A stretch of 64,000 nucleotides of DNA from Kiritimatiellia bacterium (lineage in GTDB: Bacteria; Verrucomicrobiota; Kiritimatiellia; UBA8416; JABMPJ01), in the NCBI GenBank assembly GCA_016783675.1, contig JADHWE010000003.1, positions 1 through 64,000 of the forward strand, written 5' to 3'. The notes under the pieces were generated by a model. That model had not been told where the DNA came from and did not search any database. It saw only the letters and a program-made list of their open reading frames with translations. Position 1 is the stretch's first letter, and every line of letters starts with the position of its first letter. Positions 1 through 64,000 of the stretch are shown in pieces. The position numbers and the translations under genes were made by a program.

Positions 1-120
1 TGTCATTCGCGCCTTTTCGCACACTTGGAAATTGGATTTGAGTGTTGGCTGTTGGATATTGAGAAGCACCTCGACATCCCGCCATGGAATGCGATTTCAT
101 AAAACAGACTTGGCCAGGCA

Positions 121-1050
121 TCAACATTTGAACGTTATCAATCGGTTAAACAGGTCGCCCTGGCGGCGGTTGGTGGTTTGCATGCGCTGCTCAATCATAT
201 GGATGAAGCTGCCCTTCTTGAGGTGCCAGCGGGGGGCGACGAGGTCTTCTTCCGGCGTGTCGGTGTTGATGCGCAGGATCGCCATGCGGGGCGGCAGGCG
301 CTGGATGAAGCCGATCACCTCCTCGGCGTAGTCATCCTCATCCATTAACGGAAAAGGGCGGGCCTCGTATTCCTCGGCCAGGGCGGTGCTTCGGATGACG
401 TGCAGGTTGTGGATCTTGACGCCGTCGAGCGGAAGGTGGGCGAGCGTGGTGGCGGTCTGGGCGAAATGTTCCGGGGTTTCTCCGGGCAAGCCGAGAATGA
501 CATGGGCAATGACCCGGATGCCGCGATCGGTCAACGCGTCGATGGCCGCTCGGCTTTCAGTCCAGTGGTGGCTACGCCGAATGCGGTCGAGCGTGACGTC
601 GTGAATGGTCTGCACGCCCAGCTCCACGATCACGTCGACCTCCTGCTGGAATTCGGTGAGCAGGTTCAATGTTGATTCCGGCAGGCAGTCGGGGCGTGTG
701 CCGATGGTCAGCGATTCGAACGGATAGGCATCGAGCACGCGGCGGTATTCTTGCTCCTGTTCGGTGAAGTCGGCATGCGTACCGGTGAAGGCCTGGATGT
801 AGGCCATGAAATACTCTACGCCGTAGCGCTCGCGCGCGAAGTCGACACCCGCCGTGACCTGGGCCTCGATATCATCCTTGCCGGTGATCTGCACGCCGCG
901 TGCGCCGTCGCCGGGACAGAAGGTGCAGCCGCCGGAGCCGTCGTCGTCGCGATTGGGGCAGCCCCATCCCAGATCGATCGGCACGCGGTAGACCCGGTGC
1001 CCGTAGGTGTCGATCAGGTACTGTTTGTAGGTGTAATAGGGGGATTGCAC
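121..1050 (-). CDS. TIGR01212/YhcC-like radical SAM protein
   Basis: 309 aa ORF; N-terminus YKQYLIDTYGHRVYRVPIDLGWGCPNRD...GGCTFC with the CX(n)CxxC cluster typical of the YhcC family. Confidence 0.88.
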   Translation of the reverse strand: MQSPYYTYKQYLIDTYGHRVYRVPIDLGWGCPNRDDDGSGGCTFCPGDGARGVQITGKDDIEAQVTAGVDFARERYGVEYFMAYIQAFTGTHADFTEQEQEYRRVLDAYPFESLTIGTRPDCLPESTLNLLTEFQQEVDVIVELGVQTIHDVTLDRIRRSHHWTESRAAIDALTDRGIRVIAHVILGLPGETPEHFAQTATTLAHLPLDGVKIHNLHVIRSTALAEEYEARPFPLMDEDDYAEEVIGFIQRLPPRMAILRINTDTPEEDLVAPRWHLKKGSFIHMIEQRMQTTNRRQGDLFNRLITFKC

Positions 1051-1194
1051 GTCGCTGAACGGTATCGGCTACACATCGGAATGCAAAGGAGAATTGCTTT
1101 ACGGGAGTGCGCCATGGCGTTACTGTGGCGACCATTGGGGCCGCGCCGCAGGCTGGGGCTTGTGCCGGATGTCCCGCAAGAGGGGAGATATGTC

Positions 1195-2850
1195 ATGAGT
1201 GATGTCGCGTATTCTATCAGCCCGTCCGGTGAGCAGTTCGAGATTCCCGGGCCCGATGACTACAAGAAGGAGTTTGCCCGCCTGAAGCGGCTGGTCAAGA
1301 AACAGCGCGACCAAGGTCGTGAGATTGTTGTCGTAGTGGGCGTGGGCTTTGTGGGTGCTGTGATGGCCGCCGTAGTGGCCGACTCTACCGATAAAAAGGG
1401 TAAGCCGGGCAAGTTTGTGATCGGCATGCAGCGTCCCAGTACGCGCAGTTACTGGAAAATCCCCCTGCTGAACCGCGGCCTCGCGCCGGTGGAGTCGGAA
1501 GATCCCGAAGTGGATGTGCTGATCCAGCGCTGCGTCAACGAGAAGAAGACGCTCACGGCCACCTTCACCTACGATGCCCTGAAGCTGGCGGACGTGGTGG
1601 TGGTCGATGTGCAGTGCGACTATCTCAAGGAGGACCTCGGTGACTGTTGTTCAGGCTCGGCCGACATGGCGGCCCTGGAGGCCTCCATGGCCACGATCGC
1701 GGAAAACATTCCGCCCAAGGCGATGGTCCTGATCGAGACGACGGTGGCGCCCGGAACAACCGAGCAGATCGCCTACCCGATCATGAAGAAGATCTTCGAG
1801 AAGCGCGGCATCAGGTCCGACCCCGTCCTCGCGCACAGCTACGAGCGTGTCATGCCGGGGCGCAACTACGTCTCCTCCATTCGTGACTTCTGGCGTGTCT
1901 GCAGCGGGGTAAACGCCACGGCCCGCAAGCGCGTCGCCAAGTTTCTCAAGGACGTGCTCAACACGGAGGACTTCCCTCTGACCGTTCTCGATCGCCCGAT
2001 CGAGTCGGAGACGGCCAAGATCGTGGAGAATAGCTTCCGCGCTACGATCCTCGCCTTCCTGGACGAGTGGTCACTCTTTTCCGAACGCAACGGCGTCGAC
2101 CTTAAGAAGGTCATCGAAGCGGTCAAGGTGCGCCCGACACACTCGAACATGATCTTCCCCGGACCCGGCATTGGCGGCTACTGTCTCCCCAAGGATGGCG
2201 GCCTCGGGGTGTGGGCGTACAAGCACATCCATGGCTGGGAAGATGACATCTTCCAGATCACCCCGCTCGCGATCGACATCAACGACACGCGCGCGCTGCA
2301 CACCGGCACGCTCGTACGCGATGCGCTGCGCAACATGGGACAGCCTATCGCGGCGGCGGATATTCTGCTGATGGGGGCATCCTACCGCGAGGACGTGGGC
2401 GATACGCGCTACAGTGGGTCGGAGCTGATCGTCCGCAAGCTGACCGAGATGGGGGCGGATATCCGCGTGCATGATCCCTACGTGAAACACTGGTTCGAAT
2501 TCAAGAACCAGAGTGTCCAAGTGGAACATGACGGTGACTTCGCGCCGCACAGCAAAGCGGCCTTCTTCAATCGCCAGGCCCACCTGCAAGATCTCGAGAT
2601 GGAGCCCGACCTTTTCAAGGCCATGAAGGGGGTCAAGGCGATCATTCTCGGCGTCCGCCATGCGGAATATCTGGATCTCGATCCGGACAAGGTCATTAAA
2701 GCGGTCGGCAAGCCGTGCGCCATCATCGACTGCTTCTGCATTCTCAACGACGACCAGATCAGCCGCTACTTCGAGCTGGGTTGCGAAGTCAAAGGAATGG
2801 GCCGCGGCCACATCCAGCGGATCAAGGAGAAGGTTCGGAAGAAAGGCTGA
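1195..2850 (+). CDS. UDP-glucose/GDP-mannose dehydrogenase family protein
   Basis: In-frame ATG at 1195 (MSDVAYSISPSGEQ) inside ORF 751..2850; Rossmann motif VVGVGFVGAVMA; catalytic GPGIGGYCLPKD. Confidence 0.85.
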   Translation: MSDVAYSISPSGEQFEIPGPDDYKKEFARLKRLVKKQRDQGREIVVVVGVGFVGAVMAAVVADSTDKKGKPGKFVIGMQRPSTRSYWKIPLLNRGLAPVESEDPEVDVLIQRCVNEKKTLTATFTYDALKLADVVVVDVQCDYLKEDLGDCCSGSADMAALEASMATIAENIPPKAMVLIETTVAPGTTEQIAYPIMKKIFEKRGIRSDPVLAHSYERVMPGRNYVSSIRDFWRVCSGVNATARKRVAKFLKDVLNTEDFPLTVLDRPIESETAKIVENSFRATILAFLDEWSLFSERNGVDLKKVIEAVKVRPTHSNMIFPGPGIGGYCLPKDGGLGVWAYKHIHGWEDDIFQITPLAIDINDTRALHTGTLVRDALRNMGQPIAAADILLMGASYREDVGDTRYSGSELIVRKLTEMGADIRVHDPYVKHWFEFKNQSVQVEHDGDFAPHSKAAFFNRQAHLQDLEMEPDLFKAMKGVKAIILGVRHAEYLDLDPDKVIKAVGKPCAIIDCFCILNDDQISRYFELGCEVKGMGRGHIQRIKEKVRKKG

Positions 2851-2894
2851 CCTCGCCGATTGCGGTTTGCTCGCACGCTGGCAAACGGTAGGCT

Positions 2895-3911
2895 GTGTGG
2901 GTGACTGAAGCAGAAATACAGCCGATCGACTCGGCATTCACCTGGCGCGACCGCCTGCAATGGTGGCGTGTGCGATGGGGCATCGGGCGCATGCGGTTTG
3001 CCGTGTCGCCCGGCCTCTATGCGCTCAACGACCCCACCCCCGAATCGGATGTCTTCGTTACGGCCAACTACAAGATGAGTGTTGACCATGTGCGCCGCGC
3101 GCTCGTGGGGCGAAAAGCGTGGATCCTCGTGCTCGACACGCAGGGAATCAACGTGTGGTGCGCGGCAGGGAAGGGCACGTTTGGAACGGACGAACTGGTC
3201 GAGCGTGTGAGTGAAACTGGCCTGGCACAGCAGGTCAGTCACAACAAGCTCATCCTGCCTCAGCTCGGCGGAGTAGGGGTCGATGCGGGGGCCGTAGGCA
3301 ATCAGACCGGGCTCATGGTTCGCTACGGGCCGGTTCGTGCCACGGACCTGCCGGCATACCTTGATGCCGGGTACAAGGCCGACGACGCGATGCGTCGCGT
3401 CCGTTTCAACCTGGCCGATCGAGCCTTACTGGTACCGGTCGAGATCATCAATGCGGGAAAATCTATCCTGCCGGCGATGGCGATACTGTTTCTGCTCGCG
3501 GGACTTTCACAACGAGGCTTCTCCGTGATGACGATGCTGAGCCAGGGGCTGGCGGCGGTGCTGGCGCTGGGAGTGGCCTGGTTGGCGGGGACGGTGGCCG
3601 GACCATTGTTACTGCCTTGGCTGCCGGGGCGGATGCTTTCTATGAAGGGCGCCATGGCGGCGCTGGTGCTGATTGGACTGCTCTCGATACGGGTTCTGCC
3701 TGGTCTGACCGGGGCGCTGGATCTCGCGGCGTTCTGGCTGGTAGTTCCGGCGGTGGCTTCTTTCATTATGATGAATTTCACCGGCGCGACGCCCTACACC
3801 TCGCCGTCGGGCGTCCGCCTTGAAATGAAGCGATCTGTCCCGGTCCAGGTGGCTTGTACGGTGGTTGCCCTATTGCTCTGGTTGGCCCAACGTGTGGTGG
3901 AGGTCGTGTGA
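2895..3911 (+). CDS. hgcA: HgcA, corrinoid-dependent mercury methyltransferase
   Basis: 338 aa; soluble N-terminal domain with the cap-helix motif NVWCAAGKGTFGT (N-V-W-C-A-A-G-K), C-terminal polytopic membrane domain, HgcA-like NFTGATPYTSPSGVRLEMKRSVP segment; overlaps hgcB. GTG start; alternative GTG at 2901. Confidence 0.93.
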   Translation: MWVTEAEIQPIDSAFTWRDRLQWWRVRWGIGRMRFAVSPGLYALNDPTPESDVFVTANYKMSVDHVRRALVGRKAWILVLDTQGINVWCAAGKGTFGTDELVERVSETGLAQQVSHNKLILPQLGGVGVDAGAVGNQTGLMVRYGPVRATDLPAYLDAGYKADDAMRRVRFNLADRALLVPVEIINAGKSILPAMAILFLLAGLSQRGFSVMTMLSQGLAAVLALGVAWLAGTVAGPLLLPWLPGRMLSMKGAMAALVLIGLLSIRVLPGLTGALDLAAFWLVVPAVASFIMMNFTGATPYTSPSGVRLEMKRSVPVQVACTVVALLLWLAQRVVEVV

Positions 3912-4195
3912 TTCGCTACCTGGACAATGTGACGACGCTGGAGTTGGATGCCGACAAGTGTATTGGCTGCACGCGCTGCACACAGGTCTGTCCGCACGGC
4001 GTACTGCGTATGGAGGGCAAACTGGTCGAAATCGTGGATCGCGATGCCTGCATGGAGTGTGGTGCCTGCGCCACAAACTGTCCGACCGACGCCCTCACGG
4101 TTGACTCCGGCGTAGGGTGCGCCATCGCCATGATCGTGGGCGCCCTGCGGGGCACCGAACCCACCTGCGAATGTCGCGGCGGCACCTGTTGCTGA
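3908..4195 (+). CDS. hgcB: HgcB, 2[4Fe-4S] ferredoxin of mercury methylation
   Basis: 95 aa from GTG 3908 (4-nt overlap with hgcA stop); CIGCTRCTQVCP and CMECGACATNCP motifs, conserved GVGCA segment, C-terminal CECRGGTCC cysteines. Confidence 0.92.
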   Translation: MIRYLDNVTTLELDADKCIGCTRCTQVCPHGVLRMEGKLVEIVDRDACMECGACATNCPTDALTVDSGVGCAIAMIVGALRGTEPTCECRGGTCC

Positions 4196-4203
4196 GTAGA
4201 TTC

Positions 4204-5568
4204 CTACGCGTTGAGGTACATCTCAAAGTCGATGTTGCTCGGTCGGGCGCGGTACTGTTGACACTCTTCACGCTTGGATGCCAGGAAGTTGGTGTAGATG
4301 TGCGGTCCGAGCGCGTTCTGGATGACGGTGTCCTGCTCCAGGTGATCGAGTGCCTCCTCGAGTGAGCCCGGCAGTGTGGCGATAGCGCCGGCATCGTGAA
4401 AGAGGTCGCGCTCCGTGGCCTCGCCGGGGTCAAGCTGGCGTTGAATACCGTCCAGTCCGGCGGCCAGTGTCACGGCGAACACGAGGTAGGGGTTGCAGCT
4501 CGGATCCGGCGAGCGGTACTCGCAACGCGTGGCCCGCGGGTCGCCATGAGGAACTCGAATCAGGGCGGTCCGGTTCTTCCGCCCCCAGGCAATATTGACT
4601 GGCGCTTCCCAGCCCGGCACCAGGCGTTTGTAGCTGTTGCAGATCGGGTTGGTGATAGCCGTGATGGCGGGCGCGTGGGCGATGAGTCCGCCGATGAACC
4701 AAAGCGACAGATCTGAAAGGTCCTCTTTTGCGGGATCATAGAACAGGTTTGTCTTCTTCGGCTTCTGGCCGTTGCTGCCTTCGTACATCGACAGGTTCAG
4801 GTGGCAATGCATTCCGCTACCGTTCATTCCGAAGAACGGCTTGGGCATGAACGTGGCAACCATTTCGTTCCGGCTAGCGTAGTTCCAGATGATGTCTTTG
4901 AGCGTAACGGCCGCATCGGCGATCTCCAGCGCTTCGCCATAGCGGAAGTCGAATTCGAACTGCGAGGGCGCCACCTCGTGGTGATAGACCTCGTATTTGA
5001 TCCCCATGGTGTTCATCGCTTCCATGACTTCGGTCAGGAACTGCCGCATACTTGCCGTGGGCGCATCGAAATAGCCGAGGTGATCGATATGTTTGCTATC
5101 GCCATCGAGCACAAAGAACTCCAGCTCGGGAGCCACGTGGTATTCGAACGTGACGCCGCCGACAGGAATGCCGGCCTCTCCGTTGAGGGCATCCGGGATG
5201 GCGTCCAGCATGCGTCTGAGTGCGGAACGGGAATCCCCCTCGAATGGGGTGGAGGAACCGTCGTCGGTAGGTGTGTGGATATCGCAGATAACGCGGGAGA
5301 CATCGGGCGCCCAGGGCACGGCGCCAAACGTGTTCGGGTCGGGCATGATCAGAAGATCTGATTCCTCGACCGGCACGCCGTAGCCATCGATCGATGAGCC
5401 ATCCACCCCGTAGCCCTTGAGGTATTCCTTCTCATGCAGGAATTCATCAAACGATACGGTCTTGAACTTGATGTTGCCGAAGATATCGACGAACTGCAGG
5501 TCGACCGTCCGAATGCCCTGTTCCGCGGCTGCGGCCAGTGTGTCGGCGAAATGTCCATTCTTGCTCAT
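4204..5568 (-). CDS. glnA: Glutamine synthetase type I
   Basis: Start MSKNGHFADT inside ORF 4204..5595; GYGVDGSSIDGY, NGSGMHCHLNLS, NSYKRLVPGWEAPVNIAWGRKNRTALIR motifs. Confidence 0.93.
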   Translation of the reverse strand: MSKNGHFADTLAAAAEQGIRTVDLQFVDIFGNIKFKTVSFDEFLHEKEYLKGYGVDGSSIDGYGVPVEESDLLIMPDPNTFGAVPWAPDVSRVICDIHTPTDDGSSTPFEGDSRSALRRMLDAIPDALNGEAGIPVGGVTFEYHVAPELEFFVLDGDSKHIDHLGYFDAPTASMRQFLTEVMEAMNTMGIKYEVYHHEVAPSQFEFDFRYGEALEIADAAVTLKDIIWNYASRNEMVATFMPKPFFGMNGSGMHCHLNLSMYEGSNGQKPKKTNLFYDPAKEDLSDLSLWFIGGLIAHAPAITAITNPICNSYKRLVPGWEAPVNIAWGRKNRTALIRVPHGDPRATRCEYRSPDPSCNPYLVFAVTLAAGLDGIQRQLDPGEATERDLFHDAGAIATLPGSLEEALDHLEQDTVIQNALGPHIYTNFLASKREECQQYRARPSNIDFEMYLNA

Positions 5569-5641
5569 AAGTCGCTCCTCCTTGGTCCGGAGCATAGCGA
5601 CAGAGCCGCGATCGGGGAAGCGGTTTCTAGCAGAATCGAGA

Positions 5642-7477
5642 TCAGGTCTCGATCCGGGCGAGGACCTGGGCGGTGGCGACCTGGTCGCCCTTGGCCACGC
5701 AGACTTCGGTGAGTGTGCCTGAGACGGGTGCGGGCACCTTCATCTCCATCTTCATGGCCTCGAGGATCAGGATGGGATCGCCCTCATTGACGTGGCTGCC
5801 CACAGCGGCACCAACCTGGATGACCACGCCGGGCATGGGGGCTTGGACGTCAGTCGTCTCACCGGTCGGACCGGCCTGCTTGGGCGTCACTTTGGCCTTG
5901 GCGGCGGCGTCCTCCTTGAGGTCGACGACGTAGACCTTGTCATTGACGTGGGCGTGGTTGCCGTCGAACTTCACGGAGTACTTGTGTCCGCTGACATTGA
6001 CCGTGTAGGTGCCCGCGGGATTCTGCGGCTTCGCGGCGGCAGGAGCGGCGCCACCACCGGCCTGTGCGGCGGGGTCCACCTTGCGGATACCCAGCGTGGC
6101 GTTGCCCTTGAGGAAGTCGATGCCCTTGTCCTTGCACGTTGCCACGATGAAGACGTTCTCTTCTGTCTCCTCGAGGCCTTCCTCCTTGAGGCGCTTACGG
6201 GCGGGCTCGAGTCCCTTGGAGGGATCTTCGTCGTTGAGTTCAACAGCGGTACGCTTGGTCGGCTCAAGCTCGAGCTGCTCGGCGGCCAGCTTGACGACCA
6301 TCGGGTCGGGCGAGACCGGGGTCTTGCCGAAGTAGCCGAGGACCATCTTGCCGTAACCGTCGGCGATCTTGGTCCACGGACCAAACATCACGTTGTTGAA
6401 CGCCTGCTGGAAGTAGAACTGCGAGACGGGGGTCACGGAGGTGCCATAGCCGCCACAGCGCACGACGTCGCCCATGGCCTTAATAATGGCCGGGAACTTG
6501 TCCATGATGTTGTTGTCACGAAGCATTTGGGTGTTGGCGGTCAGGGCGCCGCCGGGCATCGGGCTCCAGGGGATCAGCGGCTCAACGGCGGTGGCCTCGG
6601 GCGGCAGGAAGTAGCTCTTCATGCACTCCTTGAACACTTCCTCGGCCTCGCGAATCTTGTCGATGTCACAATCGAGCTCGAACTCGGAGCCGCGCAGCGA
6701 GTGCCACATGGTCAGTACGTCGGGCTGGCAGGTACCGCCCGAGCAGGGCGCCAGGGAGAGGTCGATTACGTCGGCGCCGGCCTCGAGGGCCTCGCGGTTA
6801 CAGGGAACGCCGATCCCGGCGGTGTCGTGCGTGTGGAAGTGGATAATCGTGCCCTCGGGCAGCATCTTGCGGGCGCGCTTGATGGTACGCCGCACCTTGG
6901 CCGGGGCCGAGGTGCCGGAAGCGTCCTTGAAACAGACCGAGTCGAAGGGGATTTCGGCCTCGAGAATCTTCTGCAAGACTTCGGCGTAAAAATCGGGTCC
7001 ATGCGCGCCGGAGCAGCCCGGGGGCAGTTCCATCATCGTGACGCAGACCTGGTGCTTCAGGCCGGCTTCGACGATCGCGCGACCGCTGTGGATCAGGTTG
7101 TCGACGTCATTGAGGGCGTCAAAGTTACGGATCGTCGTGATGCCATGCTTCTTAAAGAGCTTGGCATGCAGGCTGATCACGTCGCTCGACTGGGAGTCGA
7201 GCCCAACCACGTTGGCCCCGCGTGCAAGCGTCTGGAGATCCGCTTCCGGACCGGCCGTTTTGCGGAAGGCGTCCATCATGTCGAACGCGTTCTCGTTGCA
7301 GTAGAAGAAGAGCGACTGGAAGCGGGCTCCGCCCCCGGCCTCGAAGTGGCTGATTCCCGCCTCACGGGCCGCTTCCACGGCCGGCAGGAAATCGTCGGTT
7401 AGAACGCGCGCCCCGTAGACGGACTGGAAGCCGTCGCGGAATGCCGTACACATGAACTTAACTTTCTTAACTCCCAT
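5642..7477 (-). CDS. oadA: Oxaloacetate decarboxylase alpha / pyruvate carboxylase subunit B-like, with C-terminal biotinyl domain
   Basis: 611 aa; carboxyltransferase domain (FRDGFQS, ELPPGCSGAHGPDFYAEVL) plus biotin attachment EAMKMEMKVP. Confidence 0.85.
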   Translation of the reverse strand: MGVKKVKFMCTAFRDGFQSVYGARVLTDDFLPAVEAAREAGISHFEAGGGARFQSLFFYCNENAFDMMDAFRKTAGPEADLQTLARGANVVGLDSQSSDVISLHAKLFKKHGITTIRNFDALNDVDNLIHSGRAIVEAGLKHQVCVTMMELPPGCSGAHGPDFYAEVLQKILEAEIPFDSVCFKDASGTSAPAKVRRTIKRARKMLPEGTIIHFHTHDTAGIGVPCNREALEAGADVIDLSLAPCSGGTCQPDVLTMWHSLRGSEFELDCDIDKIREAEEVFKECMKSYFLPPEATAVEPLIPWSPMPGGALTANTQMLRDNNIMDKFPAIIKAMGDVVRCGGYGTSVTPVSQFYFQQAFNNVMFGPWTKIADGYGKMVLGYFGKTPVSPDPMVVKLAAEQLELEPTKRTAVELNDEDPSKGLEPARKRLKEEGLEETEENVFIVATCKDKGIDFLKGNATLGIRKVDPAAQAGGGAAPAAAKPQNPAGTYTVNVSGHKYSVKFDGNHAHVNDKVYVVDLKEDAAAKAKVTPKQAGPTGETTDVQAPMPGVVIQVGAAVGSHVNEGDPILILEAMKMEMKVPAPVSGTLTEVCVAKGDQVATAQVLARIET

Positions 7478-7515
7478 GACTCACCTCGATGTAGCGCTAT
7501 TCAGATTCGTTGAAA

Positions 7516-8664
7516 CTAGTTGACCAGAATGGACCAGAGAATACCTGCCGCGATGGCCGATCCGATGACGCCGGCCACGTTGGGGGCCATGGCGTGCATC
7601 AGCAGGAAGTTATCGGGATCTTCCTGTTGACCGACCATCTGCACGACGCGTGCCGAGTCGGGCACGGCCGAGACACCCGCAGCGCCGACCAGCGGGTTAA
7701 TCTTGTCCTTCAAGAACAGATTCATGAACTTGGCAAACAGAACCCCCCCGGCAGTAGCGACGCAGAAAGCAGTCGCGCCGAGACCGAAGATGCAGAGTGA
7801 TTTTCCGGTCAGGAAATTACTGGCCTGCGTGCTGGCGCCGACCGAGAAGCCGAGCAGGATCGTGACGATATCGATCATGGAGGTGCGCGCGGTCTGCGCC
7901 AGGCGCTCGGTCACACAGCTCTCCTTGAGCAGGTTCCCGAGGAAGAGCATGCCCAGCAGGGCCAGGGCCCCGGGCACGACCAGCGCGGAGATCAGGAAGG
8001 CCGCGATCGGGAAGATGACCTTTTCGCGCTTACTGACTTCGCGGGGCGCCTTCATCCGGATCAATCGCTCCTTCTTCGTCGTGAGCAGGCGCATGATCGG
8101 CGGCTGGATCACCGGCACCAGCGCCATGTAGGAGTAAGCCGCAATAGCAATGGCGCCGAGGAGATCGGGGGCCAGCTTTGAGGCCAGGAAGATTGAGGTG
8201 GGGCCGTCAGCGCCGCCGATGATCCCGATAGCCGCGGCCTCCTTGATGCCAAAGGTCAGGTTTTCGAAGAGGCCCCCCAGAAAGAGGGCGCCGATGAGCG
8301 TGAGAAAGATGCCAATCTGCGCTGCCGCACCCAAGAGGATCAGCTTCGGATTGGAGAGCATCGTTGAGAAATCGGTCATGGCGCCGATCCCGAGAAAGAT
8401 GAGCGGCGGGAAGACGCCTTGGCGCACGCCGAAGTAGATGTAGTTGAGGACACTACCGTCGTCGTAGACGCCCAGCGCCATGTTGGCGACGAAGGGGATG
8501 TTGCCCACGACCGCGCCGAAACCGATCGGCAGGAGCAGGAGCGGTTCGTAGTCCTTGATAACGGCCAGCGAGATGAAGACGATGCCGACGATGATCATGA
8601 TGGCATTGCCCCATGTCATCTGCGCGAAGCCGGTGGTCTCAATGAATTGGGAAAGGATGTCCAT
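7516..8664 (-). CDS. oadB: Sodium-ion-translocating decarboxylase beta subunit
   Basis: MDILSQFIETTGF start at 8664; polytopic protein with GGADGPTSIFLASKLAPDLLG, typical of OadB/GcdB. Confidence 0.9.
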   Translation of the reverse strand: MDILSQFIETTGFAQMTWGNAIMIIVGIVFISLAVIKDYEPLLLLPIGFGAVVGNIPFVANMALGVYDDGSVLNYIYFGVRQGVFPPLIFLGIGAMTDFSTMLSNPKLILLGAAAQIGIFLTLIGALFLGGLFENLTFGIKEAAAIGIIGGADGPTSIFLASKLAPDLLGAIAIAAYSYMALVPVIQPPIMRLLTTKKERLIRMKAPREVSKREKVIFPIAAFLISALVVPGALALLGMLFLGNLLKESCVTERLAQTARTSMIDIVTILLGFSVGASTQASNFLTGKSLCIFGLGATAFCVATAGGVLFAKFMNLFLKDKINPLVGAAGVSAVPDSARVVQMVGQQEDPDNFLLMHAMAPNVAGVIGSAIAAGILWSILVN

Positions 8665-8687
8665 TTGATTTCCTCTGCAAGCTATCC

Positions 8688-8945
8688 TCAGTCGGATGAA
8701 CCATACTTCTCGCGGTAGAGCGCCGCGGCGATGGCCACGGCGACACGGTCGTGATCGGCAGCGGCCTTGGTGTCGGTGTCCGGGAACACCTTCGCCAGGA
8801 GCTCCAACACGCGCGGCAGCGCGGCGATGAAGGTACTGATCATCACCAGCGACACAAACACGATGATCATGCCGGCAATCGAGACGGACACCCCATTGGG
8901 CTCCGATGTCACAACGCTCTGCCATCCTGCTGAAATACTGTTCAT
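8688..8945 (-). CDS. oadG: Oxaloacetate decarboxylase gamma-like small subunit
   Basis: Small single-TM protein (SIAGMIIVFVSLVMISTFIAALPRV) immediately upstream of oadB; ATG at 8945. Confidence 0.7.
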   Translation of the reverse strand: MNSISAGWQSVVTSEPNGVSVSIAGMIIVFVSLVMISTFIAALPRVLELLAKVFPDTDTKAAADHDRVAVAIAAALYREKYGSSD

Positions 8946-9141
8946 GTAAGTACTACTCCTCGCCCATCTCTCCCGCAAATTCGTAAACCAGGAATAGTGC
9001 CCTTTCTTCTGCAAGAAGGCAAGCGAGGGAATCGGGGAGAGGTGTTTCGACGGTGGCTGGAACGGCGGCAGAAAATGGCGAGTGGCGGGCGGCTGAGCGG
9101 TGTGCTATGAATGCGGGACGCATCCAATTATGGAGGAAAGC

Positions 9142-9804
9142 ATGCTCAAGAAACTGGCGATGAAACTGAAGATGATGGCGGAGGGGCAGGGGTCTTTTGA
9201 CCCGTCGACGATTGGTGATCCACTTGCGCTGCACACGGAATGGACGCCGGCACGGAGCGGCGGGGCCAGTTTTCGGACGCACAAGCTGGCGCCCGTGAGC
9301 ACGAACCGGCTGGAGTTTCGAGCGTCAGCGGGGGCCAAGCTCTTCTACCTGCTGTTTCTTCTCATTGGCGTCGGGGTGCTCGTGGGATTCACGTTTGCCG
9401 TGGTTGCCGGAAAAGGACCGGGTTTAGGACCGGGGTTGATCGTTCCGTTCCTCGTGGGCACCGTTTTCGCGTGCCTGGGCGGTGGAATGCTCTACTTCGG
9501 TACGGCGCCGATCGTGTTCGACGCGCGCAAGGGCTATTTCTGGAAGGGCAAGAAAGCGCCTGACGAAGTGTTCAGCAAGAGCTCCATCAAGCACCTCGCC
9601 AAGCTCGAAGAAATCCACGCCCTGCAGCTCATCTCCGAGTACTGCCGCAGCGACAAGAGCTCCTATTACAGCTACGAGTTGAATCTTGTCCTCAAAGATG
9701 GCACAAGGATCAACGTCGTCGACCACGGCAACCAGGCCAAGCTCCGCGAGGACGCTGCCACGCTTTCCGAGTTTCTGGACACGCCGATATGGGATGCTAT
9801 CTAG
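9142..9804 (+). CDS. Hypothetical membrane protein
   Basis: ATG 9142 preceded by GGAGGAAAG; two hydrophobic segments then a soluble domain. Confidence 0.65.
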   Translation: MLKKLAMKLKMMAEGQGSFDPSTIGDPLALHTEWTPARSGGASFRTHKLAPVSTNRLEFRASAGAKLFYLLFLLIGVGVLVGFTFAVVAGKGPGLGPGLIVPFLVGTVFACLGGGMLYFGTAPIVFDARKGYFWKGKKAPDEVFSKSSIKHLAKLEEIHALQLISEYCRSDKSSYYSYELNLVLKDGTRINVVDHGNQAKLREDAATLSEFLDTPIWDAI

Positions 9805-9837
9805 TGTAGTGATGGGGAAGTTCACACACGCATTGCT

Positions 9838-9924
9838 TGTCATTTCGAGCGGAGCGTAGCGGAGTCGAGAAATCTCCAATGCGTTGAACGCCACGGAGAT
9901 CCCTCGACTTCGCTCGGGATGACA
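9838..9924. repeat. Intergenic inverted repeat (REP-like palindrome)
   Basis: Arm 9838-9877 TGTCATTTCGAGCGGAGCGTAGCGGAGTCGAGAAATCTCC; arm 9895-9924 GGAGATCCCTCGACTTCGCTCGGGATGACA; imperfectly complementary. Confidence 0.75.
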
Positions 9925-10064
9925 TTGTTGAGGTCTTCTGTGGGCGGTCTTGGCAATCATGACACTGGCGGGGCTGCCTTAGGGCCAATGGTGTACTTGT
10001 CGCCTGTCTGCCTGAGGCGTATACTCTGGTCGCGCTATGGGTGAGACCGGGAGTAGAAGAGACT

Positions 10065-11534
10065 ATGAAGAAGATTTTGAAGAAGATTGGAAAAGTGCTG
10101 GGGCGGGTTGTTCTGGCGGCTGTGGTGTTGTTGGCTGTGATCCTGGCGATCGCGCCGAACGTGGCGGTGAAAGTGGTCAATGCCAAGGCGGGCGACTTCG
10201 TGAAAGCCGAGGTGTCGATCAAAGACATCGATCTCAACCTGTTTCGCGGCTACGTCGAGATTGAGGGCCTGAGTGTGGGGCAGCCGGAGGGGTTTGAGGG
10301 CGACCCGTTGCTCGAACTGTCGCATGCGCATGTGAAGATCAACGTGGGCTCCCTCATGAAGCAGCCCATTGTGATCAGCGACGTTGTTGTTGAAGGGCTC
10401 TCCGCCACCATCATCAAGAATGCCGATGGCGTGATGAATGTCGAGAAACTCGCCAAGACCCCGCCGGAACCCAAAGAGGAAGAGCCTGAGGAAGAGAAGA
10501 AGCCCGCCGGCGAACCGCCTGCCGTGGCGTTGGACAGCCTCCTGGTCGAGAACTTGAAGGTGCGCTACGTGGATTCTTCGTTTGACGACAAGGAGCCGCT
10601 TGACGTCGGTGTGACCAATCTCGTGTTGTCCGTTACGGATATCCTCTTCGATACGGCCGCCAATCCGGCGCGCATGCTGCCCGGTCGCGTGAAACTGACC
10701 AGCAGGATCACCCAGGGCAAGTCGGCCGACGCGCACCTGGGTGCCATCGCACGGCTCGGTGTCCTGAGCACGAACGTTCCCGCCGTGAATGCGGGCGTGC
10801 GCCTGTCCGGTCTCGATCTGAATGTGGTTGACCCCGTATTGCCGCCGGGAATCGGCACGAGCATTTCCGCCGTACTCGGCGGGAGCTGCCTGGATGTGGA
10901 GGCGGATATTTCGATGTCGTCGGAGGTCCAGGATATCGACGCGGTACTCGTCAATAAAAGCATTCGACTGCCGCTGCCGACCGGTGGTGGCTTCGACAAC
11001 ATTATGGCCGATTTGGGTAAGCTGCTTACCGCGCGCTTGGCGGGGCAGGTCACTGCCGTGGCGGGCAATGTCGGCGAGGCCGGCCTGGAAGTGGCTGGTA
11101 CGGCAGCGGAATCAGCGCTGGCCGTGGGCAAAGGCGCAGGCAAACTCGTAGGAAACATAGGCGGCGGACTGCTCAACATAGGCAAGGGCGCGATCAAAGG
11201 CGATATCAAGTCGGTGGGCGCGGCGCTGAAAGATACCACGGTTGGCTCAGTCAAGGATGCCGTCAGCACGGTGACCGACACCGCCGCGACAGCGGTTAGC
11301 GGCGTAGGTGACGCCGCAAGCAAGGGGCTCGGGGCCGCCAGTGCCGAGGCGTGGCGCACGAACGCACCGGCGCGTTGGGCGACATCATGGGAAACCGTTG
11401 TCACCGTAGTGGATAACATGCCGTATCCGACGGCAGATGAACCGAAGAAGGAAGCGGAAGCGGAACCCGCCGAAGCAACCGCACCGGAAGAAGTGGTCGA
11501 AGAGGCGGCTGAGCCTACACAGGATGCCGAATGA
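10065..11534 (+). CDS. AsmA-like/DUF748-type envelope protein
   Basis: N-terminal TM then VSIKDIDLNLFRGYVEIEGLSVGQPEGF...LLELSHAHVKINVGSLM, typical AsmA-like repeats. Confidence 0.65.
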   Translation: MKKILKKIGKVLGRVVLAAVVLLAVILAIAPNVAVKVVNAKAGDFVKAEVSIKDIDLNLFRGYVEIEGLSVGQPEGFEGDPLLELSHAHVKINVGSLMKQPIVISDVVVEGLSATIIKNADGVMNVEKLAKTPPEPKEEEPEEEKKPAGEPPAVALDSLLVENLKVRYVDSSFDDKEPLDVGVTNLVLSVTDILFDTAANPARMLPGRVKLTSRITQGKSADAHLGAIARLGVLSTNVPAVNAGVRLSGLDLNVVDPVLPPGIGTSISAVLGGSCLDVEADISMSSEVQDIDAVLVNKSIRLPLPTGGGFDNIMADLGKLLTARLAGQVTAVAGNVGEAGLEVAGTAAESALAVGKGAGKLVGNIGGGLLNIGKGAIKGDIKSVGAALKDTTVGSVKDAVSTVTDTAATAVSGVGDAASKGLGAASAEAWRTNAPARWATSWETVVTVVDNMPYPTADEPKKEAEAEPAEATAPEEVVEEAAEPTQDAE

Positions 11535-12706
11535 CACGTTGGCTGCGTCTGCTGCTCTGCCTCGCGTTGTTGCTCCCGCTGGTCGGGTGCGACGACGATG
11601 ATGACTCTCCTTCCTCGGGCGCCCTCGTCAAGGTGGAGTACCTGGGCGATGTCTCGCCCGCAACCATCCCGCAGCTCCTGGCCATTGCCGGGGTCCAACT
11701 CGATCTTGAACTGAAGTTTGCTGTTGGTGTCTACCGGATTCACTACACGACGCGTGACATCGATGGGGACACGATTGAGGTATCGGGCGCCATGTTCGTT
11801 CCCATCGGCGCACCGGCAGCGCCGTTCGCATGCACGCAGCACGGGACACAGACTCTGCGGCACAATGTCGCTTCGACCACGCCTCTTATCTACGGCGCCG
11901 ACGCGCTGATGATGGCCGCGGAGGGATACGTGGCCTGTTCGCCGGACTACATCGGCTACGGATCATCAACCGAGCCGCACCCCTATCTCCATGCCGGTAC
12001 GTCGGCCGGAACGGTGCTGGATGCCATTCGTGCCGGAAAGCGCTTCTGCAAACGCAACGATGTTGAGCTGGATGGGCGTCTCTTCCTGGTGGGCTACTCG
12101 CAGGGCGGGTACGTGACGCTGGCCGCGCAGCGCGCAATCGAGGAGGGGGCCAGCGTGGGATTGGATCTCACGGCCGTGGCCTCGCTGTCGGGTGCCTATG
12201 ACCTGGTCGGAATCGTCGACATCATGCTGGCCAACCCTAACGATGATGACGTGGTACTGGCTGCGTACTTCATCACAGCCTACAACGACATCTATGGTTG
12301 GGGGCGTCTCAGCGAAATCTTTCGCTCGCCCTACGACGCGCTGGTAACGGGGCTGTTCGACGGAACGCGCTCGTTTGCAGACATCAGAGCGGTGTTGGCG
12401 CCGACGGTCGGGGGCCTGCTCGATCCCAGCTTTGTGGGCCGTTACCTGCGCGGCGAGGAGCCTGAAGTGCGGGGTGCCATCGCCGAGAACGCCTTGCTCG
12501 ACTGGACGCCCCGGGCGCCGCTGCGACTCTTCCACGGCAGCGCGGACACGACGGTCCCTTACATCAACGCGGTTACGGCTCTCGACACGTTCAACCAGCG
12601 TGGCGCTGCGGACGTCCGACTCATCACCCTCAACGGCCTCGGCCATGAACCCGGCATAGAAGCCGCGATTGAGCCGACATTGGCGTGGTTCAGGTCGATG
12701 AAGTAG
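11531..12706 (+). CDS. Lipoprotein alpha/beta hydrolase (secretory-lipase-like)
   Basis: Lipobox LLLPLVGC; nucleophile elbow GYSQGGY; C-terminal GLGHEPG; 4-nt overlap with the preceding CDS. Confidence 0.75.
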   Translation: MTRWLRLLLCLALLLPLVGCDDDDDSPSSGALVKVEYLGDVSPATIPQLLAIAGVQLDLELKFAVGVYRIHYTTRDIDGDTIEVSGAMFVPIGAPAAPFACTQHGTQTLRHNVASTTPLIYGADALMMAAEGYVACSPDYIGYGSSTEPHPYLHAGTSAGTVLDAIRAGKRFCKRNDVELDGRLFLVGYSQGGYVTLAAQRAIEEGASVGLDLTAVASLSGAYDLVGIVDIMLANPNDDDVVLAAYFITAYNDIYGWGRLSEIFRSPYDALVTGLFDGTRSFADIRAVLAPTVGGLLDPSFVGRYLRGEEPEVRGAIAENALLDWTPRAPLRLFHGSADTTVPYINAVTALDTFNQRGAADVRLITLNGLGHEPGIEAAIEPTLAWFRSMK

Positions 12707-12805
12707 ACCGCCAATTGGCGTGACTTGTACGGTGTATTTGTGCTTATATCACTCGTTTTGCGGGCCAATTCTGTCCTGCATCAACTCACAACAGTGGAGA
12801 AGACA

Positions 12806-14098
12806 ATGAAAACCTTGGCCGTTCGGCTGCATGGGATGAAGGATTTGAGACTGGAAGCGTTCGAGCTTCCGCCGATCCAAGAGGGCGAAATCCTCGCGAA
12901 GATTGTTTCGGACAGCATTTGCATGTCGTCCTACAAGGCGGCAAAACAGGGACCACAGCACAAGCGTGTTCCAGACGATGTCGCGGAAAACCCAATCATC
13001 ATCGGCCACGAATTCTGCGGCGAGATTGTCGAGGTCGGCGCGAAGTGGGCGGACAAGTTCAAGGCGGGCGACAAGTTCTCGATCCAGCCTGCCATGAACG
13101 ATGAAAGCGGACCCGTCGGCATCCTGTCGGCTCCGGGCTACTCCTACCAGCACATCGGCGGTGATGCGCAGTATATCGTCATTCCGGAAGCGGTCATGAT
13201 CAACAACTGCCTGCTTCCGTTCGACGGCGAAGCTTTCTACCAGGGCTCGCTGGCCGAGCCGGTGTCGTGCATCGTCGGTGGCTTTCACGCCAACTACCAC
13301 ACCACGCCGGGCAGCTATGTCCACGATATGGGCATTGTCGAAGGCGGCGCGATGGCGCTGCTCGCGGGCGTCGGCCCGATGGGTCTTGGTGCGATCGACT
13401 ATGCCATCCATTGCGACCGCAAACCGTCGCTGCTGGTCGTAACGGACATCGATACCGCCCGCCTTGAGCGCGCGGCTTCGATCTATACCGTCGAGGAGGC
13501 CAAGGCCAACGGCGTCGAGCTGATCTACGTGAACACCGCTGAGGAAGGGAAAGGCGTCGACTACCTGAAGTCGCTCACCCCGAACGGCGAAGGTTTCAAC
13601 GATGTGTTCGTCTATGCGCCCGTTCGGCCGGTGATCGAGCAGGCCGACAAGCTCCTGGCGTTTGATGGCTGCCTGAACTTCTTTGCCGGGCCGACCGATC
13701 CGGCGTTTGCGGCCGAGTTCAACTTCTACAATGTTCACTATGCCGCAACGCACGTGGTTGGAACCAGTGGTGGAAACACCGACGACATGATCGAGTCGCT
13801 CAAAATGATGGAGGAGGGCAAGCTGCACCCCTCCACCATGATTACGCATGTGGGCGGCCTTGATGCGGTCATCGAGACCACGTTGAACCTGCCGAACATT
13901 CCCGGTGGCAAGAAGCTGGTCTACACCGGCATCTCGATGCCGCTTGTAGCGCTGGATGACCTCGCCGAATTGGGCGGGGACAATCCCATCCATGCCGAAT
14001 TGGCGACGATTGTCGCGAAGCACAACGGGCTCTGGTCCGCCGAGGCGGAGGCCTTCCTGCTTGAAAACGCGCCGAGTATTGAATCAACTTTGGAGTAG
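12806..14098 (+). CDS. Zinc-dependent alcohol dehydrogenase family, L-sorbose-1-phosphate reductase-like
   Basis: GHEFCGEIVEVG and LLAGVGPMGLGAIDYA motifs; overall resemblance to SorE-type reductases. Confidence 0.75.
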   Translation: MKTLAVRLHGMKDLRLEAFELPPIQEGEILAKIVSDSICMSSYKAAKQGPQHKRVPDDVAENPIIIGHEFCGEIVEVGAKWADKFKAGDKFSIQPAMNDESGPVGILSAPGYSYQHIGGDAQYIVIPEAVMINNCLLPFDGEAFYQGSLAEPVSCIVGGFHANYHTTPGSYVHDMGIVEGGAMALLAGVGPMGLGAIDYAIHCDRKPSLLVVTDIDTARLERAASIYTVEEAKANGVELIYVNTAEEGKGVDYLKSLTPNGEGFNDVFVYAPVRPVIEQADKLLAFDGCLNFFAGPTDPAFAAEFNFYNVHYAATHVVGTSGGNTDDMIESLKMMEEGKLHPSTMITHVGGLDAVIETTLNLPNIPGGKKLVYTGISMPLVALDDLAELGGDNPIHAELATIVAKHNGLWSAEAEAFLLENAPSIESTLE

Positions 14099-14101
14099 AC
14101 A

Positions 14102-15187
14102 ATGGATAGTGCCGAGAAGACAGGAACAAGTGTTGTAGTCCGCATGACGTGTGCACGCGAGATGGCGGCGTTGGGTAACCCCTTGCTGCCGCCCTGTGTA
14201 CGGGTGCCGAGTGAGGCCGGCGAAGCCGAGGTACGTTGTGATGATGGCTCCGAGAGCATTGTGGCGGCGGCCGTGACCGACTTCATCCGGAAGCATCGCT
14301 GCCTGCCGCGCACCGTCGGTGTGGAAGGCGGGCCTCAGTTTGAAGTGACGCCGGCACGCGAAGGGCGCCTGGGTGGCTGTGTGGCAATGGTGACCGGAAG
14401 CGCGCAGGGCTTCGGCAAGGGCATCGCCGAGGAGATGGCCGCGGCCGGCGCTTTGATTGTCGTCGCCGATCTGAACGCCGAGCTGGGCGAGGCCGTAGCA
14501 GCGGAGCTGTGCGAGAAGCATGGCGAGCAGGCGGCGGTCTTCTGCAGCGCCAACGTGACGGACAGCGACTCGTTGAACGCCTGTGTCGAGGCGGCGGTGG
14601 CCGCATTCGGCGGGTTGGACATTCTCGTGGCCAACGCCGGTGTGCTGAAGGCCGGCGGGCTCGACGAGATGGATGAGGCCGCGTTTGACTTCGTCACCAG
14701 CGTCAACTACAAGGGTTACTTCCTATGTACGCAGGCGGTTGTGCCGGTTATGAAACTGCAGAACCGGATCTGTGCCGACTGGTTCATGGACATCGTCCAG
14801 GTCAACTCCAAGTCGGGACTGGAAGGCAGTCGCCGTAACTTTGCCTATGCGGGCGGGAAGTTTGGCGGGATCGGACTGACCCAGTCGTTTGCGCTGGAAC
14901 TGGTTGCCCACCACATCAAGGTGAACTCGGTCTGCCCGGGCAACTTCTTCGAAGGGCCGCTCTGGTCCGATCCGGAGAAGGGGCTGTTCGTCCAATACCT
15001 GAACGCCGGCAAGGTGCCGGGTGCAACGACGGTTGAAGAGGTGCGGGAGTTCTACCTCTCGCAGGTACCCATGCACCGCGGCTGCTCGCCGCGCGACGTA
15101 ACCATCGCGATCTTCTATCTGCATGAACAGCAGTACGAAACCGGCCAGGCCCTGCCGGTGACCGGTGGCCAGGTGATGCTCAACTAG
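14102..15187 (+). CDS. SDR family oxidoreductase, sorbitol-6-phosphate dehydrogenase-like, with N-terminal extension
   Basis: VTGSAQGFGKGIAEEM, LVANAG, YAGGKFGGIGLTQ SDR motifs; ~90 aa N-terminal extension. Confidence 0.78.
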   Translation: MDSAEKTGTSVVVRMTCAREMAALGNPLLPPCVRVPSEAGEAEVRCDDGSESIVAAAVTDFIRKHRCLPRTVGVEGGPQFEVTPAREGRLGGCVAMVTGSAQGFGKGIAEEMAAAGALIVVADLNAELGEAVAAELCEKHGEQAAVFCSANVTDSDSLNACVEAAVAAFGGLDILVANAGVLKAGGLDEMDEAAFDFVTSVNYKGYFLCTQAVVPVMKLQNRICADWFMDIVQVNSKSGLEGSRRNFAYAGGKFGGIGLTQSFALELVAHHIKVNSVCPGNFFEGPLWSDPEKGLFVQYLNAGKVPGATTVEEVREFYLSQVPMHRGCSPRDVTIAIFYLHEQQYETGQALPVTGGQVMLN

Positions 15188-15202
15188 CGAAGGCAACGTC
15201 CA

Positions 15203-16225
15203 GTGATCATTCGCAGAAAAGCTTACCCGCGCGGCGGGTTGGTGGGGAACCCGTCGGATGGGTACTTCGGCAAGACGATTGCGTTCAGCTTTCGGAACTT
15301 CCACGCGGAAGTTGTCCTCTACGAGTCGCCGGAGATTGAGATCCTGCCTAACACGCGTGATCACTCTGTGTTCAAGAGCATGTCCCATCTCGCCGAAGAC
15401 GTTAACCTGTTCGGTTATTACGGCGGGATCCGGCTGCTCAAGGCGACGATCAAGCTGTTCTATGATTACTGCCGCGATACCGGCATTGAGCTGCCGGTGC
15501 GGAACTTCACGATCCGGTACGATTCAAACATTCCGCATCTGGTGGGGTTGGCCGGGTCGTCCGCGATCATCAGCGCCTGCATGCGCGCCTTGCGGGCGTT
15601 TTTCGGGGTGACGATTCCCCGTCCGATCGAGGCCAACCTGATCCTTGCGGTCGAGACGGAGGAGCTGAACATCTCGGCCGGATTGCAGGATCGCGTGGCG
15701 CAGGTCTATCGTGGGTTGGTCTACATGGACTTCGACAAAGAGCTCATGGATCGCCAGGGCTACGGCCGCTACGAGCCGCTCGATCCGACGCTTTTGCCAC
15801 CACTGTACGTGGCCTACCGGGCGGACCTGTCCGAGGGTTCCGAAATATTCCACAGCGACCTGAAGGAGCGGTTCACCCGCGGCGATGCAACGGTGGTGGA
15901 TGCGGTGCGCTTCTGGGCCGACCTCACGCAGCAGGTGCGCGACATGCTCCTGGCAGGCGAAGGCGAGGGGATCGGCCCGCTGCTCAACGCCAACTATGAC
16001 CGGCGCGCATCGCTCTGCCGCATCTCCGATGGAAACCAGCGCATGGTGGATGCCGCGCGCTCACTTGGTGCCAGTGCGAAGTTCACCGGATCGGGTGGCG
16101 CGATCGTGGGCACATACGACAATGAGAACACGTACGACAAGCTGTGCGCGACCCTTGAACCCATGGGGATCAAGGTTCTGAAGCCGGAGATCACCGTCGC
16201 GGCGGGAGGGTTGAATGAAAGTTAG
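15203..16225 (+). CDS. GHMP family sugar kinase (glucuronokinase-like)
   Basis: PHLVGLAGSSAIISACMRAL ATP-binding motif; KFTGSGGAIVGTY motif 3. Confidence 0.8.
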   Translation: MIIRRKAYPRGGLVGNPSDGYFGKTIAFSFRNFHAEVVLYESPEIEILPNTRDHSVFKSMSHLAEDVNLFGYYGGIRLLKATIKLFYDYCRDTGIELPVRNFTIRYDSNIPHLVGLAGSSAIISACMRALRAFFGVTIPRPIEANLILAVETEELNISAGLQDRVAQVYRGLVYMDFDKELMDRQGYGRYEPLDPTLLPPLYVAYRADLSEGSEIFHSDLKERFTRGDATVVDAVRFWADLTQQVRDMLLAGEGEGIGPLLNANYDRRASLCRISDGNQRMVDAARSLGASAKFTGSGGAIVGTYDNENTYDKLCATLEPMGIKVLKPEITVAAGGLNES

Positions 16226-17090
16226 GAAAGCAGTCATACCGGCGGCCGGGTTCGGGACCCGTTTTCTGCCTGCCTCCAAGTCGCAGCCGAAGGAGATGCT
16301 TCCGATCGTGGACACGCCCGCCATCCAGTACGTGGTGGAGGAGGCGGTGGCCTCGGGCATCACGGATATCCTGATGGTGATCGGGAAAGGCAAGCGCGCC
16401 ATCGAGGAGCATTTCGACCGCAACTTCGAGTTGGAGTCCGAGCTGCAGGAGAAAAACAAACTCGAGGAGCTCGAGACGATTCGCCGAATCTCGAGCCTGG
16501 CGGATGTTCATTTCGTGTGGCAGAAGGAGCTGAACGGGCTGGGCGATGCGATCTACTGCGCGCGCCATCATGTTGGACGCGAACCGTTTGCTGTTCTGCT
16601 CGGCGATACACTCGTGCAGTCGCCCTCGCCGGTCACACAGCAGCTCCTCGACGTTTTTGAACGCTACCAGGAATCTGTCGTCGCCCTCGAAGAAGTGGAG
16701 CGGAGCAAGGTGACCCGCTACGGCATCATGGACGGCAAGAGCATCACGGACAACGTCTACCTCGTGAAGGATTTCATCGAGAAGCCGAGCGTGGAAGAGG
16801 CCCCGTCGAACCTGGCCATTGCAGGCCGATACGTGCTGACGTCGGACATCTTCGATCACATTGCCAACACGAAGCGGGGCAAAAACAACGAAATCCAGCT
16901 CACCGACGCGCTGCGGTTGCAGGTGGCCGGGCGTGCTGTCTACGGGGTCTGTTTCGACGGTCGCCGTCACGACATCGGCAACAAGCTCGATTTCATCAAG
17001 ACCAACATCGCCTTCGCGCTGCAGCGCGATGACATGCGCGATGCCCTGATGGAGTTCATGCAGGAAACGGTTGAGCAATCGAACAGTTGA
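16215..17090 (+). CDS. galU: UTP--glucose-1-phosphate uridylyltransferase
   Basis: AVIPAAGFGTRFLPASKSQPKEMLPIVDTPAIQYVVEEA; 291 aa. Confidence 0.93.
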   Translation: MKVRKAVIPAAGFGTRFLPASKSQPKEMLPIVDTPAIQYVVEEAVASGITDILMVIGKGKRAIEEHFDRNFELESELQEKNKLEELETIRRISSLADVHFVWQKELNGLGDAIYCARHHVGREPFAVLLGDTLVQSPSPVTQQLLDVFERYQESVVALEEVERSKVTRYGIMDGKSITDNVYLVKDFIEKPSVEEAPSNLAIAGRYVLTSDIFDHIANTKRGKNNEIQLTDALRLQVAGRAVYGVCFDGRRHDIGNKLDFIKTNIAFALQRDDMRDALMEFMQETVEQSNS

Positions 17091-17097
17091 ACGAGGT

Positions 17098-17170
17098 CCC
17101 CACCGGCCTTGTGCCGGTGGAACCCATGATCTTTCGAGTCATTCACTCCACCGGCCCAAGGCCAGTGGGG
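17098..17170. repeat. Intergenic inverted repeat / nested hairpin
   Basis: Arms CCCCACCGGCCTTGTGCCGGTGGA (17098-17121) and TCCACCGGCCCAAGGCCAGTGGGG (17147-17170), ~22/24 complementary. Confidence 0.75.
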
Positions 17171-17189
17171 GCGCAAATCGGTGAGCACT

Positions 17190-17588
17190 ATGCGACACCC
17201 AAAGGCATTAAAATGGGAGCGGAAGCTCAAAGAGGTCTTCCGCCGGATTGATCAACGGTTGGAGGACGAGTACGGCGACCGCTATCCCCTGCATCCGGCG
17301 CGCCCGAAGGAAGGCGCCACCGCCAATCCGGCGTATGACGGCCTGTTTAACATCGGTGCATCCTTCTCCGGAGGGTTCGGCTCGGAGCACGGTGCCGGCT
17401 ACGTGGTCAACGTTCAGATGGCCACACTCGAGAGGGTCGATGACGATGTGCGCGAGGAGATTGAACAGCGCGTCGCCCAGGCACTGGAAGCGGAACTCCC
17501 CAAGACCTTCCCACACCGCCACCTCAGAGTCAGCCGCGACGGTCACACCTTCAAGATTCACGGCGATCTGAGTCTTGGTATGGCATAG
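17190..17588 (+). CDS. Conserved hypothetical protein
   Basis: ORF 17181..17588; MRHPKALKWERKLKEVFRRIDQRLEDEYG start preferred. Confidence 0.6.
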   Translation: MRHPKALKWERKLKEVFRRIDQRLEDEYGDRYPLHPARPKEGATANPAYDGLFNIGASFSGGFGSEHGAGYVVNVQMATLERVDDDVREEIEQRVAQALEAELPKTFPHRHLRVSRDGHTFKIHGDLSLGMA

Positions 17589-17600
17589 GCGCTCATGCTC

Positions 17601-17683
17601 GGCTCGCTGGGACAGCTCGCCCTACCTGGCCTTGGGAAGATCGGAACTGTGTGCAAGGTAGGGCGAGCTGTCCCCAGCGAGCC
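17601..17683. repeat. Dispersed palindromic repeat, copy 1
   Basis: GGCTCGCTGGGACAGCTCGCCCTACCT (17601-17627) pairs with AGGTAGGGCGAGCTGTCCCCAGCGAGCC (17656-17683), one gap only. Confidence 0.85.
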
Positions 17684-17706
17684 GGTTTCTTGCCCACTCC
17701 ATAGTC

Positions 17707-18267
17707 CTAATGCTTCCCGATCAACCGCAGAAACTCCGCCCGTGTAGCGGGGTCATTGTGGAAGCTGCCAAGTACGGTTGAGGTGGTCATCACGGAGTTC
17801 TGTTTGCCGACCCCGCGCATCATCATGCAGAGGTGCTGGCACTCCATAACCACGCCAACGCCTTCGGCTCCGACTGTGTTGGAAATGGCGCGTGCGATCT
17901 GCGCGGTCAGGCGTTCCTGGATCTGTACACGCTTGGCAAAAACGTCCGCAATGCGCGCCAGCTTGCTGACACCCAACACCTTATCTTCTGCGATGTAACC
18001 GATATGGCAGCGTCCGAAGAAGGGGAGCATGTGGTGTTCGCACAGGCTGTAGACCTCAATGTCGCGTGCGATGATCATGTTATTGGCCTCGGCCTCGAAC
18101 ACGGCATTGTTGATCACCTCATCCAGGTCCATTCGATAGCCTTCCGAGAGGTGGGACCACGCCTTGGCCACGCGTTCGGGCGTTCTGAGCAACCCTTCGC
18201 GTTGAGGGTCCTCCCCAATCTCAACCAGCAGTTCCTTGATCAGCTCGGCCACGCGTGCTTCGTTCAT
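17707..18267 (-). CDS. folE: GTP cyclohydrolase I
   Basis: EVYSLCEHHMLPFFGRCHIGYI, LGVSKLARI, MECQHLCMMMRGV. Confidence 0.95.
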   Translation of the reverse strand: MNEARVAELIKELLVEIGEDPQREGLLRTPERVAKAWSHLSEGYRMDLDEVINNAVFEAEANNMIIARDIEVYSLCEHHMLPFFGRCHIGYIAEDKVLGVSKLARIADVFAKRVQIQERLTAQIARAISNTVGAEGVGVVMECQHLCMMMRGVGKQNSVMTTSTVLGSFHNDPATRAEFLRLIGKH

Positions 18268-18629
18268 TTTGGCATGTCCTCTTGGGTTCGTGTGATGTCG
18301 ACTTCCACGGTACGGGCAAAACGAAGGGCGCCCGGCTTGGCCACCCTCACATTGGCCTGCCGCACCCGAGCATCCTTCAAACAGATCTCGGCAATACGCT
18401 CTGCCAGCCGTTCGACCAGCAGAAACGACGAGCCGTCCACCATGGCAACGACGTTCTTCTTGATCGCCTTGTAGTCGACGGTGTCGTCAATATCGTCCGT
18501 CTGCCCCGCCTTACGCAGGTCGGCGTGCAACGTGATGTTGATCACCACGTCCTGCTTATCGCGCCGCTCCTCGTCATAGATCCCGATCACACACCGCTGC
18601 AGCAGGTCGCGTATGTGAATCTTGTCCAA
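18264..18629 (-). CDS. folB: Dihydroneopterin aldolase
   Basis: DKIHIRDLLQRCVIGIYDEERRDKQDVVINITLHAD; SSFLLVERLAERIAEICL; start uncertain (TTG ~18629), ORF extends to 18707; 4-nt overlap with folE. Confidence 0.85.
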   Translation of the reverse strand: MDKIHIRDLLQRCVIGIYDEERRDKQDVVINITLHADLRKAGQTDDIDDTVDYKAIKKNVVAMVDGSSFLLVERLAERIAEICLKDARVRQANVRVAKPGALRFARTVEVDITRTQEDMPK

Positions 18630-18799
18630 GTGGTCTCCATTCGACTGCACGGTCGTTTCTCCCGTTTGACTTGGTCGCAGGGTAATCCATCTTACGGAAT
18701 AACGCAAATGCGGGGTTCAGGCGGAGTGTAATGCAGTTACAGGTGGATCAGGGTCGGGTCGTGTGATACATTTTGGCGTCGCTAAAAAAGAGGATTCGC

Positions 18800-19840
18800 A
18801 TGGCGGGCCCCACAAGCAAACCATCGGTATTGGGTATCTCGTTCGTGCCACTTGTCTGGCTGCCTGTGCTAACCTTCCTGACCTACCTCCTGTCCTATCT
18901 ATATCTTGCCGCCTACCACGGCAGGGCGAATCTGCTGAACGTGATCATTCATGCGGGCGGCACCTATACGTTGCTGGAGACAACCTTCTATGCGTCTCAT
19001 TTCCTTGGTCATGTGCCTGTTCATACCGTGGCGGCGCTTGTCTTTCTCGGAGCCTGCTACAGCCTGTTATCCCCGGGTGAGACGGTGTTGTGGGAGAGGC
19101 GTAGCGCGGCCATGGGAACCGGTATACTTGCGTTGCTCGGACTGTCATTTGTCGGGGCGCTGGTGCACTTCGGTTATGACGACACCGTCTCGTTCATCTT
19201 GCAGCGGAAACAGACGGTGACGCTGCATGTGCGTGGCGGATCATGGAACCTGCACATGCCCAGCACCATGCTATTGTTTGCGTGGGTGCCGGTCTATGTG
19301 GTTGCCGTGTCCTTGATTTGCGGACGTGGGACCGCATGGTCCACGAGGGGGTTGGCTCACTACCTGGCCGCGGTTCTCCTTTTCATCGGTGTCACGATCC
19401 TGGCGAACGGCCGGGAGACGATCAGCGCACTTGCGGTTGCCGTGTCCGATCCTCGCTACCAGGCGCACAGCGTGAGGGAGTTGGTCACGTTCAGCATGGT
19501 CTACTTCCCGATACCCCTGTTCTTCCTTCTGCGCCCGGGCGGAGAGCCGCGGGGGCGGTCGACCCGTTTGCTCGATCCGGCGAACACGTCGGTTCTGTGC
19601 CTGGCGGGCATCGTGGTTGTGGTGGGCGTGGCCTATCAGTGCGTGGTATCGTTGTCGGCAGGCATAGGGGCATTGGCGCACAAGCCTGACTTTGCTCACG
19701 AAGGCAGGCTCTCGGTGCTCTATCTCCTGGGCTCACATTTCTTTGAACATGTGCTGGACAGTATCTACTTCGGGCTGCTGGTTCTGTGGCTCTATGGACT
19801 CGGGGTGAATAGGGGTGGTGCTGCGCATGAGGACGCATAA
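18800..19840 (+). CDS. Polytopic integral membrane protein, unknown function
   Basis: ATG 18800 after AAAGAGG; multiple hydrophobic segments. Confidence 0.7.
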   Translation: MAGPTSKPSVLGISFVPLVWLPVLTFLTYLLSYLYLAAYHGRANLLNVIIHAGGTYTLLETTFYASHFLGHVPVHTVAALVFLGACYSLLSPGETVLWERRSAAMGTGILALLGLSFVGALVHFGYDDTVSFILQRKQTVTLHVRGGSWNLHMPSTMLLFAWVPVYVVAVSLICGRGTAWSTRGLAHYLAAVLLFIGVTILANGRETISALAVAVSDPRYQAHSVRELVTFSMVYFPIPLFFLLRPGGEPRGRSTRLLDPANTSVLCLAGIVVVVGVAYQCVVSLSAGIGALAHKPDFAHEGRLSVLYLLGSHFFEHVLDSIYFGLLVLWLYGLGVNRGGAAHEDA

Positions 19841-21212
19841 CCCTATTGCTGTACTGGGAGGCGGGCCAGCCGGACTGGGTGCAGGTTACTTCCTGCGTGC
19901 CTGTGACCGTTCGTTCTGCATCTACGAGACGGCGGATCGCGTCGGGGGTAACTGCGTCACGCACGAGTTGTCGGGCTTCCTTTTTGACTCAGGCGCGCAT
20001 CGTCTGCACAACAAGGACCCCGAGATCACACAGATCATAACAGACCTGGTGGGCAACGATCTTCTGCGTGTCGATGTTCCCAGCGCGATCTATGACAGTG
20101 GGCGCTTTGTGGACTTTCCTCTTTCGCCGCTCAACCTGCTCTCTACACTCGGCCTTCGTGAAGTATGGTGTTCCTCTGCCGACTGGCTGTTGGCCAAGCT
20201 TCATCCGGTCGACGCCGATCATTTCGGGGCGCTCGCCGTCAATCGGTATGGGCGGCGACTGGCCAACCGCTTCTTGCTGAACTACTCCGAGAAGCTCTGG
20301 GGAGAGTCGCCGGAACGTCTATCGGCAGGGATCTCGGGTGGGCGGTTGAAAGGGCTGACGATCAAGACTTTTCTCATGGAGGGACTGCTTGGTCGCACGA
20401 AGAAGACAGCGCACCTGGACGGCACATTTCTCTATCCTCGGCGCGGTTACGGTGTTATCGCTGAGCGCTTGGCCGATGCGTGTGGACGCACCAACATTCG
20501 GCTTGGTCAGCAGGTGACGCGAGTCTTGCACGCTGATGGAAAGATTGAAGCCATAGAGCTTAACCATGCGGATCGGGTTGAAGTGGGACAGGTCATCAGT
20601 ACGCTACCCCTGCCGCTGTTCATCGAGCGGATGGATCCGCCCGCCCCGCCGGGGATACTGGATTTGGCGCGGCGCTTGCGTTTTCGGAACGTCCTGCTCG
20701 TCGGGCTCATACTGGATCGCTCCCAGGTCATGACGTTTGCCACGCTGTACTTCCCTTCGTCGAAATATCCGTTCACCCGGGTATTCGAGCCAGCCAACCG
20801 CAGTACAGCTATGGTACCGAGGGGACGGACATCGCTCCTGGTTGAGATTCCCGTAGCCGATGGCGGCCCGCCAGACGATGAGGCCGTGGAGTCGCTCAAG
20901 CGGCAGACGGTTGAGCAGCTCTGTGATATCGGTTTGATTGCCCGAGAGGAGATCAGCGATGTATTCTCCCTGTGTCTGCCGCATGCCTATCCCGTCCTGG
21001 AGTTAGGAGTCGAAGAGAGGGTGGCGAGTATTCTGAACTACCTGAGCGGCTTCACAAACCTGTCGATAAGCGGCCGTAACGCCCGGTTCGAACACGCATC
21101 CCTCCACAACACGTTGCGTCGGAGCAAGGATACTGTAGCTCAAATGGGCGAGAGGACTAAGTCGGCCCGCTCTGCTCACAACGGTGAGGTCACTTTGGAG
21201 GCCGCAACATAA
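19827..21212 (+). CDS. FAD-dependent amine oxidase / protoporphyrinogen-oxidase-like protein
   Basis: AVLGGGPAGLGAGYFLRACDRSFCIYETADRVGGNCVTHE dinucleotide-binding motif; overlaps the preceding CDS. Confidence 0.8.
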   Translation: MRTHNPIAVLGGGPAGLGAGYFLRACDRSFCIYETADRVGGNCVTHELSGFLFDSGAHRLHNKDPEITQIITDLVGNDLLRVDVPSAIYDSGRFVDFPLSPLNLLSTLGLREVWCSSADWLLAKLHPVDADHFGALAVNRYGRRLANRFLLNYSEKLWGESPERLSAGISGGRLKGLTIKTFLMEGLLGRTKKTAHLDGTFLYPRRGYGVIAERLADACGRTNIRLGQQVTRVLHADGKIEAIELNHADRVEVGQVISTLPLPLFIERMDPPAPPGILDLARRLRFRNVLLVGLILDRSQVMTFATLYFPSSKYPFTRVFEPANRSTAMVPRGRTSLLVEIPVADGGPPDDEAVESLKRQTVEQLCDIGLIAREEISDVFSLCLPHAYPVLELGVEERVASILNYLSGFTNLSISGRNARFEHASLHNTLRRSKDTVAQMGERTKSARSAHNGEVTLEAAT

Positions 21213-21512
21213 TCAGTGAGGAAAGGTGAACACCATCCTCACGCCACGCAATAGTCACGTCTCCAGGCAGGGCTTCCGCCGGGGCCACGACCGCCGGGAT
21301 AGGTTTCCAGTGGGCGGTGAGCATGGCGGATAGGTAGTGGGGAGTCCAGCGGTTACGTGCAATCTGGACGTCACAGCAGACGAGCCGGCATTCACAAGCA
21401 GTTGGCAGTCACATGCCTCCATGCAGCGGACCACGTCGTCTGCCAGGTGGAGTGCGTTGTGTTTGCGCGCCTCGTGAGTATCGTCATCCGGCAGTGACGA
21501 GGTGCCAGTCAT
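21190..21512 (-). pseudogene. Probable frameshifted small ORF coupled to rfaE2
   Basis: ATG (21512) overlaps the rfaE2 stop. Frame 0 gives MTGTSSLPDDDTHEARKHNALHLADDVVRCMEACDCQLLVNAG; the +2 frame gives CRLVCCDVQIARNRWTPHYLSAMLTAHWKPIPAVVAPAEALPGDVTIAWREDGVHLSSLIMLRPPK*. Both are GC3-rich. Confidence 0.4.
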
Positions 21513-22006
21513 CCCTCTTGACGCTCTAAGGCGACGATGCGTGCAATGACCGCCGAAGTGGACAATCCGCCAACTGACTGAACAAGACTGATGCGTCCGC
21601 CACAGGCCTCGACGACATCCCGTTCGATGCAGTCCTTGCCATACTCGGTGCCATTGACATGAATGTCCGGCTTCACCTGTTTCAGCCATTCCCGCGGATC
21701 GGTCTCGTCAAAGAGAAAGACGAAGTCGACGCACTCCAGCGCGGCCACCATTCGTGCCCGGAATTCCTCGCTGATAATGGGCCGCGAGGGGGATTTGTAT
21801 GCTTTGACTGAAGCATCGCTATTGATGCCGATGATCAACACGTCCCCCTTGGCGCGGGCTTGTTCCAGGAACGCAACGTGTCCCGCGTGCATGATGTCGA
21901 AGGACCCGTTGGCGGTCACAATGGTCCGGCTTTGCTCACGCAGTTCTGCCGCTCGTTCAACCACCTCGCCGAGTGTCAGTAGTTTCTCTTCACTCGTACG
22001 ATTCAT
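21509..22006 (-). CDS. rfaE2: RfaE2-like heptose-1-phosphate adenylyltransferase / cytidylyltransferase family
   Basis: TIVTANGSFDIMHAGHVAFLEQARAKGDVLIIGINSDASVKAYK. Confidence 0.82.
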   Translation of the reverse strand: MNRTSEEKLLTLGEVVERAAELREQSRTIVTANGSFDIMHAGHVAFLEQARAKGDVLIIGINSDASVKAYKSPSRPIISEEFRARMVAALECVDFVFLFDETDPREWLKQVKPDIHVNGTEYGKDCIERDVVEACGGRISLVQSVGGLSTSAVIARIVALERQEG

Positions 22007-23133
22007 GAGTCCTTGCCTCCCAGGAAGCCCTTGATTACTGCCACGATTCGCTCAGCGCTCTTCCCGTCACCATAGGGGTTGTGAGCGTTGGCCATCTGCT
22101 CGTACGTGGTGGTGGAGTCCATCAGTTCGCACACGTTGGAGATGAGCGCATTCTCCTCTGTTCCCACAACTCGTACCGTACCGGCATCGACTGCTTCGGG
22201 ACGTTCGGTAGTCTCGCGCATCACCAGCACGGGCTTACCCAAACTCGGGGCCTCTTCCTGCACGCCTCCGGAGTCGGTAAGAATAAGATGTGCTTTGGTC
22301 ATCAGGTACACGAACGAAACATACGGTTGAGGCGGAATCAGGTGGATGTTGGATTGGCCAGCCAGGATGCGACTGACGGGCTCTTTGACCATGGGGTTCA
22401 TGTGCACAGGGTAGATAAACGACGTTTCGGGGTACTGCTTGCCCAAGCGCCGTATAGCGTGGCAGATTGACTCCAGTCCCTGCCCGAAGTTCTCCCGGCG
22501 ATGGCCTGTTATGAGAACAGTGCGACCGTCAAACACATCTTGCGGGAGGTCCGGGATGGTTGGGGGTGCGCTTTCGAGCCGGTCTCTCACTGCGAACAGC
22601 GCATCGACAACCGTGTTGCCTGTGACATGAATGCGCTCAGGGGGAACCCCTTCGTTGACCAGGTTCTCATAGTTGGACTGCGTGGGCGCAAAATGCAGGC
22701 TGGCAAGCCGTGTCGTGAGGATTCGGTTGGCTTCCTCCGGCCACGGGGCATCCAGGTTTCCCGTACGTAGTCCTGCCTCGACGTGGGCCACAGGGATGTG
22801 TCGATGGAATGCCGCGAGTGTGCCTCCCAGTACAGTTGTTGTGTCGCCTTGAACGACAACCAGGTCGGGATGCTCCGAGGCAAAGTACGCATCCAGACCT
22901 GAGAGTGCTCCCGCCAGAACGTCAGAGAGGCCCTGGTTCGATCGCATCAGATCCAGGTCGTGGTCAGGCGTGATGTCAAACACGTCGAGGACCTGATCCA
23001 ACATCTCGCGATGCTGGGCGGTGACGCAGATACGAACGTCCATCTGCCCGTTGGCTTTCAATGCCTGAACAACAGGTGCGAGCTTAATGGCCTCGGGGCG
23101 TGTGCCAAACACGACGCTTACAGTTCCTGGCAT
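22003..23133 (-). CDS. wecB: UDP-N-acetylglucosamine 2-epimerase (non-hydrolysing, WecB/WbpI-like)
   Basis: VFGTRPEAIKLAPVVQAL; HVEAGLRTGN; ITGHRRENFG; LTDSGGVQEEAPSLGKPVLVMRETTERPE. Confidence 0.93.
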   Translation of the reverse strand: MPGTVSVVFGTRPEAIKLAPVVQALKANGQMDVRICVTAQHREMLDQVLDVFDITPDHDLDLMRSNQGLSDVLAGALSGLDAYFASEHPDLVVVQGDTTTVLGGTLAAFHRHIPVAHVEAGLRTGNLDAPWPEEANRILTTRLASLHFAPTQSNYENLVNEGVPPERIHVTGNTVVDALFAVRDRLESAPPTIPDLPQDVFDGRTVLITGHRRENFGQGLESICHAIRRLGKQYPETSFIYPVHMNPMVKEPVSRILAGQSNIHLIPPQPYVSFVYLMTKAHLILTDSGGVQEEAPSLGKPVLVMRETTERPEAVDAGTVRVVGTEENALISNVCELMDSTTTYEQMANAHNPYGDGKSAERIVAVIKGFLGGKDS

Positions 23134-23343
23134 ACCGTTGCACTCCCTTGGCGATGGATTGACTTGTTCCGGCCAATCCTGTTTCCGTTCATTGCTTCAA
23201 CCATGCCATTCTGACGCTCATTTCACAATGCTTTCCGAGGTGACACTGTCAGCTTCCGTGACGCTTCAGGCATCACTTGCTTGTCCTGGGACGCCGAGTA
23301 TAGCATCATCCTTTGAGCTATATGAGATGCAGAGGGGAAGACC

Positions 23344-25584
23344 GTGGCCCAGCAGCCTGACACCACAAGCGAAAAGCGAGCTATTGTAACACTGGCGATC
23401 GGTCCGTCCGCCGCCGCGATGTATGAGCTGGCGGCACCATTCATGCAGTACTATGCCCGCGCCACCGGCGCGGAGTTTGTTCCGATACGGGAGAGCAAAA
23501 TCAATGTGCATAGCGCGAACATGGAGAAGTTCCAGATGCACGCAATGCTTGATGTCTATGACCGGCTTGCGTTCTTCGATGTGGACATCCTTGTACAGCC
23601 CGTAACGCCCAACCTGTTTGACCTTGTCCCCTCCGACAGGCTGGGCATCGTTTACGATGACCCGGCCAACGACGAAAAAAGCACAAACCATGCTCGAGAG
23701 ATACGCTGGGCACAGCAGTCATTGGGTGACGTGGGCTGGCGGCGCGGCTATTTCAACTCGGGTGTGATGGTCCTGTCGAAGTGCCACCAGTCGATCCTGT
23801 CAAACCCCGCGGATCGGGAACGGCTCCGCTCTCGGTATGCCGATCAGTCCCTGATCAACTACAACGTACGGAAGCACCGCGTGCCGATATTCCGGCTGGA
23901 TACGAAGTTGAATGGCTTCGAGCTCAATGGCTACAGCAGCCGCGCGACAAACCCCAGGAACAGGCGCGCTCCCGGTAACAACAAGCTGCAGTCCTATGTG
24001 ATGCATTTTGCCAACGAGGGAGACAAGGTGCTGCAGATGTCGAAGTACGCCGATGGGCTGAACGATCAGATCGAAAGGCTTTCAAGAGGCGAGAGTGTTC
24101 GAGTCGAGGATTATGGCAGCGTATCCGGACAGGAACAGCAGGAGGCTGACTGGTCATCTGCCGCTTCGCCGCCAATGACACTGGTGTCCGGTATGCGCGC
24201 TCACTCGCGAAGGCTAAGGTGCTCGTTCGCAAGTCTGGTGCAGAAGGCGCTCCTGGCCGCTATGCCGCGTTCGCGTGTCTCGCATTCCAACATGGCACAT
24301 GAGGGAGGGGGTGCAAGCGGGGCGGAAGCAAGCTGTCGGAGGCTACTCCTGGTCAAAGAGAAGGCCTTTGACGGGGGGTGGGCCGGGGCGACCCAGCGAA
24401 TCATGGATGTTGCATCGGGTCTCGACGCCTTGGGATGGTCCGTTTCCATTGTCCGGGGAGGTCGGCGGCTGACAGATCAGGCATGGGAGGCCGCCGGTAC
24501 ATTCAGCGGGCAGGTTTGGAGTACGCCATTTACGGGTCACTATCCACGGTGCTTCGACTTGCGCTATCTGCGAGCAGCCTACAACGCGTTGGGAGGGCTG
24601 CCGGCTATTGGCACGCGACTAACTGATCCTGAGCGGGGATGGGGTTCGCGATTGCCCGATTGGTGGGGACTGAACATGGTCAAGCCCCCGCCACATGTGG
24701 TGTGGGGAATAGCGACGGAAGGGATGAGCGGGATTGTGGGGGCACGCAAGCTCGCCGAACGCTTCGGCATGCCGCTGGTGACGGAACTACAGGATCCCAT
24801 TCCACACCCCGGGGCACCGCCCCTGTCTGCGAGAGAAGCGGAGTGTTTGGCCACATGCCTGCATGCTTCTGATCTTGTCATCACCACGACACAGGCTCTG
24901 GCCGACGAACTGGCCGCCCGTTTTCCCGGTCTCGAAGGCAGGGTCAAGGCACTGTATCTTTCCTATGATGAGAGCGCGGAGCCGTCGGCTGTGTCGGCGC
25001 GCTCGGAGAGCGACCCGTTTATCTTGTTGCATGCAGGCACGTTGGGCGGAGGCGCGAAGCGGAATGCGCGCGACCTCATTGACGCGATGTGCCGGGCCGC
25101 AGGGGAAGACTCCGCGTTCTGTGCACAAACTCGACTCGTGCTGCTGGGCGCTGGAGCGGGGGGGAAAGAAGCCAAGGACATCGCGGAGGAGCAGGGGCAT
25201 GGGGAGTTGGTTGAGCTTCGCAACCAGGTTCCGCACGACGAGTGTGTGCGGCAGATGGGGGCCGCCGACGTGCAAGTTGTGATCAAGTCGGATTCTCCAG
25301 AGTATGACCGGCAGATTCCGGGTAAACTCTTTCAGTGTATGGGTCGCGGAAAACCGATACTCGGCATCATGCAAGAGACGGAAGCGGCTGAGATTCTGAG
25401 AAGATCCGGCTTGGGAGTGGTTGTCGTGAACGAACCGGAGCCACTTGCGGAAGCGTTGTTGAGGCTGTTCCGGGCGCGAGCTTGGACAGGAAAGGACCTC
25501 ACAGTGGATTGGAACTATATCCGTGGGTTCAGTCAGTCGGCAATGGCATCGAGACTCGATAACTGGCTTCATCGGTTAGGGTAG
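23344..25584 (+). CDS. Fusion glycosyltransferase: N-terminal GT-A-type (GT8-like) domain plus C-terminal GT4-type domain
   Basis: 746 aa single ORF (GTG start); N-terminal FQMHAMLDVYDRLAFFDVDILVQP; C-terminal LLLVKEKAFDGGWAGATQRIMDVASGL... and EYDRQIPGKLFQCMGRGKPILGI. Confidence 0.7.
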   Translation: MAQQPDTTSEKRAIVTLAIGPSAAAMYELAAPFMQYYARATGAEFVPIRESKINVHSANMEKFQMHAMLDVYDRLAFFDVDILVQPVTPNLFDLVPSDRLGIVYDDPANDEKSTNHAREIRWAQQSLGDVGWRRGYFNSGVMVLSKCHQSILSNPADRERLRSRYADQSLINYNVRKHRVPIFRLDTKLNGFELNGYSSRATNPRNRRAPGNNKLQSYVMHFANEGDKVLQMSKYADGLNDQIERLSRGESVRVEDYGSVSGQEQQEADWSSAASPPMTLVSGMRAHSRRLRCSFASLVQKALLAAMPRSRVSHSNMAHEGGGASGAEASCRRLLLVKEKAFDGGWAGATQRIMDVASGLDALGWSVSIVRGGRRLTDQAWEAAGTFSGQVWSTPFTGHYPRCFDLRYLRAAYNALGGLPAIGTRLTDPERGWGSRLPDWWGLNMVKPPPHVVWGIATEGMSGIVGARKLAERFGMPLVTELQDPIPHPGAPPLSAREAECLATCLHASDLVITTTQALADELAARFPGLEGRVKALYLSYDESAEPSAVSARSESDPFILLHAGTLGGGAKRNARDLIDAMCRAAGEDSAFCAQTRLVLLGAGAGGKEAKDIAEEQGHGELVELRNQVPHDECVRQMGAADVQVVIKSDSPEYDRQIPGKLFQCMGRGKPILGIMQETEAAEILRRSGLGVVVVNEPEPLAEALLRLFRARAWTGKDLTVDWNYIRGFSQSAMASRLDNWLHRLG

Positions 25585-25623
25585 TGGCGAGGGCGCGCGC
25601 AAGACGCTGCTTGCCAGCCCGTA

Positions 25624-27264
25624 TCAATCGATAACAACTAGCCATCCCGTGAGATGTTTGGGCTTGCCCAGACATGCTCGTATCAAGCAAGCACTCACCC
25701 CATTCCTGGGGATCCGAATGTCGGTTGAGTGTGCTCCTGCGCCTGTGAGTGCAAGGACAGCGTCCTTACCACTCAGACAACGGGCGTCCCGCGTCCCTCG
25801 TTGATCACAGAGTGAGTCACGTGGGATATAGACAGCCCTGGTGCCGCTGCCTGCTTTTACCCAATGGAGCGCAGACGCAGCATCCGAATGTTCCTCGGCC
25901 TGCGTCACTTGCACCTCAACTCCATTTGCCAACAGCTCGGGCGGAAGTTGGGTCTCCCAATTCGCGGACGCGGGCAGGAGCATCATTTCTACTCCGATCG
26001 CTTTGCAGTGGTGGGTGGCCTTGACAATTCCTTGTCCCTCTAGTTTCCCATAGCACTCCATCATGGACTTGGATGCTGGAAGCAGGAATGCCCATGCCAT
26101 CCCGGCTGCAAACACTACTGCAACTGCGAGTCTGAGGCCCCCGCCGTGCAAGGCGGTCCAGCTATTGACAGCAAAACGCGCTCCGAGCAATGCCAGCATG
26201 GGCAAGACAACCGTAAGGTAACGATACTGCATTTCGACAAGGAGAAGCGGAGAGAGTCGTACCGGCATGAACATAAGAAAAAGAAGGAATCCTATGACCG
26301 ACAGCGCTAGGAACCGAGAATCAAAACAGCGTCGCCACTGTGCCAAGCCATAGACAATGCCGGCAAGGAACAGCCATCCGATTAGCCCGGCGCCCTGTAC
26401 AAAGAGCGTTACAAGATAAGACAGCCGACCAAGAAGCACTTGAACGGTCGCCACGCTTCCTGATGGCGCTTCACCTATCAATTCGATCAGTCTCTTCGGA
26501 TAGGATGACAGCCAAGCGCCCGGAGAGAGGCCGCTCAGAGTCTCGCCAGCGGCAAAGGCGATCAAGAGACCGGCGATGGTCGATAGAGTTAAGTTTGCAG
26601 AGCGTCTTACCTTCTCTGTTCGGGTGAGTTGAGAATCGAGGATTATGGCGACCGCAAATGCCGGGGCCAGGAGGACGTAGTACGCCTTTGCTCCAATACT
26701 TGCGCCCGTGACTACCCCCGAGACTGCAAGCGACTTCCAGCGCTTCCCTCCTTCAGAGTGGGTGTACGCCAGCAGGCTTATACTTAACAGCATGACGGCA
26801 AGACTGTCAGGAAGGGCGTAGGGGTCGTTAGCAACTGCGAGTGGATGCAGACCATACAGCAAGGCAGCGAACAGGCCTACGGATTCTCCGCCATAGGATC
26901 TGCCCGCCAGACCAACGGCAATGGTCGTCACTGCCGCCAGGATCAGCATCAAGCGCATCGCCCATGTCACGGTGGGCTCGCCAATTCCCCCCCATAAAGC
27001 GAGTAAACCAGTGAACATAGTCCGGCTTCGGTAGACGTCGTGTATCTGCATGCCATGCGTGTGACCCAAGTGCTCCTGGGATACGTAAACCCAACGCTGA
27101 TCATCGTTTGCGAGTGTTGGTGCTGTGTGTAGCAGTCGGGCGGAAAGTGACAGGCACAAGACAAGAAAAAGCAAAGGCCAGAACCAAGCCGGAGAGTGGC
27201 GTTTTGGGTTTGGGATTACGACTTCCATAGGCATGAATGTGCCTGCACAGAGACTATGCGTCAA
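25624..27264 (-). CDS. Polytopic GT39/ArnT-like (GT-C) glycosyltransferase family protein
   Basis: 546 aa, ~11 hydrophobic segments, PMT-like arrangement (WAMRLMLILAAVTTIAVGLAGRSYGG). Confidence 0.65.
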   Translation of the reverse strand: MTHSLCAGTFMPMEVVIPNPKRHSPAWFWPLLFLVLCLSLSARLLHTAPTLANDDQRWVYVSQEHLGHTHGMQIHDVYRSRTMFTGLLALWGGIGEPTVTWAMRLMLILAAVTTIAVGLAGRSYGGESVGLFAALLYGLHPLAVANDPYALPDSLAVMLLSISLLAYTHSEGGKRWKSLAVSGVVTGASIGAKAYYVLLAPAFAVAIILDSQLTRTEKVRRSANLTLSTIAGLLIAFAAGETLSGLSPGAWLSSYPKRLIELIGEAPSGSVATVQVLLGRLSYLVTLFVQGAGLIGWLFLAGIVYGLAQWRRCFDSRFLALSVIGFLLFLMFMPVRLSPLLLVEMQYRYLTVVLPMLALLGARFAVNSWTALHGGGLRLAVAVVFAAGMAWAFLLPASKSMMECYGKLEGQGIVKATHHCKAIGVEMMLLPASANWETQLPPELLANGVEVQVTQAEEHSDAASALHWVKAGSGTRAVYIPRDSLCDQRGTRDARCLSGKDAVLALTGAGAHSTDIRIPRNGVSACLIRACLGKPKHLTGWLVVID

Positions 27265-27428
27265 GCCATAGTCCTTACCCGCATGGTGGGGAGCATCTCC
27301 GATCTTGCGTACTCAAGTGGCCCATACGTCTCTTTAGGGTCAGTCCATTTATCCTTGGTTCAGCATGCGACTTGGGTTAACTGTGTTCCTTGACTCGAAT
27401 CAAGGAAGCCAGTCCGGACTGATAGAAG

Positions 27429-28943
27429 GTGCTCCTGAATCTACGACTCTTGATTGACAAGTTTGCTCCACGATTCATGCGGCCGTGGATCGAGCGGTTG
27501 CAGCGTTCTCCGATTGCCTACAGGTTGGCAAGGGGCACGTTCTGGTCGCTGGCCGGTGCGGTCATATCACGCGGGCTCATGCTTGCGGCGTCCGTTGTTG
27601 TCGCCCGTATTCTCGGGAAAGGCGGATTCGGAGAGCTCGGCATCATCCGCTCCACTGTGGGCATGTTTGGCGTACTTGCGGGGTTCGGTCTGGGCCTCAC
27701 CTCAACCAAGCATATTGCGGAATTCCGCGACGAAGAGCCAGAGCGAGCAGGAAGAATCATCGGGCTATCCAACCTTGTGGCCATGCTCACGGGGGGAGGA
27801 ATGGCCGTGGCACTTGTCATCTCTGCGCCGTGGCTGGCGGCGCATTCTCTGAACGCGCCTCACCTGGCGAATATCCTCCGGGTCGGAAGCCTGATCCTTT
27901 TCATCAACGCCCTTAACGGCGCACAAACAGGGGCGCTGGCGGGATTCGAGGCATTCAAGGAGATTGCGCATGTCAACCTGTACGCCGGACTGATCTCGTT
28001 TCCGCTAATGGTGGGCGGCGCCTGCCTGGGAGGCGTAACGGGCGCCGTATGGGCCCTGGCGGCGAACCTGGGCATCAACTGGCTGCTGAATCACGTGGCA
28101 CTGAGAAGAGAGGCGCGTCGTCACGGAGTAGCGATATCCTGGGAGAGAAGTCACGGAGAGAGGCACATACTGTGGAAGTTCAGTCTGCCTGCTGCTTTGT
28201 CAGGCATCCTGGTTGGTCCCGTCAAATGGATCTGTAATGCGCTGCTTGTCAACCAGGACGATGGTTATGCAGCGTTGGGCGTACTCACGGCGACATTAGC
28301 GTTTCAGCAACTGCTGGTATTTGCCAGCGGCATGCTGAATGCGCCTCTGCTTTCGATGATATCGAATGCCGGCAAGAAGATATCGCGTCGCCTGGCGACT
28401 GTTAATATCCTGTCGTCGGGAATCCTCGGGGTCGCAGTGTCATTGCCGATCCTCTGGTTCCCGGAGACCGCAGAAGTCCTCTTCGGTAAAGAGTTCAGCG
28501 GAAGATCGTTCCGGTATGCCCTGGCTTTTGGCATGTTGAGCACGTGTATCATGCTCTACAAGCAAGGGGTGACAAGGTTGCTGGTAGCTCGCAGCTACAT
28601 GTGGTGGGGGTTCCTGAGCAACCTCATCTGGGCGCTGGGTGTACTGGGCTCGGCTGTATACTGCGTCAGGTTTGGTGCCTGGGGTATCGCGCTTGCCTTT
28701 TATGTGGGGTATGTTGTGAACATCGTGGTCTATGTTCCGATGGCGATACGCTTCCGGCTCGTTACGCGCGAACAACTGGTCTCTTGGCCGGTCCTGTCCG
28801 TAGCGGTGTTCCTGCATGTCTGTGCGGTACTCCCGGTCCTGGTCCCTTCCTTGCTGGAGCGCTTCTTCCTGTTCTGCGGAATGGTGCTTGTGGTGATCTT
28901 GGCTGTGTGGGTACGTGTGCGGCAGATGCGCGCAGTTCAGTAG
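27429..28943 (+). CDS. Polysaccharide flippase/oligosaccharide exporter (Wzx-like, MOP superfamily)
   Basis: 504 aa polytopic; FWSLAGAVISRGLMLAASVVVARILGKGGFGELGIIRSTVGMFGVLAGFGLG. Confidence 0.85.
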   Translation: MLLNLRLLIDKFAPRFMRPWIERLQRSPIAYRLARGTFWSLAGAVISRGLMLAASVVVARILGKGGFGELGIIRSTVGMFGVLAGFGLGLTSTKHIAEFRDEEPERAGRIIGLSNLVAMLTGGGMAVALVISAPWLAAHSLNAPHLANILRVGSLILFINALNGAQTGALAGFEAFKEIAHVNLYAGLISFPLMVGGACLGGVTGAVWALAANLGINWLLNHVALRREARRHGVAISWERSHGERHILWKFSLPAALSGILVGPVKWICNALLVNQDDGYAALGVLTATLAFQQLLVFASGMLNAPLLSMISNAGKKISRRLATVNILSSGILGVAVSLPILWFPETAEVLFGKEFSGRSFRYALAFGMLSTCIMLYKQGVTRLLVARSYMWWGFLSNLIWALGVLGSAVYCVRFGAWGIALAFYVGYVVNIVVYVPMAIRFRLVTREQLVSWPVLSVAVFLHVCAVLPVLVPSLLERFFLFCGMVLVVILAVWVRVRQMRAVQ

Positions 28944-28969
28944 AATCTCTTTCGGGACGGTAATGTAGC

Positions 28970-30109
28970 ATGACAATCGAACGGCACAGAGCGTTGGCGG
29001 CATTCCAGTGGGAACTGCGGGCATCGCTTGAGTTTTTCCTGAACAACGGTTGGTATGGAGGAACGCGCGACTGGTCGAGGTTGCATGAGGCGCAGGCAGC
29101 GGCCTGCGGAAAGAGCCGTTCAGCATCCCCTCGGGGAACCGACTCGCCCGCTGAACAGGCCGCATGGATAGCCGACTGCTATTCGCAGTGGGTGGCACTG
29201 TCCGAAACACTGAGCTCCGAGGGACCTGCGGAGGTCAGGTGTGAAGCAGTCGACCTCTCGCACTACGGCGAGGCACGCCTGCGGCGCGCCATAGAGGGCC
29301 TGGCGGCCGCGTTCGACCAGTCCGTTGAATCGTGCCTGTTTGCCGGTCTACACGGGAGCATGGCTACGCTTGACTACACGCCCTATAGCGACATCGACGC
29401 ACTCGTGGTGCTTACGCCGGAGGCAGCGACGGATCCCGACCGGCTCTTGGATATTCGGCGTCAAACAACACGGGCCTGTTCGCATCTGTATGCCTATGAC
29501 CCCCTACAGCACCATGGGGTGTTCGCCTGTACAGGCTACGACCTGCGGTATTACCCCGAAGCTTTCCTGCCCCTTGCAACCCTGCAGCGTGCCAAGGGGT
29601 TCTCCGGTGCATGTTCGTTTGATGTTGCCGTGCGCAACTCGGCCGACGAAGCGCATGATAACTTCCGTCGGGTGACGTCGGCAATCCTGTCGCGCTCGGC
29701 TCTGGACTTGTGCAAGGCCGATGCCCGCCTGGTGAAGCTCACACTGAGCGCGTGCTATCTTGTTCCGTGCCTGTTTCTCGGGGCCATTGGTGAGTTCTGT
29801 TACAAGGGCGACTCCTTCGGGCGCATCGGTACGTACATTGATCGCGAGACACTGGATGTTCTGACAGAACTCTCCCGGATTCGAGACACGTGGTCGTTCT
29901 CCCAAACCTTCGCCCGCTATGAAGGCACCTTGCAGAGGTGCGGCCTTTCCCCGCGCTGGATACGTCGCGTGGCACGATCCACGACCGACAAGCTGTTCCT
30001 CGCCACGCTGAGAGAACGCCGCGAGTTACTGGATCGCATCCCCGCGGTGGTATCGGCGTTTGTCACAGCCTTGGACCGACACGAGGAAGGGGGCACGCAT
30101 GTGGAGTGA
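28970..30109 (+). CDS. Nucleotidyltransferase-like (polymerase-beta superfamily) protein 1
   Basis: LHGSMATLDYTPYSDIDALVVL matches GSx(n)SDhDhhhh. Confidence 0.65.
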   Translation: MTIERHRALAAFQWELRASLEFFLNNGWYGGTRDWSRLHEAQAAACGKSRSASPRGTDSPAEQAAWIADCYSQWVALSETLSSEGPAEVRCEAVDLSHYGEARLRRAIEGLAAAFDQSVESCLFAGLHGSMATLDYTPYSDIDALVVLTPEAATDPDRLLDIRRQTTRACSHLYAYDPLQHHGVFACTGYDLRYYPEAFLPLATLQRAKGFSGACSFDVAVRNSADEAHDNFRRVTSAILSRSALDLCKADARLVKLTLSACYLVPCLFLGAIGEFCYKGDSFGRIGTYIDRETLDVLTELSRIRDTWSFSQTFARYEGTLQRCGLSPRWIRRVARSTTDKLFLATLRERRELLDRIPAVVSAFVTALDRHEEGGTHVE

Positions 30110-31250
30110 ATTCGAGAGGCTGACGCCTATTGCTCCCTCGGCGTACAAGGAAGCACTTGACGAGTATGTAGCCCGTGTTTCCCCGCTTCCAGGGGTTGTT
30201 GGCATAGCGACCTTCGGCAGCGTTAGAGACCCCGGCATATCCGATCTGGATGTTCTTGTCGTCGTCAGGGATGATGACCCGTCGCCTCCGGCCGATGTTT
30301 CCAACGCGGTACTTTCCCGCGAACCGGCCGGCAATGTGTGGGCGCATGACGTTTCTGTTCTTCCTGCCAGTCTGTGGAGCAGCCTGTCCTCGCTGGCATT
30401 CTGTTCGCACATGAATCCGGTCGCGGGGAACCTTGACGTCCCGTCACAGGACGTGGCCAGAGAAGCGTCGCTGCTTCTGCTGTTTGATGGACTCATGGAT
30501 CGGCTGCTTGTCGTGGCGCGCATGCTCTGCCGTCCACGCTGTCATACGCGGAACGTTCTTCTTGTTCTCAACTCGTTTGGTCACACCCTCTCTCTCTGTG
30601 AGAAGCTGCGCGTCCCGTTTGAACCCGTGCACGCAGAGCTATGCCGTGAGATCCGTGAGATCCGCGCCAACTGGTTCACGAGCGAGAGAACCGATGGTCT
30701 GTTCGATCTGAGTCGTGAGTTCCTCAAGGCATTCACAAGACTGGTCGGCCCCATCAGCGACGCACTAGCCACTCAGGAGAGCGCAATCGCATCCCCCCTG
30801 CCGGCCCCGACCATCAGGATCGGCGAGAATGTCTACATCGGGTTTGATGATCGGAGAGGCGGCGACTACGAGATCGTAACGAAGGAGGTCGCGCTTCCCT
30901 TCCGAACGGCCCGATTGCACAGGGTGAATTTCTGGTTTCCCCGCCGTACGTATGAAACGTATTTTGCCGCGTGTGTCGCGGCGATGCTCAAGAGTGGCTC
31001 GTCGCGATTGATATCATGGCACCTGCCTCGCCATGGCTCGGAATCTCGTGGTGTCGACCCGGGTGTGGTCGATAGGCTCGTGAAAAGACATGAGGCGATT
31101 GTCAGCCATGTACGGTTTCTTAGAGAGCATGCATATACATTCGGCGCTGTGCATGCGGCGGGCTTTCTGCCCGTCGGTCTGAAGAAGGTCGCTGCGACAA
31201 CCAGGGCGCGCCGCGCCGTCAGAACCTGGTTGGCGGGTATGTTGAGCTAG
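30099..31250 (+). CDS. Nucleotidyltransferase-like (polymerase-beta superfamily) protein 2
   Basis: GIATFGSVRDPGISDLDVLVVV matches GSx(n)SDhDhhhh; ATG 30099 overlaps the previous CDS by 11 nt. Confidence 0.65.
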   Translation: MWSEFERLTPIAPSAYKEALDEYVARVSPLPGVVGIATFGSVRDPGISDLDVLVVVRDDDPSPPADVSNAVLSREPAGNVWAHDVSVLPASLWSSLSSLAFCSHMNPVAGNLDVPSQDVAREASLLLLFDGLMDRLLVVARMLCRPRCHTRNVLLVLNSFGHTLSLCEKLRVPFEPVHAELCREIREIRANWFTSERTDGLFDLSREFLKAFTRLVGPISDALATQESAIASPLPAPTIRIGENVYIGFDDRRGGDYEIVTKEVALPFRTARLHRVNFWFPRRTYETYFAACVAAMLKSGSSRLISWHLPRHGSESRGVDPGVVDRLVKRHEAIVSHVRFLREHAYTFGAVHAAGFLPVGLKKVAATTRARRAVRTWLAGMLS

Positions 31251-31279
31251 CTGTTTTTGGAGAGGAGGCCAGCGCGTAT

Positions 31280-32206
31280 ATGAGCCAGAGAACGAGATCG
31301 ACGTGCTGGCCATTCGTGTGGTCCGTAGGCTCTAATCCCTCCCGTATCCTGTTCAGCAAGGCCTGCTTCAGCTACCTCTCCTGGTGGCGGCGCCCGAGCT
31401 TCCTTCGAGGGGGTGGCAGCAAAAAGGATACGCTTTTCGCGGGACCATGGGTTGGCGAGTTCGGCTGGGAGCTCATGGACTGGCAGGGCTATCTCCGGGC
31501 GCTCCGGGGGCGTTACAAACGAATCATCGTATCTGCCCGGCCTTCGAGCAAAGCGCTCTACGACGATTTCTGCGATGAGTTTGTGCCTCATGGGATCAGA
31601 GGCGAGTCGAATGCGCACACGATATTTGGAATCGAGAATCCGCACGAGCTGGCGCGTGTACTGAATGCGATTCCCGCCAACTGCGACCATCTTCCGCCCT
31701 TGCGCTACATTCCGCAGGACGAGCAGTCCTTCATCCGGTTTGGAGGCGATCATTCAGACGAAACAGCTCCGGATATACTTGTGCACGCTCGTGGCAGGGC
31801 GAGTGTTCCCGGAAGAAACTGGCCGGTCGAACAGTGGCAACATCTCGCCGCTCTACTGCAAGAAGAGGGGATGACGGTTGGGTGCATCGGGTTACGCAAT
31901 GCCACGCTGGAAGTCGAAGGTGTGGTGGACTACAGGGACCTGCCGCTCGCGGAGACCATGCAGCTCATGTCGTCCTGCAAGTGTGTTGTGGGACCCTCGT
32001 CGGGAGCCATGCACCTGGCGTCGCTCTGTGGGTCGCCCCACGTAGTGTGGACAGACCGGAAAAGCTATGGCATGGGGAAAACCAGTCGCGAGAAGTATGA
32101 GTCATGGTGGAATCCACTGCAGACTCCAGTGGCGGTAATGGATGAAAGTGGGTTCTCCCCAGACGTAGCAGATGTCCGGGCATGTATCCGTGGGTTGCTT
32201 AGGTAG
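31280..32206 (+). CDS. GT9-like (heptosyltransferase-like) glycosyltransferase
   Basis: GRNWPVEQWQHLAALLQEEGMTVGCIG...MQLMSSCKCVVGPSSGAMHLASLCGSPHVVW. Confidence 0.72.
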   Translation: MSQRTRSTCWPFVWSVGSNPSRILFSKACFSYLSWWRRPSFLRGGGSKKDTLFAGPWVGEFGWELMDWQGYLRALRGRYKRIIVSARPSSKALYDDFCDEFVPHGIRGESNAHTIFGIENPHELARVLNAIPANCDHLPPLRYIPQDEQSFIRFGGDHSDETAPDILVHARGRASVPGRNWPVEQWQHLAALLQEEGMTVGCIGLRNATLEVEGVVDYRDLPLAETMQLMSSCKCVVGPSSGAMHLASLCGSPHVVWTDRKSYGMGKTSREKYESWWNPLQTPVAVMDESGFSPDVADVRACIRGLLR

Positions 32207-32213
32207 AGTGCGT

Positions 32214-34985
32214 ATGCAAAATGATGGTTCCAGCGGCGGAATGCGAAGGGGATGGGGGGTCCGGGCCTACACATTCTGGCCCCTGGCGCTTGGAGTCATA
32301 GTCGCGCTGTATCTCCTCGCGGAGCACTATGTCAAGGCATACTCAGACCCGATCGGTTTCCTGCACAAGGCGGAGGCGCTTTGGGCCGGTGCCCCGGTCA
32401 CGGAGAGGGCTTTTGTTTATCCGGCCCTGCTTGGTGCAGGGCTGAAGGCTCTCGGGTTCTCATACGTATTCCTGTTCAATCTCCCGTTCGTTCTGTTGCT
32501 GCTCTTCCTGGTCTGGCGGGTATTGCTGAGGACGCTTGAGCTGGATGCGGCCAAGGGGCTCGACAAGGCTGCTGGAGACTTTCTTGCTTTCGTGGGTGTG
32601 GCGCTGTTTGTCGTGCTGCACCATGAGTTGCTGCTCGAGCTGGTGAACCCGTTTCGAGAGCCCCTCAGTTTCGCGCTCGTACTCATCTCCGTGCTGAGTG
32701 CGTTGCGGTACGAGAAGAAGAGGAGCTGGCTCAGCGCACTTCTCTGTGGGCTATGGCTGGGGTTGGCTACGAGCGTGCGCGAGACGTGCATACTCGTCGC
32801 GCCACCGATCGCACTCTATGCCGGCATTAACTGGTGGCGGACCCGTGACCGGGCGTGGGGCCACTTCCTCCTGTTGGCCGCCGTGGGAGGAGTACTCGGA
32901 CTGGCGCCCTTCTTCCTTCAGAACTACATGCATTCCGGACAGGCTATTGTCCCTGGGTATGCCGCAAACAGAGTCCAGCTCGCTACCGACACTCAACGAT
33001 GGGACATTCCGGTTCCGGGAATGAGCATGGATCACTTTGCATCAACCGGGACAAAGACGATGCGGCATTTCCTGGCCAAGTACACGGGCCTTGGAGTCAT
33101 CCTGGTGCTCATCGCCGTGCTGAGGGGGGGAATCAGGAAAGACATCAAGATTGTGATGCTGCTGGTTTCGGCCGTGTTGCTGAACACGTTGTTCTACTCC
33201 TGCTACTGGTATATGAAGGAGAGGTATCTCCTGGTCATCGATCTCTTCCTGCTGCCTCTCGTTATCCTTGGGATCGTGCCGTTGGCGCAGCTGCTGTCCT
33301 TTACATCGCGGCGCTGGATGGCACCTCGCATTACGCGGTGGTTTGTGGGGGGTGCCTATGCGCTGGTCATGGCGTTCGTGGTCGGTGTGCTGTTCCTGGC
33401 GCAGCGACGGGCACCTGATCGACTCCAAGTCTGGCATAGCGGCACGCTGAGGCAGGAGATGTGTCCGCATCTCCAGGAACCATATAGTTTTGTGGGAAAG
33501 CGGCATCACTGCATGATGTTGGCCTGGCTTCTGGGTGGGACGTACGATGACATGGGGCGGCGGTTCGAGCGCATCGCAAGGTTGAGTCCAGATGATGCCG
33601 CGACGCTGTCGATCCACCTGGCCAGCAGCAGTGCAAGCATCCTGGAGAAGTGGGACAAAGGCAACGTCTATACGTACGAACAGACGGCCGCGCCCCTGCT
33701 CAAGAACTGGTTCGACTTTGCTCCCATCTTCTCGTGTGACGACCTGTCTGTGCCGCTTGACCACTATGGAAATCGAATGAATGGAGTCTTGTACCAGGTG
33801 AAGCCTTGGAGCGACACCAATATCGCGAGGACCATGGAAGTTCCTGCGGATGGCCTGAAGAACGTACTTGCGATTGACCCCAGGCGGATCTGGGATTCTC
33901 CAGAGCGAAGCTTCTGTTCTGTCCATCTTGACGGGGAGTATATTGGCGACCTTACGAACGGCCTCCAGTTCATCCATATTAGCGGAGAACTACTGAGGGA
34001 TAGAGAGACCGTCAGTGTGAGCGTGCGTTCAGATGCTCCGCTCCCGTCGAGTCCGTATATGCAGTGGCTTGCCGGGACACAGTACTTTGACCATGGTCTC
34101 GGAGCGTCTGGTGAGAGCTGGTACTATCCACACCTTTCCGAGTCACTTGTTGATGCGGCGCCCCTCAAGACAGATGGATGTCTCCTATTCAGCAGTGGGA
34201 CCGTCTCCGTTCCCCGGTGCGGGGGCCAGTCTGAAGAAGCCTTTGCCGAACTCCTTATAGAGGCATTCTATGATAGGACGGAAGGAGAGACTGGCGCACT
34301 GGAGCTTGAGGCCTCGGGCAAAGTGTGTACATACCCGCTTCCCGGGCGTAGGCAGAGGTCTTGGGTCAACGTGCCCCTGGGGCAGGCGAGAGGCGTTCTG
34401 CAGATGGTGCCAGTTGCGCTTCGGACGTCTTTTCCCTCCTATCGCGAGCAGAAGCGGGCCAAACGACTGGGGCATCGTCGAGACATAGCGTTTGTCAAAG
34501 TCTGTGCCGTACGTCTTTCGGCCTACCCCGTGAGCCAGAGCGAAACCCTCGAGATAGACGTAGGAGCCGAGAATGATGTTGCGTACGTGGCGGGAGGATT
34601 TCACCCACGTGAGAAACATAACTCGACGACGGTGCGCTGGACCACGGGGCGTGCACAGGTTCAACTTCCTCTTGCAGAATCGGCAGAGGGGTATAGCGTT
34701 CGGATTGAGAGCATGGGTCTCAGGGCACCGGGGATCGCGACTGTCCCATCAGTTGAGGTGGACGGGCGCGCGATCGAACCAGGCGCCATTGATCACGTTC
34801 ATGACGCGAGCAGAGGAGGGCGCAGCATCTTCTCGTTTGATCTTGTCCCTGAATGGGTGAACACGGAAGGACGAACGGCAGTGACCATCTCGGGAGATAC
34901 ATGGAGTCCCTCAGAGGTGTCGGGTTCACCGGACCGTCGTGAGCTGGGGTTTCTCTTGGATCGTATTGTCATCACGCCGAAATGA
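32214..34985 (+). CDS. Large GT-C-like membrane protein with C-terminal beta-type extracytoplasmic region (paralog A)
   Basis: N-terminal polytopic half with HYVKAYSDP and ELVNPFREPL; C-terminal WDSPERSFCSVHLDGEYIGDL, PLPGRRQRSWVNVPLGQ; shares these blocks with 44712..47684. Confidence 0.7.
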   Translation: MQNDGSSGGMRRGWGVRAYTFWPLALGVIVALYLLAEHYVKAYSDPIGFLHKAEALWAGAPVTERAFVYPALLGAGLKALGFSYVFLFNLPFVLLLLFLVWRVLLRTLELDAAKGLDKAAGDFLAFVGVALFVVLHHELLLELVNPFREPLSFALVLISVLSALRYEKKRSWLSALLCGLWLGLATSVRETCILVAPPIALYAGINWWRTRDRAWGHFLLLAAVGGVLGLAPFFLQNYMHSGQAIVPGYAANRVQLATDTQRWDIPVPGMSMDHFASTGTKTMRHFLAKYTGLGVILVLIAVLRGGIRKDIKIVMLLVSAVLLNTLFYSCYWYMKERYLLVIDLFLLPLVILGIVPLAQLLSFTSRRWMAPRITRWFVGGAYALVMAFVVGVLFLAQRRAPDRLQVWHSGTLRQEMCPHLQEPYSFVGKRHHCMMLAWLLGGTYDDMGRRFERIARLSPDDAATLSIHLASSSASILEKWDKGNVYTYEQTAAPLLKNWFDFAPIFSCDDLSVPLDHYGNRMNGVLYQVKPWSDTNIARTMEVPADGLKNVLAIDPRRIWDSPERSFCSVHLDGEYIGDLTNGLQFIHISGELLRDRETVSVSVRSDAPLPSSPYMQWLAGTQYFDHGLGASGESWYYPHLSESLVDAAPLKTDGCLLFSSGTVSVPRCGGQSEEAFAELLIEAFYDRTEGETGALELEASGKVCTYPLPGRRQRSWVNVPLGQARGVLQMVPVALRTSFPSYREQKRAKRLGHRRDIAFVKVCAVRLSAYPVSQSETLEIDVGAENDVAYVAGGFHPREKHNSTTVRWTTGRAQVQLPLAESAEGYSVRIESMGLRAPGIATVPSVEVDGRAIEPGAIDHVHDASRGGRSIFSFDLVPEWVNTEGRTAVTISGDTWSPSEVSGSPDRRELGFLLDRIVITPK

Positions 34986-35004
34986 CGGCAGTAGGGAAGA
35001 CGTT

Positions 35005-36984
35005 ATGTGTGGTATCTGCGGAGCAGTAACTTCGACCGACGTTCCGCTTCGGCAGACCGTCGTTGCGATGAACGAGGCGCAGGCTCACCGTGGACCCGAT
35101 GGTGAAGGATACTACCTCGACGGGATGGCATCGGGCGTCGTATACGCCAAGTCCGATGCATTGGACCAGCCCACGACCTGTGCCCTGGGCCACCGCCGCC
35201 TGGCCATCATTGATCCCGCCGGCGGAGCGCAGCCGATGCTCAGTGAGGATGGCCGCGTTGTCGCCCTCCTGAATGGGGAGATTTACAACTTCCGCGAACT
35301 GCGCACTGAGCTTGAGCAGGAGGGATGCTGCTTCCAAACCGACTCGGATACCGAGGTGCTCATCCATCTTCACCGGCAGAATCCCGATCATCCCGCGCGA
35401 TGGCTGGCCAGGCTCAACGGCATCTTCGCTATCGCGATTTGGGATCGCGTGCAGAGGCGACTGTTGCTGGCGCGCGACCACTACGGCGTGAAGCCGCTTC
35501 ACTACGCGCAGCATGAAGCGCGCTTCCTTTTTGCCTCCGAGATCAAGGCGCTGCTGGCGGCGGGGGTGCGGTCGCGACTGAACCGGTCCGCGCTGCATGC
35601 CTTCATGAATATCAGGTACGTACCGGGCACCCAGACCCTCTTCGAAGGCGTCAAGCGTTTGCCCCCCGCGCATTTCGCGTGGGTGAAGGACGGGCAGATG
35701 ACGGAAATGCAGCGGTTCTACACGCTCCCCTTGGCCGGAGCTGCTGCCTGCGACTCACGCGATGCAGCGTGTGCGGCCGTAGCTGCCGCGTTCGACCGCG
35801 CCGTCGAAAGGCAACTCGTGAGCGATGTACCCGTGGGCATGGCCCTTTCCGGCGGCCTCGATTCAAGTATGATCGTGGCTGCAGCCTCCCGGGCCTACCG
35901 GGAGGGCGCGGACCTGCGGACCGCAGACCGAATCCTGCGCACCTTCACGCTCGGTTTCAACGAGCCGACCGACGAGAATGAAGACGCGCGCATTGTGGCC
36001 GATCACTTCGGCACCGAGCACCACGACACACGCCTCGACGCGAACCCGCTCACCGGGGCCGCCGATGTGATTCGTGCCGTGGAAGAACCTAAGATCAACA
36101 TGATCCAGGGGTATGCGTTGGCTCGCTTCGTGAGACCGCACGTCAAAGTCATCTTTGGCGGGTTGGGGGGCGACGAGCTCTTCGCCGGCTATGACATTCA
36201 CCGTTTCTGCAACACGCTTGGGCGTCTACACAACGGCACACCACGCTGGCTGCAGCGTGGCCTCCTCGGTCCGTCAGGTCGCCTGTTGTGGCAGTTGCAG
36301 AGCCGCTCCGGAGTCCTGCGCACGGAGCACTATCGCATCGGGGCACAGATCGCGCTTGCGGCAGGTGATCGCGCGCAATTCTACACGCGCTTGCGCAATG
36401 CCTGGGACTATGATGACGGCATGTACGACCGGATCTACGCTGACCCCGATACGTTCCGAGCGCTTCCCCGCACGGGCAGCTACTTCGAACCACTGTTCTC
36501 AGGCAAAGGCAGCTACCTGGATGACGTACTGCGCGTCGAGTTCCAGACAAAGATGGTGAACGACTTCCTGGTGAACGAAGACCGTGTCACGAGTGCCCAT
36601 GGTGTAGAGGGGCGTGTGCCGTTCCTCGACCGGGATCTCGTCGAGCTGGCGTTCCAACTGCCCGGTCACTGGAAGATGAAAGGACGTGAAACGAAGACAT
36701 TGTGGAAGGACAGCGTCGGGGAAGTCCTGCCCTCGAGGATTCGGCAGAAGAAGAAGCACGGGTTCACCTTCAGCTCCTATCACCAGTGGGAGAAGGATCT
36801 GCGGGACGCTGTTGGACGCGAGTTGACGCAGGAGTGGTGCGCCGGGACTGGCATCTTCAGCCACGACTTCGTAGCGTCACTGCTGGAATACCCGCCGCAC
36901 GAGAATCTGCGCTGGCATTACTTCACGGCGTGGATGATGGTTGGCGTCAAACAGTGGATGGACGTATTCGATGTCGAAGTCTGA
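35005..36984 (+). CDS. asnB: Asparagine synthase (glutamine-hydrolysing)-like amidotransferase
   Basis: MCGICGAVTS N-terminal Cys2; AHRGPDGEGYY; GMALSGGLDSSMIVAAASRAY; GGLGGDELFAGY. Confidence 0.93.
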   Translation: MCGICGAVTSTDVPLRQTVVAMNEAQAHRGPDGEGYYLDGMASGVVYAKSDALDQPTTCALGHRRLAIIDPAGGAQPMLSEDGRVVALLNGEIYNFRELRTELEQEGCCFQTDSDTEVLIHLHRQNPDHPARWLARLNGIFAIAIWDRVQRRLLLARDHYGVKPLHYAQHEARFLFASEIKALLAAGVRSRLNRSALHAFMNIRYVPGTQTLFEGVKRLPPAHFAWVKDGQMTEMQRFYTLPLAGAAACDSRDAACAAVAAAFDRAVERQLVSDVPVGMALSGGLDSSMIVAAASRAYREGADLRTADRILRTFTLGFNEPTDENEDARIVADHFGTEHHDTRLDANPLTGAADVIRAVEEPKINMIQGYALARFVRPHVKVIFGGLGGDELFAGYDIHRFCNTLGRLHNGTPRWLQRGLLGPSGRLLWQLQSRSGVLRTEHYRIGAQIALAAGDRAQFYTRLRNAWDYDDGMYDRIYADPDTFRALPRTGSYFEPLFSGKGSYLDDVLRVEFQTKMVNDFLVNEDRVTSAHGVEGRVPFLDRDLVELAFQLPGHWKMKGRETKTLWKDSVGEVLPSRIRQKKKHGFTFSSYHQWEKDLRDAVGRELTQEWCAGTGIFSHDFVASLLEYPPHENLRWHYFTAWMMVGVKQWMDVFDVEV

Positions 36985-38089
36985 TGTGCGAGGCCTGTTT
37001 GTCCGTACTGCATGCGTGTTGCTATGCAGCATCTCGCCGCAGAAGAGCCGTGGCGAGAATGGTGCCGTCGCTGATCTCAACATGGCTATGGACGCGTTAG
37101 CGGCATTCGACGCAACCTGTCCGGGAAGAGGCATGGACCTCTACCGGGACGACACAAATCACTTCCCAATGGCGTACGCGCTCTATGCAAGTGCCTGTTG
37201 CGAGATAGGGGATATGACCAATGCCATTGGAGCGGCCAATTGGCTGATGACCCATTCGGACGAGGACAACGATGGGGTCGTTGGATGGGGATTACCGTTC
37301 GCATGGGATGCTTTCGGAGACGGGACAGAGAACCCCGCGCACACCGAGTACGGGATCACGACGGTTTGGTGTGTCCGGGCGTTGCTCGATGTATATGAGC
37401 AGGCGAATGACGAAAACGCACTGAGAGTTGCCCTCTCTGCTCTGGACGGATACCTGCAATACTACACCCGAACAGACAAAGGAGGGTTCTTCTGGTACTC
37501 CTCCAGAATCGAGGACGCCACGGGTGTTCATAACGTGTCATCGATGCTTATGAGCCAATATGCCAGGGCCTACAGACTCACCGGGAGGCGGCAATATCTG
37601 TCTCTGGCAAGTGAGACAGCGCAGTTCCTGGCAGAGGCGCGCCTGTGTTCGGAGTATGGCACCTACTGGTTTTACTCCACACGGCGCAAGAGGTACAACG
37701 ATTCCAAGCATGCCGCCTATATTGTTCAGGGCCTGGTGGATTTCAACCGATATTCAGGTCATGAGTTCTTCGATATCACGGGCTCAGTTGACTACCTACG
37801 GCGTTATGTTGAGGACGAACTGACGCATGAGTTTGCTGACTGTTCTCTCACGCCAACACGGTACAGAAAGATGCCGGCACGAGGGTGGGGATGTGGCATG
37901 CTCATCTATACTCTTTCGGAGGTGGGCGACTTTGGTGCAGCACGAGTGGCGGTTCGAACGCTGAAGGACTACAGGTTTCGGGGGGCCTGCTATGCCGTGA
38001 AACCGGGGGAAACGAAGTACACGCCACGAACCCAGGGACACGTTGCATTAGGGCTGGCTCGATTCATGAAGGAAAACACCGCGCACTAA
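36971..38089 (+). CDS. Six-hairpin ((alpha/alpha) toroid) glycosidase/epimerase-like protein
   Basis: WFYSTRRKRYNDSKHAAYIVQGLVDFNRYSG, repeated helical hairpins; overlaps asnB end. Confidence 0.6.
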   Translation: MSKSDVRGLFVRTACVLLCSISPQKSRGENGAVADLNMAMDALAAFDATCPGRGMDLYRDDTNHFPMAYALYASACCEIGDMTNAIGAANWLMTHSDEDNDGVVGWGLPFAWDAFGDGTENPAHTEYGITTVWCVRALLDVYEQANDENALRVALSALDGYLQYYTRTDKGGFFWYSSRIEDATGVHNVSSMLMSQYARAYRLTGRRQYLSLASETAQFLAEARLCSEYGTYWFYSTRRKRYNDSKHAAYIVQGLVDFNRYSGHEFFDITGSVDYLRRYVEDELTHEFADCSLTPTRYRKMPARGWGCGMLIYTLSEVGDFGAARVAVRTLKDYRFRGACYAVKPGETKYTPRTQGHVALGLARFMKENTAH

Positions 38090-38168
38090 TGATCTCAATC
38101 GTGTACAGTGCAGATCATCCGTGAAGGGATAGCGTCCGTTAACAGCACAGATCTGAGACAGAATCACG

Positions 38169-39119
38169 ATGAAAGACATCGCACTAGTTGGCTGTGGACG
38201 CATATCCGGGCGTCACATCGACGCCATATCGAAGACCTCCGGCTGCCGGATTGCGCTGGTGTGTGACGTGGACGAAGCCAAAGCAGCAGCTACGGCCGAT
38301 AAGGTCGGCTGTCCCTACGTGACCGACTACAACGACATCACGGGCGTGGATGTCGTATCTGTACTCACGCCATCCGGTTGGCATCCCAAGCATGCGTCCG
38401 AACTGGCAGAGAACACGGATGTACCCTACATCCTGTGCGAGAAGCCCGTGTCGCTCACCCTGCGAGAGGCATACGAGATGTTCAATCGTGTGGATGCCGC
38501 GGGAAAGACGATTCTGCCCGTGTATCAGAACCGCTTCAACCCCCTCGTCCGGTTCACGAAGGATCTGATCGACAGCGGCAAATTGGGAAAGATCCACCAG
38601 TTCATCTGCAACGTACTGTGGAACCGCAACGATGACTACTTCAAGATCGGATGGCATGGTACACGGGAGCTGGATGGCGGCGTTCTGTATACCCAGGCCA
38701 GCCACTACGTCGACATGGTGCACTACTTCTTTGGTGAAGTTGTTGAACACAAGGGTATTGGTGGTTCGCTGAGAGATCTCGAGGTGTACGACAGCATTTC
38801 GGCAACCATGAGCTTTCCCCATGGAACCGTCGGCACCATAAACGCGACAGTGAGTGTGTTCCGCGAGAACTACCTGACCGAGTTTACTCTCATTGCGGAG
38901 AAGGGCACGATTCGTCTCTCGGGCACAAACCTGAACAGGATCGACTCCTGGGACGTTGAGGGACTGGAGAAACCGGACATCGATTTCGCCATCGATCATG
39001 TCTATGGCAAAGGACATGACACGGTCTATGAATATATCTCGCAGGAACGTTGGGAGATGTTCCCCGCGCGGAGCGATGTGCTATCCGGCATTCGACTGAT
39101 GGAAATGCTCAGTTATTGA
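38169..39119 (+). CDS. Gfo/Idh/MocA family oxidoreductase (WbpB/WlbA-like)
   Basis: IALVGCGRISGRHIDAI Rossmann; ILCEKPVSLTLREA; HYVDMVHYFFG. Confidence 0.85.
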   Translation: MKDIALVGCGRISGRHIDAISKTSGCRIALVCDVDEAKAAATADKVGCPYVTDYNDITGVDVVSVLTPSGWHPKHASELAENTDVPYILCEKPVSLTLREAYEMFNRVDAAGKTILPVYQNRFNPLVRFTKDLIDSGKLGKIHQFICNVLWNRNDDYFKIGWHGTRELDGGVLYTQASHYVDMVHYFFGEVVEHKGIGGSLRDLEVYDSISATMSFPHGTVGTINATVSVFRENYLTEFTLIAEKGTIRLSGTNLNRIDSWDVEGLEKPDIDFAIDHVYGKGHDTVYEYISQERWEMFPARSDVLSGIRLMEMLSY

Positions 39120-39124
39120 GAAGC

Positions 39125-39799
39125 ATGAATTCTGGAGATCCTCTAATGGGGTGTTTTGTACATGAATCATCGTATGTTGACGATGGTGCTACCGTTGGCG
39201 ATGGGACAAAAGTCTGGCATTTCTCGCATGTGCTGCCGGGCGCCAAGATCGGCGAGAGCTGTATACTCGGCCAGAATGTCAACATCGGCAACGATGTGGT
39301 GATAGGCAGCCGGGTCAAGATTCAGAACAACGTGTCCGTATACGGCGGCACGATCATTCAGGATGACGTGTTTCTTGGTCCGTCGTGCGTACTCACGAAC
39401 GTGAGCAACCCGCGCAGTCAGGTCAACCGTCACGCCATCTACGAACCAGTCCTGATCAAGCGTGGGGCAACCATAGGCGCCAATGCCACGATTGTCTGTG
39501 GAATCACCATTGGTCGCTACGCGTTTATCTCGGCGGGTGCAGTGGTGACACGAGACGTTCCCGATTATGGGCTGGTCATGGGCAACCCCGCGAAACGGGT
39601 GGGATGGATGAGTCGTCATGGACATCGCCTGCCCCCTTCCGACTCCGATGGCATCATGTGTTGCCCCGAGAGTTCTTACCGATATAGAGAGATAGCTCCT
39701 GGTGTTATTCAGTGCCTGGATCTTGACGAGGAAGCGTCCTTGCCTGACGAACTGGCGACGGGCATGCGCTCGTATCACAGCTACAAACTGGATACATAG
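39125..39799 (+). CDS. Hexapeptide-repeat N-acetyltransferase (WbpD/WlbB-like)
   Basis: FVHESSYVDDGATVGDGTKVWHFSHVLPGAKIGESCILGQNVNIGNDVVIG...GNPAKRVGWMS. Confidence 0.85.
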   Translation: MNSGDPLMGCFVHESSYVDDGATVGDGTKVWHFSHVLPGAKIGESCILGQNVNIGNDVVIGSRVKIQNNVSVYGGTIIQDDVFLGPSCVLTNVSNPRSQVNRHAIYEPVLIKRGATIGANATIVCGITIGRYAFISAGAVVTRDVPDYGLVMGNPAKRVGWMSRHGHRLPPSDSDGIMCCPESSYRYREIAPGVIQCLDLDEEASLPDELATGMRSYHSYKLDT

Positions 39800-39821
39800 C
39801 GCTTCCTTCCGGAGGGTTCCG

Positions 39822-41489
39822 ATGCATGCTTCTACGGTCCCAGGCAGCAGAATACACACTCTCTTCCTTGCGATATTCCTGTGCCTGTTCTACCTGGCAT
39901 TACAGGTTCCATACTGGGTCCCCGCCAGTGATAGCGACGTCTATATCAGCGTCGCCAGGAACGTGTTCCTGGGGCACGGCCTGATTTTCAATGGCCTGCC
40001 CGCGATCAAGATTCCGCCGCTGTGGCCGCTGGTACTATCGTGGGCGTTCGAGTTCTCTGCGTCATTTTGGTTTCTGAACGGCATGGTCATGCTTCTGATG
40101 GTCGGGTTCATCCTGATCTGGCATAGGATCTTAGTGCGCCTGGTCGGGCTTTGGGAGGCAACGGCGGCGTGCGCGGTCACCGGCGTGCTGTTCTGTACCT
40201 ACCGATTAACGTTCCTCTTGTACTCGGATCCCCTGTTCCTTGTCTGTTTTAGTCTTGCTGTGCTTTTTGCATTGCAGTCCGGCCAGCAAGACAGGTTTGG
40301 CTGGCGAAGCGTTGCGGCCATCGTTCTGACCTGTCTTTCCATCTGCGTTCGATGGGCGGGCCTGTTGTGCGCACCCATTGTTGTGGGTTCGCTACTGTCG
40401 TGTGTGGACGGGTGGGGTGGCATCAAGCGCCGAGTACCGGCAATAGTGCTGACATGTATGTCGATGGCCGTGACGTTCCTGGTGATTCAACGCACTTTGG
40501 CTCATCTTGTGGTCGATGTGGATGTTTCCGGCTATTCGGCCATCGAGTCCACGTTAGCCGAATCTCAGCCTGTTTCATTGGATGTCGTTACGCGGTACAT
40601 ACGGCACCTGTCTTGCGCGGGATACGGACTTTGCTGGCTCTTCTATCCCCCCCTTGAACTGGGACTGTCCTTGCCGGTACTGCTACACGCGACGAACCTC
40701 GCAGGATGGTTGTTGATTGCATTGTATGTTGTGAGCATACACAAGGCTGCGGCGCCGCGACGGGCGATATGGATAGGTGCATTAGCATATGCTTCCGCCA
40801 TGCTGGCTCTGTGGTCTCGATCCAACACAAGATATCTGCTGCCGGTCGTACCGATGCTGGTCGTAGGCATCTGGCGTGGTCTATGGCATATCGCGGTGGA
40901 GAAAGCGAAGGGGAAGCGGCGCCATATCGGGATAGCGATCTGTGTGCTTGTCGCAAGCTCCGTGGTGTTAACGAATCTCGCCCTGTATGCGGCCAGTGTC
41001 AAGGTTGCCCGGTCAGGGAATTTCTACGGAGCATACCATGCGGGACAGTGTCGTGAGCTGGTCGGCATCACAGCTTGGCTTCGCGCCAATACACCTCCTG
41101 AAGAGATCGTTGCGGTCAGCCCTTCTTATGTCAATGTAAGCTGGCGCAGGGCGAACACGTTTGGCTTACGCGCTGTGTCCATGCTGACTGGGAACAGAGT
41201 GCGAATGGCCCCGGAAGATCGCTATTCAATGAGCGATCAGGGACCCGTGATGGAGTGGCTACAGGAGATGGACATCAGGTACTTCGTTGATCGTCCCGAA
41301 GTCAGTCCATGGCGAGTGTGGCACTATCGGGCACCGCGCCTACAGGAACTGCTGACGGGCGAGAGTGTCGCGACCACCAATGAGTTCTTCGAGCTGTATT
41401 GCGTTCAGAGCAACCGCTTGAGAAAGGTGGAATGCGAACTGTCGGGCTGCTTCCCCACATCGGTTCCGCTGCGAAGAGAGAGAAAATGA
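39822..41489 (+). CDS. Polytopic GT39-like membrane protein
   Basis: ATG 39822; SDSDVYISVARNVFLGHGLIFNGLPAIKIPPLWPLVL resembles GT39 first loop; many TM segments. Confidence 0.65.
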   Translation: MHASTVPGSRIHTLFLAIFLCLFYLALQVPYWVPASDSDVYISVARNVFLGHGLIFNGLPAIKIPPLWPLVLSWAFEFSASFWFLNGMVMLLMVGFILIWHRILVRLVGLWEATAACAVTGVLFCTYRLTFLLYSDPLFLVCFSLAVLFALQSGQQDRFGWRSVAAIVLTCLSICVRWAGLLCAPIVVGSLLSCVDGWGGIKRRVPAIVLTCMSMAVTFLVIQRTLAHLVVDVDVSGYSAIESTLAESQPVSLDVVTRYIRHLSCAGYGLCWLFYPPLELGLSLPVLLHATNLAGWLLIALYVVSIHKAAAPRRAIWIGALAYASAMLALWSRSNTRYLLPVVPMLVVGIWRGLWHIAVEKAKGKRRHIGIAICVLVASSVVLTNLALYAASVKVARSGNFYGAYHAGQCRELVGITAWLRANTPPEEIVAVSPSYVNVSWRRANTFGLRAVSMLTGNRVRMAPEDRYSMSDQGPVMEWLQEMDIRYFVDRPEVSPWRVWHYRAPRLQELLTGESVATTNEFFELYCVQSNRLRKVECELSGCFPTSVPLRRERK

Positions 41490-42457
41490 GGACACAGGTG
41501 CGCAGCTTCAGGGATTTGCGTCGCAGGCATCCAAGGCTTTGGAAGTATGGTCGCGTCGTCATACATGCGACGCTGTTTGCCACTGTTATGTACTACGTCC
41601 TGGTGGTGCTTGCGGGTCGGCTTGCCGGGCTGTCCTTGGCTGACCTGCGTGTCGACATGGGCGTGGCCGCCATCAGCGTGGCGCTCCTCGTGATGTCTCG
41701 TGTGGTCACGGTTCTGACCTATCGCCAGACCGTCAGCATGTTCATGTCGCCACCCGCGTGGCGCGAGTTCGTGGTGATAGCCTTCGTCCCCTCACTGGCC
41801 AAGTATGTTCCCGGGAAAGTGACCGGCTTCCTGGGGGCGTTGTGGTTCTTCGATCGGGCCGGTGTGCGTGTGCCGATAGCATCCGCCACCTTGCTGATCA
41901 TGAGAGTCCTGATTCTGGCGGTTGCGTTCATGGTCTCGCTCCCTGCGCTGATTGTGACCGTGGGCTTTGGGCGCATCGGCACGATGTGGGCATGGGGATT
42001 GTTGCTCGCCATTGTTGTGGCGGCTGCGATGCATCCACGCGTGTTTAAACCTGTGGCGAATAGGGTTCTCACTCGCCTGGGAGCCCGCGAGTTGGAGAGG
42101 ACACCGCGACCGGGCGAGTTCCTGGCCCCTGCGACTACCGTGTTTGTGCAGTGGCTGTGCACAGGCGCGAGCTTGTGGTTCATGGCCCGTGCTCTGTCGC
42201 CGCTGAGCATCGACACTCTGCCGCTCTGCATATCGGCAACTGCCCTGGCAAACGTGCTGGGGTACATTGCGTTCTTCGCTCCCGCGGGACTCGGCGTCCG
42301 CGAGGGGGTGTTGCTGTTTGCCATGGGATCGATTATGGCGGACGATCAGTTGGCGATCACCGTCATCATGCTCAGAGTGGTCGAGATGGCTGTCGAGGTC
42401 GCGCTGGCTGGGATAGGTATAGCCGTCCAGCACCTCCCGCGCCAACATACAGGTTGA
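41486..42457 (+). CDS. Lysylphosphatidylglycerol synthase TM-region / flippase-like domain protein (UPF0104)
   Basis: Polytopic; VPSLAKYVPGKVTGFLGALWFF; GYIAFFAPAGLGVREGVLLF signature; ATGA overlap with previous CDS. Confidence 0.8.
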   Translation: MRTQVRSFRDLRRRHPRLWKYGRVVIHATLFATVMYYVLVVLAGRLAGLSLADLRVDMGVAAISVALLVMSRVVTVLTYRQTVSMFMSPPAWREFVVIAFVPSLAKYVPGKVTGFLGALWFFDRAGVRVPIASATLLIMRVLILAVAFMVSLPALIVTVGFGRIGTMWAWGLLLAIVVAAAMHPRVFKPVANRVLTRLGARELERTPRPGEFLAPATTVFVQWLCTGASLWFMARALSPLSIDTLPLCISATALANVLGYIAFFAPAGLGVREGVLLFAMGSIMADDQLAITVIMLRVVEMAVEVALAGIGIAVQHLPRQHTG

Positions 42458-42514
42458 GGTGGACGCGCCAGGAGCTCATGCTCTGGCCTGCAACACCGGC
42501 TCACCACCGGCCCG

Positions 42515-43552
42515 CTAAGCCGTCACGATTTGTGCCAGTAACGCATTCAGCAGCAAGGCATGATCACAGTGCGCTCGCGTGTATTGGATGCATGCGGAAC
42601 GTGGGTCTGGCTGCTGAAGCAAGGCCTCGAGGGTGGCAAGGATCGCGTCGCAATCGCGCGGATTGACCATCCGGAAGCAGGGATGGACTGTCAAAGCTCT
42701 GGTGTACTGCGGTTGCACCGGGTTCACATAGATCGCGCGTGTGCCCAGGAGGCATGCTTCGGCGGCCGTGGTGGCGCCCTCGGTTACGCACCCCGCTGCG
42801 AAAGCAAGGACATGATGAAAATGGGCTGGGTTCAGTTTCAGTACTCGCGAGCGCAAGGATGGGTGAACATCGCCTTCGGGCACGATGACAACCCGCAATC
42901 CATGGTTCTCGATCGAGTCCGCCAGTGTCAACAAGGTGTCTTCCGATAAGCCCTGCTGGCCAATGTCGTGGGCAGCGCCCCAGGCGGAAAGCCTGAAGAC
43001 GACATACCCCTCTGGTTGTAGACCGTGCGGCTTCACGTGTGTGACATCCGGACTGAATGCGTCGGGGTGCAGGTAAACCAGCTCGTGCGAGCCTTCGTAT
43101 ACGTGGTGTTTCCTGGGCGGGCACAGGCCGCTGAAGCCTGGCGGCGTCACAATCCTGTCCGCGAAAGGGAAGGTAATCCTGTTAGCTGTTCGAGCGGTTT
43201 CTGTATCGGTGAAGACGACCGATCTACACCCGTTGAGCCGGGCGGCATAGATCATGTAGGTGCCACCGATTGACGTGCAGATGTCGATCCCATCCTCGCG
43301 TATCAGTTTCGCGACCCCATAGTTGTGGGCGAGCAGCTCGGCAACCATGCGCCACGTAGACCTCGCGGTTCTGACTGCCGCTCCTCGGCCGACGACAACG
43401 TGGCTGATCCCGTAGAAATCAAGCAGGCGGCGCGCGGTGGGCAGGTCGCGTGCTGCAACCGTGACGCCATGGTCCTTTGCGCGCAGTTGCTCGATCAGAG
43501 GTCGATAGAAATGGACGTGCCCGGGATGGGCGATGTCGACCAGGACGTTCAT
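42515..43552 (-). CDS. DUF354 domain protein (GT-B-like)
   Basis: MNVLVDIAHPGHVHFYRPLIEQLRAKDHGVTVAARD; GCVTEGATTAAEACLLGTRAIYVNP. Confidence 0.82.
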   Translation of the reverse strand: MNVLVDIAHPGHVHFYRPLIEQLRAKDHGVTVAARDLPTARRLLDFYGISHVVVGRGAAVRTARSTWRMVAELLAHNYGVAKLIREDGIDICTSIGGTYMIYAARLNGCRSVVFTDTETARTANRITFPFADRIVTPPGFSGLCPPRKHHVYEGSHELVYLHPDAFSPDVTHVKPHGLQPEGYVVFRLSAWGAAHDIGQQGLSEDTLLTLADSIENHGLRVVIVPEGDVHPSLRSRVLKLNPAHFHHVLAFAAGCVTEGATTAAEACLLGTRAIYVNPVQPQYTRALTVHPCFRMVNPRDCDAILATLEALLQQPDPRSACIQYTRAHCDHALLLNALLAQIVTA

Positions 43553-44523
43553 TGGTCCTTCATGCGCCTGAGGTTATGTGTGTCGCGGACATGTTGCATG
43601 TCCATCCACATACCAAAGAAGAGCGACTGCATGCCGGTGATGATAAGGAACGCGGCGAGCAGTGATGAGGTCGGGGCAACAGGGCCGTGTGTGATACGCA
43701 GGTAAAAGAGGTAGAGACCCCAGACGACCCCTACGGGAACAAAGGAGAACCCCATCATGTAGAAGAAGACGAGAGGGTGGAAGTCGCGAATGACATACTT
43801 CTGGAACATCCGCCAGAGAAACAGGCGCGCCAGGAGAAAGGAGAACGTGAAAAGCGATTTGTGGTAACAGATACCGGACTTCTCGCCGATGTCGTATACG
43901 GGGTTGATCGGAACATCCACGACGACGAAGTCGTAGAGGTTGAGACGCACCAGGATGTCATTCGGCATGCCATAGCGCTTATAGATGCTGTCGAGGTCGA
44001 GCGTTTTGAGAACTCTCAGACTGCAGACCGTATAGCCGGTCTGAGAATCCGCGACGTGCCAGTAGCCGGACGCGATCTTGGTCATAAACGAAAGCGCGGA
44101 GTTTCCGAGGTAACGGATGTGAGGGATCTTCTTCCATGCTTCGCCCGTGAAGAGGCGATTGCCCTTGCTGTAGTCCGCCTCTCCGGATGCGACCGGCGCA
44201 AGAAGTGCGGGCAGATCATCAGGGTCCATCTGCGCATCGCCCGCCATGACAGCCGTGAGATCGAACCCGTGGTCCCGGGCGAACTTGTAGCCGGTAGCAA
44301 TGGCTCCGCCGACGCCTTGATTCTGCTCGTGTTCGATCAGTACCACGCGGTCTGCATCGCGTTCCCGGAGCTCCTTGACAATGAAAACTGTCTCGTCCGT
44401 GCTGCAGTCGTCAACGATGACAATCCGGTCGACGCACTCGTGCATGGTCTCGACGACCCTCTGAATGAGCTTCTCCTCATTGTATGCGGGAACCACGACA
44501 CAGACTGTCTTTCCATCAAACAC
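43549..44523 (-). CDS. Glycosyltransferase family 2 (polyprenol-phosphate sugar synthase-like)
   Basis: VCVVVPAYNEEKLIQRVVETM; VIVDDCSTDETV; AVMAGDAQMDPDDLP; C-terminal TM pair. Confidence 0.9.
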   Translation of the reverse strand: MFDGKTVCVVVPAYNEEKLIQRVVETMHECVDRIVIVDDCSTDETVFIVKELRERDADRVVLIEHEQNQGVGGAIATGYKFARDHGFDLTAVMAGDAQMDPDDLPALLAPVASGEADYSKGNRLFTGEAWKKIPHIRYLGNSALSFMTKIASGYWHVADSQTGYTVCSLRVLKTLDLDSIYKRYGMPNDILVRLNLYDFVVVDVPINPVYDIGEKSGICYHKSLFTFSFLLARLFLWRMFQKYVIRDFHPLVFFYMMGFSFVPVGVVWGLYLFYLRITHGPVAPTSSLLAAFLIITGMQSLFFGMWMDMQHVRDTHNLRRMKDQ

Positions 44524-44711
44524 CGCTATCTCCTAACTTCTGAAAGGCCCCAATCGTAGGTCTTACCCATAAGCATGGCAATGGATTTGTTCTGCCTGGG
44601 GGCGCACGCGTCTTGATGGCTGTCTGCGGGTGTCGCGCCGGGCTAATCTCTTGTTCTGAAAGAACGTCTCTGATAACGTGCGGGCATCCATCCACGCATC
44701 GACGGGAAGAC

Positions 44712-47684
44712 ATGGCAGAAACACCCCAGAACGGCCCGCGCTCCTATGCGCAGAATGCTCTTGCGTGGTGTGTGATTGGCGTTTTTGCGGCCTTCGCACT
44801 TTTTCTCGTCCGATGCCACTATGTCAAGGCTTACTCAGATCCAACGAACTGGATCAGGACTGCGGAGGAGTTCTGGGCTGACGGAACTGTGGCACGGTGG
44901 TCGGTGGTTTTTGCGATGTACCTGCTCCTGCCCCTCAAGCTGCTGGGACTGCACTATGTGTTCCTGTCGAACATTCCATGGATTCTGACCTTCGTAGCTT
45001 TGCTGGGGGGTGTCACTTACTTGTCGTGCAATAGGCAACCGGGGTCTGCTCAAGGGCACGCGGATGCTGGCATGTGTGGCCTGTCCGCCGCTCTTGCCGC
45101 CATCCACATCCACCGCATCTTCTTTCTCGAGTTGGTGAACCCCCTGCGAGAGCCGCTTGTCTTCTCGCTGCTTCTTGGGTCGTTCATGCTGCTTCTTCTC
45201 TTTGAGCGACGGCAAAGACGATGGATTCTGCCGGTAGCCGGTATGTGTTTTGGCCTCACCATCGGGATGCGTGAGCCGCTGGCCATGGCGGGAGTGTCAC
45301 TTGTCTTCTTCTACCTGGCTTTCCTTTACCGCTACCGCCCCGGAGATTGGTACGCCTATCCCGGCTGGTATGCCGTCGGAGTCACTGTCGGCTTGGTTCC
45401 CTTCTTCATTCAGAACCACCTGTTTTCCGGCCACTGGTGGTATCCCAATCTCATCTATCAAGGGCCTGCGAGCCTCCACTTCCTCATTGGACCGATGGAG
45501 CGATATGGTCCTTCTGTTGGCGTGGGGGCTCTGTTGTTCCTGGTCGCAATCGTGATCTTTCGCCTGGTGATGCGGAAAAAGAGGGCGCGACGATCTGACG
45601 AGTACACACCCGGTAAGTCTTATCAACGCGTAGTTGTCGCCGTATCTGCAATGTGCGCCGTCTTCTTCGCTGTCTTCCTGATCGTGGTGACCCGATATGA
45701 ACTTGTGCCCGGGGCTGTACGCGACAAGCTGCCTGTAACGGGCTGGAAGACGTTGCTCTATCTCTGGGGGAAGCTGGGCTGGATCGGCGTTGTCCTCTTT
45801 TTCTGGGGTTTGGCGGATGCGATCATAAGAAGACGGTATCGGTTTCTCCTCTTTGCTTTGCCTTCCATGGTGGTGTTCTTGTACTTCTGGTGCCACGTTC
45901 CCTATGTCAAACCGAGGTACGTCCTCAACGTTGAGTTCTATACATACCTGTTCATAGGCGTGGGTGTAGGTTCGGCGGCGAGTCTGTTATCAAGAGCTGT
46001 TTCCCGCTGGATTCGTCCTGCAACGCTGTATGCGTGTATCATGTGCGGGCTCACGGTGCCGTTAACCATACGGCTCTTGGCCCTCGCCCATGGCGGCGGA
46101 GGCGGGCTGAAGATTTGGCATCTACCAAAGATCAAACAACAGCTTGAGCCGGTACTGGAGGAGCCCTACGTGTTTGATAGCCGCCGCCGTCATTTCTCCA
46201 CGCTGCTGTCTGTTACCATGGGCGGGACGCTCACGGAACATTATCGGCAGCGGCCTAAGCTCTTCAGCATTCCCGGTGTAGCGAAAGATGCCGACCCCGA
46301 CGCTTATCTTCCAGAGGTTGGCCGCCAAGTCATTGAGGGCTTCTCCGAGGTGAATCGCTACGCCTATGACAACAGCTATGATCCGACCGTGCTGCAATGG
46401 TGTGACTATGCTCCTGTGTTCGATCTCGGCGAGCTGGCCCTTCCTCTGGTGCACTATGGGAAACGACTGGATAAGAACCTGTGCAAGCTCGAACTATGGC
46501 AACACGAGCAGTTCGAGACGCGGCTGTCGTTGCCGTCGTCGGGCAAGTATCTGCTGGGCTTGAACTTCAGACGGCTGTGGGACTATCCGGAGAGGTCCTT
46601 CTGCAAGGCACAGGTTGACGGGAAGACCGTTGCCGATACGGTCTCCAACGGCTTCCATTTCGTCGAATGCGATATGCTGCCAGCGGATTGGGACAATGGT
46701 GCCAGGTTACAAGTTGTCTCCGATGTCGGACTTACACAGCATCCTCTTATCCGGGTTCATGGGCTCGGAGAAGACATCCCCATTCGTTTTGGCACGTATG
46801 CCGGCGGGTATGCCAATTACCTCTCTTTGAATATGCGGCAGCGACAGTTTCTGCACCCCAAGTCCTGCATCCTCGTCGATGAGGGACGGATTGCGCTTCC
46901 CAATTTCGCTTCATCGGACGAAGAGGTGTTCGCGCGGTTCGTCTTGGAGTTCTGGTGCGAAGACCACTACTTCGACGGTGTGCACACGATAAGCGCAACG
47001 CTGGAAGAGCGCACAGTCAGAACACGGCTGCCCGGCCGGCGGCGTACCGGGGTATTTGTTGTGCCCTTGGGCCAAGGTCAGGGTCAGCTGGCAATGAAGC
47101 CGGTGATGCTCAAGACAGATCTGCCGTCGTGGGAAGAGCAAATTGCCTTAATGGGAAAAGGCGATCTTCGTGAGCGAGGCTACGTGAAGCTCTTGGCGTG
47201 CGACATTTGGGCTCTGCCAAGTGTTCTCAGTGCACCGGCTTGCTTTGGCGTTGACCGTATCCAGCCATTTCTTGTGAGCGGTTTCTTCCCAAACGAAGGT
47301 CCGCTTGGAGACCGGTTCTGCTGGACCATGCCGACCGCCAGGATGGTCTTGCCTCCATCAGCGGCCCACAACACATGGCGGGTCCGATTGCATATTCGCG
47401 AACACAGGGCGTTGGAGTTTCGTGACAACCCGACGTACACCTTCAATGGAAAGCCGGCCAGCCTCGATGTGCAGAAGGACGAGCAAGGGCTCTTCCATGT
47501 TCTGTCGGGGTTGAGTTGGCGGGATGCCTCTCCGAATGTTCTTGAAATGTCTGTGCGTGGTTGGAATCCACATCTCGATTCCGGCATGCGCGATGAGCGC
47601 AGTTTGGGGATTACCGTCACGTACGTTGAAATCGAAGCACTCGACGCACAGGCGTCCCCTGGTGTCGAATGTGGCGAGGGTTGA
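44712..47684 (+). CDS. Large GT-C-like membrane protein with C-terminal beta-type region (paralog B)
   Basis: HYVKAYSDP, ELVNPLREPL, WDYPERSFCKAQVDGKTVADT, RLPGRRRTGVFVVPLGQ blocks shared with 32214..34985. Confidence 0.7.
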   Translation: MAETPQNGPRSYAQNALAWCVIGVFAAFALFLVRCHYVKAYSDPTNWIRTAEEFWADGTVARWSVVFAMYLLLPLKLLGLHYVFLSNIPWILTFVALLGGVTYLSCNRQPGSAQGHADAGMCGLSAALAAIHIHRIFFLELVNPLREPLVFSLLLGSFMLLLLFERRQRRWILPVAGMCFGLTIGMREPLAMAGVSLVFFYLAFLYRYRPGDWYAYPGWYAVGVTVGLVPFFIQNHLFSGHWWYPNLIYQGPASLHFLIGPMERYGPSVGVGALLFLVAIVIFRLVMRKKRARRSDEYTPGKSYQRVVVAVSAMCAVFFAVFLIVVTRYELVPGAVRDKLPVTGWKTLLYLWGKLGWIGVVLFFWGLADAIIRRRYRFLLFALPSMVVFLYFWCHVPYVKPRYVLNVEFYTYLFIGVGVGSAASLLSRAVSRWIRPATLYACIMCGLTVPLTIRLLALAHGGGGGLKIWHLPKIKQQLEPVLEEPYVFDSRRRHFSTLLSVTMGGTLTEHYRQRPKLFSIPGVAKDADPDAYLPEVGRQVIEGFSEVNRYAYDNSYDPTVLQWCDYAPVFDLGELALPLVHYGKRLDKNLCKLELWQHEQFETRLSLPSSGKYLLGLNFRRLWDYPERSFCKAQVDGKTVADTVSNGFHFVECDMLPADWDNGARLQVVSDVGLTQHPLIRVHGLGEDIPIRFGTYAGGYANYLSLNMRQRQFLHPKSCILVDEGRIALPNFASSDEEVFARFVLEFWCEDHYFDGVHTISATLEERTVRTRLPGRRRTGVFVVPLGQGQGQLAMKPVMLKTDLPSWEEQIALMGKGDLRERGYVKLLACDIWALPSVLSAPACFGVDRIQPFLVSGFFPNEGPLGDRFCWTMPTARMVLPPSAAHNTWRVRLHIREHRALEFRDNPTYTFNGKPASLDVQKDEQGLFHVLSGLSWRDASPNVLEMSVRGWNPHLDSGMRDERSLGITVTYVEIEALDAQASPGVECGEG

Positions 47685-47722
47685 CCGCCGGCGTATGGGT
47701 GCCGAACAGGAAAACGGAGAGC

Positions 47723-48964
47723 ATGAAAGAAAAGGAAGGACTGTATGAGGCGCTAGAGCGGGTGCTGGCGTGGTCGCGGGAGCGTGACTACGCGGGACAT
47801 TCGAAGCATGATGCCCTTAACAGCCCATTTCTCAACGCCCTTTCGTTGCAGAACAAGTACCTTCGTCTGGTGACGATCCAGGCCCTGATGCGGTTCCCTT
47901 GGAATGTGCGGGGGCTCTTTGGGGTCCCAAGGCTGCGCAACCCGAAAGGCATTGGCCTGTTCGCCCACTCGCTACTGGACTACTCTGACGTGCTCGGTGA
48001 GAACGGTGCGGATCGCCGTGCGGAGGCTGAGACGCTGCTCCAATGGCTGATCGACAACCCGTCGCCGTGGGCTGATGGTTCCGGGACGTCGGAGTTGGCC
48101 GGAAGAGGGTGGGGGTACCATTACCCGTGGCAGGATGTTGGTTTCTTTCAGCCCCGCCACTATCCCAATCGTGTCGTTTCCTGCTGGATCGGGTTTGCCT
48201 TTGTACGTGCCTTCGAGGTGACCGGGAAGACGCAGTATCTTGATGTGGCCCGTGAGATTGTGCGCTTTGTGCTCGATAATCCGAAGCGGCTGGAGGATAC
48301 GCCTGAGCAGCTCTGTTTGAGCTACGTGCCGCTCGAAGAGATGGACTGGGCGGTCATGGATGTGAGCGCACTTAGCTCTTCGTTGTGTGCGCAAGTGGCA
48401 CGACACACCGGCGACACCGATCTGCGGGCGACCGCGCGCCGCTTGATGGCGTTTGTCGTGGATAAGCAGACCCACTACGGGGCTTGGTTCTATACGTGGC
48501 CGGCCGGTGACAGTCACATCACGCACGACAACTACCACACGGGTATCATTGTCGACTGTCTGGCCGACTACATGGCCGCGAGTGGAGACCGCGAGTTTAA
48601 GAAGGCGTACGAAGCTGGCGTGAGCTACTACGAGGAGGCGCTCTTCACGGACGAGGGCGCGCCGAAGTGGATGAACGACAAAGTGTTCCCGCATGACATT
48701 CATGGGGCTGCCGCGGGCATTCTCTGTTTCACGCGGGCGGCGCGTTACTATGAGCAGGAAGCGTCGTCGACGGAGCCCGAGCGTGCGGAACATGCGCGGG
48801 GCATGGCGCAGCGTGTGTTGGACTGGACGATGGAGAACCTGCATCGGCCGGATGGATACTTCATCCACCAGAAAGGACGCTTCATAACGCGTCGCTACTG
48901 CCTGATGCGCTGGTGCAATGCGTGGATGTGCCGGGCGATGGCTTTCACGCTGTTAACCGATTGA
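47723..48964 (+). CDS. Six-hairpin ((alpha/alpha) toroid) glycosidase/lyase-like protein
   Basis: GWGYHYPWQDVGFFQPRHYPNRVVSCWIGFAFVRAFEVTGKTQYLDVAREIVRFVLDN; YTWPAGDSHITHDNYHTGIIVDCLADYM. Confidence 0.6.
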   Translation: MKEKEGLYEALERVLAWSRERDYAGHSKHDALNSPFLNALSLQNKYLRLVTIQALMRFPWNVRGLFGVPRLRNPKGIGLFAHSLLDYSDVLGENGADRRAEAETLLQWLIDNPSPWADGSGTSELAGRGWGYHYPWQDVGFFQPRHYPNRVVSCWIGFAFVRAFEVTGKTQYLDVAREIVRFVLDNPKRLEDTPEQLCLSYVPLEEMDWAVMDVSALSSSLCAQVARHTGDTDLRATARRLMAFVVDKQTHYGAWFYTWPAGDSHITHDNYHTGIIVDCLADYMAASGDREFKKAYEAGVSYYEEALFTDEGAPKWMNDKVFPHDIHGAAAGILCFTRAARYYEQEASSTEPERAEHARGMAQRVLDWTMENLHRPDGYFIHQKGRFITRRYCLMRWCNAWMCRAMAFTLLTD

Positions 48965-50261
48965 ACACGTCGGCCAACTCCCGTGTGAGATGCTGTCGCT
49001 CGAATGGGGGATAGCCGACCGGCCCTTTGCTTAGCGTTCCGCCCTTCCACTTTGCGTACTGGTCGATGAGGAACTGCTTAATGCCGTCCTTATCACCGTA
49101 GTTGAGCATCACCCCGGCTTGGGTCTGCGCAAGGAGGGCGGCCGCATCGCCGTTGGCCGGACCGATTCCCAGGATGGGGTTGCCACTGGGCAGGTACTCG
49201 TAGATTTTGCCCGGTGCGTAGACGTGGTTGTTCACGAAGTCATTGAGCACAACCACAAGCGCCTGTGTTTCGTAGAGCTGGTCAATCATATCACTGTGCG
49301 GAATGTAGTCGCTGACGGTCAGGTTGGTGGCGGGGACTGTCTGCTCCACGCTTGCACGCACATTGGGAGATATGGAGCCAATGATGCGGAAGTGGAAGTC
49401 GCCTGCAAACGCCGGGTCTGCGTCAATCAGCTCGCGCATGCCCTCGAACAGCTCCATGGGAAAGCCCTGCGGATAGACGGTTCCGTAGTAGGAGACCGTG
49501 AAACGGGGAAGGGGTCGAATAGCGGGTCGCACGTCCTCAACGTCATACCCGTTCGTAATTACCTGGAACTTGCCTTGCTGGTCTTCTCCCAGTTTCATCA
49601 TGGCGAAGTTCTTGATACCGGGATTGGCGGCCAATACGTGGTCGGCCTTCTGCAGAACGCGGGTCTCGAGTTTGCGATTCCATTGCTTGATAAAGCCGAG
49701 GCGGGGTGCGGTGTTATAGGCATGGTTCTCCAGCCAGGGATCACGGAAGTCGACCACCCAGGGAAGCCCGGTTACCTTTTTTAGATCGGAGGCGATCAGG
49801 TGTGGCGTGTAGGGCGGCGACGAGGAGAAGATGAGATCCGGCTGTTCCCGGGCAATGATCTCGAGCCCTTTGCGCCGTGCGCTTCGCCGCCAACCGATCC
49901 GGGAGTCGGGCACAAAGAGGTTGAGACGAACCAGCTCTCCCAGCCGGTGCAGGCGGCTTGGTCCCCTGTCGGATGTGGCGTTCTCGCTTCCGGACCTGCC
50001 TTTGGGCGCGCGTTTCACCAGGCGCGCAAGTCCATTGTATAGGACATGCGGTTCCAGCGAAGGGGCGCGGTAGACCTTCTCTATCTGCGCGACCTCAGCC
50101 AGCAGACTCTCGTCCTGTGCGGGGTAATTGCCGTTCGCAACGGTGAGCACCACGGGCTCCCAACCCAGCTCTGGTAGATACTTGCAGAACTTGGCAACGC
50201 GCTGAACACCGCCGCCGCCGGCGGGCGGCCAGTAGTATGTAATGATGAGGGCTTTCTTCAT
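48945..50261 (-). CDS. Glycosyltransferase family 4
   Basis: ALIITYYWPPAGGGGVQRVAKFCKYLPELGWEPVVLT; APGKIYEYLPSGNPILGIGP. Confidence 0.88.
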   Translation of the reverse strand: MKKALIITYYWPPAGGGGVQRVAKFCKYLPELGWEPVVLTVANGNYPAQDESLLAEVAQIEKVYRAPSLEPHVLYNGLARLVKRAPKGRSGSENATSDRGPSRLHRLGELVRLNLFVPDSRIGWRRSARRKGLEIIAREQPDLIFSSSPPYTPHLIASDLKKVTGLPWVVDFRDPWLENHAYNTAPRLGFIKQWNRKLETRVLQKADHVLAANPGIKNFAMMKLGEDQQGKFQVITNGYDVEDVRPAIRPLPRFTVSYYGTVYPQGFPMELFEGMRELIDADPAFAGDFHFRIIGSISPNVRASVEQTVPATNLTVSDYIPHSDMIDQLYETQALVVVLNDFVNNHVYAPGKIYEYLPSGNPILGIGPANGDAAALLAQTQAGVMLNYGDKDGIKQFLIDQYAKWKGGTLSKGPVGYPPFERQHLTRELADVFNRLTA

Positions 50262-50371
50262 TTATGATCCGCAGGACGGGGTCGCCCTTCCAACTGAGCA
50301 TTTGCCATAGGTGCCGCCAGATGATATGAGAGAGACTCACACCTGACAAGGCGTCAGTTGAGGGGACCAGC

Positions 50372-51328
50372 GTGGGAGAGGCCGTGAAGCTTATAATCCA
50401 GATTCCGTGTTTCAACGAAGAGGGCACTCTGCCTGTTACCGTTGAAGATCTGCCCAGAGAAATTAACGGGGTGGATGAGATTGAGTTTCTGATCATCGAC
50501 GATGGCAGTGAGGATCGCACGCGTGAGGTCGCGAAAGAGTGTGGTGTGCATCACATCACCGGTTTTTCCGGCAACCGGGGGTTGGCGCGTGCATTTCAAC
50601 ATGGACTCAATACGTGCCTCGCTCTTGGCGCGGATATTATCGTCAACACGGATGCTGATAATCAGTATAGCGGTCACGACATTCCCAAGCTGGTTGCTCC
50701 CATCGTCAAGGGCGAGGCCGACATCGTGGTAGGTGACCGCGAAACGCACACCATCAGCCACTTCTCGGCCTTCAAGAAGTTTCTACAGAAACACGGTAGC
50801 ATTCTCGTAGGCAAAGCATCAGGCATCGAAGTGCCTGATGCGACAAGTGGCTTCCGGGCCTTCAGTCGCGAAGCGGCTTTGAGCCTGAACGTGATCAGCG
50901 ACTTCTCTTACACGCTGGAGACATTGATCCAGGCCGGACGTAAGCGGATGAGAATTGAGAGCGTCCCGATCCGCACCAACGAGAAGTTGCGCGAATCGCG
51001 TCTTTTCACGTCCATGTTCAGCTTCGTCCGTAAGTCTGGATCAACGATGGTGCGCGTCTATACGACACAGCAGCCGCTCAAAGTGTTTCTCGTTCCGGCT
51101 ATCCTCTTTCTTGCTGCCTCGCTTATCCCCTTTGGACGTTTCCTGTACTTCGTGGCTAAGGGGAATGGCGGCGGCCATGTCCAGTCCTTGATCTTCGGGC
51201 TTGTACTTTTCTTCGTCAGTGGTTTTCTCACGATCATTGGCGTCCTCGCAGAACTCATCACCGCCAACCGCAAGTTGATCGAGGAGATTCTCAAGACAAC
51301 GCGCGACAAGCGGGATGCCGCACTGTAG
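50372..51328 (+). CDS. Glycosyltransferase family 2 (DPM/GtrB-like) with C-terminal TM segments
   Basis: LIIQIPCFNEEGTLPVTVEDLP; IDDGSEDRT; NTDADNQYSGHDIPKL; DATSGFRAFSREA. Confidence 0.9.
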   Translation: MGEAVKLIIQIPCFNEEGTLPVTVEDLPREINGVDEIEFLIIDDGSEDRTREVAKECGVHHITGFSGNRGLARAFQHGLNTCLALGADIIVNTDADNQYSGHDIPKLVAPIVKGEADIVVGDRETHTISHFSAFKKFLQKHGSILVGKASGIEVPDATSGFRAFSREAALSLNVISDFSYTLETLIQAGRKRMRIESVPIRTNEKLRESRLFTSMFSFVRKSGSTMVRVYTTQQPLKVFLVPAILFLAASLIPFGRFLYFVAKGNGGGHVQSLIFGLVLFFVSGFLTIIGVLAELITANRKLIEEILKTTRDKRDAAL

Positions 51329-51337
51329 GCTGCCTCC

Positions 51338-52381
51338 ATGCGTGTTCTCGTTGAAATCCTGCATCCGGCTCACGTCCACGTATTCCGGCACGCCATCAAG
51401 ACGTGGCAGGCGCGCGGCGACGAGGTGTTGGTTCTGAGCCGTGAGAAGGAGTGCGCCAACGCGCTCCTCGACGCCTACGACATTCCCTACAAAAGCATCA
51501 GTGCGCTCGGCAGGAAGAAGTGGTCACTCATCACGGAGATGGTTGTGCGTGATGTCCGCATGTTGGCCGCCGCGTTGACATTCAAGCCGGACGTGTTGGT
51601 TGGCATCATGGGTGTGACCATTGTCCAGGTTGGCAAACTGATCCGGAAGCCCGCGATCGTGTTCTACGACACCGAGAACGCGGTCACGACCAACCGCTTT
51701 GTCTATCCCATGGCCCACTCCGTCTGCACGCCCGAGTGTTACACCGCTCCGGTCAACGGCAACCATGTTACCTACCCGGGCTACCATGAGTTGGCCTACC
51801 TTCATCCCAACCGGTTCACGCCTGACCGCGACAAGGTGCGCGCTCTGGGCATCGAGCCGGACGCCGACTACTCCATCGTCCGCTTCGTATCGTGGCAAGC
51901 CTCGCACGATGTCGGGGAGAAGGGGCTTGGCGCGGCATTCAAACGCGACGTGGTCGACCGGCTCATCACCTGTGGACGGGTGTTGATTACGAGCGAAGGG
52001 GCGTTGCCGGATGACCTGGAGCAGTACCGGTTTGCATTGCCTCCCGAGAGTATGCATGACGTCATGGCTTTCGCCCGGATCCTGGTGGGGGAGAGCGCCA
52101 CGATGGCCAGTGAGGCGGCGGTACTGGGTGTGCCGGCCCTCTACATCAGCGACACCGGACGCGGGTACACCGATGAAGAGGAAGCCAAGTACGAGCTGGT
52201 CTACAATTTCACGACAGACCAGTGCGATGCGGCACTGACGCGACTGGACGAAATACTGGCGATGGACGATTCGAGAGCGGTCTTCCAGGCGCGGCGGCAG
52301 GCGATGCTGACGGCGCGGATCGATACCACGCAATGGATCGTCGACCACGTCGACAAGGTTGTGGGTGAGGGACGCTCATGA
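51338..52381 (+). CDS. DUF354 domain protein (GT-B-like), paralog of 42515..43552
   Basis: MRVLVEILHPAHVHVFRHAIKTWQARGDEVLVLSRE; GESATMASEAAVLGVPALYI. Confidence 0.83.
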   Translation: MRVLVEILHPAHVHVFRHAIKTWQARGDEVLVLSREKECANALLDAYDIPYKSISALGRKKWSLITEMVVRDVRMLAAALTFKPDVLVGIMGVTIVQVGKLIRKPAIVFYDTENAVTTNRFVYPMAHSVCTPECYTAPVNGNHVTYPGYHELAYLHPNRFTPDRDKVRALGIEPDADYSIVRFVSWQASHDVGEKGLGAAFKRDVVDRLITCGRVLITSEGALPDDLEQYRFALPPESMHDVMAFARILVGESATMASEAAVLGVPALYISDTGRGYTDEEEAKYELVYNFTTDQCDAALTRLDEILAMDDSRAVFQARRQAMLTARIDTTQWIVDHVDKVVGEGRS

Positions 52382-54468
52382 TGGAGGCTCTCCAGACCGT
52401 CGGTCTCGGCGCGCTTCTCATCACGCTGCGTCTTGCCGTTCCGGCCCTGTCACTTGGCTGGCTCCTTGCGGCCCCGGCAGAGTTGTTTCACCTCACGTGG
52501 GAGCGCCGCATTATTCTCAGTGCACGCGCCATGCTGGTGGGGGTGCTGGTGTCGGCGCTGCTCGTCTTTGCGTTGGGACAGGCAGGGCTCTATCGTCCGG
52601 TCCTGGAGCTCGCCCTCCTTGCCGTCGTCTGTCTGGCCGGGCTCACCCCGGCGCTCTTGCGCCACCGGCGTGAGTTTGGAGTGTTCATGCGTGCCTGTGC
52701 GCCGGTTGTCGGACTCTGTCTCTGCGGCACGGCAGTCATCCTGGCGCTTCCCGAACGAAGCGAATGGATGCTCGGCGGTTGGGATCCCGGCGTCTACACG
52801 AGCGAAGGTATGGCGCTGGAACGTACGGGCAGCTTCTACCCCGAGGATCCGCTTCTGTTCGAGGAATTCAGCCCCGAAGAGAAGGCCGTCTTCACGCGTA
52901 CGGGGTCAGGGCGCACCGAGCGCTTCCCGGGCGTGGTGCTGGACGAGAATCGGCAAACGCTTTCGTACGAATTCTTCCGTCTTCATCCCTCCATGATCGC
53001 CCTGTTCCAGCGCTGGGGCGGGATGACCGCCGTGCTGCGTGGCAACACGATCCTGGGCATGCTGGTGGCCCTCATCTTCTTTGCGATGGTGCTCGATCAC
53101 ATGGGCCCCGCGCACGCGGTCTGTGCCACGCTGCTGCTCATGGCGCAGCCGCTCTGGCTCTACCATGCCCATGTGCCCGTCTCTGAGATGATGCATCTGC
53201 TCCTGATGACAGGCGTAGGGTTGCTCTGGGCTGAGCGATCGCCTCGCACGGCGACCGTGTTTCTGTTTGCGCTGTTGCTCTTCGGGATGATGCTCAACCG
53301 GTTCAGTTTTCTGCCATTTGCGGGAATGCTGCTCGTCGCGCTTGCTTTGCGCGACCTGTGCCGGGAAGACCGGGGCCGTGTCTGGATGGAACGCGGACTG
53401 CAGGCGACCGCCGTCGTGGCCGGGGCTGTCATTGACCGTCACGTGGCGCAGGCCTCGCTGGCCGGGTGGAGCTCGGGCCTGATGCCGCAACTCTTCGCTG
53501 TATTTGGTTTGGGTGTTCTGGCGGCCTTGGTTCTGGATGCGCTGGGCACGATCGGTGCTATCCGGAAGCGTTTTACCGAATTTCCTCGTTGGATGCCCAT
53601 CGCAATCGCGTGGCTTGTCATCTGCGCCCTGGCGGCCATGTATGGTTATGGTTTCGCTGGTCGCGGTGGCCGTGAAGCAGACAATCTCCGTCGACTTGTG
53701 CCCTACGCCGGATACGCAGCCGTGACTGTTGCCCTGCTCGGGGGTCTTATGGTCACGCATGGCCGCAAACGAGCATCCCGGGCGCTGGGCAGCTTTCTGC
53801 TCGTTCTGGTCGGCATACTGCTGATCGTTTCGCTCAAGAAATGGGCGCGCGATCTCTATCCATGGGCCACGCGGCGCTACCTGGTCAACGCGGTTCCCCT
53901 GGTGGCCATCCTGGCAGCTGTCCCCGTTGTGTGGCTCTGGAATCGGGGTAGCCGGGCTATGCTCTGCCGGGGTGCCGCAGTCTTGCTGTTGATGGGGGTC
54001 CTTGGGTGCAGTGCCCGCCGCAGTTGGCATGCGTGGTCGCGTGTTGAAACCAGCGGTGTGCAATCGGTCTTGCATGTGATGGCTGACCAGATTGAAACGA
54101 ACGATATCGTGGTCTCTGATACGCCGACCTGGGGAATGCCGCTTAAGATGATCTACGGGAAGGAAGTCCTGAACGGGAAGCATATGTGGCGTCGCAAGGA
54201 CGCCGCGCAGATGCAGGTGGGCCTCGATGCACTGAAGCGATTGCATGATGACGGGCACCGCATCCGCTTCCTGACCAGCACACGAACATTGGGCATGGAC
54301 ATCTTTCCCGTAGCGGTCGAACCGGTCACGCTTGACTGGCAGTCGGAGGAAGCGGTCCTCGAAGAGATCAACCACAGTCCGCGCGCCGATGACTTCGAGG
54401 TGCGCGAAAAGCGCAACATCTTCCGCCTGTTCACATGGCATCCGGCCGATGCCGACCCCCGTGAATGA
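52378..54468 (+). CDS. Polytopic GT-C-like membrane protein
   Basis: 696 aa, many TM segments; GGWDPGVYTSEGMALERTGSFYPEDPLLF loop; ATGA overlap with previous CDS. Confidence 0.7.
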   Translation: MMEALQTVGLGALLITLRLAVPALSLGWLLAAPAELFHLTWERRIILSARAMLVGVLVSALLVFALGQAGLYRPVLELALLAVVCLAGLTPALLRHRREFGVFMRACAPVVGLCLCGTAVILALPERSEWMLGGWDPGVYTSEGMALERTGSFYPEDPLLFEEFSPEEKAVFTRTGSGRTERFPGVVLDENRQTLSYEFFRLHPSMIALFQRWGGMTAVLRGNTILGMLVALIFFAMVLDHMGPAHAVCATLLLMAQPLWLYHAHVPVSEMMHLLLMTGVGLLWAERSPRTATVFLFALLLFGMMLNRFSFLPFAGMLLVALALRDLCREDRGRVWMERGLQATAVVAGAVIDRHVAQASLAGWSSGLMPQLFAVFGLGVLAALVLDALGTIGAIRKRFTEFPRWMPIAIAWLVICALAAMYGYGFAGRGGREADNLRRLVPYAGYAAVTVALLGGLMVTHGRKRASRALGSFLLVLVGILLIVSLKKWARDLYPWATRRYLVNAVPLVAILAAVPVVWLWNRGSRAMLCRGAAVLLLMGVLGCSARRSWHAWSRVETSGVQSVLHVMADQIETNDIVVSDTPTWGMPLKMIYGKEVLNGKHMWRRKDAAQMQVGLDALKRLHDDGHRIRFLTSTRTLGMDIFPVAVEPVTLDWQSEEAVLEEINHSPRADDFEVREKRNIFRLFTWHPADADPRE

Positions 54469-54507
54469 TTGCAGGTGCCCATGCATGGTGCTATACCTTC
54501 TGCGGCT

Positions 54508-55200
54508 ATGGATCGGTACCTACCAGAGGCGAAAATGACGGGGAGCATTGCGGCGCAGAACGCTGCATTGGCGCTGTTGGACCATTTTTGCGAGCCTGAC
54601 CCCATCTATGCCGAGGGCGAGATTCACAGTGTCTACTACGACACGCCCTGTCAGCATGCCTATCACGATAAAGCCAATGGGGACTTCCTTAAGAGCAAGG
54701 CGCGCCTGCGTTGGTACAAGCCGGATATCTCGGACGATCCGAAGCAGAGCACCGCGTTCTTCGAACTGAAACGCCGCGGCGGTGGTGGGCGGCGCAAATC
54801 GCGGGCCAAGCTCTCGCTGGACCGGCAATGGCTCCACAACGCCCCACTCGAAGATGCCGGCTTCATGCGCATCCTCGACGACCAACGTTCCGAGCTGGGC
54901 GGTGAGCTGGCCGCCGACCTGTTTCCCTTGGCCGTTATCAAGTACACCCGTTTCCGGTATGTCTATCCTCCGTTGGCTGCCCGCGTGGCCGTGGACACAC
55001 GCATAGGATCAGGGCGCGTCAATTCCTCGTTCCTGGCCGGCGAAACAGATGTTGAGATCCCAATCACGGTGCTGGAAGTCAAGAGCAACGAACGGTGCGA
55101 ACTGCCCTGGCTCCACGAAATGTTCAACATCGGCTTCCGGTCGCGCAGCTTTTCAAAATATGGTGCCTGTATGGCGCAACTCATGGGTGACGAGAGATAG
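54508..55200 (+). CDS. VTC domain-containing protein (polyphosphate-polymerase-like)
   Basis: EIHSVYYDTPCQHAYHDKANGDFLKSKARLRWYK; FFELKRRG; AVIKYTRFRYVYPP; VLEVKSN. Confidence 0.8.
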   Translation: MDRYLPEAKMTGSIAAQNAALALLDHFCEPDPIYAEGEIHSVYYDTPCQHAYHDKANGDFLKSKARLRWYKPDISDDPKQSTAFFELKRRGGGGRRKSRAKLSLDRQWLHNAPLEDAGFMRILDDQRSELGGELAADLFPLAVIKYTRFRYVYPPLAARVAVDTRIGSGRVNSSFLAGETDVEIPITVLEVKSNERCELPWLHEMFNIGFRSRSFSKYGACMAQLMGDER

Positions 55201-55275
55201 GCGTACGGAGACCGGATGTCAGAGGTCGGAGATCGGAAGCCAAAGAGAGGCGTCCGAGAGTAGAGGAGAGAACAG

Positions 55276-55977
55276 ATGCATAGAAAGATTCAGATGATGT
55301 TGGATAGTTTCTCGCCGTCCGAGGGGGCGGAACATTTTGATCCATGGTGGCTCCTGGTGGCGCTGCTGGCTTCCCTGGCGGCCTCGCTGGTGGCGAGCTG
55401 GCTTTACTCGGTGTTCTATGAGCGGCGGGGGACGGGCAGCCAGATCAACCGGGCCTTTCCGCTGCTGGGTATCTCGATCACGACGCTCTTTGTGAGTGTC
55501 CAGGTATCGCTGCCGCTCTCACTCGGACTGCTCGGTGCGCTCTCGATCGTTCGCTTCAGAACGCCGGTCAAGGAGCCGGAAGAAGTCGGCTTCATCATGT
55601 TGGTTATTGCGGCTGCGATCACCTGTGCCACTTTCCGGTTCGAGTTTCTGCTGATTCTCTACGGGGTGGCGGTCTTCGCGTTGTTGGTGTTCCGCTCGCG
55701 CGTGTTCTTCAAGCAGAATGCCCGCGACGGCTTGCTGATCATTGCGATGCAGGATGATGCCGCGAATGAGCTGCTGGACCCGTTGAATGCCAAGGTCAGA
55801 GGTGCCACCCGTAGCTGCAACATGGAAAGCTGCACGTCCCGGGAGGGGGTAGCCAGTGTGCAGTACTCCTACTCCGGACTGAAGGGCTCCCTGGCGGAGT
55901 TCAGGACGGCCCTGACGTCTGATCCCAGGGTCCAGACGGTCAACTTCCTCATGAACCGTCCGGGCAACGTGACCTGA
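55276..55977 (+). CDS. DUF4956 membrane protein
   Basis: FPLLGISITTLFVSVQVSLPLSLGLLGALSIVRFRTPVKEPEEVGFIMLVIAAAI; between VTC and CotH genes. Confidence 0.83.
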   Translation: MHRKIQMMLDSFSPSEGAEHFDPWWLLVALLASLAASLVASWLYSVFYERRGTGSQINRAFPLLGISITTLFVSVQVSLPLSLGLLGALSIVRFRTPVKEPEEVGFIMLVIAAAITCATFRFEFLLILYGVAVFALLVFRSRVFFKQNARDGLLIIAMQDDAANELLDPLNAKVRGATRSCNMESCTSREGVASVQYSYSGLKGSLAEFRTALTSDPRVQTVNFLMNRPGNVT

Positions 55978-55991
55978 TAGCTGGAGTCTTG

Positions 55992-58874
55992 ATGAGACTG
56001 TCGTGGCGCCGCGCAATCTTCGGGTTTGTCCCCCTTGTCCTGATCGTGGCGGCGGTGTCGTCCGATCGCGTCATGATCGGGATGCCCCGGGCGCGTCTGC
56101 AGCACTATGGCCGCAAGATCTCGAAGAAGCTGCAGGAGAAGGCCGTCTTTGCCTACGTGCCGTGCGATGCGCCTTTCGGCAAGGATGAGTGGGTCCAGGG
56201 CCTGGATGCCGATACCCGCAGCAGTCGTCTTGTTGCGGGAAAGCACGGATATGCACGCCACATCATCCCCGGCGACTGGGGCCTGATCTCGGTGCCCATG
56301 GAGTACATTGAGCGCGAAGAGACCACCATGGTGGCCTGGCTCAAGTTCCACGAGAAAGAAGACACCTTTCAGGTAACGCGCTGGCTGAAGAAGAGCGGGA
56401 GCAAGCTGCAGGTGCTCTGTCCCTACAAGTGGGACCCGCTGGTAGAAATCACGTTTCCTGCCACCGACGAGTTCTTTCACGTAGCGGTCGTCATCAGCAA
56501 CAACCCCAAGCTCCTCCAGCTTTACATCAACGGCGAGGTCGCGGCCGAGCTGGCCATGGAAAACTACTACCCGCTGATCGAACGGTACAGTCTCGACATC
56601 GGTCAGCGCCGCTGGACGCCGCCCGCCGATCTGGTGGTGGATGATTTTGCTTTCATCCGACGTGTGTTGCCTGCCGACGAGGTCCGCGAGATCGCCACCA
56701 CGCGCCGCTCGCTCGCGGCGCTCTATGCGCCGGCGACGCACGCCAAGCTTCGTGTGGCGGCATCCGTCGACAACCTGTGCCGCCGGATACTGAAGTCACT
56801 GGACATGTTCTGGCCGGGGTATTTCGAAGGCCGCATCACCAAGACCGGCCTACCTGAGTATGGCCTGTTGCTTTCCAAGAAGGACCGTACCTACTTCAAC
56901 GCCTACCATTCCGAGCGGATCGCGCACGGGCTGACGGATCGCGGAACATCCGACCGGCGGAGTGTGGACATTGTGGTCGACGGCGTGAAATACGATGCCC
57001 GGGCGGAACTTGTACATCGGCCGCTAACTGGCGACCTGGCTTACAGCCGCAAATCCTACTCGATTGCCGTCGATCCCGGTGCCGATCCGTCGTTGGCGCA
57101 TCCTGGCTTCGAGCTTACCCCGATCGAGCTGATGGACCCGATCCTCATGGTTCTGGCGTCCCGCCTGGCCCGGGAACATGGGGTGCCGGTCGTGCCGGTG
57201 GTCTTGACCGTGCTGCGCATCAACCGGTCGCTGGAGCAGCTCTGTGTTGCGTATCCGCGTTCCTGCGATCCGGGATACTACCGCCTGGACGATTCGGATC
57301 AGTGTCTCGCTCTGCTTGCGGAACTGCCGCTCAATCCGAATGAAGTCGTCGCGGAGTACCGTGCCCTGGCGCGCGGGCTTCGTCCACTGTTTGCATCGGA
57401 CAAGCGGTGCCCGCTGAGCAGCCGACACTGGCGTGTCCGTACGAGGAATATGGCAACGCGCATCGCCGCGCACCTCGCAAGCGACTCCGGTAGTCAGCTG
57501 GATCCCCTGGAGAAGGCGGCGGCCTTGATGTCCGAGCGTTTCTTCCTGGGAGATAACCCGGCGGCCAACCTGGTGGTGACAGACTTGAGTCTTAAACCGT
57601 TGACCACGCACGGAATCACCACGACATTCAAATCCCTGACCCCGGATGTGATCCGCGATGACGGCAGCATCAGCCGTCCGGCATCGGCCGCACAGGAGGG
57701 TGTCGTGCGCGTGACCGTCGCCGATGCGCAGCGTGCGCTTACGAACGACCTGCGCTTTGTCGTTCAACCCACGCAGCTACCGGCGAAGGTTCTGCACCTG
57801 CGAACCGGCAACGAGATCGGGCTTGAGCACCGCGTGTCGGCCACGGCGCGGATGTTCGACCGTTCCGGCGCACCGGTGTGTGACTGGATCAGCGTGCGGA
57901 CTAAGTATCGCGGCAACGCAGCCGTGATCGAACCGAAGAAGTACTTCTCTCTGCGGCTTGACGATTCTGCGGTTCTCGTGGGTGAGCGGGCATACACGCA
58001 CGTCAACCTGACCTCGTCCTACCTGGACCCCACGTTCATGAAGGACAAACTCACGTATGACCTGTTCCGTGAGTTTGACGGTCAGGATGACCTCAACTAC
58101 ACCCCCCGCTGCGAATACGTGGAAGTGGCGCTCGACGGGCGCTACCATGGGCTGTACACGATCTCGGAGCGCGTGGATGGTGTGAGCCTGGGCTTTGACG
58201 AACCGGTGAACGATGCGGGTGAGCGGCCGGCGCTCTACAAGTCCCTTGGGCGCAACTCCAACTTCCGCGTTCTCTCGCACGGCGACTACTCGCAGAAGGT
58301 CCCGGGCTGGAAGCAGATGGCTTACTGGAAACCGTATGAAACGTTCATCAACCTGTGCGGCCAGTCCTCGGACGCTGAGTTTGCGCGTGACTTCGAAAAG
58401 CTAGTGGATCTCGACAACATTATCGATTTCCACCTGATGCTCTGGTTCAACAACGACCAGGACGGATCCAAGGCGAATATCTTCATCGCGCGGGACAACA
58501 AGCCGGGGTCCCGGTTCTTCCTGATTCCGTGGGACAACGACAAGACCTTCAAGAAGAGAGGGTGGCAAAACAACTACCTTTTGAAGCGCCTCATGGCGAA
58601 CTACCCGGGGTATCGTGAGCGACTGACAGATCGGTATCACGAATTGCGCAAAGGCGTGCTCTCTACGGATGCGCTTATGTCTCGTATCGACGGTATGGCG
58701 ACGACCTTGGCGCCGGCCTATCGCCGTGACCACGAGGTCTGGGGTGACGAATACTACGGACAACACGTCGATAACAGTTATTACCTCGAAGCCCTGCGGA
58801 CCTGGATTCAGAACCGCCTGACCGATATGGATACCGTTTTCCCGAAGAACTCCAACCAGGGGCATGATGGATAG
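55992..58874 (+). CDS. LamG-like plus CotH kinase family protein
   Basis: N-terminal TTMVAWLKF...LQLYINGEVAAEL...VDDFAFIRRVLPADEV (LamG-like); C-terminal CotH: NLTSSYLDPTFMKDKLTYDLFREF, GLYTISERVDG, FFLIPWDNDKTF. Confidence 0.83.
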   Translation: MRLSWRRAIFGFVPLVLIVAAVSSDRVMIGMPRARLQHYGRKISKKLQEKAVFAYVPCDAPFGKDEWVQGLDADTRSSRLVAGKHGYARHIIPGDWGLISVPMEYIEREETTMVAWLKFHEKEDTFQVTRWLKKSGSKLQVLCPYKWDPLVEITFPATDEFFHVAVVISNNPKLLQLYINGEVAAELAMENYYPLIERYSLDIGQRRWTPPADLVVDDFAFIRRVLPADEVREIATTRRSLAALYAPATHAKLRVAASVDNLCRRILKSLDMFWPGYFEGRITKTGLPEYGLLLSKKDRTYFNAYHSERIAHGLTDRGTSDRRSVDIVVDGVKYDARAELVHRPLTGDLAYSRKSYSIAVDPGADPSLAHPGFELTPIELMDPILMVLASRLAREHGVPVVPVVLTVLRINRSLEQLCVAYPRSCDPGYYRLDDSDQCLALLAELPLNPNEVVAEYRALARGLRPLFASDKRCPLSSRHWRVRTRNMATRIAAHLASDSGSQLDPLEKAAALMSERFFLGDNPAANLVVTDLSLKPLTTHGITTTFKSLTPDVIRDDGSISRPASAAQEGVVRVTVADAQRALTNDLRFVVQPTQLPAKVLHLRTGNEIGLEHRVSATARMFDRSGAPVCDWISVRTKYRGNAAVIEPKKYFSLRLDDSAVLVGERAYTHVNLTSSYLDPTFMKDKLTYDLFREFDGQDDLNYTPRCEYVEVALDGRYHGLYTISERVDGVSLGFDEPVNDAGERPALYKSLGRNSNFRVLSHGDYSQKVPGWKQMAYWKPYETFINLCGQSSDAEFARDFEKLVDLDNIIDFHLMLWFNNDQDGSKANIFIARDNKPGSRFFLIPWDNDKTFKKRGWQNNYLLKRLMANYPGYRERLTDRYHELRKGVLSTDALMSRIDGMATTLAPAYRRDHEVWGDEYYGQHVDNSYYLEALRTWIQNRLTDMDTVFPKNSNQGHDG

Positions 58875-60690
58875 CAGCGACCAACTGAATGCCAGGGGCG
58901 GCGATCACCCCGTACTGCGCTGGACGTGGTGTGTGCTGCTGGCGGTGTTCTGCATATCGGCATTGGCCGGTTGGATACAGGTGAAACGAAGTCGGGCGGT
59001 CTATGCCCCCTCAGCGGTGACCCAGGCGGACTGGTACAGCGTAGAGCCGGTCGAGTTCCAGGCGGGCAAACCCGGTGCGCGTCATCCCGACTTCGTGCGG
59101 ATGATAGGTCACCAGAGCGGTACGAACAGCATGCCTGCGCTGCAGGTGAAACTGCCGTACCGTCCCCTGGGATATGTGTTGCACGTGGGAATTCACCGTA
59201 CGGATCGCCATCCGGCTAATCTCGAAATAGCCGTGAACGGTGAAGTACTGGGCACACACCTGGCCAACTATCATCGTCGGGCCGATATCTTTGAGGTGAC
59301 GGTTCCTTCAGAGCTGTTGGAGCGGGAGGGTGACAACGCTTTAACGGTCGGCAACGTCGGGGTGGGCGCCTGGTTCGGGCGCATGCTCATCATTCCTTAC
59401 GGCTGCCTGCGCACGCCGCTGCAGGTTGTGTTGCCGATTAGCGGATTCCTGCTGCTGCTGTTGGGAGCGGTGAAACAGCATATGCGTGGCCGATCGGTAC
59501 GCGCCATTGTCCCGGGTCTGGTCGTCTTCTTTATCTACTGCCACGCCCTGTTTGCCTCCAAGATCGTCCCGATGGCCGGTATTGCGTTTTCGGACTGCGA
59601 CGAGCTGGTTCAGCCGTTTCTGACCAACGTGATGGAATATGACCTGACCAAGCATATGCTCTGCCTGCCGGTGATTCACCTGTTGTGGCGGGTGTTCAGC
59701 GTGATCGGCTGGGCCGAGATGGTGGCGCTGGCGGGGGCGTTTGCGCTCGTGGCGGCAGCCAACGTTGCGGTGGCACACCTGGTCTTCACCCGGTTGGTTC
59801 GTCACGGGTTGGGCGCGATGCTCCTGACACTGTGTTACGCGGGCTCGTTCTCGATCTGGCTCTATTCCTCTATCTTCGAGACATTCATCTTATCGTCGCT
59901 GCTGGCCAACCTGTTCCTGCTTGTATGGCTTGCGTCCCGCGGCACCCCTTCACTCGGGCGCGCCTGTATCAACGCCGTGATGGTGGTGTTGTGCGGACTG
60001 GCCCATCCCCCCTTGCTGGTCTTTCTTGGGGCCGTCATCCACGAGTGGCTCAGGATGTGGCGGAAGCGGGACCTGGCCATGACGCTGGCCGGTGTGGTCT
60101 TGCTTGTTCTCGTGACGTGTGGCGGATTCCTCGGCGGACGTTTCGTGATGCGCCGGGCCTACATTGCCGGCTCCGATGAGCTGGCCACGGGATCCGTGGC
60201 GGAGGAATACGCCGACGCAGGCAAGATGGTTGAGCTCTATGCCAGTACCGACAACATGACATGGGACAACGTGGGCAACATCGTTATGAACCAGTGTGTC
60301 TACGCCGTTGCCGGCCGCGAGCCGACATTCGACTGGTCAGGGGGGTGGTCTTCAGGACGAGCCTACCTGGGGCGACCGACCGGCTGGTTGGTCGTAGTCG
60401 GCATCGCGCTGCTCTGGGGATTGGCCGGCCGCGGCATCGTGTTGCGACGACGCAAGCTGCTTGAGACTGGCGCTCTGGTTGCGCTGGTGGTGTTGCCCAC
60501 GATGCTCTTCTACCTCTGGTTCAATCCCGGCGAAATGCTCCTTTACGCACCACCCATGATGACGATCATGCTGGGCTGGCTGGCCTGGGCCGGTCGCCCC
60601 GGCGCCGAACGGTTGTTCGACGGTGCGCTGGCCGTGCTGACCGGAACGGCCATAAGCATCAACACAGTTGCGATCATGTCTTTTTTGTGA
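58864..60690 (+). CDS. GT-C-like membrane protein with N-terminal beta-sandwich-like domain
   Basis: N-terminal TM, then LEIAVNGEVLGTHLANYHRRADIFEVTVPSELLEREGDNALTVGN, then multiple TM segments; overlaps cotH end. Confidence 0.65.
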   Translation: MMDSSDQLNARGGDHPVLRWTWCVLLAVFCISALAGWIQVKRSRAVYAPSAVTQADWYSVEPVEFQAGKPGARHPDFVRMIGHQSGTNSMPALQVKLPYRPLGYVLHVGIHRTDRHPANLEIAVNGEVLGTHLANYHRRADIFEVTVPSELLEREGDNALTVGNVGVGAWFGRMLIIPYGCLRTPLQVVLPISGFLLLLLGAVKQHMRGRSVRAIVPGLVVFFIYCHALFASKIVPMAGIAFSDCDELVQPFLTNVMEYDLTKHMLCLPVIHLLWRVFSVIGWAEMVALAGAFALVAAANVAVAHLVFTRLVRHGLGAMLLTLCYAGSFSIWLYSSIFETFILSSLLANLFLLVWLASRGTPSLGRACINAVMVVLCGLAHPPLLVFLGAVIHEWLRMWRKRDLAMTLAGVVLLVLVTCGGFLGGRFVMRRAYIAGSDELATGSVAEEYADAGKMVELYASTDNMTWDNVGNIVMNQCVYAVAGREPTFDWSGGWSSGRAYLGRPTGWLVVVGIALLWGLAGRGIVLRRRKLLETGALVALVVLPTMLFYLWFNPGEMLLYAPPMMTIMLGWLAWAGRPGAERLFDGALAVLTGTAISINTVAIMSFL

Positions 60691-60700
60691 TTTCCGCGTC

Positions 60701-61957
60701 CTACGCAAAGTCGCGCAACGGGATAACCAGCAGCCGCAAGTTGTGAATCCAGACCAGGCTTGTGAGGAGAAACAGTGCTACGGGGATACCCCATTCCGAG
60801 GCGCGTGACCCCTCGTGCACAAGATAAGCCTGCTGAACGCCGAGCATCAGCATGAGCCAGATCGCCGGGATCGTCATGGTGGCAAAAAGAAACGGATCGC
60901 GCGGCTCCCACCAGCTATAGAAGAGAATCCGTATCGCGACCCACAGGAACACGGTAACCGAGAGAATCAGCACGGCCCAATTACGGTCGCGAATGCCCGA
61001 ACGAATCCGCGAGAGGGCGTAGCCCCCGGCGGCGAACATGACCACCGCGTAAAAAGAGAGGACCGCAATGCCGGGCGGGGAATAGGCTTTGGCGATGTTC
61101 GTCCAGTGTGTGGTGGGTAACTGCGGAAATACGGCGGTGTAGCAGATATGGTTTACCAGGACCTTCACCACGTTGTGCCGCGACAGGTTCTTCGCCAACC
61201 CCCAAAGCTGCTTCTGCGACGCCTCGGGCCGCTGCAACGCGCCCAGCGCCCACTGCGGCACGTCGCCCCATGCCACGCCGTAGCAGGTATGGGCCAGTAC
61301 GAAATACCCCACTACGCCAACGACAATTGCGGCGGCCGCTGCCACCCCGATGCGCGGCAGGATGTTCTCCCGCCGACTCAGCAACGATAGTCCCAGCACC
61401 GCAAGCAGCACGCTGTCCGATCGCAACAGGAACGCGAGACCAACCAGCGCGCCCAGCGCCGCGCTGGCTTGAAGCGATGGTTTCTTGATCACCAGGATGG
61501 CGGCACCGAGGGCAGCAGACGAAGCCAGGACACACGGAAGGTAGGTATCGATGGTTGACGAGAAGAACCACCACCCGGCACATCCTCCCGCGAAAAGGGC
61601 GCCCAATACGGCCGGCACATGACGGGAGGTCATGCTGAGGCCTATTAAGTAGAATAGAACCACTCCCAGCCCGCCGGCCACGACACTGAGCGCTTTGTGT
61701 GACCGTACCATATCGCCTTTGAGGCTCGGGATCGCCCCGGAGTGCTGTTGAACAGCCTTGCCCAGGATGTGGTAGAGCAGGTGGTCATTGTGCGTGAAGA
61801 TCTTGCCTTCACGGTATTGCCGTACGATGAACTCACCGTCGCTGTCGAAGAAGCGCCGATTCTCGTAGATGGTGTTGAACGAGTGGGGGATGGACTTCCA
61901 ATACACCGTAGTCGTGGCGATGAAGAGCAGAACGCCAATGATGACCGTCTTCTTCAT
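60701..61957 (-). CDS. Polytopic GT-C-like membrane protein
   Basis: 418 aa; FFDSDGEFIVRQYREGKIFTHNDHLLYHILG luminal loop; multiple TM segments. Confidence 0.65.
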   Translation of the reverse strand: MKKTVIIGVLLFIATTTVYWKSIPHSFNTIYENRRFFDSDGEFIVRQYREGKIFTHNDHLLYHILGKAVQQHSGAIPSLKGDMVRSHKALSVVAGGLGVVLFYLIGLSMTSRHVPAVLGALFAGGCAGWWFFSSTIDTYLPCVLASSAALGAAILVIKKPSLQASAALGALVGLAFLLRSDSVLLAVLGLSLLSRRENILPRIGVAAAAAIVVGVVGYFVLAHTCYGVAWGDVPQWALGALQRPEASQKQLWGLAKNLSRHNVVKVLVNHICYTAVFPQLPTTHWTNIAKAYSPPGIAVLSFYAVVMFAAGGYALSRIRSGIRDRNWAVLILSVTVFLWVAIRILFYSWWEPRDPFLFATMTIPAIWLMLMLGVQQAYLVHEGSRASEWGIPVALFLLTSLVWIHNLRLLVIPLRDFA

Positions 61958-62033
61958 GATGCCGCATGTTATCGCAACGGGAGAGCAGGTTCAAGGTTGA
62001 GAGGTTTACAGTTCAGGAGTAGGATGCAGCGCA

Positions 62034-63050
62034 ATGGATTCCGCAGTAGATACAATTCCTACCGGGACACGGATCCTGGTCACGGGGGCGACCGGCTTCA
62101 CGGGAGCAGTGCTCGTGCGGCGTCTCGTGGAGATTGGGCTGGACGTCCGGGCCATCGCGCGTGGGTCGTCCGACATGTCGGCCCTGGAGGATCTGAACAT
62201 CACATGGTTCCGGGGGGATGTGTTCGATCCCGCGACAGTCAAAGATGCGTGCGACGGCGTGCAATACATCTTCCACGTTGCGGCGGCGTTCAGGGTGTCG
62301 GGCATCGCGGACAGTGTCTATCGCGACGTCCACGTGACCAGCACCCGATACCTCGCCCAGGCCGCACTCGCGCAACCCGACTTCAAGCGGTTCGTCCATG
62401 TCTCAACCGTCGGCGTTCATGGTCATATCGAAAATCCGCCGGCCAACGAGGACACGCCCTTCCATCCGGGGGATATCTACCAGAAGACCAAGGCCGAAGC
62501 GGAGACCTGGTTGCACGCGTTCGCCGCGGAGCAGAACCTGCCCTATACGGTGATCCGCCCCGCCGCAATCTACGGGCCCGGCGACACGCGCCTGTTGAAG
62601 CTTTTCAAGATGGCGATGCGCCCGCTGTTCATTCTGCTGGGCAGCGGGAAGTGTCTCTATCATCTCATTCACGTTGAAGACCTGGTCGGTGCAATGATCC
62701 TGGCCGCGACAGCGCCCGGCGCATTGGGTGAGGCGTTCATCTGCGGTAATCCCACATCCATGACGCTCGAAGGAATCGGGCGCATCGTGGCTGAAGCGCT
62801 GGACCACAAGGTGCGGGTTGTGCGTCTGCCCGCATGGCCGGTGTTCCTGCTGGCAGATCTATGTGAGGCGGTCTGCCGTCCGCTTTGCCTCAAGCCGCTG
62901 CTCTACCGACGTCGCGTCGCGTTCTTTACGAAGGATCGCTCCTTTGACACGACCAAGCTGCGCGACGTGCTCGGCTACACATGCCGATACACGAACGAAG
63001 AGGGAATTGCAGATACCGCCCGCTGGTACCGAGCGCACGGGTGGCTGTAA
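62034..63050 (+). CDS. NAD-dependent epimerase/dehydratase (extended SDR)
   Basis: ILVTGATGFTGAVLVRRLVE; YQKTKAEAE; YTVIRPAAIYGPGDTR. Confidence 0.88.
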   Translation: MDSAVDTIPTGTRILVTGATGFTGAVLVRRLVEIGLDVRAIARGSSDMSALEDLNITWFRGDVFDPATVKDACDGVQYIFHVAAAFRVSGIADSVYRDVHVTSTRYLAQAALAQPDFKRFVHVSTVGVHGHIENPPANEDTPFHPGDIYQKTKAEAETWLHAFAAEQNLPYTVIRPAAIYGPGDTRLLKLFKMAMRPLFILLGSGKCLYHLIHVEDLVGAMILAATAPGALGEAFICGNPTSMTLEGIGRIVAEALDHKVRVVRLPAWPVFLLADLCEAVCRPLCLKPLLYRRRVAFFTKDRSFDTTKLRDVLGYTCRYTNEEGIADTARWYRAHGWL

Positions 63051-63065
63051 GTTCTGGGGGATACG

Positions 63066-63149
63066 CGGTCCGCGCGGAGCGCAGACCCTACCGGACCCTC
63101 GGTGTCGATTCGCCTATGGACAGGTAGGGCCCGCTCTCCGAGCGGGCCG
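63066..63149. repeat. Dispersed palindromic repeat, copy 2
   Basis: CGGTCCGCGCGGAGCGCAGACCCTACC (63066-63092) vs GGTAGGGCCCGCTCTCCGAGCGGGCCG (63123-63149), ~22/27 complementary; core resembles 17601-17683. Confidence 0.8.
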
Positions 63150-63180
63150 AGGACGGTTGTAAGGTGCTTGGCGCTTGAAC

Positions 63181-63200
63181 ATTAGTGTCTATTAGTGTCT
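63181..63200. repeat. 10-bp tandem duplication
   Basis: ATTAGTGTCT ATTAGTGTCT, two perfect copies. Confidence 0.85.
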
Positions 63201-63260
63201 AACTTGTCCTCCGAAGCCCTCGGCGAAGGGGGATTCGTGGTTCAGGAGTTCTTCGCTACG

Positions 63261-64000
63261 ATGACAGACCAAGCCAACAAAGAGAGCGTCCGGATTCAGC
63301 AGGAAGTGACTTCAGGGATGAAGTCGAAGCTGACGCTCTACTCGGATCTCATTGTCGGCAAGCGGGGATTCGGGGCGTTGATCAAGTATGAGCTGATCAT
63401 GCTCTTCTGCTCCCGTACACCGGGCGCACTGGGTCTGTTCCTGCGTTCGAAGCTCTATCCGTGTCTGTTCAGGACGTGCGGTCGCAACGTGAACTTCGGG
63501 TCAAACGTCGTGCTTCGCAACCCGAACAAAATCGATCTCGGCGACAACGTGATCATCGACGACAACTGTTTGCTCGACGCCAAGGGCCGTCGCAACAACG
63601 GCATCACGATCGAAAGTGGTGTCTTTGTCGGCCGCAATAGCATCCTGAGCTGCAAGAACGGTGATATTATCCTGAGGAAAGACGCAAACATCGGTTTCAA
63701 CTGTGAGGTCTTCTCGGGTAGCCGCGTTGAAGTAGGCGAGGGCGTGCTCATGGCGGCCTACGGCTACCTGATCGGCGGCGACCATGATGCCGACAATGCC
63801 GACGTGAGCGTCACGCAGCAAGGCAGCACCTCGCATGGTATTCTCGTTGAGGATGGTTCCTGGCTGGGTGCGGGTGCTCTCGTGCGCGACGGCGTGACCG
63901 TGGGCGCACACGCCATCGTCGGCGCCGGCGCCGTCGTCACGCACAACGTTCCGGAATATGCCATCGCCGCCGGCGTCCCCGCACGCATCCTGCGCGACCG
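63261..64000 (+). CDS. Hexapeptide-repeat acyltransferase (LbetaH), truncated by window end
   Basis: Not in the ORF track because it is open at the right edge; ATG 63261 MTDQANKESVRIQQEVTSGMKSKLTLYSDLIVGKRGFGALIKYE...NVNFGSNVVLRNPNKIDLGDNVIID...VGAHAIVGAGAVVTHNVPEYAIAAGVPARILRD. Confidence 0.85.
   Translation, partial: MTDQANKESVRIQQEVTSGMKSKLTLYSDLIVGKRGFGALIKYELIMLFCSRTPGALGLFLRSKLYPCLFRTCGRNVNFGSNVVLRNPNKIDLGDNVIIDDNCLLDAKGRRNNGITIESGVFVGRNSILSCKNGDIILRKDANIGFNCEVFSGSRVEVGEGVLMAAYGYLIGGDHDADNADVSVTQQGSTSHGILVEDGSWLGAGALVRDGVTVGAHAIVGAGAVVTHNVPEYAIAAGVPARILRD

Follow-up and report, generated by a model that had tools for sequence, protein, structure and literature searches.

A probable functional hgcAB operon from an uncultured Kiritimatiellia bacterium and its apparent loss in a sister species

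HgcAB systems and the Kiritimatiellia pair

Two genes, hgcA and hgcB, are needed by microbes to turn mercury into methylmercury. The biochemically studied pair is that of Pseudodesulfovibrio mercurii (ND132), and both the mechanism and the role of each cysteine have been described (PMC7305189, PMC11588087). In Kiritimatiellia, hgcA has been reported from the Baltic Sea (PMC7536318), the Black Sea (PMC10469668) and Brownlee Reservoir, where the authors call Kiritimatiellae not confirmed methylators (PMC10504345); fermentation is the lifestyle ascribed to the published carriers, some of which have many glycoside hydrolases (PMC7536318, PMC10469668, PMC10504345). Kiritimatiellia hgcA is already known from several sites, and the pair analyzed here is a further example, an expected kind of find. 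It shares with those carriers the class and the occurrence of hgcA in metagenome data, a likeness drawn from their description, the order and family of our host being known by kinship codes only.

In this study, we analyzed the first 64,000 nucleotides of a Kiritimatiellia contig (JADHWE010000003.1), hereafter the window. The PVC-type lineage guessed in the initial annotation agrees with the nearest public relatives, which are named Kiritimatiellia MAGs; the genome comprises 2.6 Mb in 113 contigs and is 71.6% complete. From its sequence, the locus very probably constitutes a functional hgcAB operon, carried by an uncultured member of the Kiritimatiellia (PVC superphylum), with the following features:

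1195 to 2850, plus strand: nucleotide-sugar dehydrogenase (TIGR03026, 190.2 bits, cut-off 189.8; synteny)
2895 to 3911, plus strand: hgcA, GTG start, 338 aa, corrinoid-binding and five-helix membrane domains (NF040863; 86% identical to the same-genus orthologue)
2997 to 3368, plus strand: corrinoid-binding domain of HgcA (PF03599, 2.4e-10, residues 35-151; PDB 2h9a_A, 5.4e-13, residues 35-156)
3150 to 3173, plus strand: cap-helix motif NVWCAAGK (from sequence), in which Cys89, the predicted cobalt ligand, corresponds to Cys93 of ND132 (PMC7305189)
3411 to 3908, plus strand: HgcA membrane domain with its five hydrophobic stretches and NFTGATPYTSPSGV loop (hydropathy, conservation)
3908 to 4195, plus strand: hgcB, dicluster ferredoxin, 95 aa, GTG start, 4-nt overlap with hgcA (NF040864)
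3959 to 3994, plus strand: first CxxCxxCxxxCP 4Fe-4S motif, HgcB residues 18-29 (Cys positions)
4049 to 4084, plus strand: second CxxCxxCxxxCP 4Fe-4S motif, HgcB residues 48-59 (Cys positions)
4118 to 4120, plus strand: codon of HgcB Cys71, about 12 residues past the second cluster, corresponding to the essential Cys73 of ND132 (PMC7305189)
4166 to 4192, plus strand: C-terminal HgcB tail CECRGGTCC with the terminal pair Cys94/95 (from sequence)

The initial annotation had named the two frames hgcA and hgcB and proposed a search with the corresponding profiles; run here, it places both proteins above the cut-offs of the curated equivalog models, HgcA with 403.2 bits against 275 for NF040863 (E 8e-121, profile positions 2-324 of 325) and HgcB with 128.9 bits against 99 for NF040864 (E 5e-38, profile positions 1-93 of 93). 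The genes are adjacent on the same strand, the arrangement that marks an hgcAB system, and share GTGA at 3908-3911, the 4-nt overlap noticed from the start. The open reading frame list gives a longer alternative for HgcB, 113 aa with a TTG start upstream at 3854; the 95-aa form from 3908 is preferred on its end-to-end match to the HgcB model and its conservation in two relatives, L001 and L002. In HgcA, NFTGATPYTSPSGVRLEMKRSVP is found as first described, and the putative cobalt-ligand codon (3159-3161) encodes Cys89, within residues 86-93. This stretch fits the cap-helix pattern N(V/I)WC(A/S)(A/G)GK with its conserved Cys, and N86, V87, W88, C89, A91, G92, K93 and G94 are invariant across 15 aligned homologues. 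The polytopic C-terminal domain also stands, with five hydrophobic stretches in residues 184-338 and an alignment to homologues over the full length; the helix count comes from hydropathy. HgcB, which Pfam resolves into 4Fe-4S domains, has both clusters proposed earlier (Cys 18/21/24/28 and 48/51/54/58) and the terminal CECRGGTCC (Cys 87/89/94/95); model score, two motifs, extra conserved Cys and C-terminal Cys pair are thus found together. In the HgcB of G324 (L002:7010-7294) the tail reads CECRGGTCD, one of the two terminal cysteines being replaced. Selenocysteine has been proposed in some homologues (PMC11588087); read-through at short HgcB tails was considered and set aside, the tails inspected being Cys-rich and then closed by a stop.

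Compared with ND132, the pair displays the same domain order, cap-helix Cys and five-helix membrane domain in a paired arrangement, and the same dicluster ferredoxin with an extra Cys and a terminal Cys pair. It differs in coming from another phylum, in its 4-nt overlap, and in its surroundings: no regulator like those reported ahead of other hgcAB genes (PMC7438021) was found directly upstream of hgcA, where the nucleotide-sugar dehydrogenase (start MSDVAY, inferred from the translation) ends 44 nt before the gene. That dehydrogenase, a neighbour outside the methylation machinery, is syntenic in L001 and is preceded on the opposite strand by MnmL/YtqA; downstream and convergent lie glutamine synthetase, a pyruvate carboxylase B/oxaloacetate decarboxylase alpha-type protein and a sodium-pump decarboxylase beta subunit. 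No sigma-70-like promoter was found in 1000-4400, and no Rfam family matched anywhere in the window. Elsewhere in the window, open reading frames of more than 200 aa at 9100-9804, 17833-18474 and 18773-19840 have no Pfam match, and a segment at 121-148, with weak matches in G320, was rejected as a dispersed repeat, as it is single copy in the genus at up to two mismatches. The closest relative, L001 (JASLOA010000010.1, Kiritimatiellia bacterium Arabian11_MAG_24, G322), belongs to the same genus and keeps the same gene order from MnmL to oadB, with HgcA 86% and HgcB 88% identical; it is nonetheless a separate species, at about 82% DNA identity across the shared locus. L002, from another family of the order, has an HgcA 68% identical in an unrelated neighbourhood.

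Against the L001 orthologues, dN/dS is 0.08 (NG86) or 0.03 (YN00) for hgcA and 0.07 or 0.06 (same methods) for hgcB, approximate values, with synonymous sites near saturation (dS about 1 to 2.5). Since these ratios span 0.03-0.08 against the nearest relative, both proteins are under purifying selection, which argues for a working protein pair. All residues named as needed for activity (PMC7305189, PMC11588087) are present. We infer that the host produces methylmercury, with expression, cofactor loading and activity predicted likewise. In our model, which applies the established Pseudodesulfovibrio mechanism to this pair, HgcA would hold a cobalamin-type cofactor in the membrane, its cobalt ligated by Cys89 of the cap helix; the two 4Fe-4S clusters of HgcB would pass low-potential electrons to reduce the HgcA corrinoid; the reduced cobalt would then be methylated, a step for which SAM is the donor when the system is reconstituted; and the corrinoid would finally pass its methyl group to Hg(II), whose delivery or release Cys71 and the Cys94/95 tail of HgcB may assist.

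This true HgcAB complex might instead have been selected for methyl transfer to another substrate, with Hg methylation as a side activity, a reading that we consider unlikely although it keeps an appreciable share of probability. The pair is under purifying selection and has no mercury-linked neighbours, being surrounded by sugar-nucleotide, glutamine synthetase and decarboxylase genes; the remnant locus described below suggests that hgcAB is dispensable; and across five genomes from the genus no gene scores above the MerA cut-off. To our knowledge, HgcAB has been shown to act on no other substrate, and the residues conserved here are the ones on which Hg methylation depends in the work cited above. 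No gene passes the DsrA cut-off in these five genomes either, so there is no sign of a sulfate-reducing host or of mercury reduction; the genomes are incomplete, which makes absence weak evidence.

A remnant locus and the distribution of hgcA

Retaining the reading of a functional hgcAB operon in the window, we found what appears to be its loss in place in a sister species, GMC6.metabat2.87 (G321), whose contig JAOZSS010000123.1 (L003) carries intact MnmL and decarboxylase genes. Between them, L003:2998-3638 holds in-order remnants of the nucleotide-sugar dehydrogenase, eroded along with hgcAB, of hgcA (residues 285-316) and of hgcB (residues 64-89). The pieces are 78-87% identical to the window and keep their order and orientation between MnmL and oadA; five stretches of window sequence are missing (about 168, 667, 1314, 282 and 1443 bp), the hgcB tail carries a single-base frameshift, in-frame stops interrupt the remnant frames, and glutamine synthetase is missing at the locus. 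This apparent loss is recorded in one metagenome contig at 7.8x coverage, and an assembly artefact would be conceivable in a single contig of 7267 bp. We deem this improbable: the remnants are ordered and oriented between intact MnmL and oadA, with a frameshift and in-frame stops; five separate, ordered gaps are not the usual product of a mis-join; and no other hgcA or hgcB was found in the L003 genome. In the RpoB tree, the window's genome pairs with G322 and the L003 species is the sister of that pair (support 100/95); G319 and G320 fall outside. The simplest reading of decay in place is that the ancestor of the three species had hgcAB at this position and that one line is losing it. A limited literature search on hgcAB and pseudogenes returned no report of a broken hgcAB. 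In G319, both contigs flanking the expected site break off in a similar repeat between MnmL and oadA, which leaves the absence of hgcAB there unproved. These GC-rich ends (L038:3697-3740 and L065:1-60) are similar to each other and contain CGCCGAGCGAGGAA or a near copy, a sequence absent from the window.

Across the class, HgcA exceeds the cut-off in 26 of 346 Kiritimatiellia genomes, a patchy distribution, and hgcB adjoins nearly all of the hgcA genes found. Three genomes carry two copies each: G343 (L006, L073), G302 (L012, L074) and G009 (L021, L075); the copies of G343 and of G009 are each other's closest relatives, and the pair of G302 is deeply split. The HgcA proteins from the window's order fall into more than one clade, and forced monophyly is rejected (AU p 8e-88); in the RpoB tree the same genomes fall, together with family f42, into one supported set. 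Given this conflict between the trees, transfer, or old duplication followed by differential loss, must be involved in hgcA history as these sequences record it, which agrees with what has been proposed before (PMC7438021, PMC7573106). A similar HgcA is encoded in none of the plasmid records, so a plasmid vehicle was not identified.

Corrinoid and membrane domains of HgcA

The two domains of HgcA have different relatives. Pfam matches only the shared corrinoid domain PF03599, and in a sequence search against solved structures the large/gamma subunit of CFeSP is the sole clear relative (residues 35-156), HgcA carrying a homologue of its C-terminal domain. CFeSP gamma (PDB 2h9a) differs in lacking both the cap-helix Cys and the membrane domain, and works in the Wood-Ljungdahl pathway. 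The proposal that the hgcA product is itself a Wood-Ljungdahl paralog (CFeSP gamma/CdhD) or a protein of the HgcAB-like fusion family, without action on mercury, draws on this common corrinoid domain (PF03599, the CFeSP gamma chains in PDB, 191 bits to the HgcAB_like model NF043039), and is exceedingly improbable, indeed already refuted at the level of sequence families: the HgcA model scores 403 bits, against 64 for CFeSP gamma (PRK04165, cut-off 306) and 190.8 for HgcAB_like (below its cut-off of 285), the cap helix has the Cys, the membrane domain is present, hgcB is a separate gene where the fusion would be one chain, and a distinct CFeSP-like gene lies elsewhere in the same genome (C85). 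A CdhD/CFeSP paralog without the membrane domain was the outcome that the initial annotation had named as fatal to its claim, and these scores and the membrane domain rule it out. The C85 gene matches HgcA in the corrinoid domain alone (61.6 bits), the pattern expected of a CFeSP gamma.

The membrane domain of HgcA gave no match among solved structures by sequence; published work likewise states that no similarity between it and proteins of characterized structure can be detected (PMC7305189); a structure prediction of HgcA from three sequences reached a mean pLDDT of 39.7, too poor for use. Outside the window, a short protein that lacks the corrinoid domain and aligns to this membrane domain is encoded in six genomes of family f20:

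L067:1976-2533, plus strand: stand-alone membrane-domain protein
L070:1944-2498, minus strand: stand-alone membrane-domain protein
L068:1879-2439, plus strand: stand-alone membrane-domain protein
L071:1906-2424, minus strand: stand-alone membrane-domain protein
L069:507-980, plus strand: stand-alone membrane-domain protein
L072:1911-2561, minus strand: stand-alone membrane-domain protein

Five of the six lie directly upstream of a murG-like gene, that of L067 scoring 242 bits to TIGR01133, just below the cut-off of 250. No Pfam family matched the three stand-alone proteins tested. In a profile-profile comparison they match the HgcA membrane domain at 99.2% probability (E 7e-20), and a profile of the six, run over 346 genomes, matches only themselves and HgcA proteins, with the best HgcA scores in the window and G322 (E about 1e-21). 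In the membrane-domain tree the stand-alone proteins branch beside the window's clade (99/90), on a long branch; the NFTGxTxYTSPSGV loop is missing from them. One pair has a dN/dS of 0.16-0.23, consistent with a selected protein. It is plausible, if somewhat short of probable, that the HgcA membrane domain is an independent module, encoded alone in six Kiritimatiellia genomes and in five of them beside murG.

Implications for possible mercury methylation in Kiritimatiellia

If the membrane domain is such a module, an HgcA-type membrane domain has, or has gained, a role in the cell envelope that does not involve mercury. The stand-alone relatives may help in learning the role of the essential HgcA membrane domain, unmatched in solved structures. 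The L003 remnants offer a same-place example of trait loss and bear on whether the scattered occurrence of hgcAB reflects transfer or loss, signs of both being seen here. The window adds one more intact hgcAB to a PVC-group class without a confirmed methylator; Kiritimatiellia should therefore continue to be included in reference trees and methylmercury surveys.
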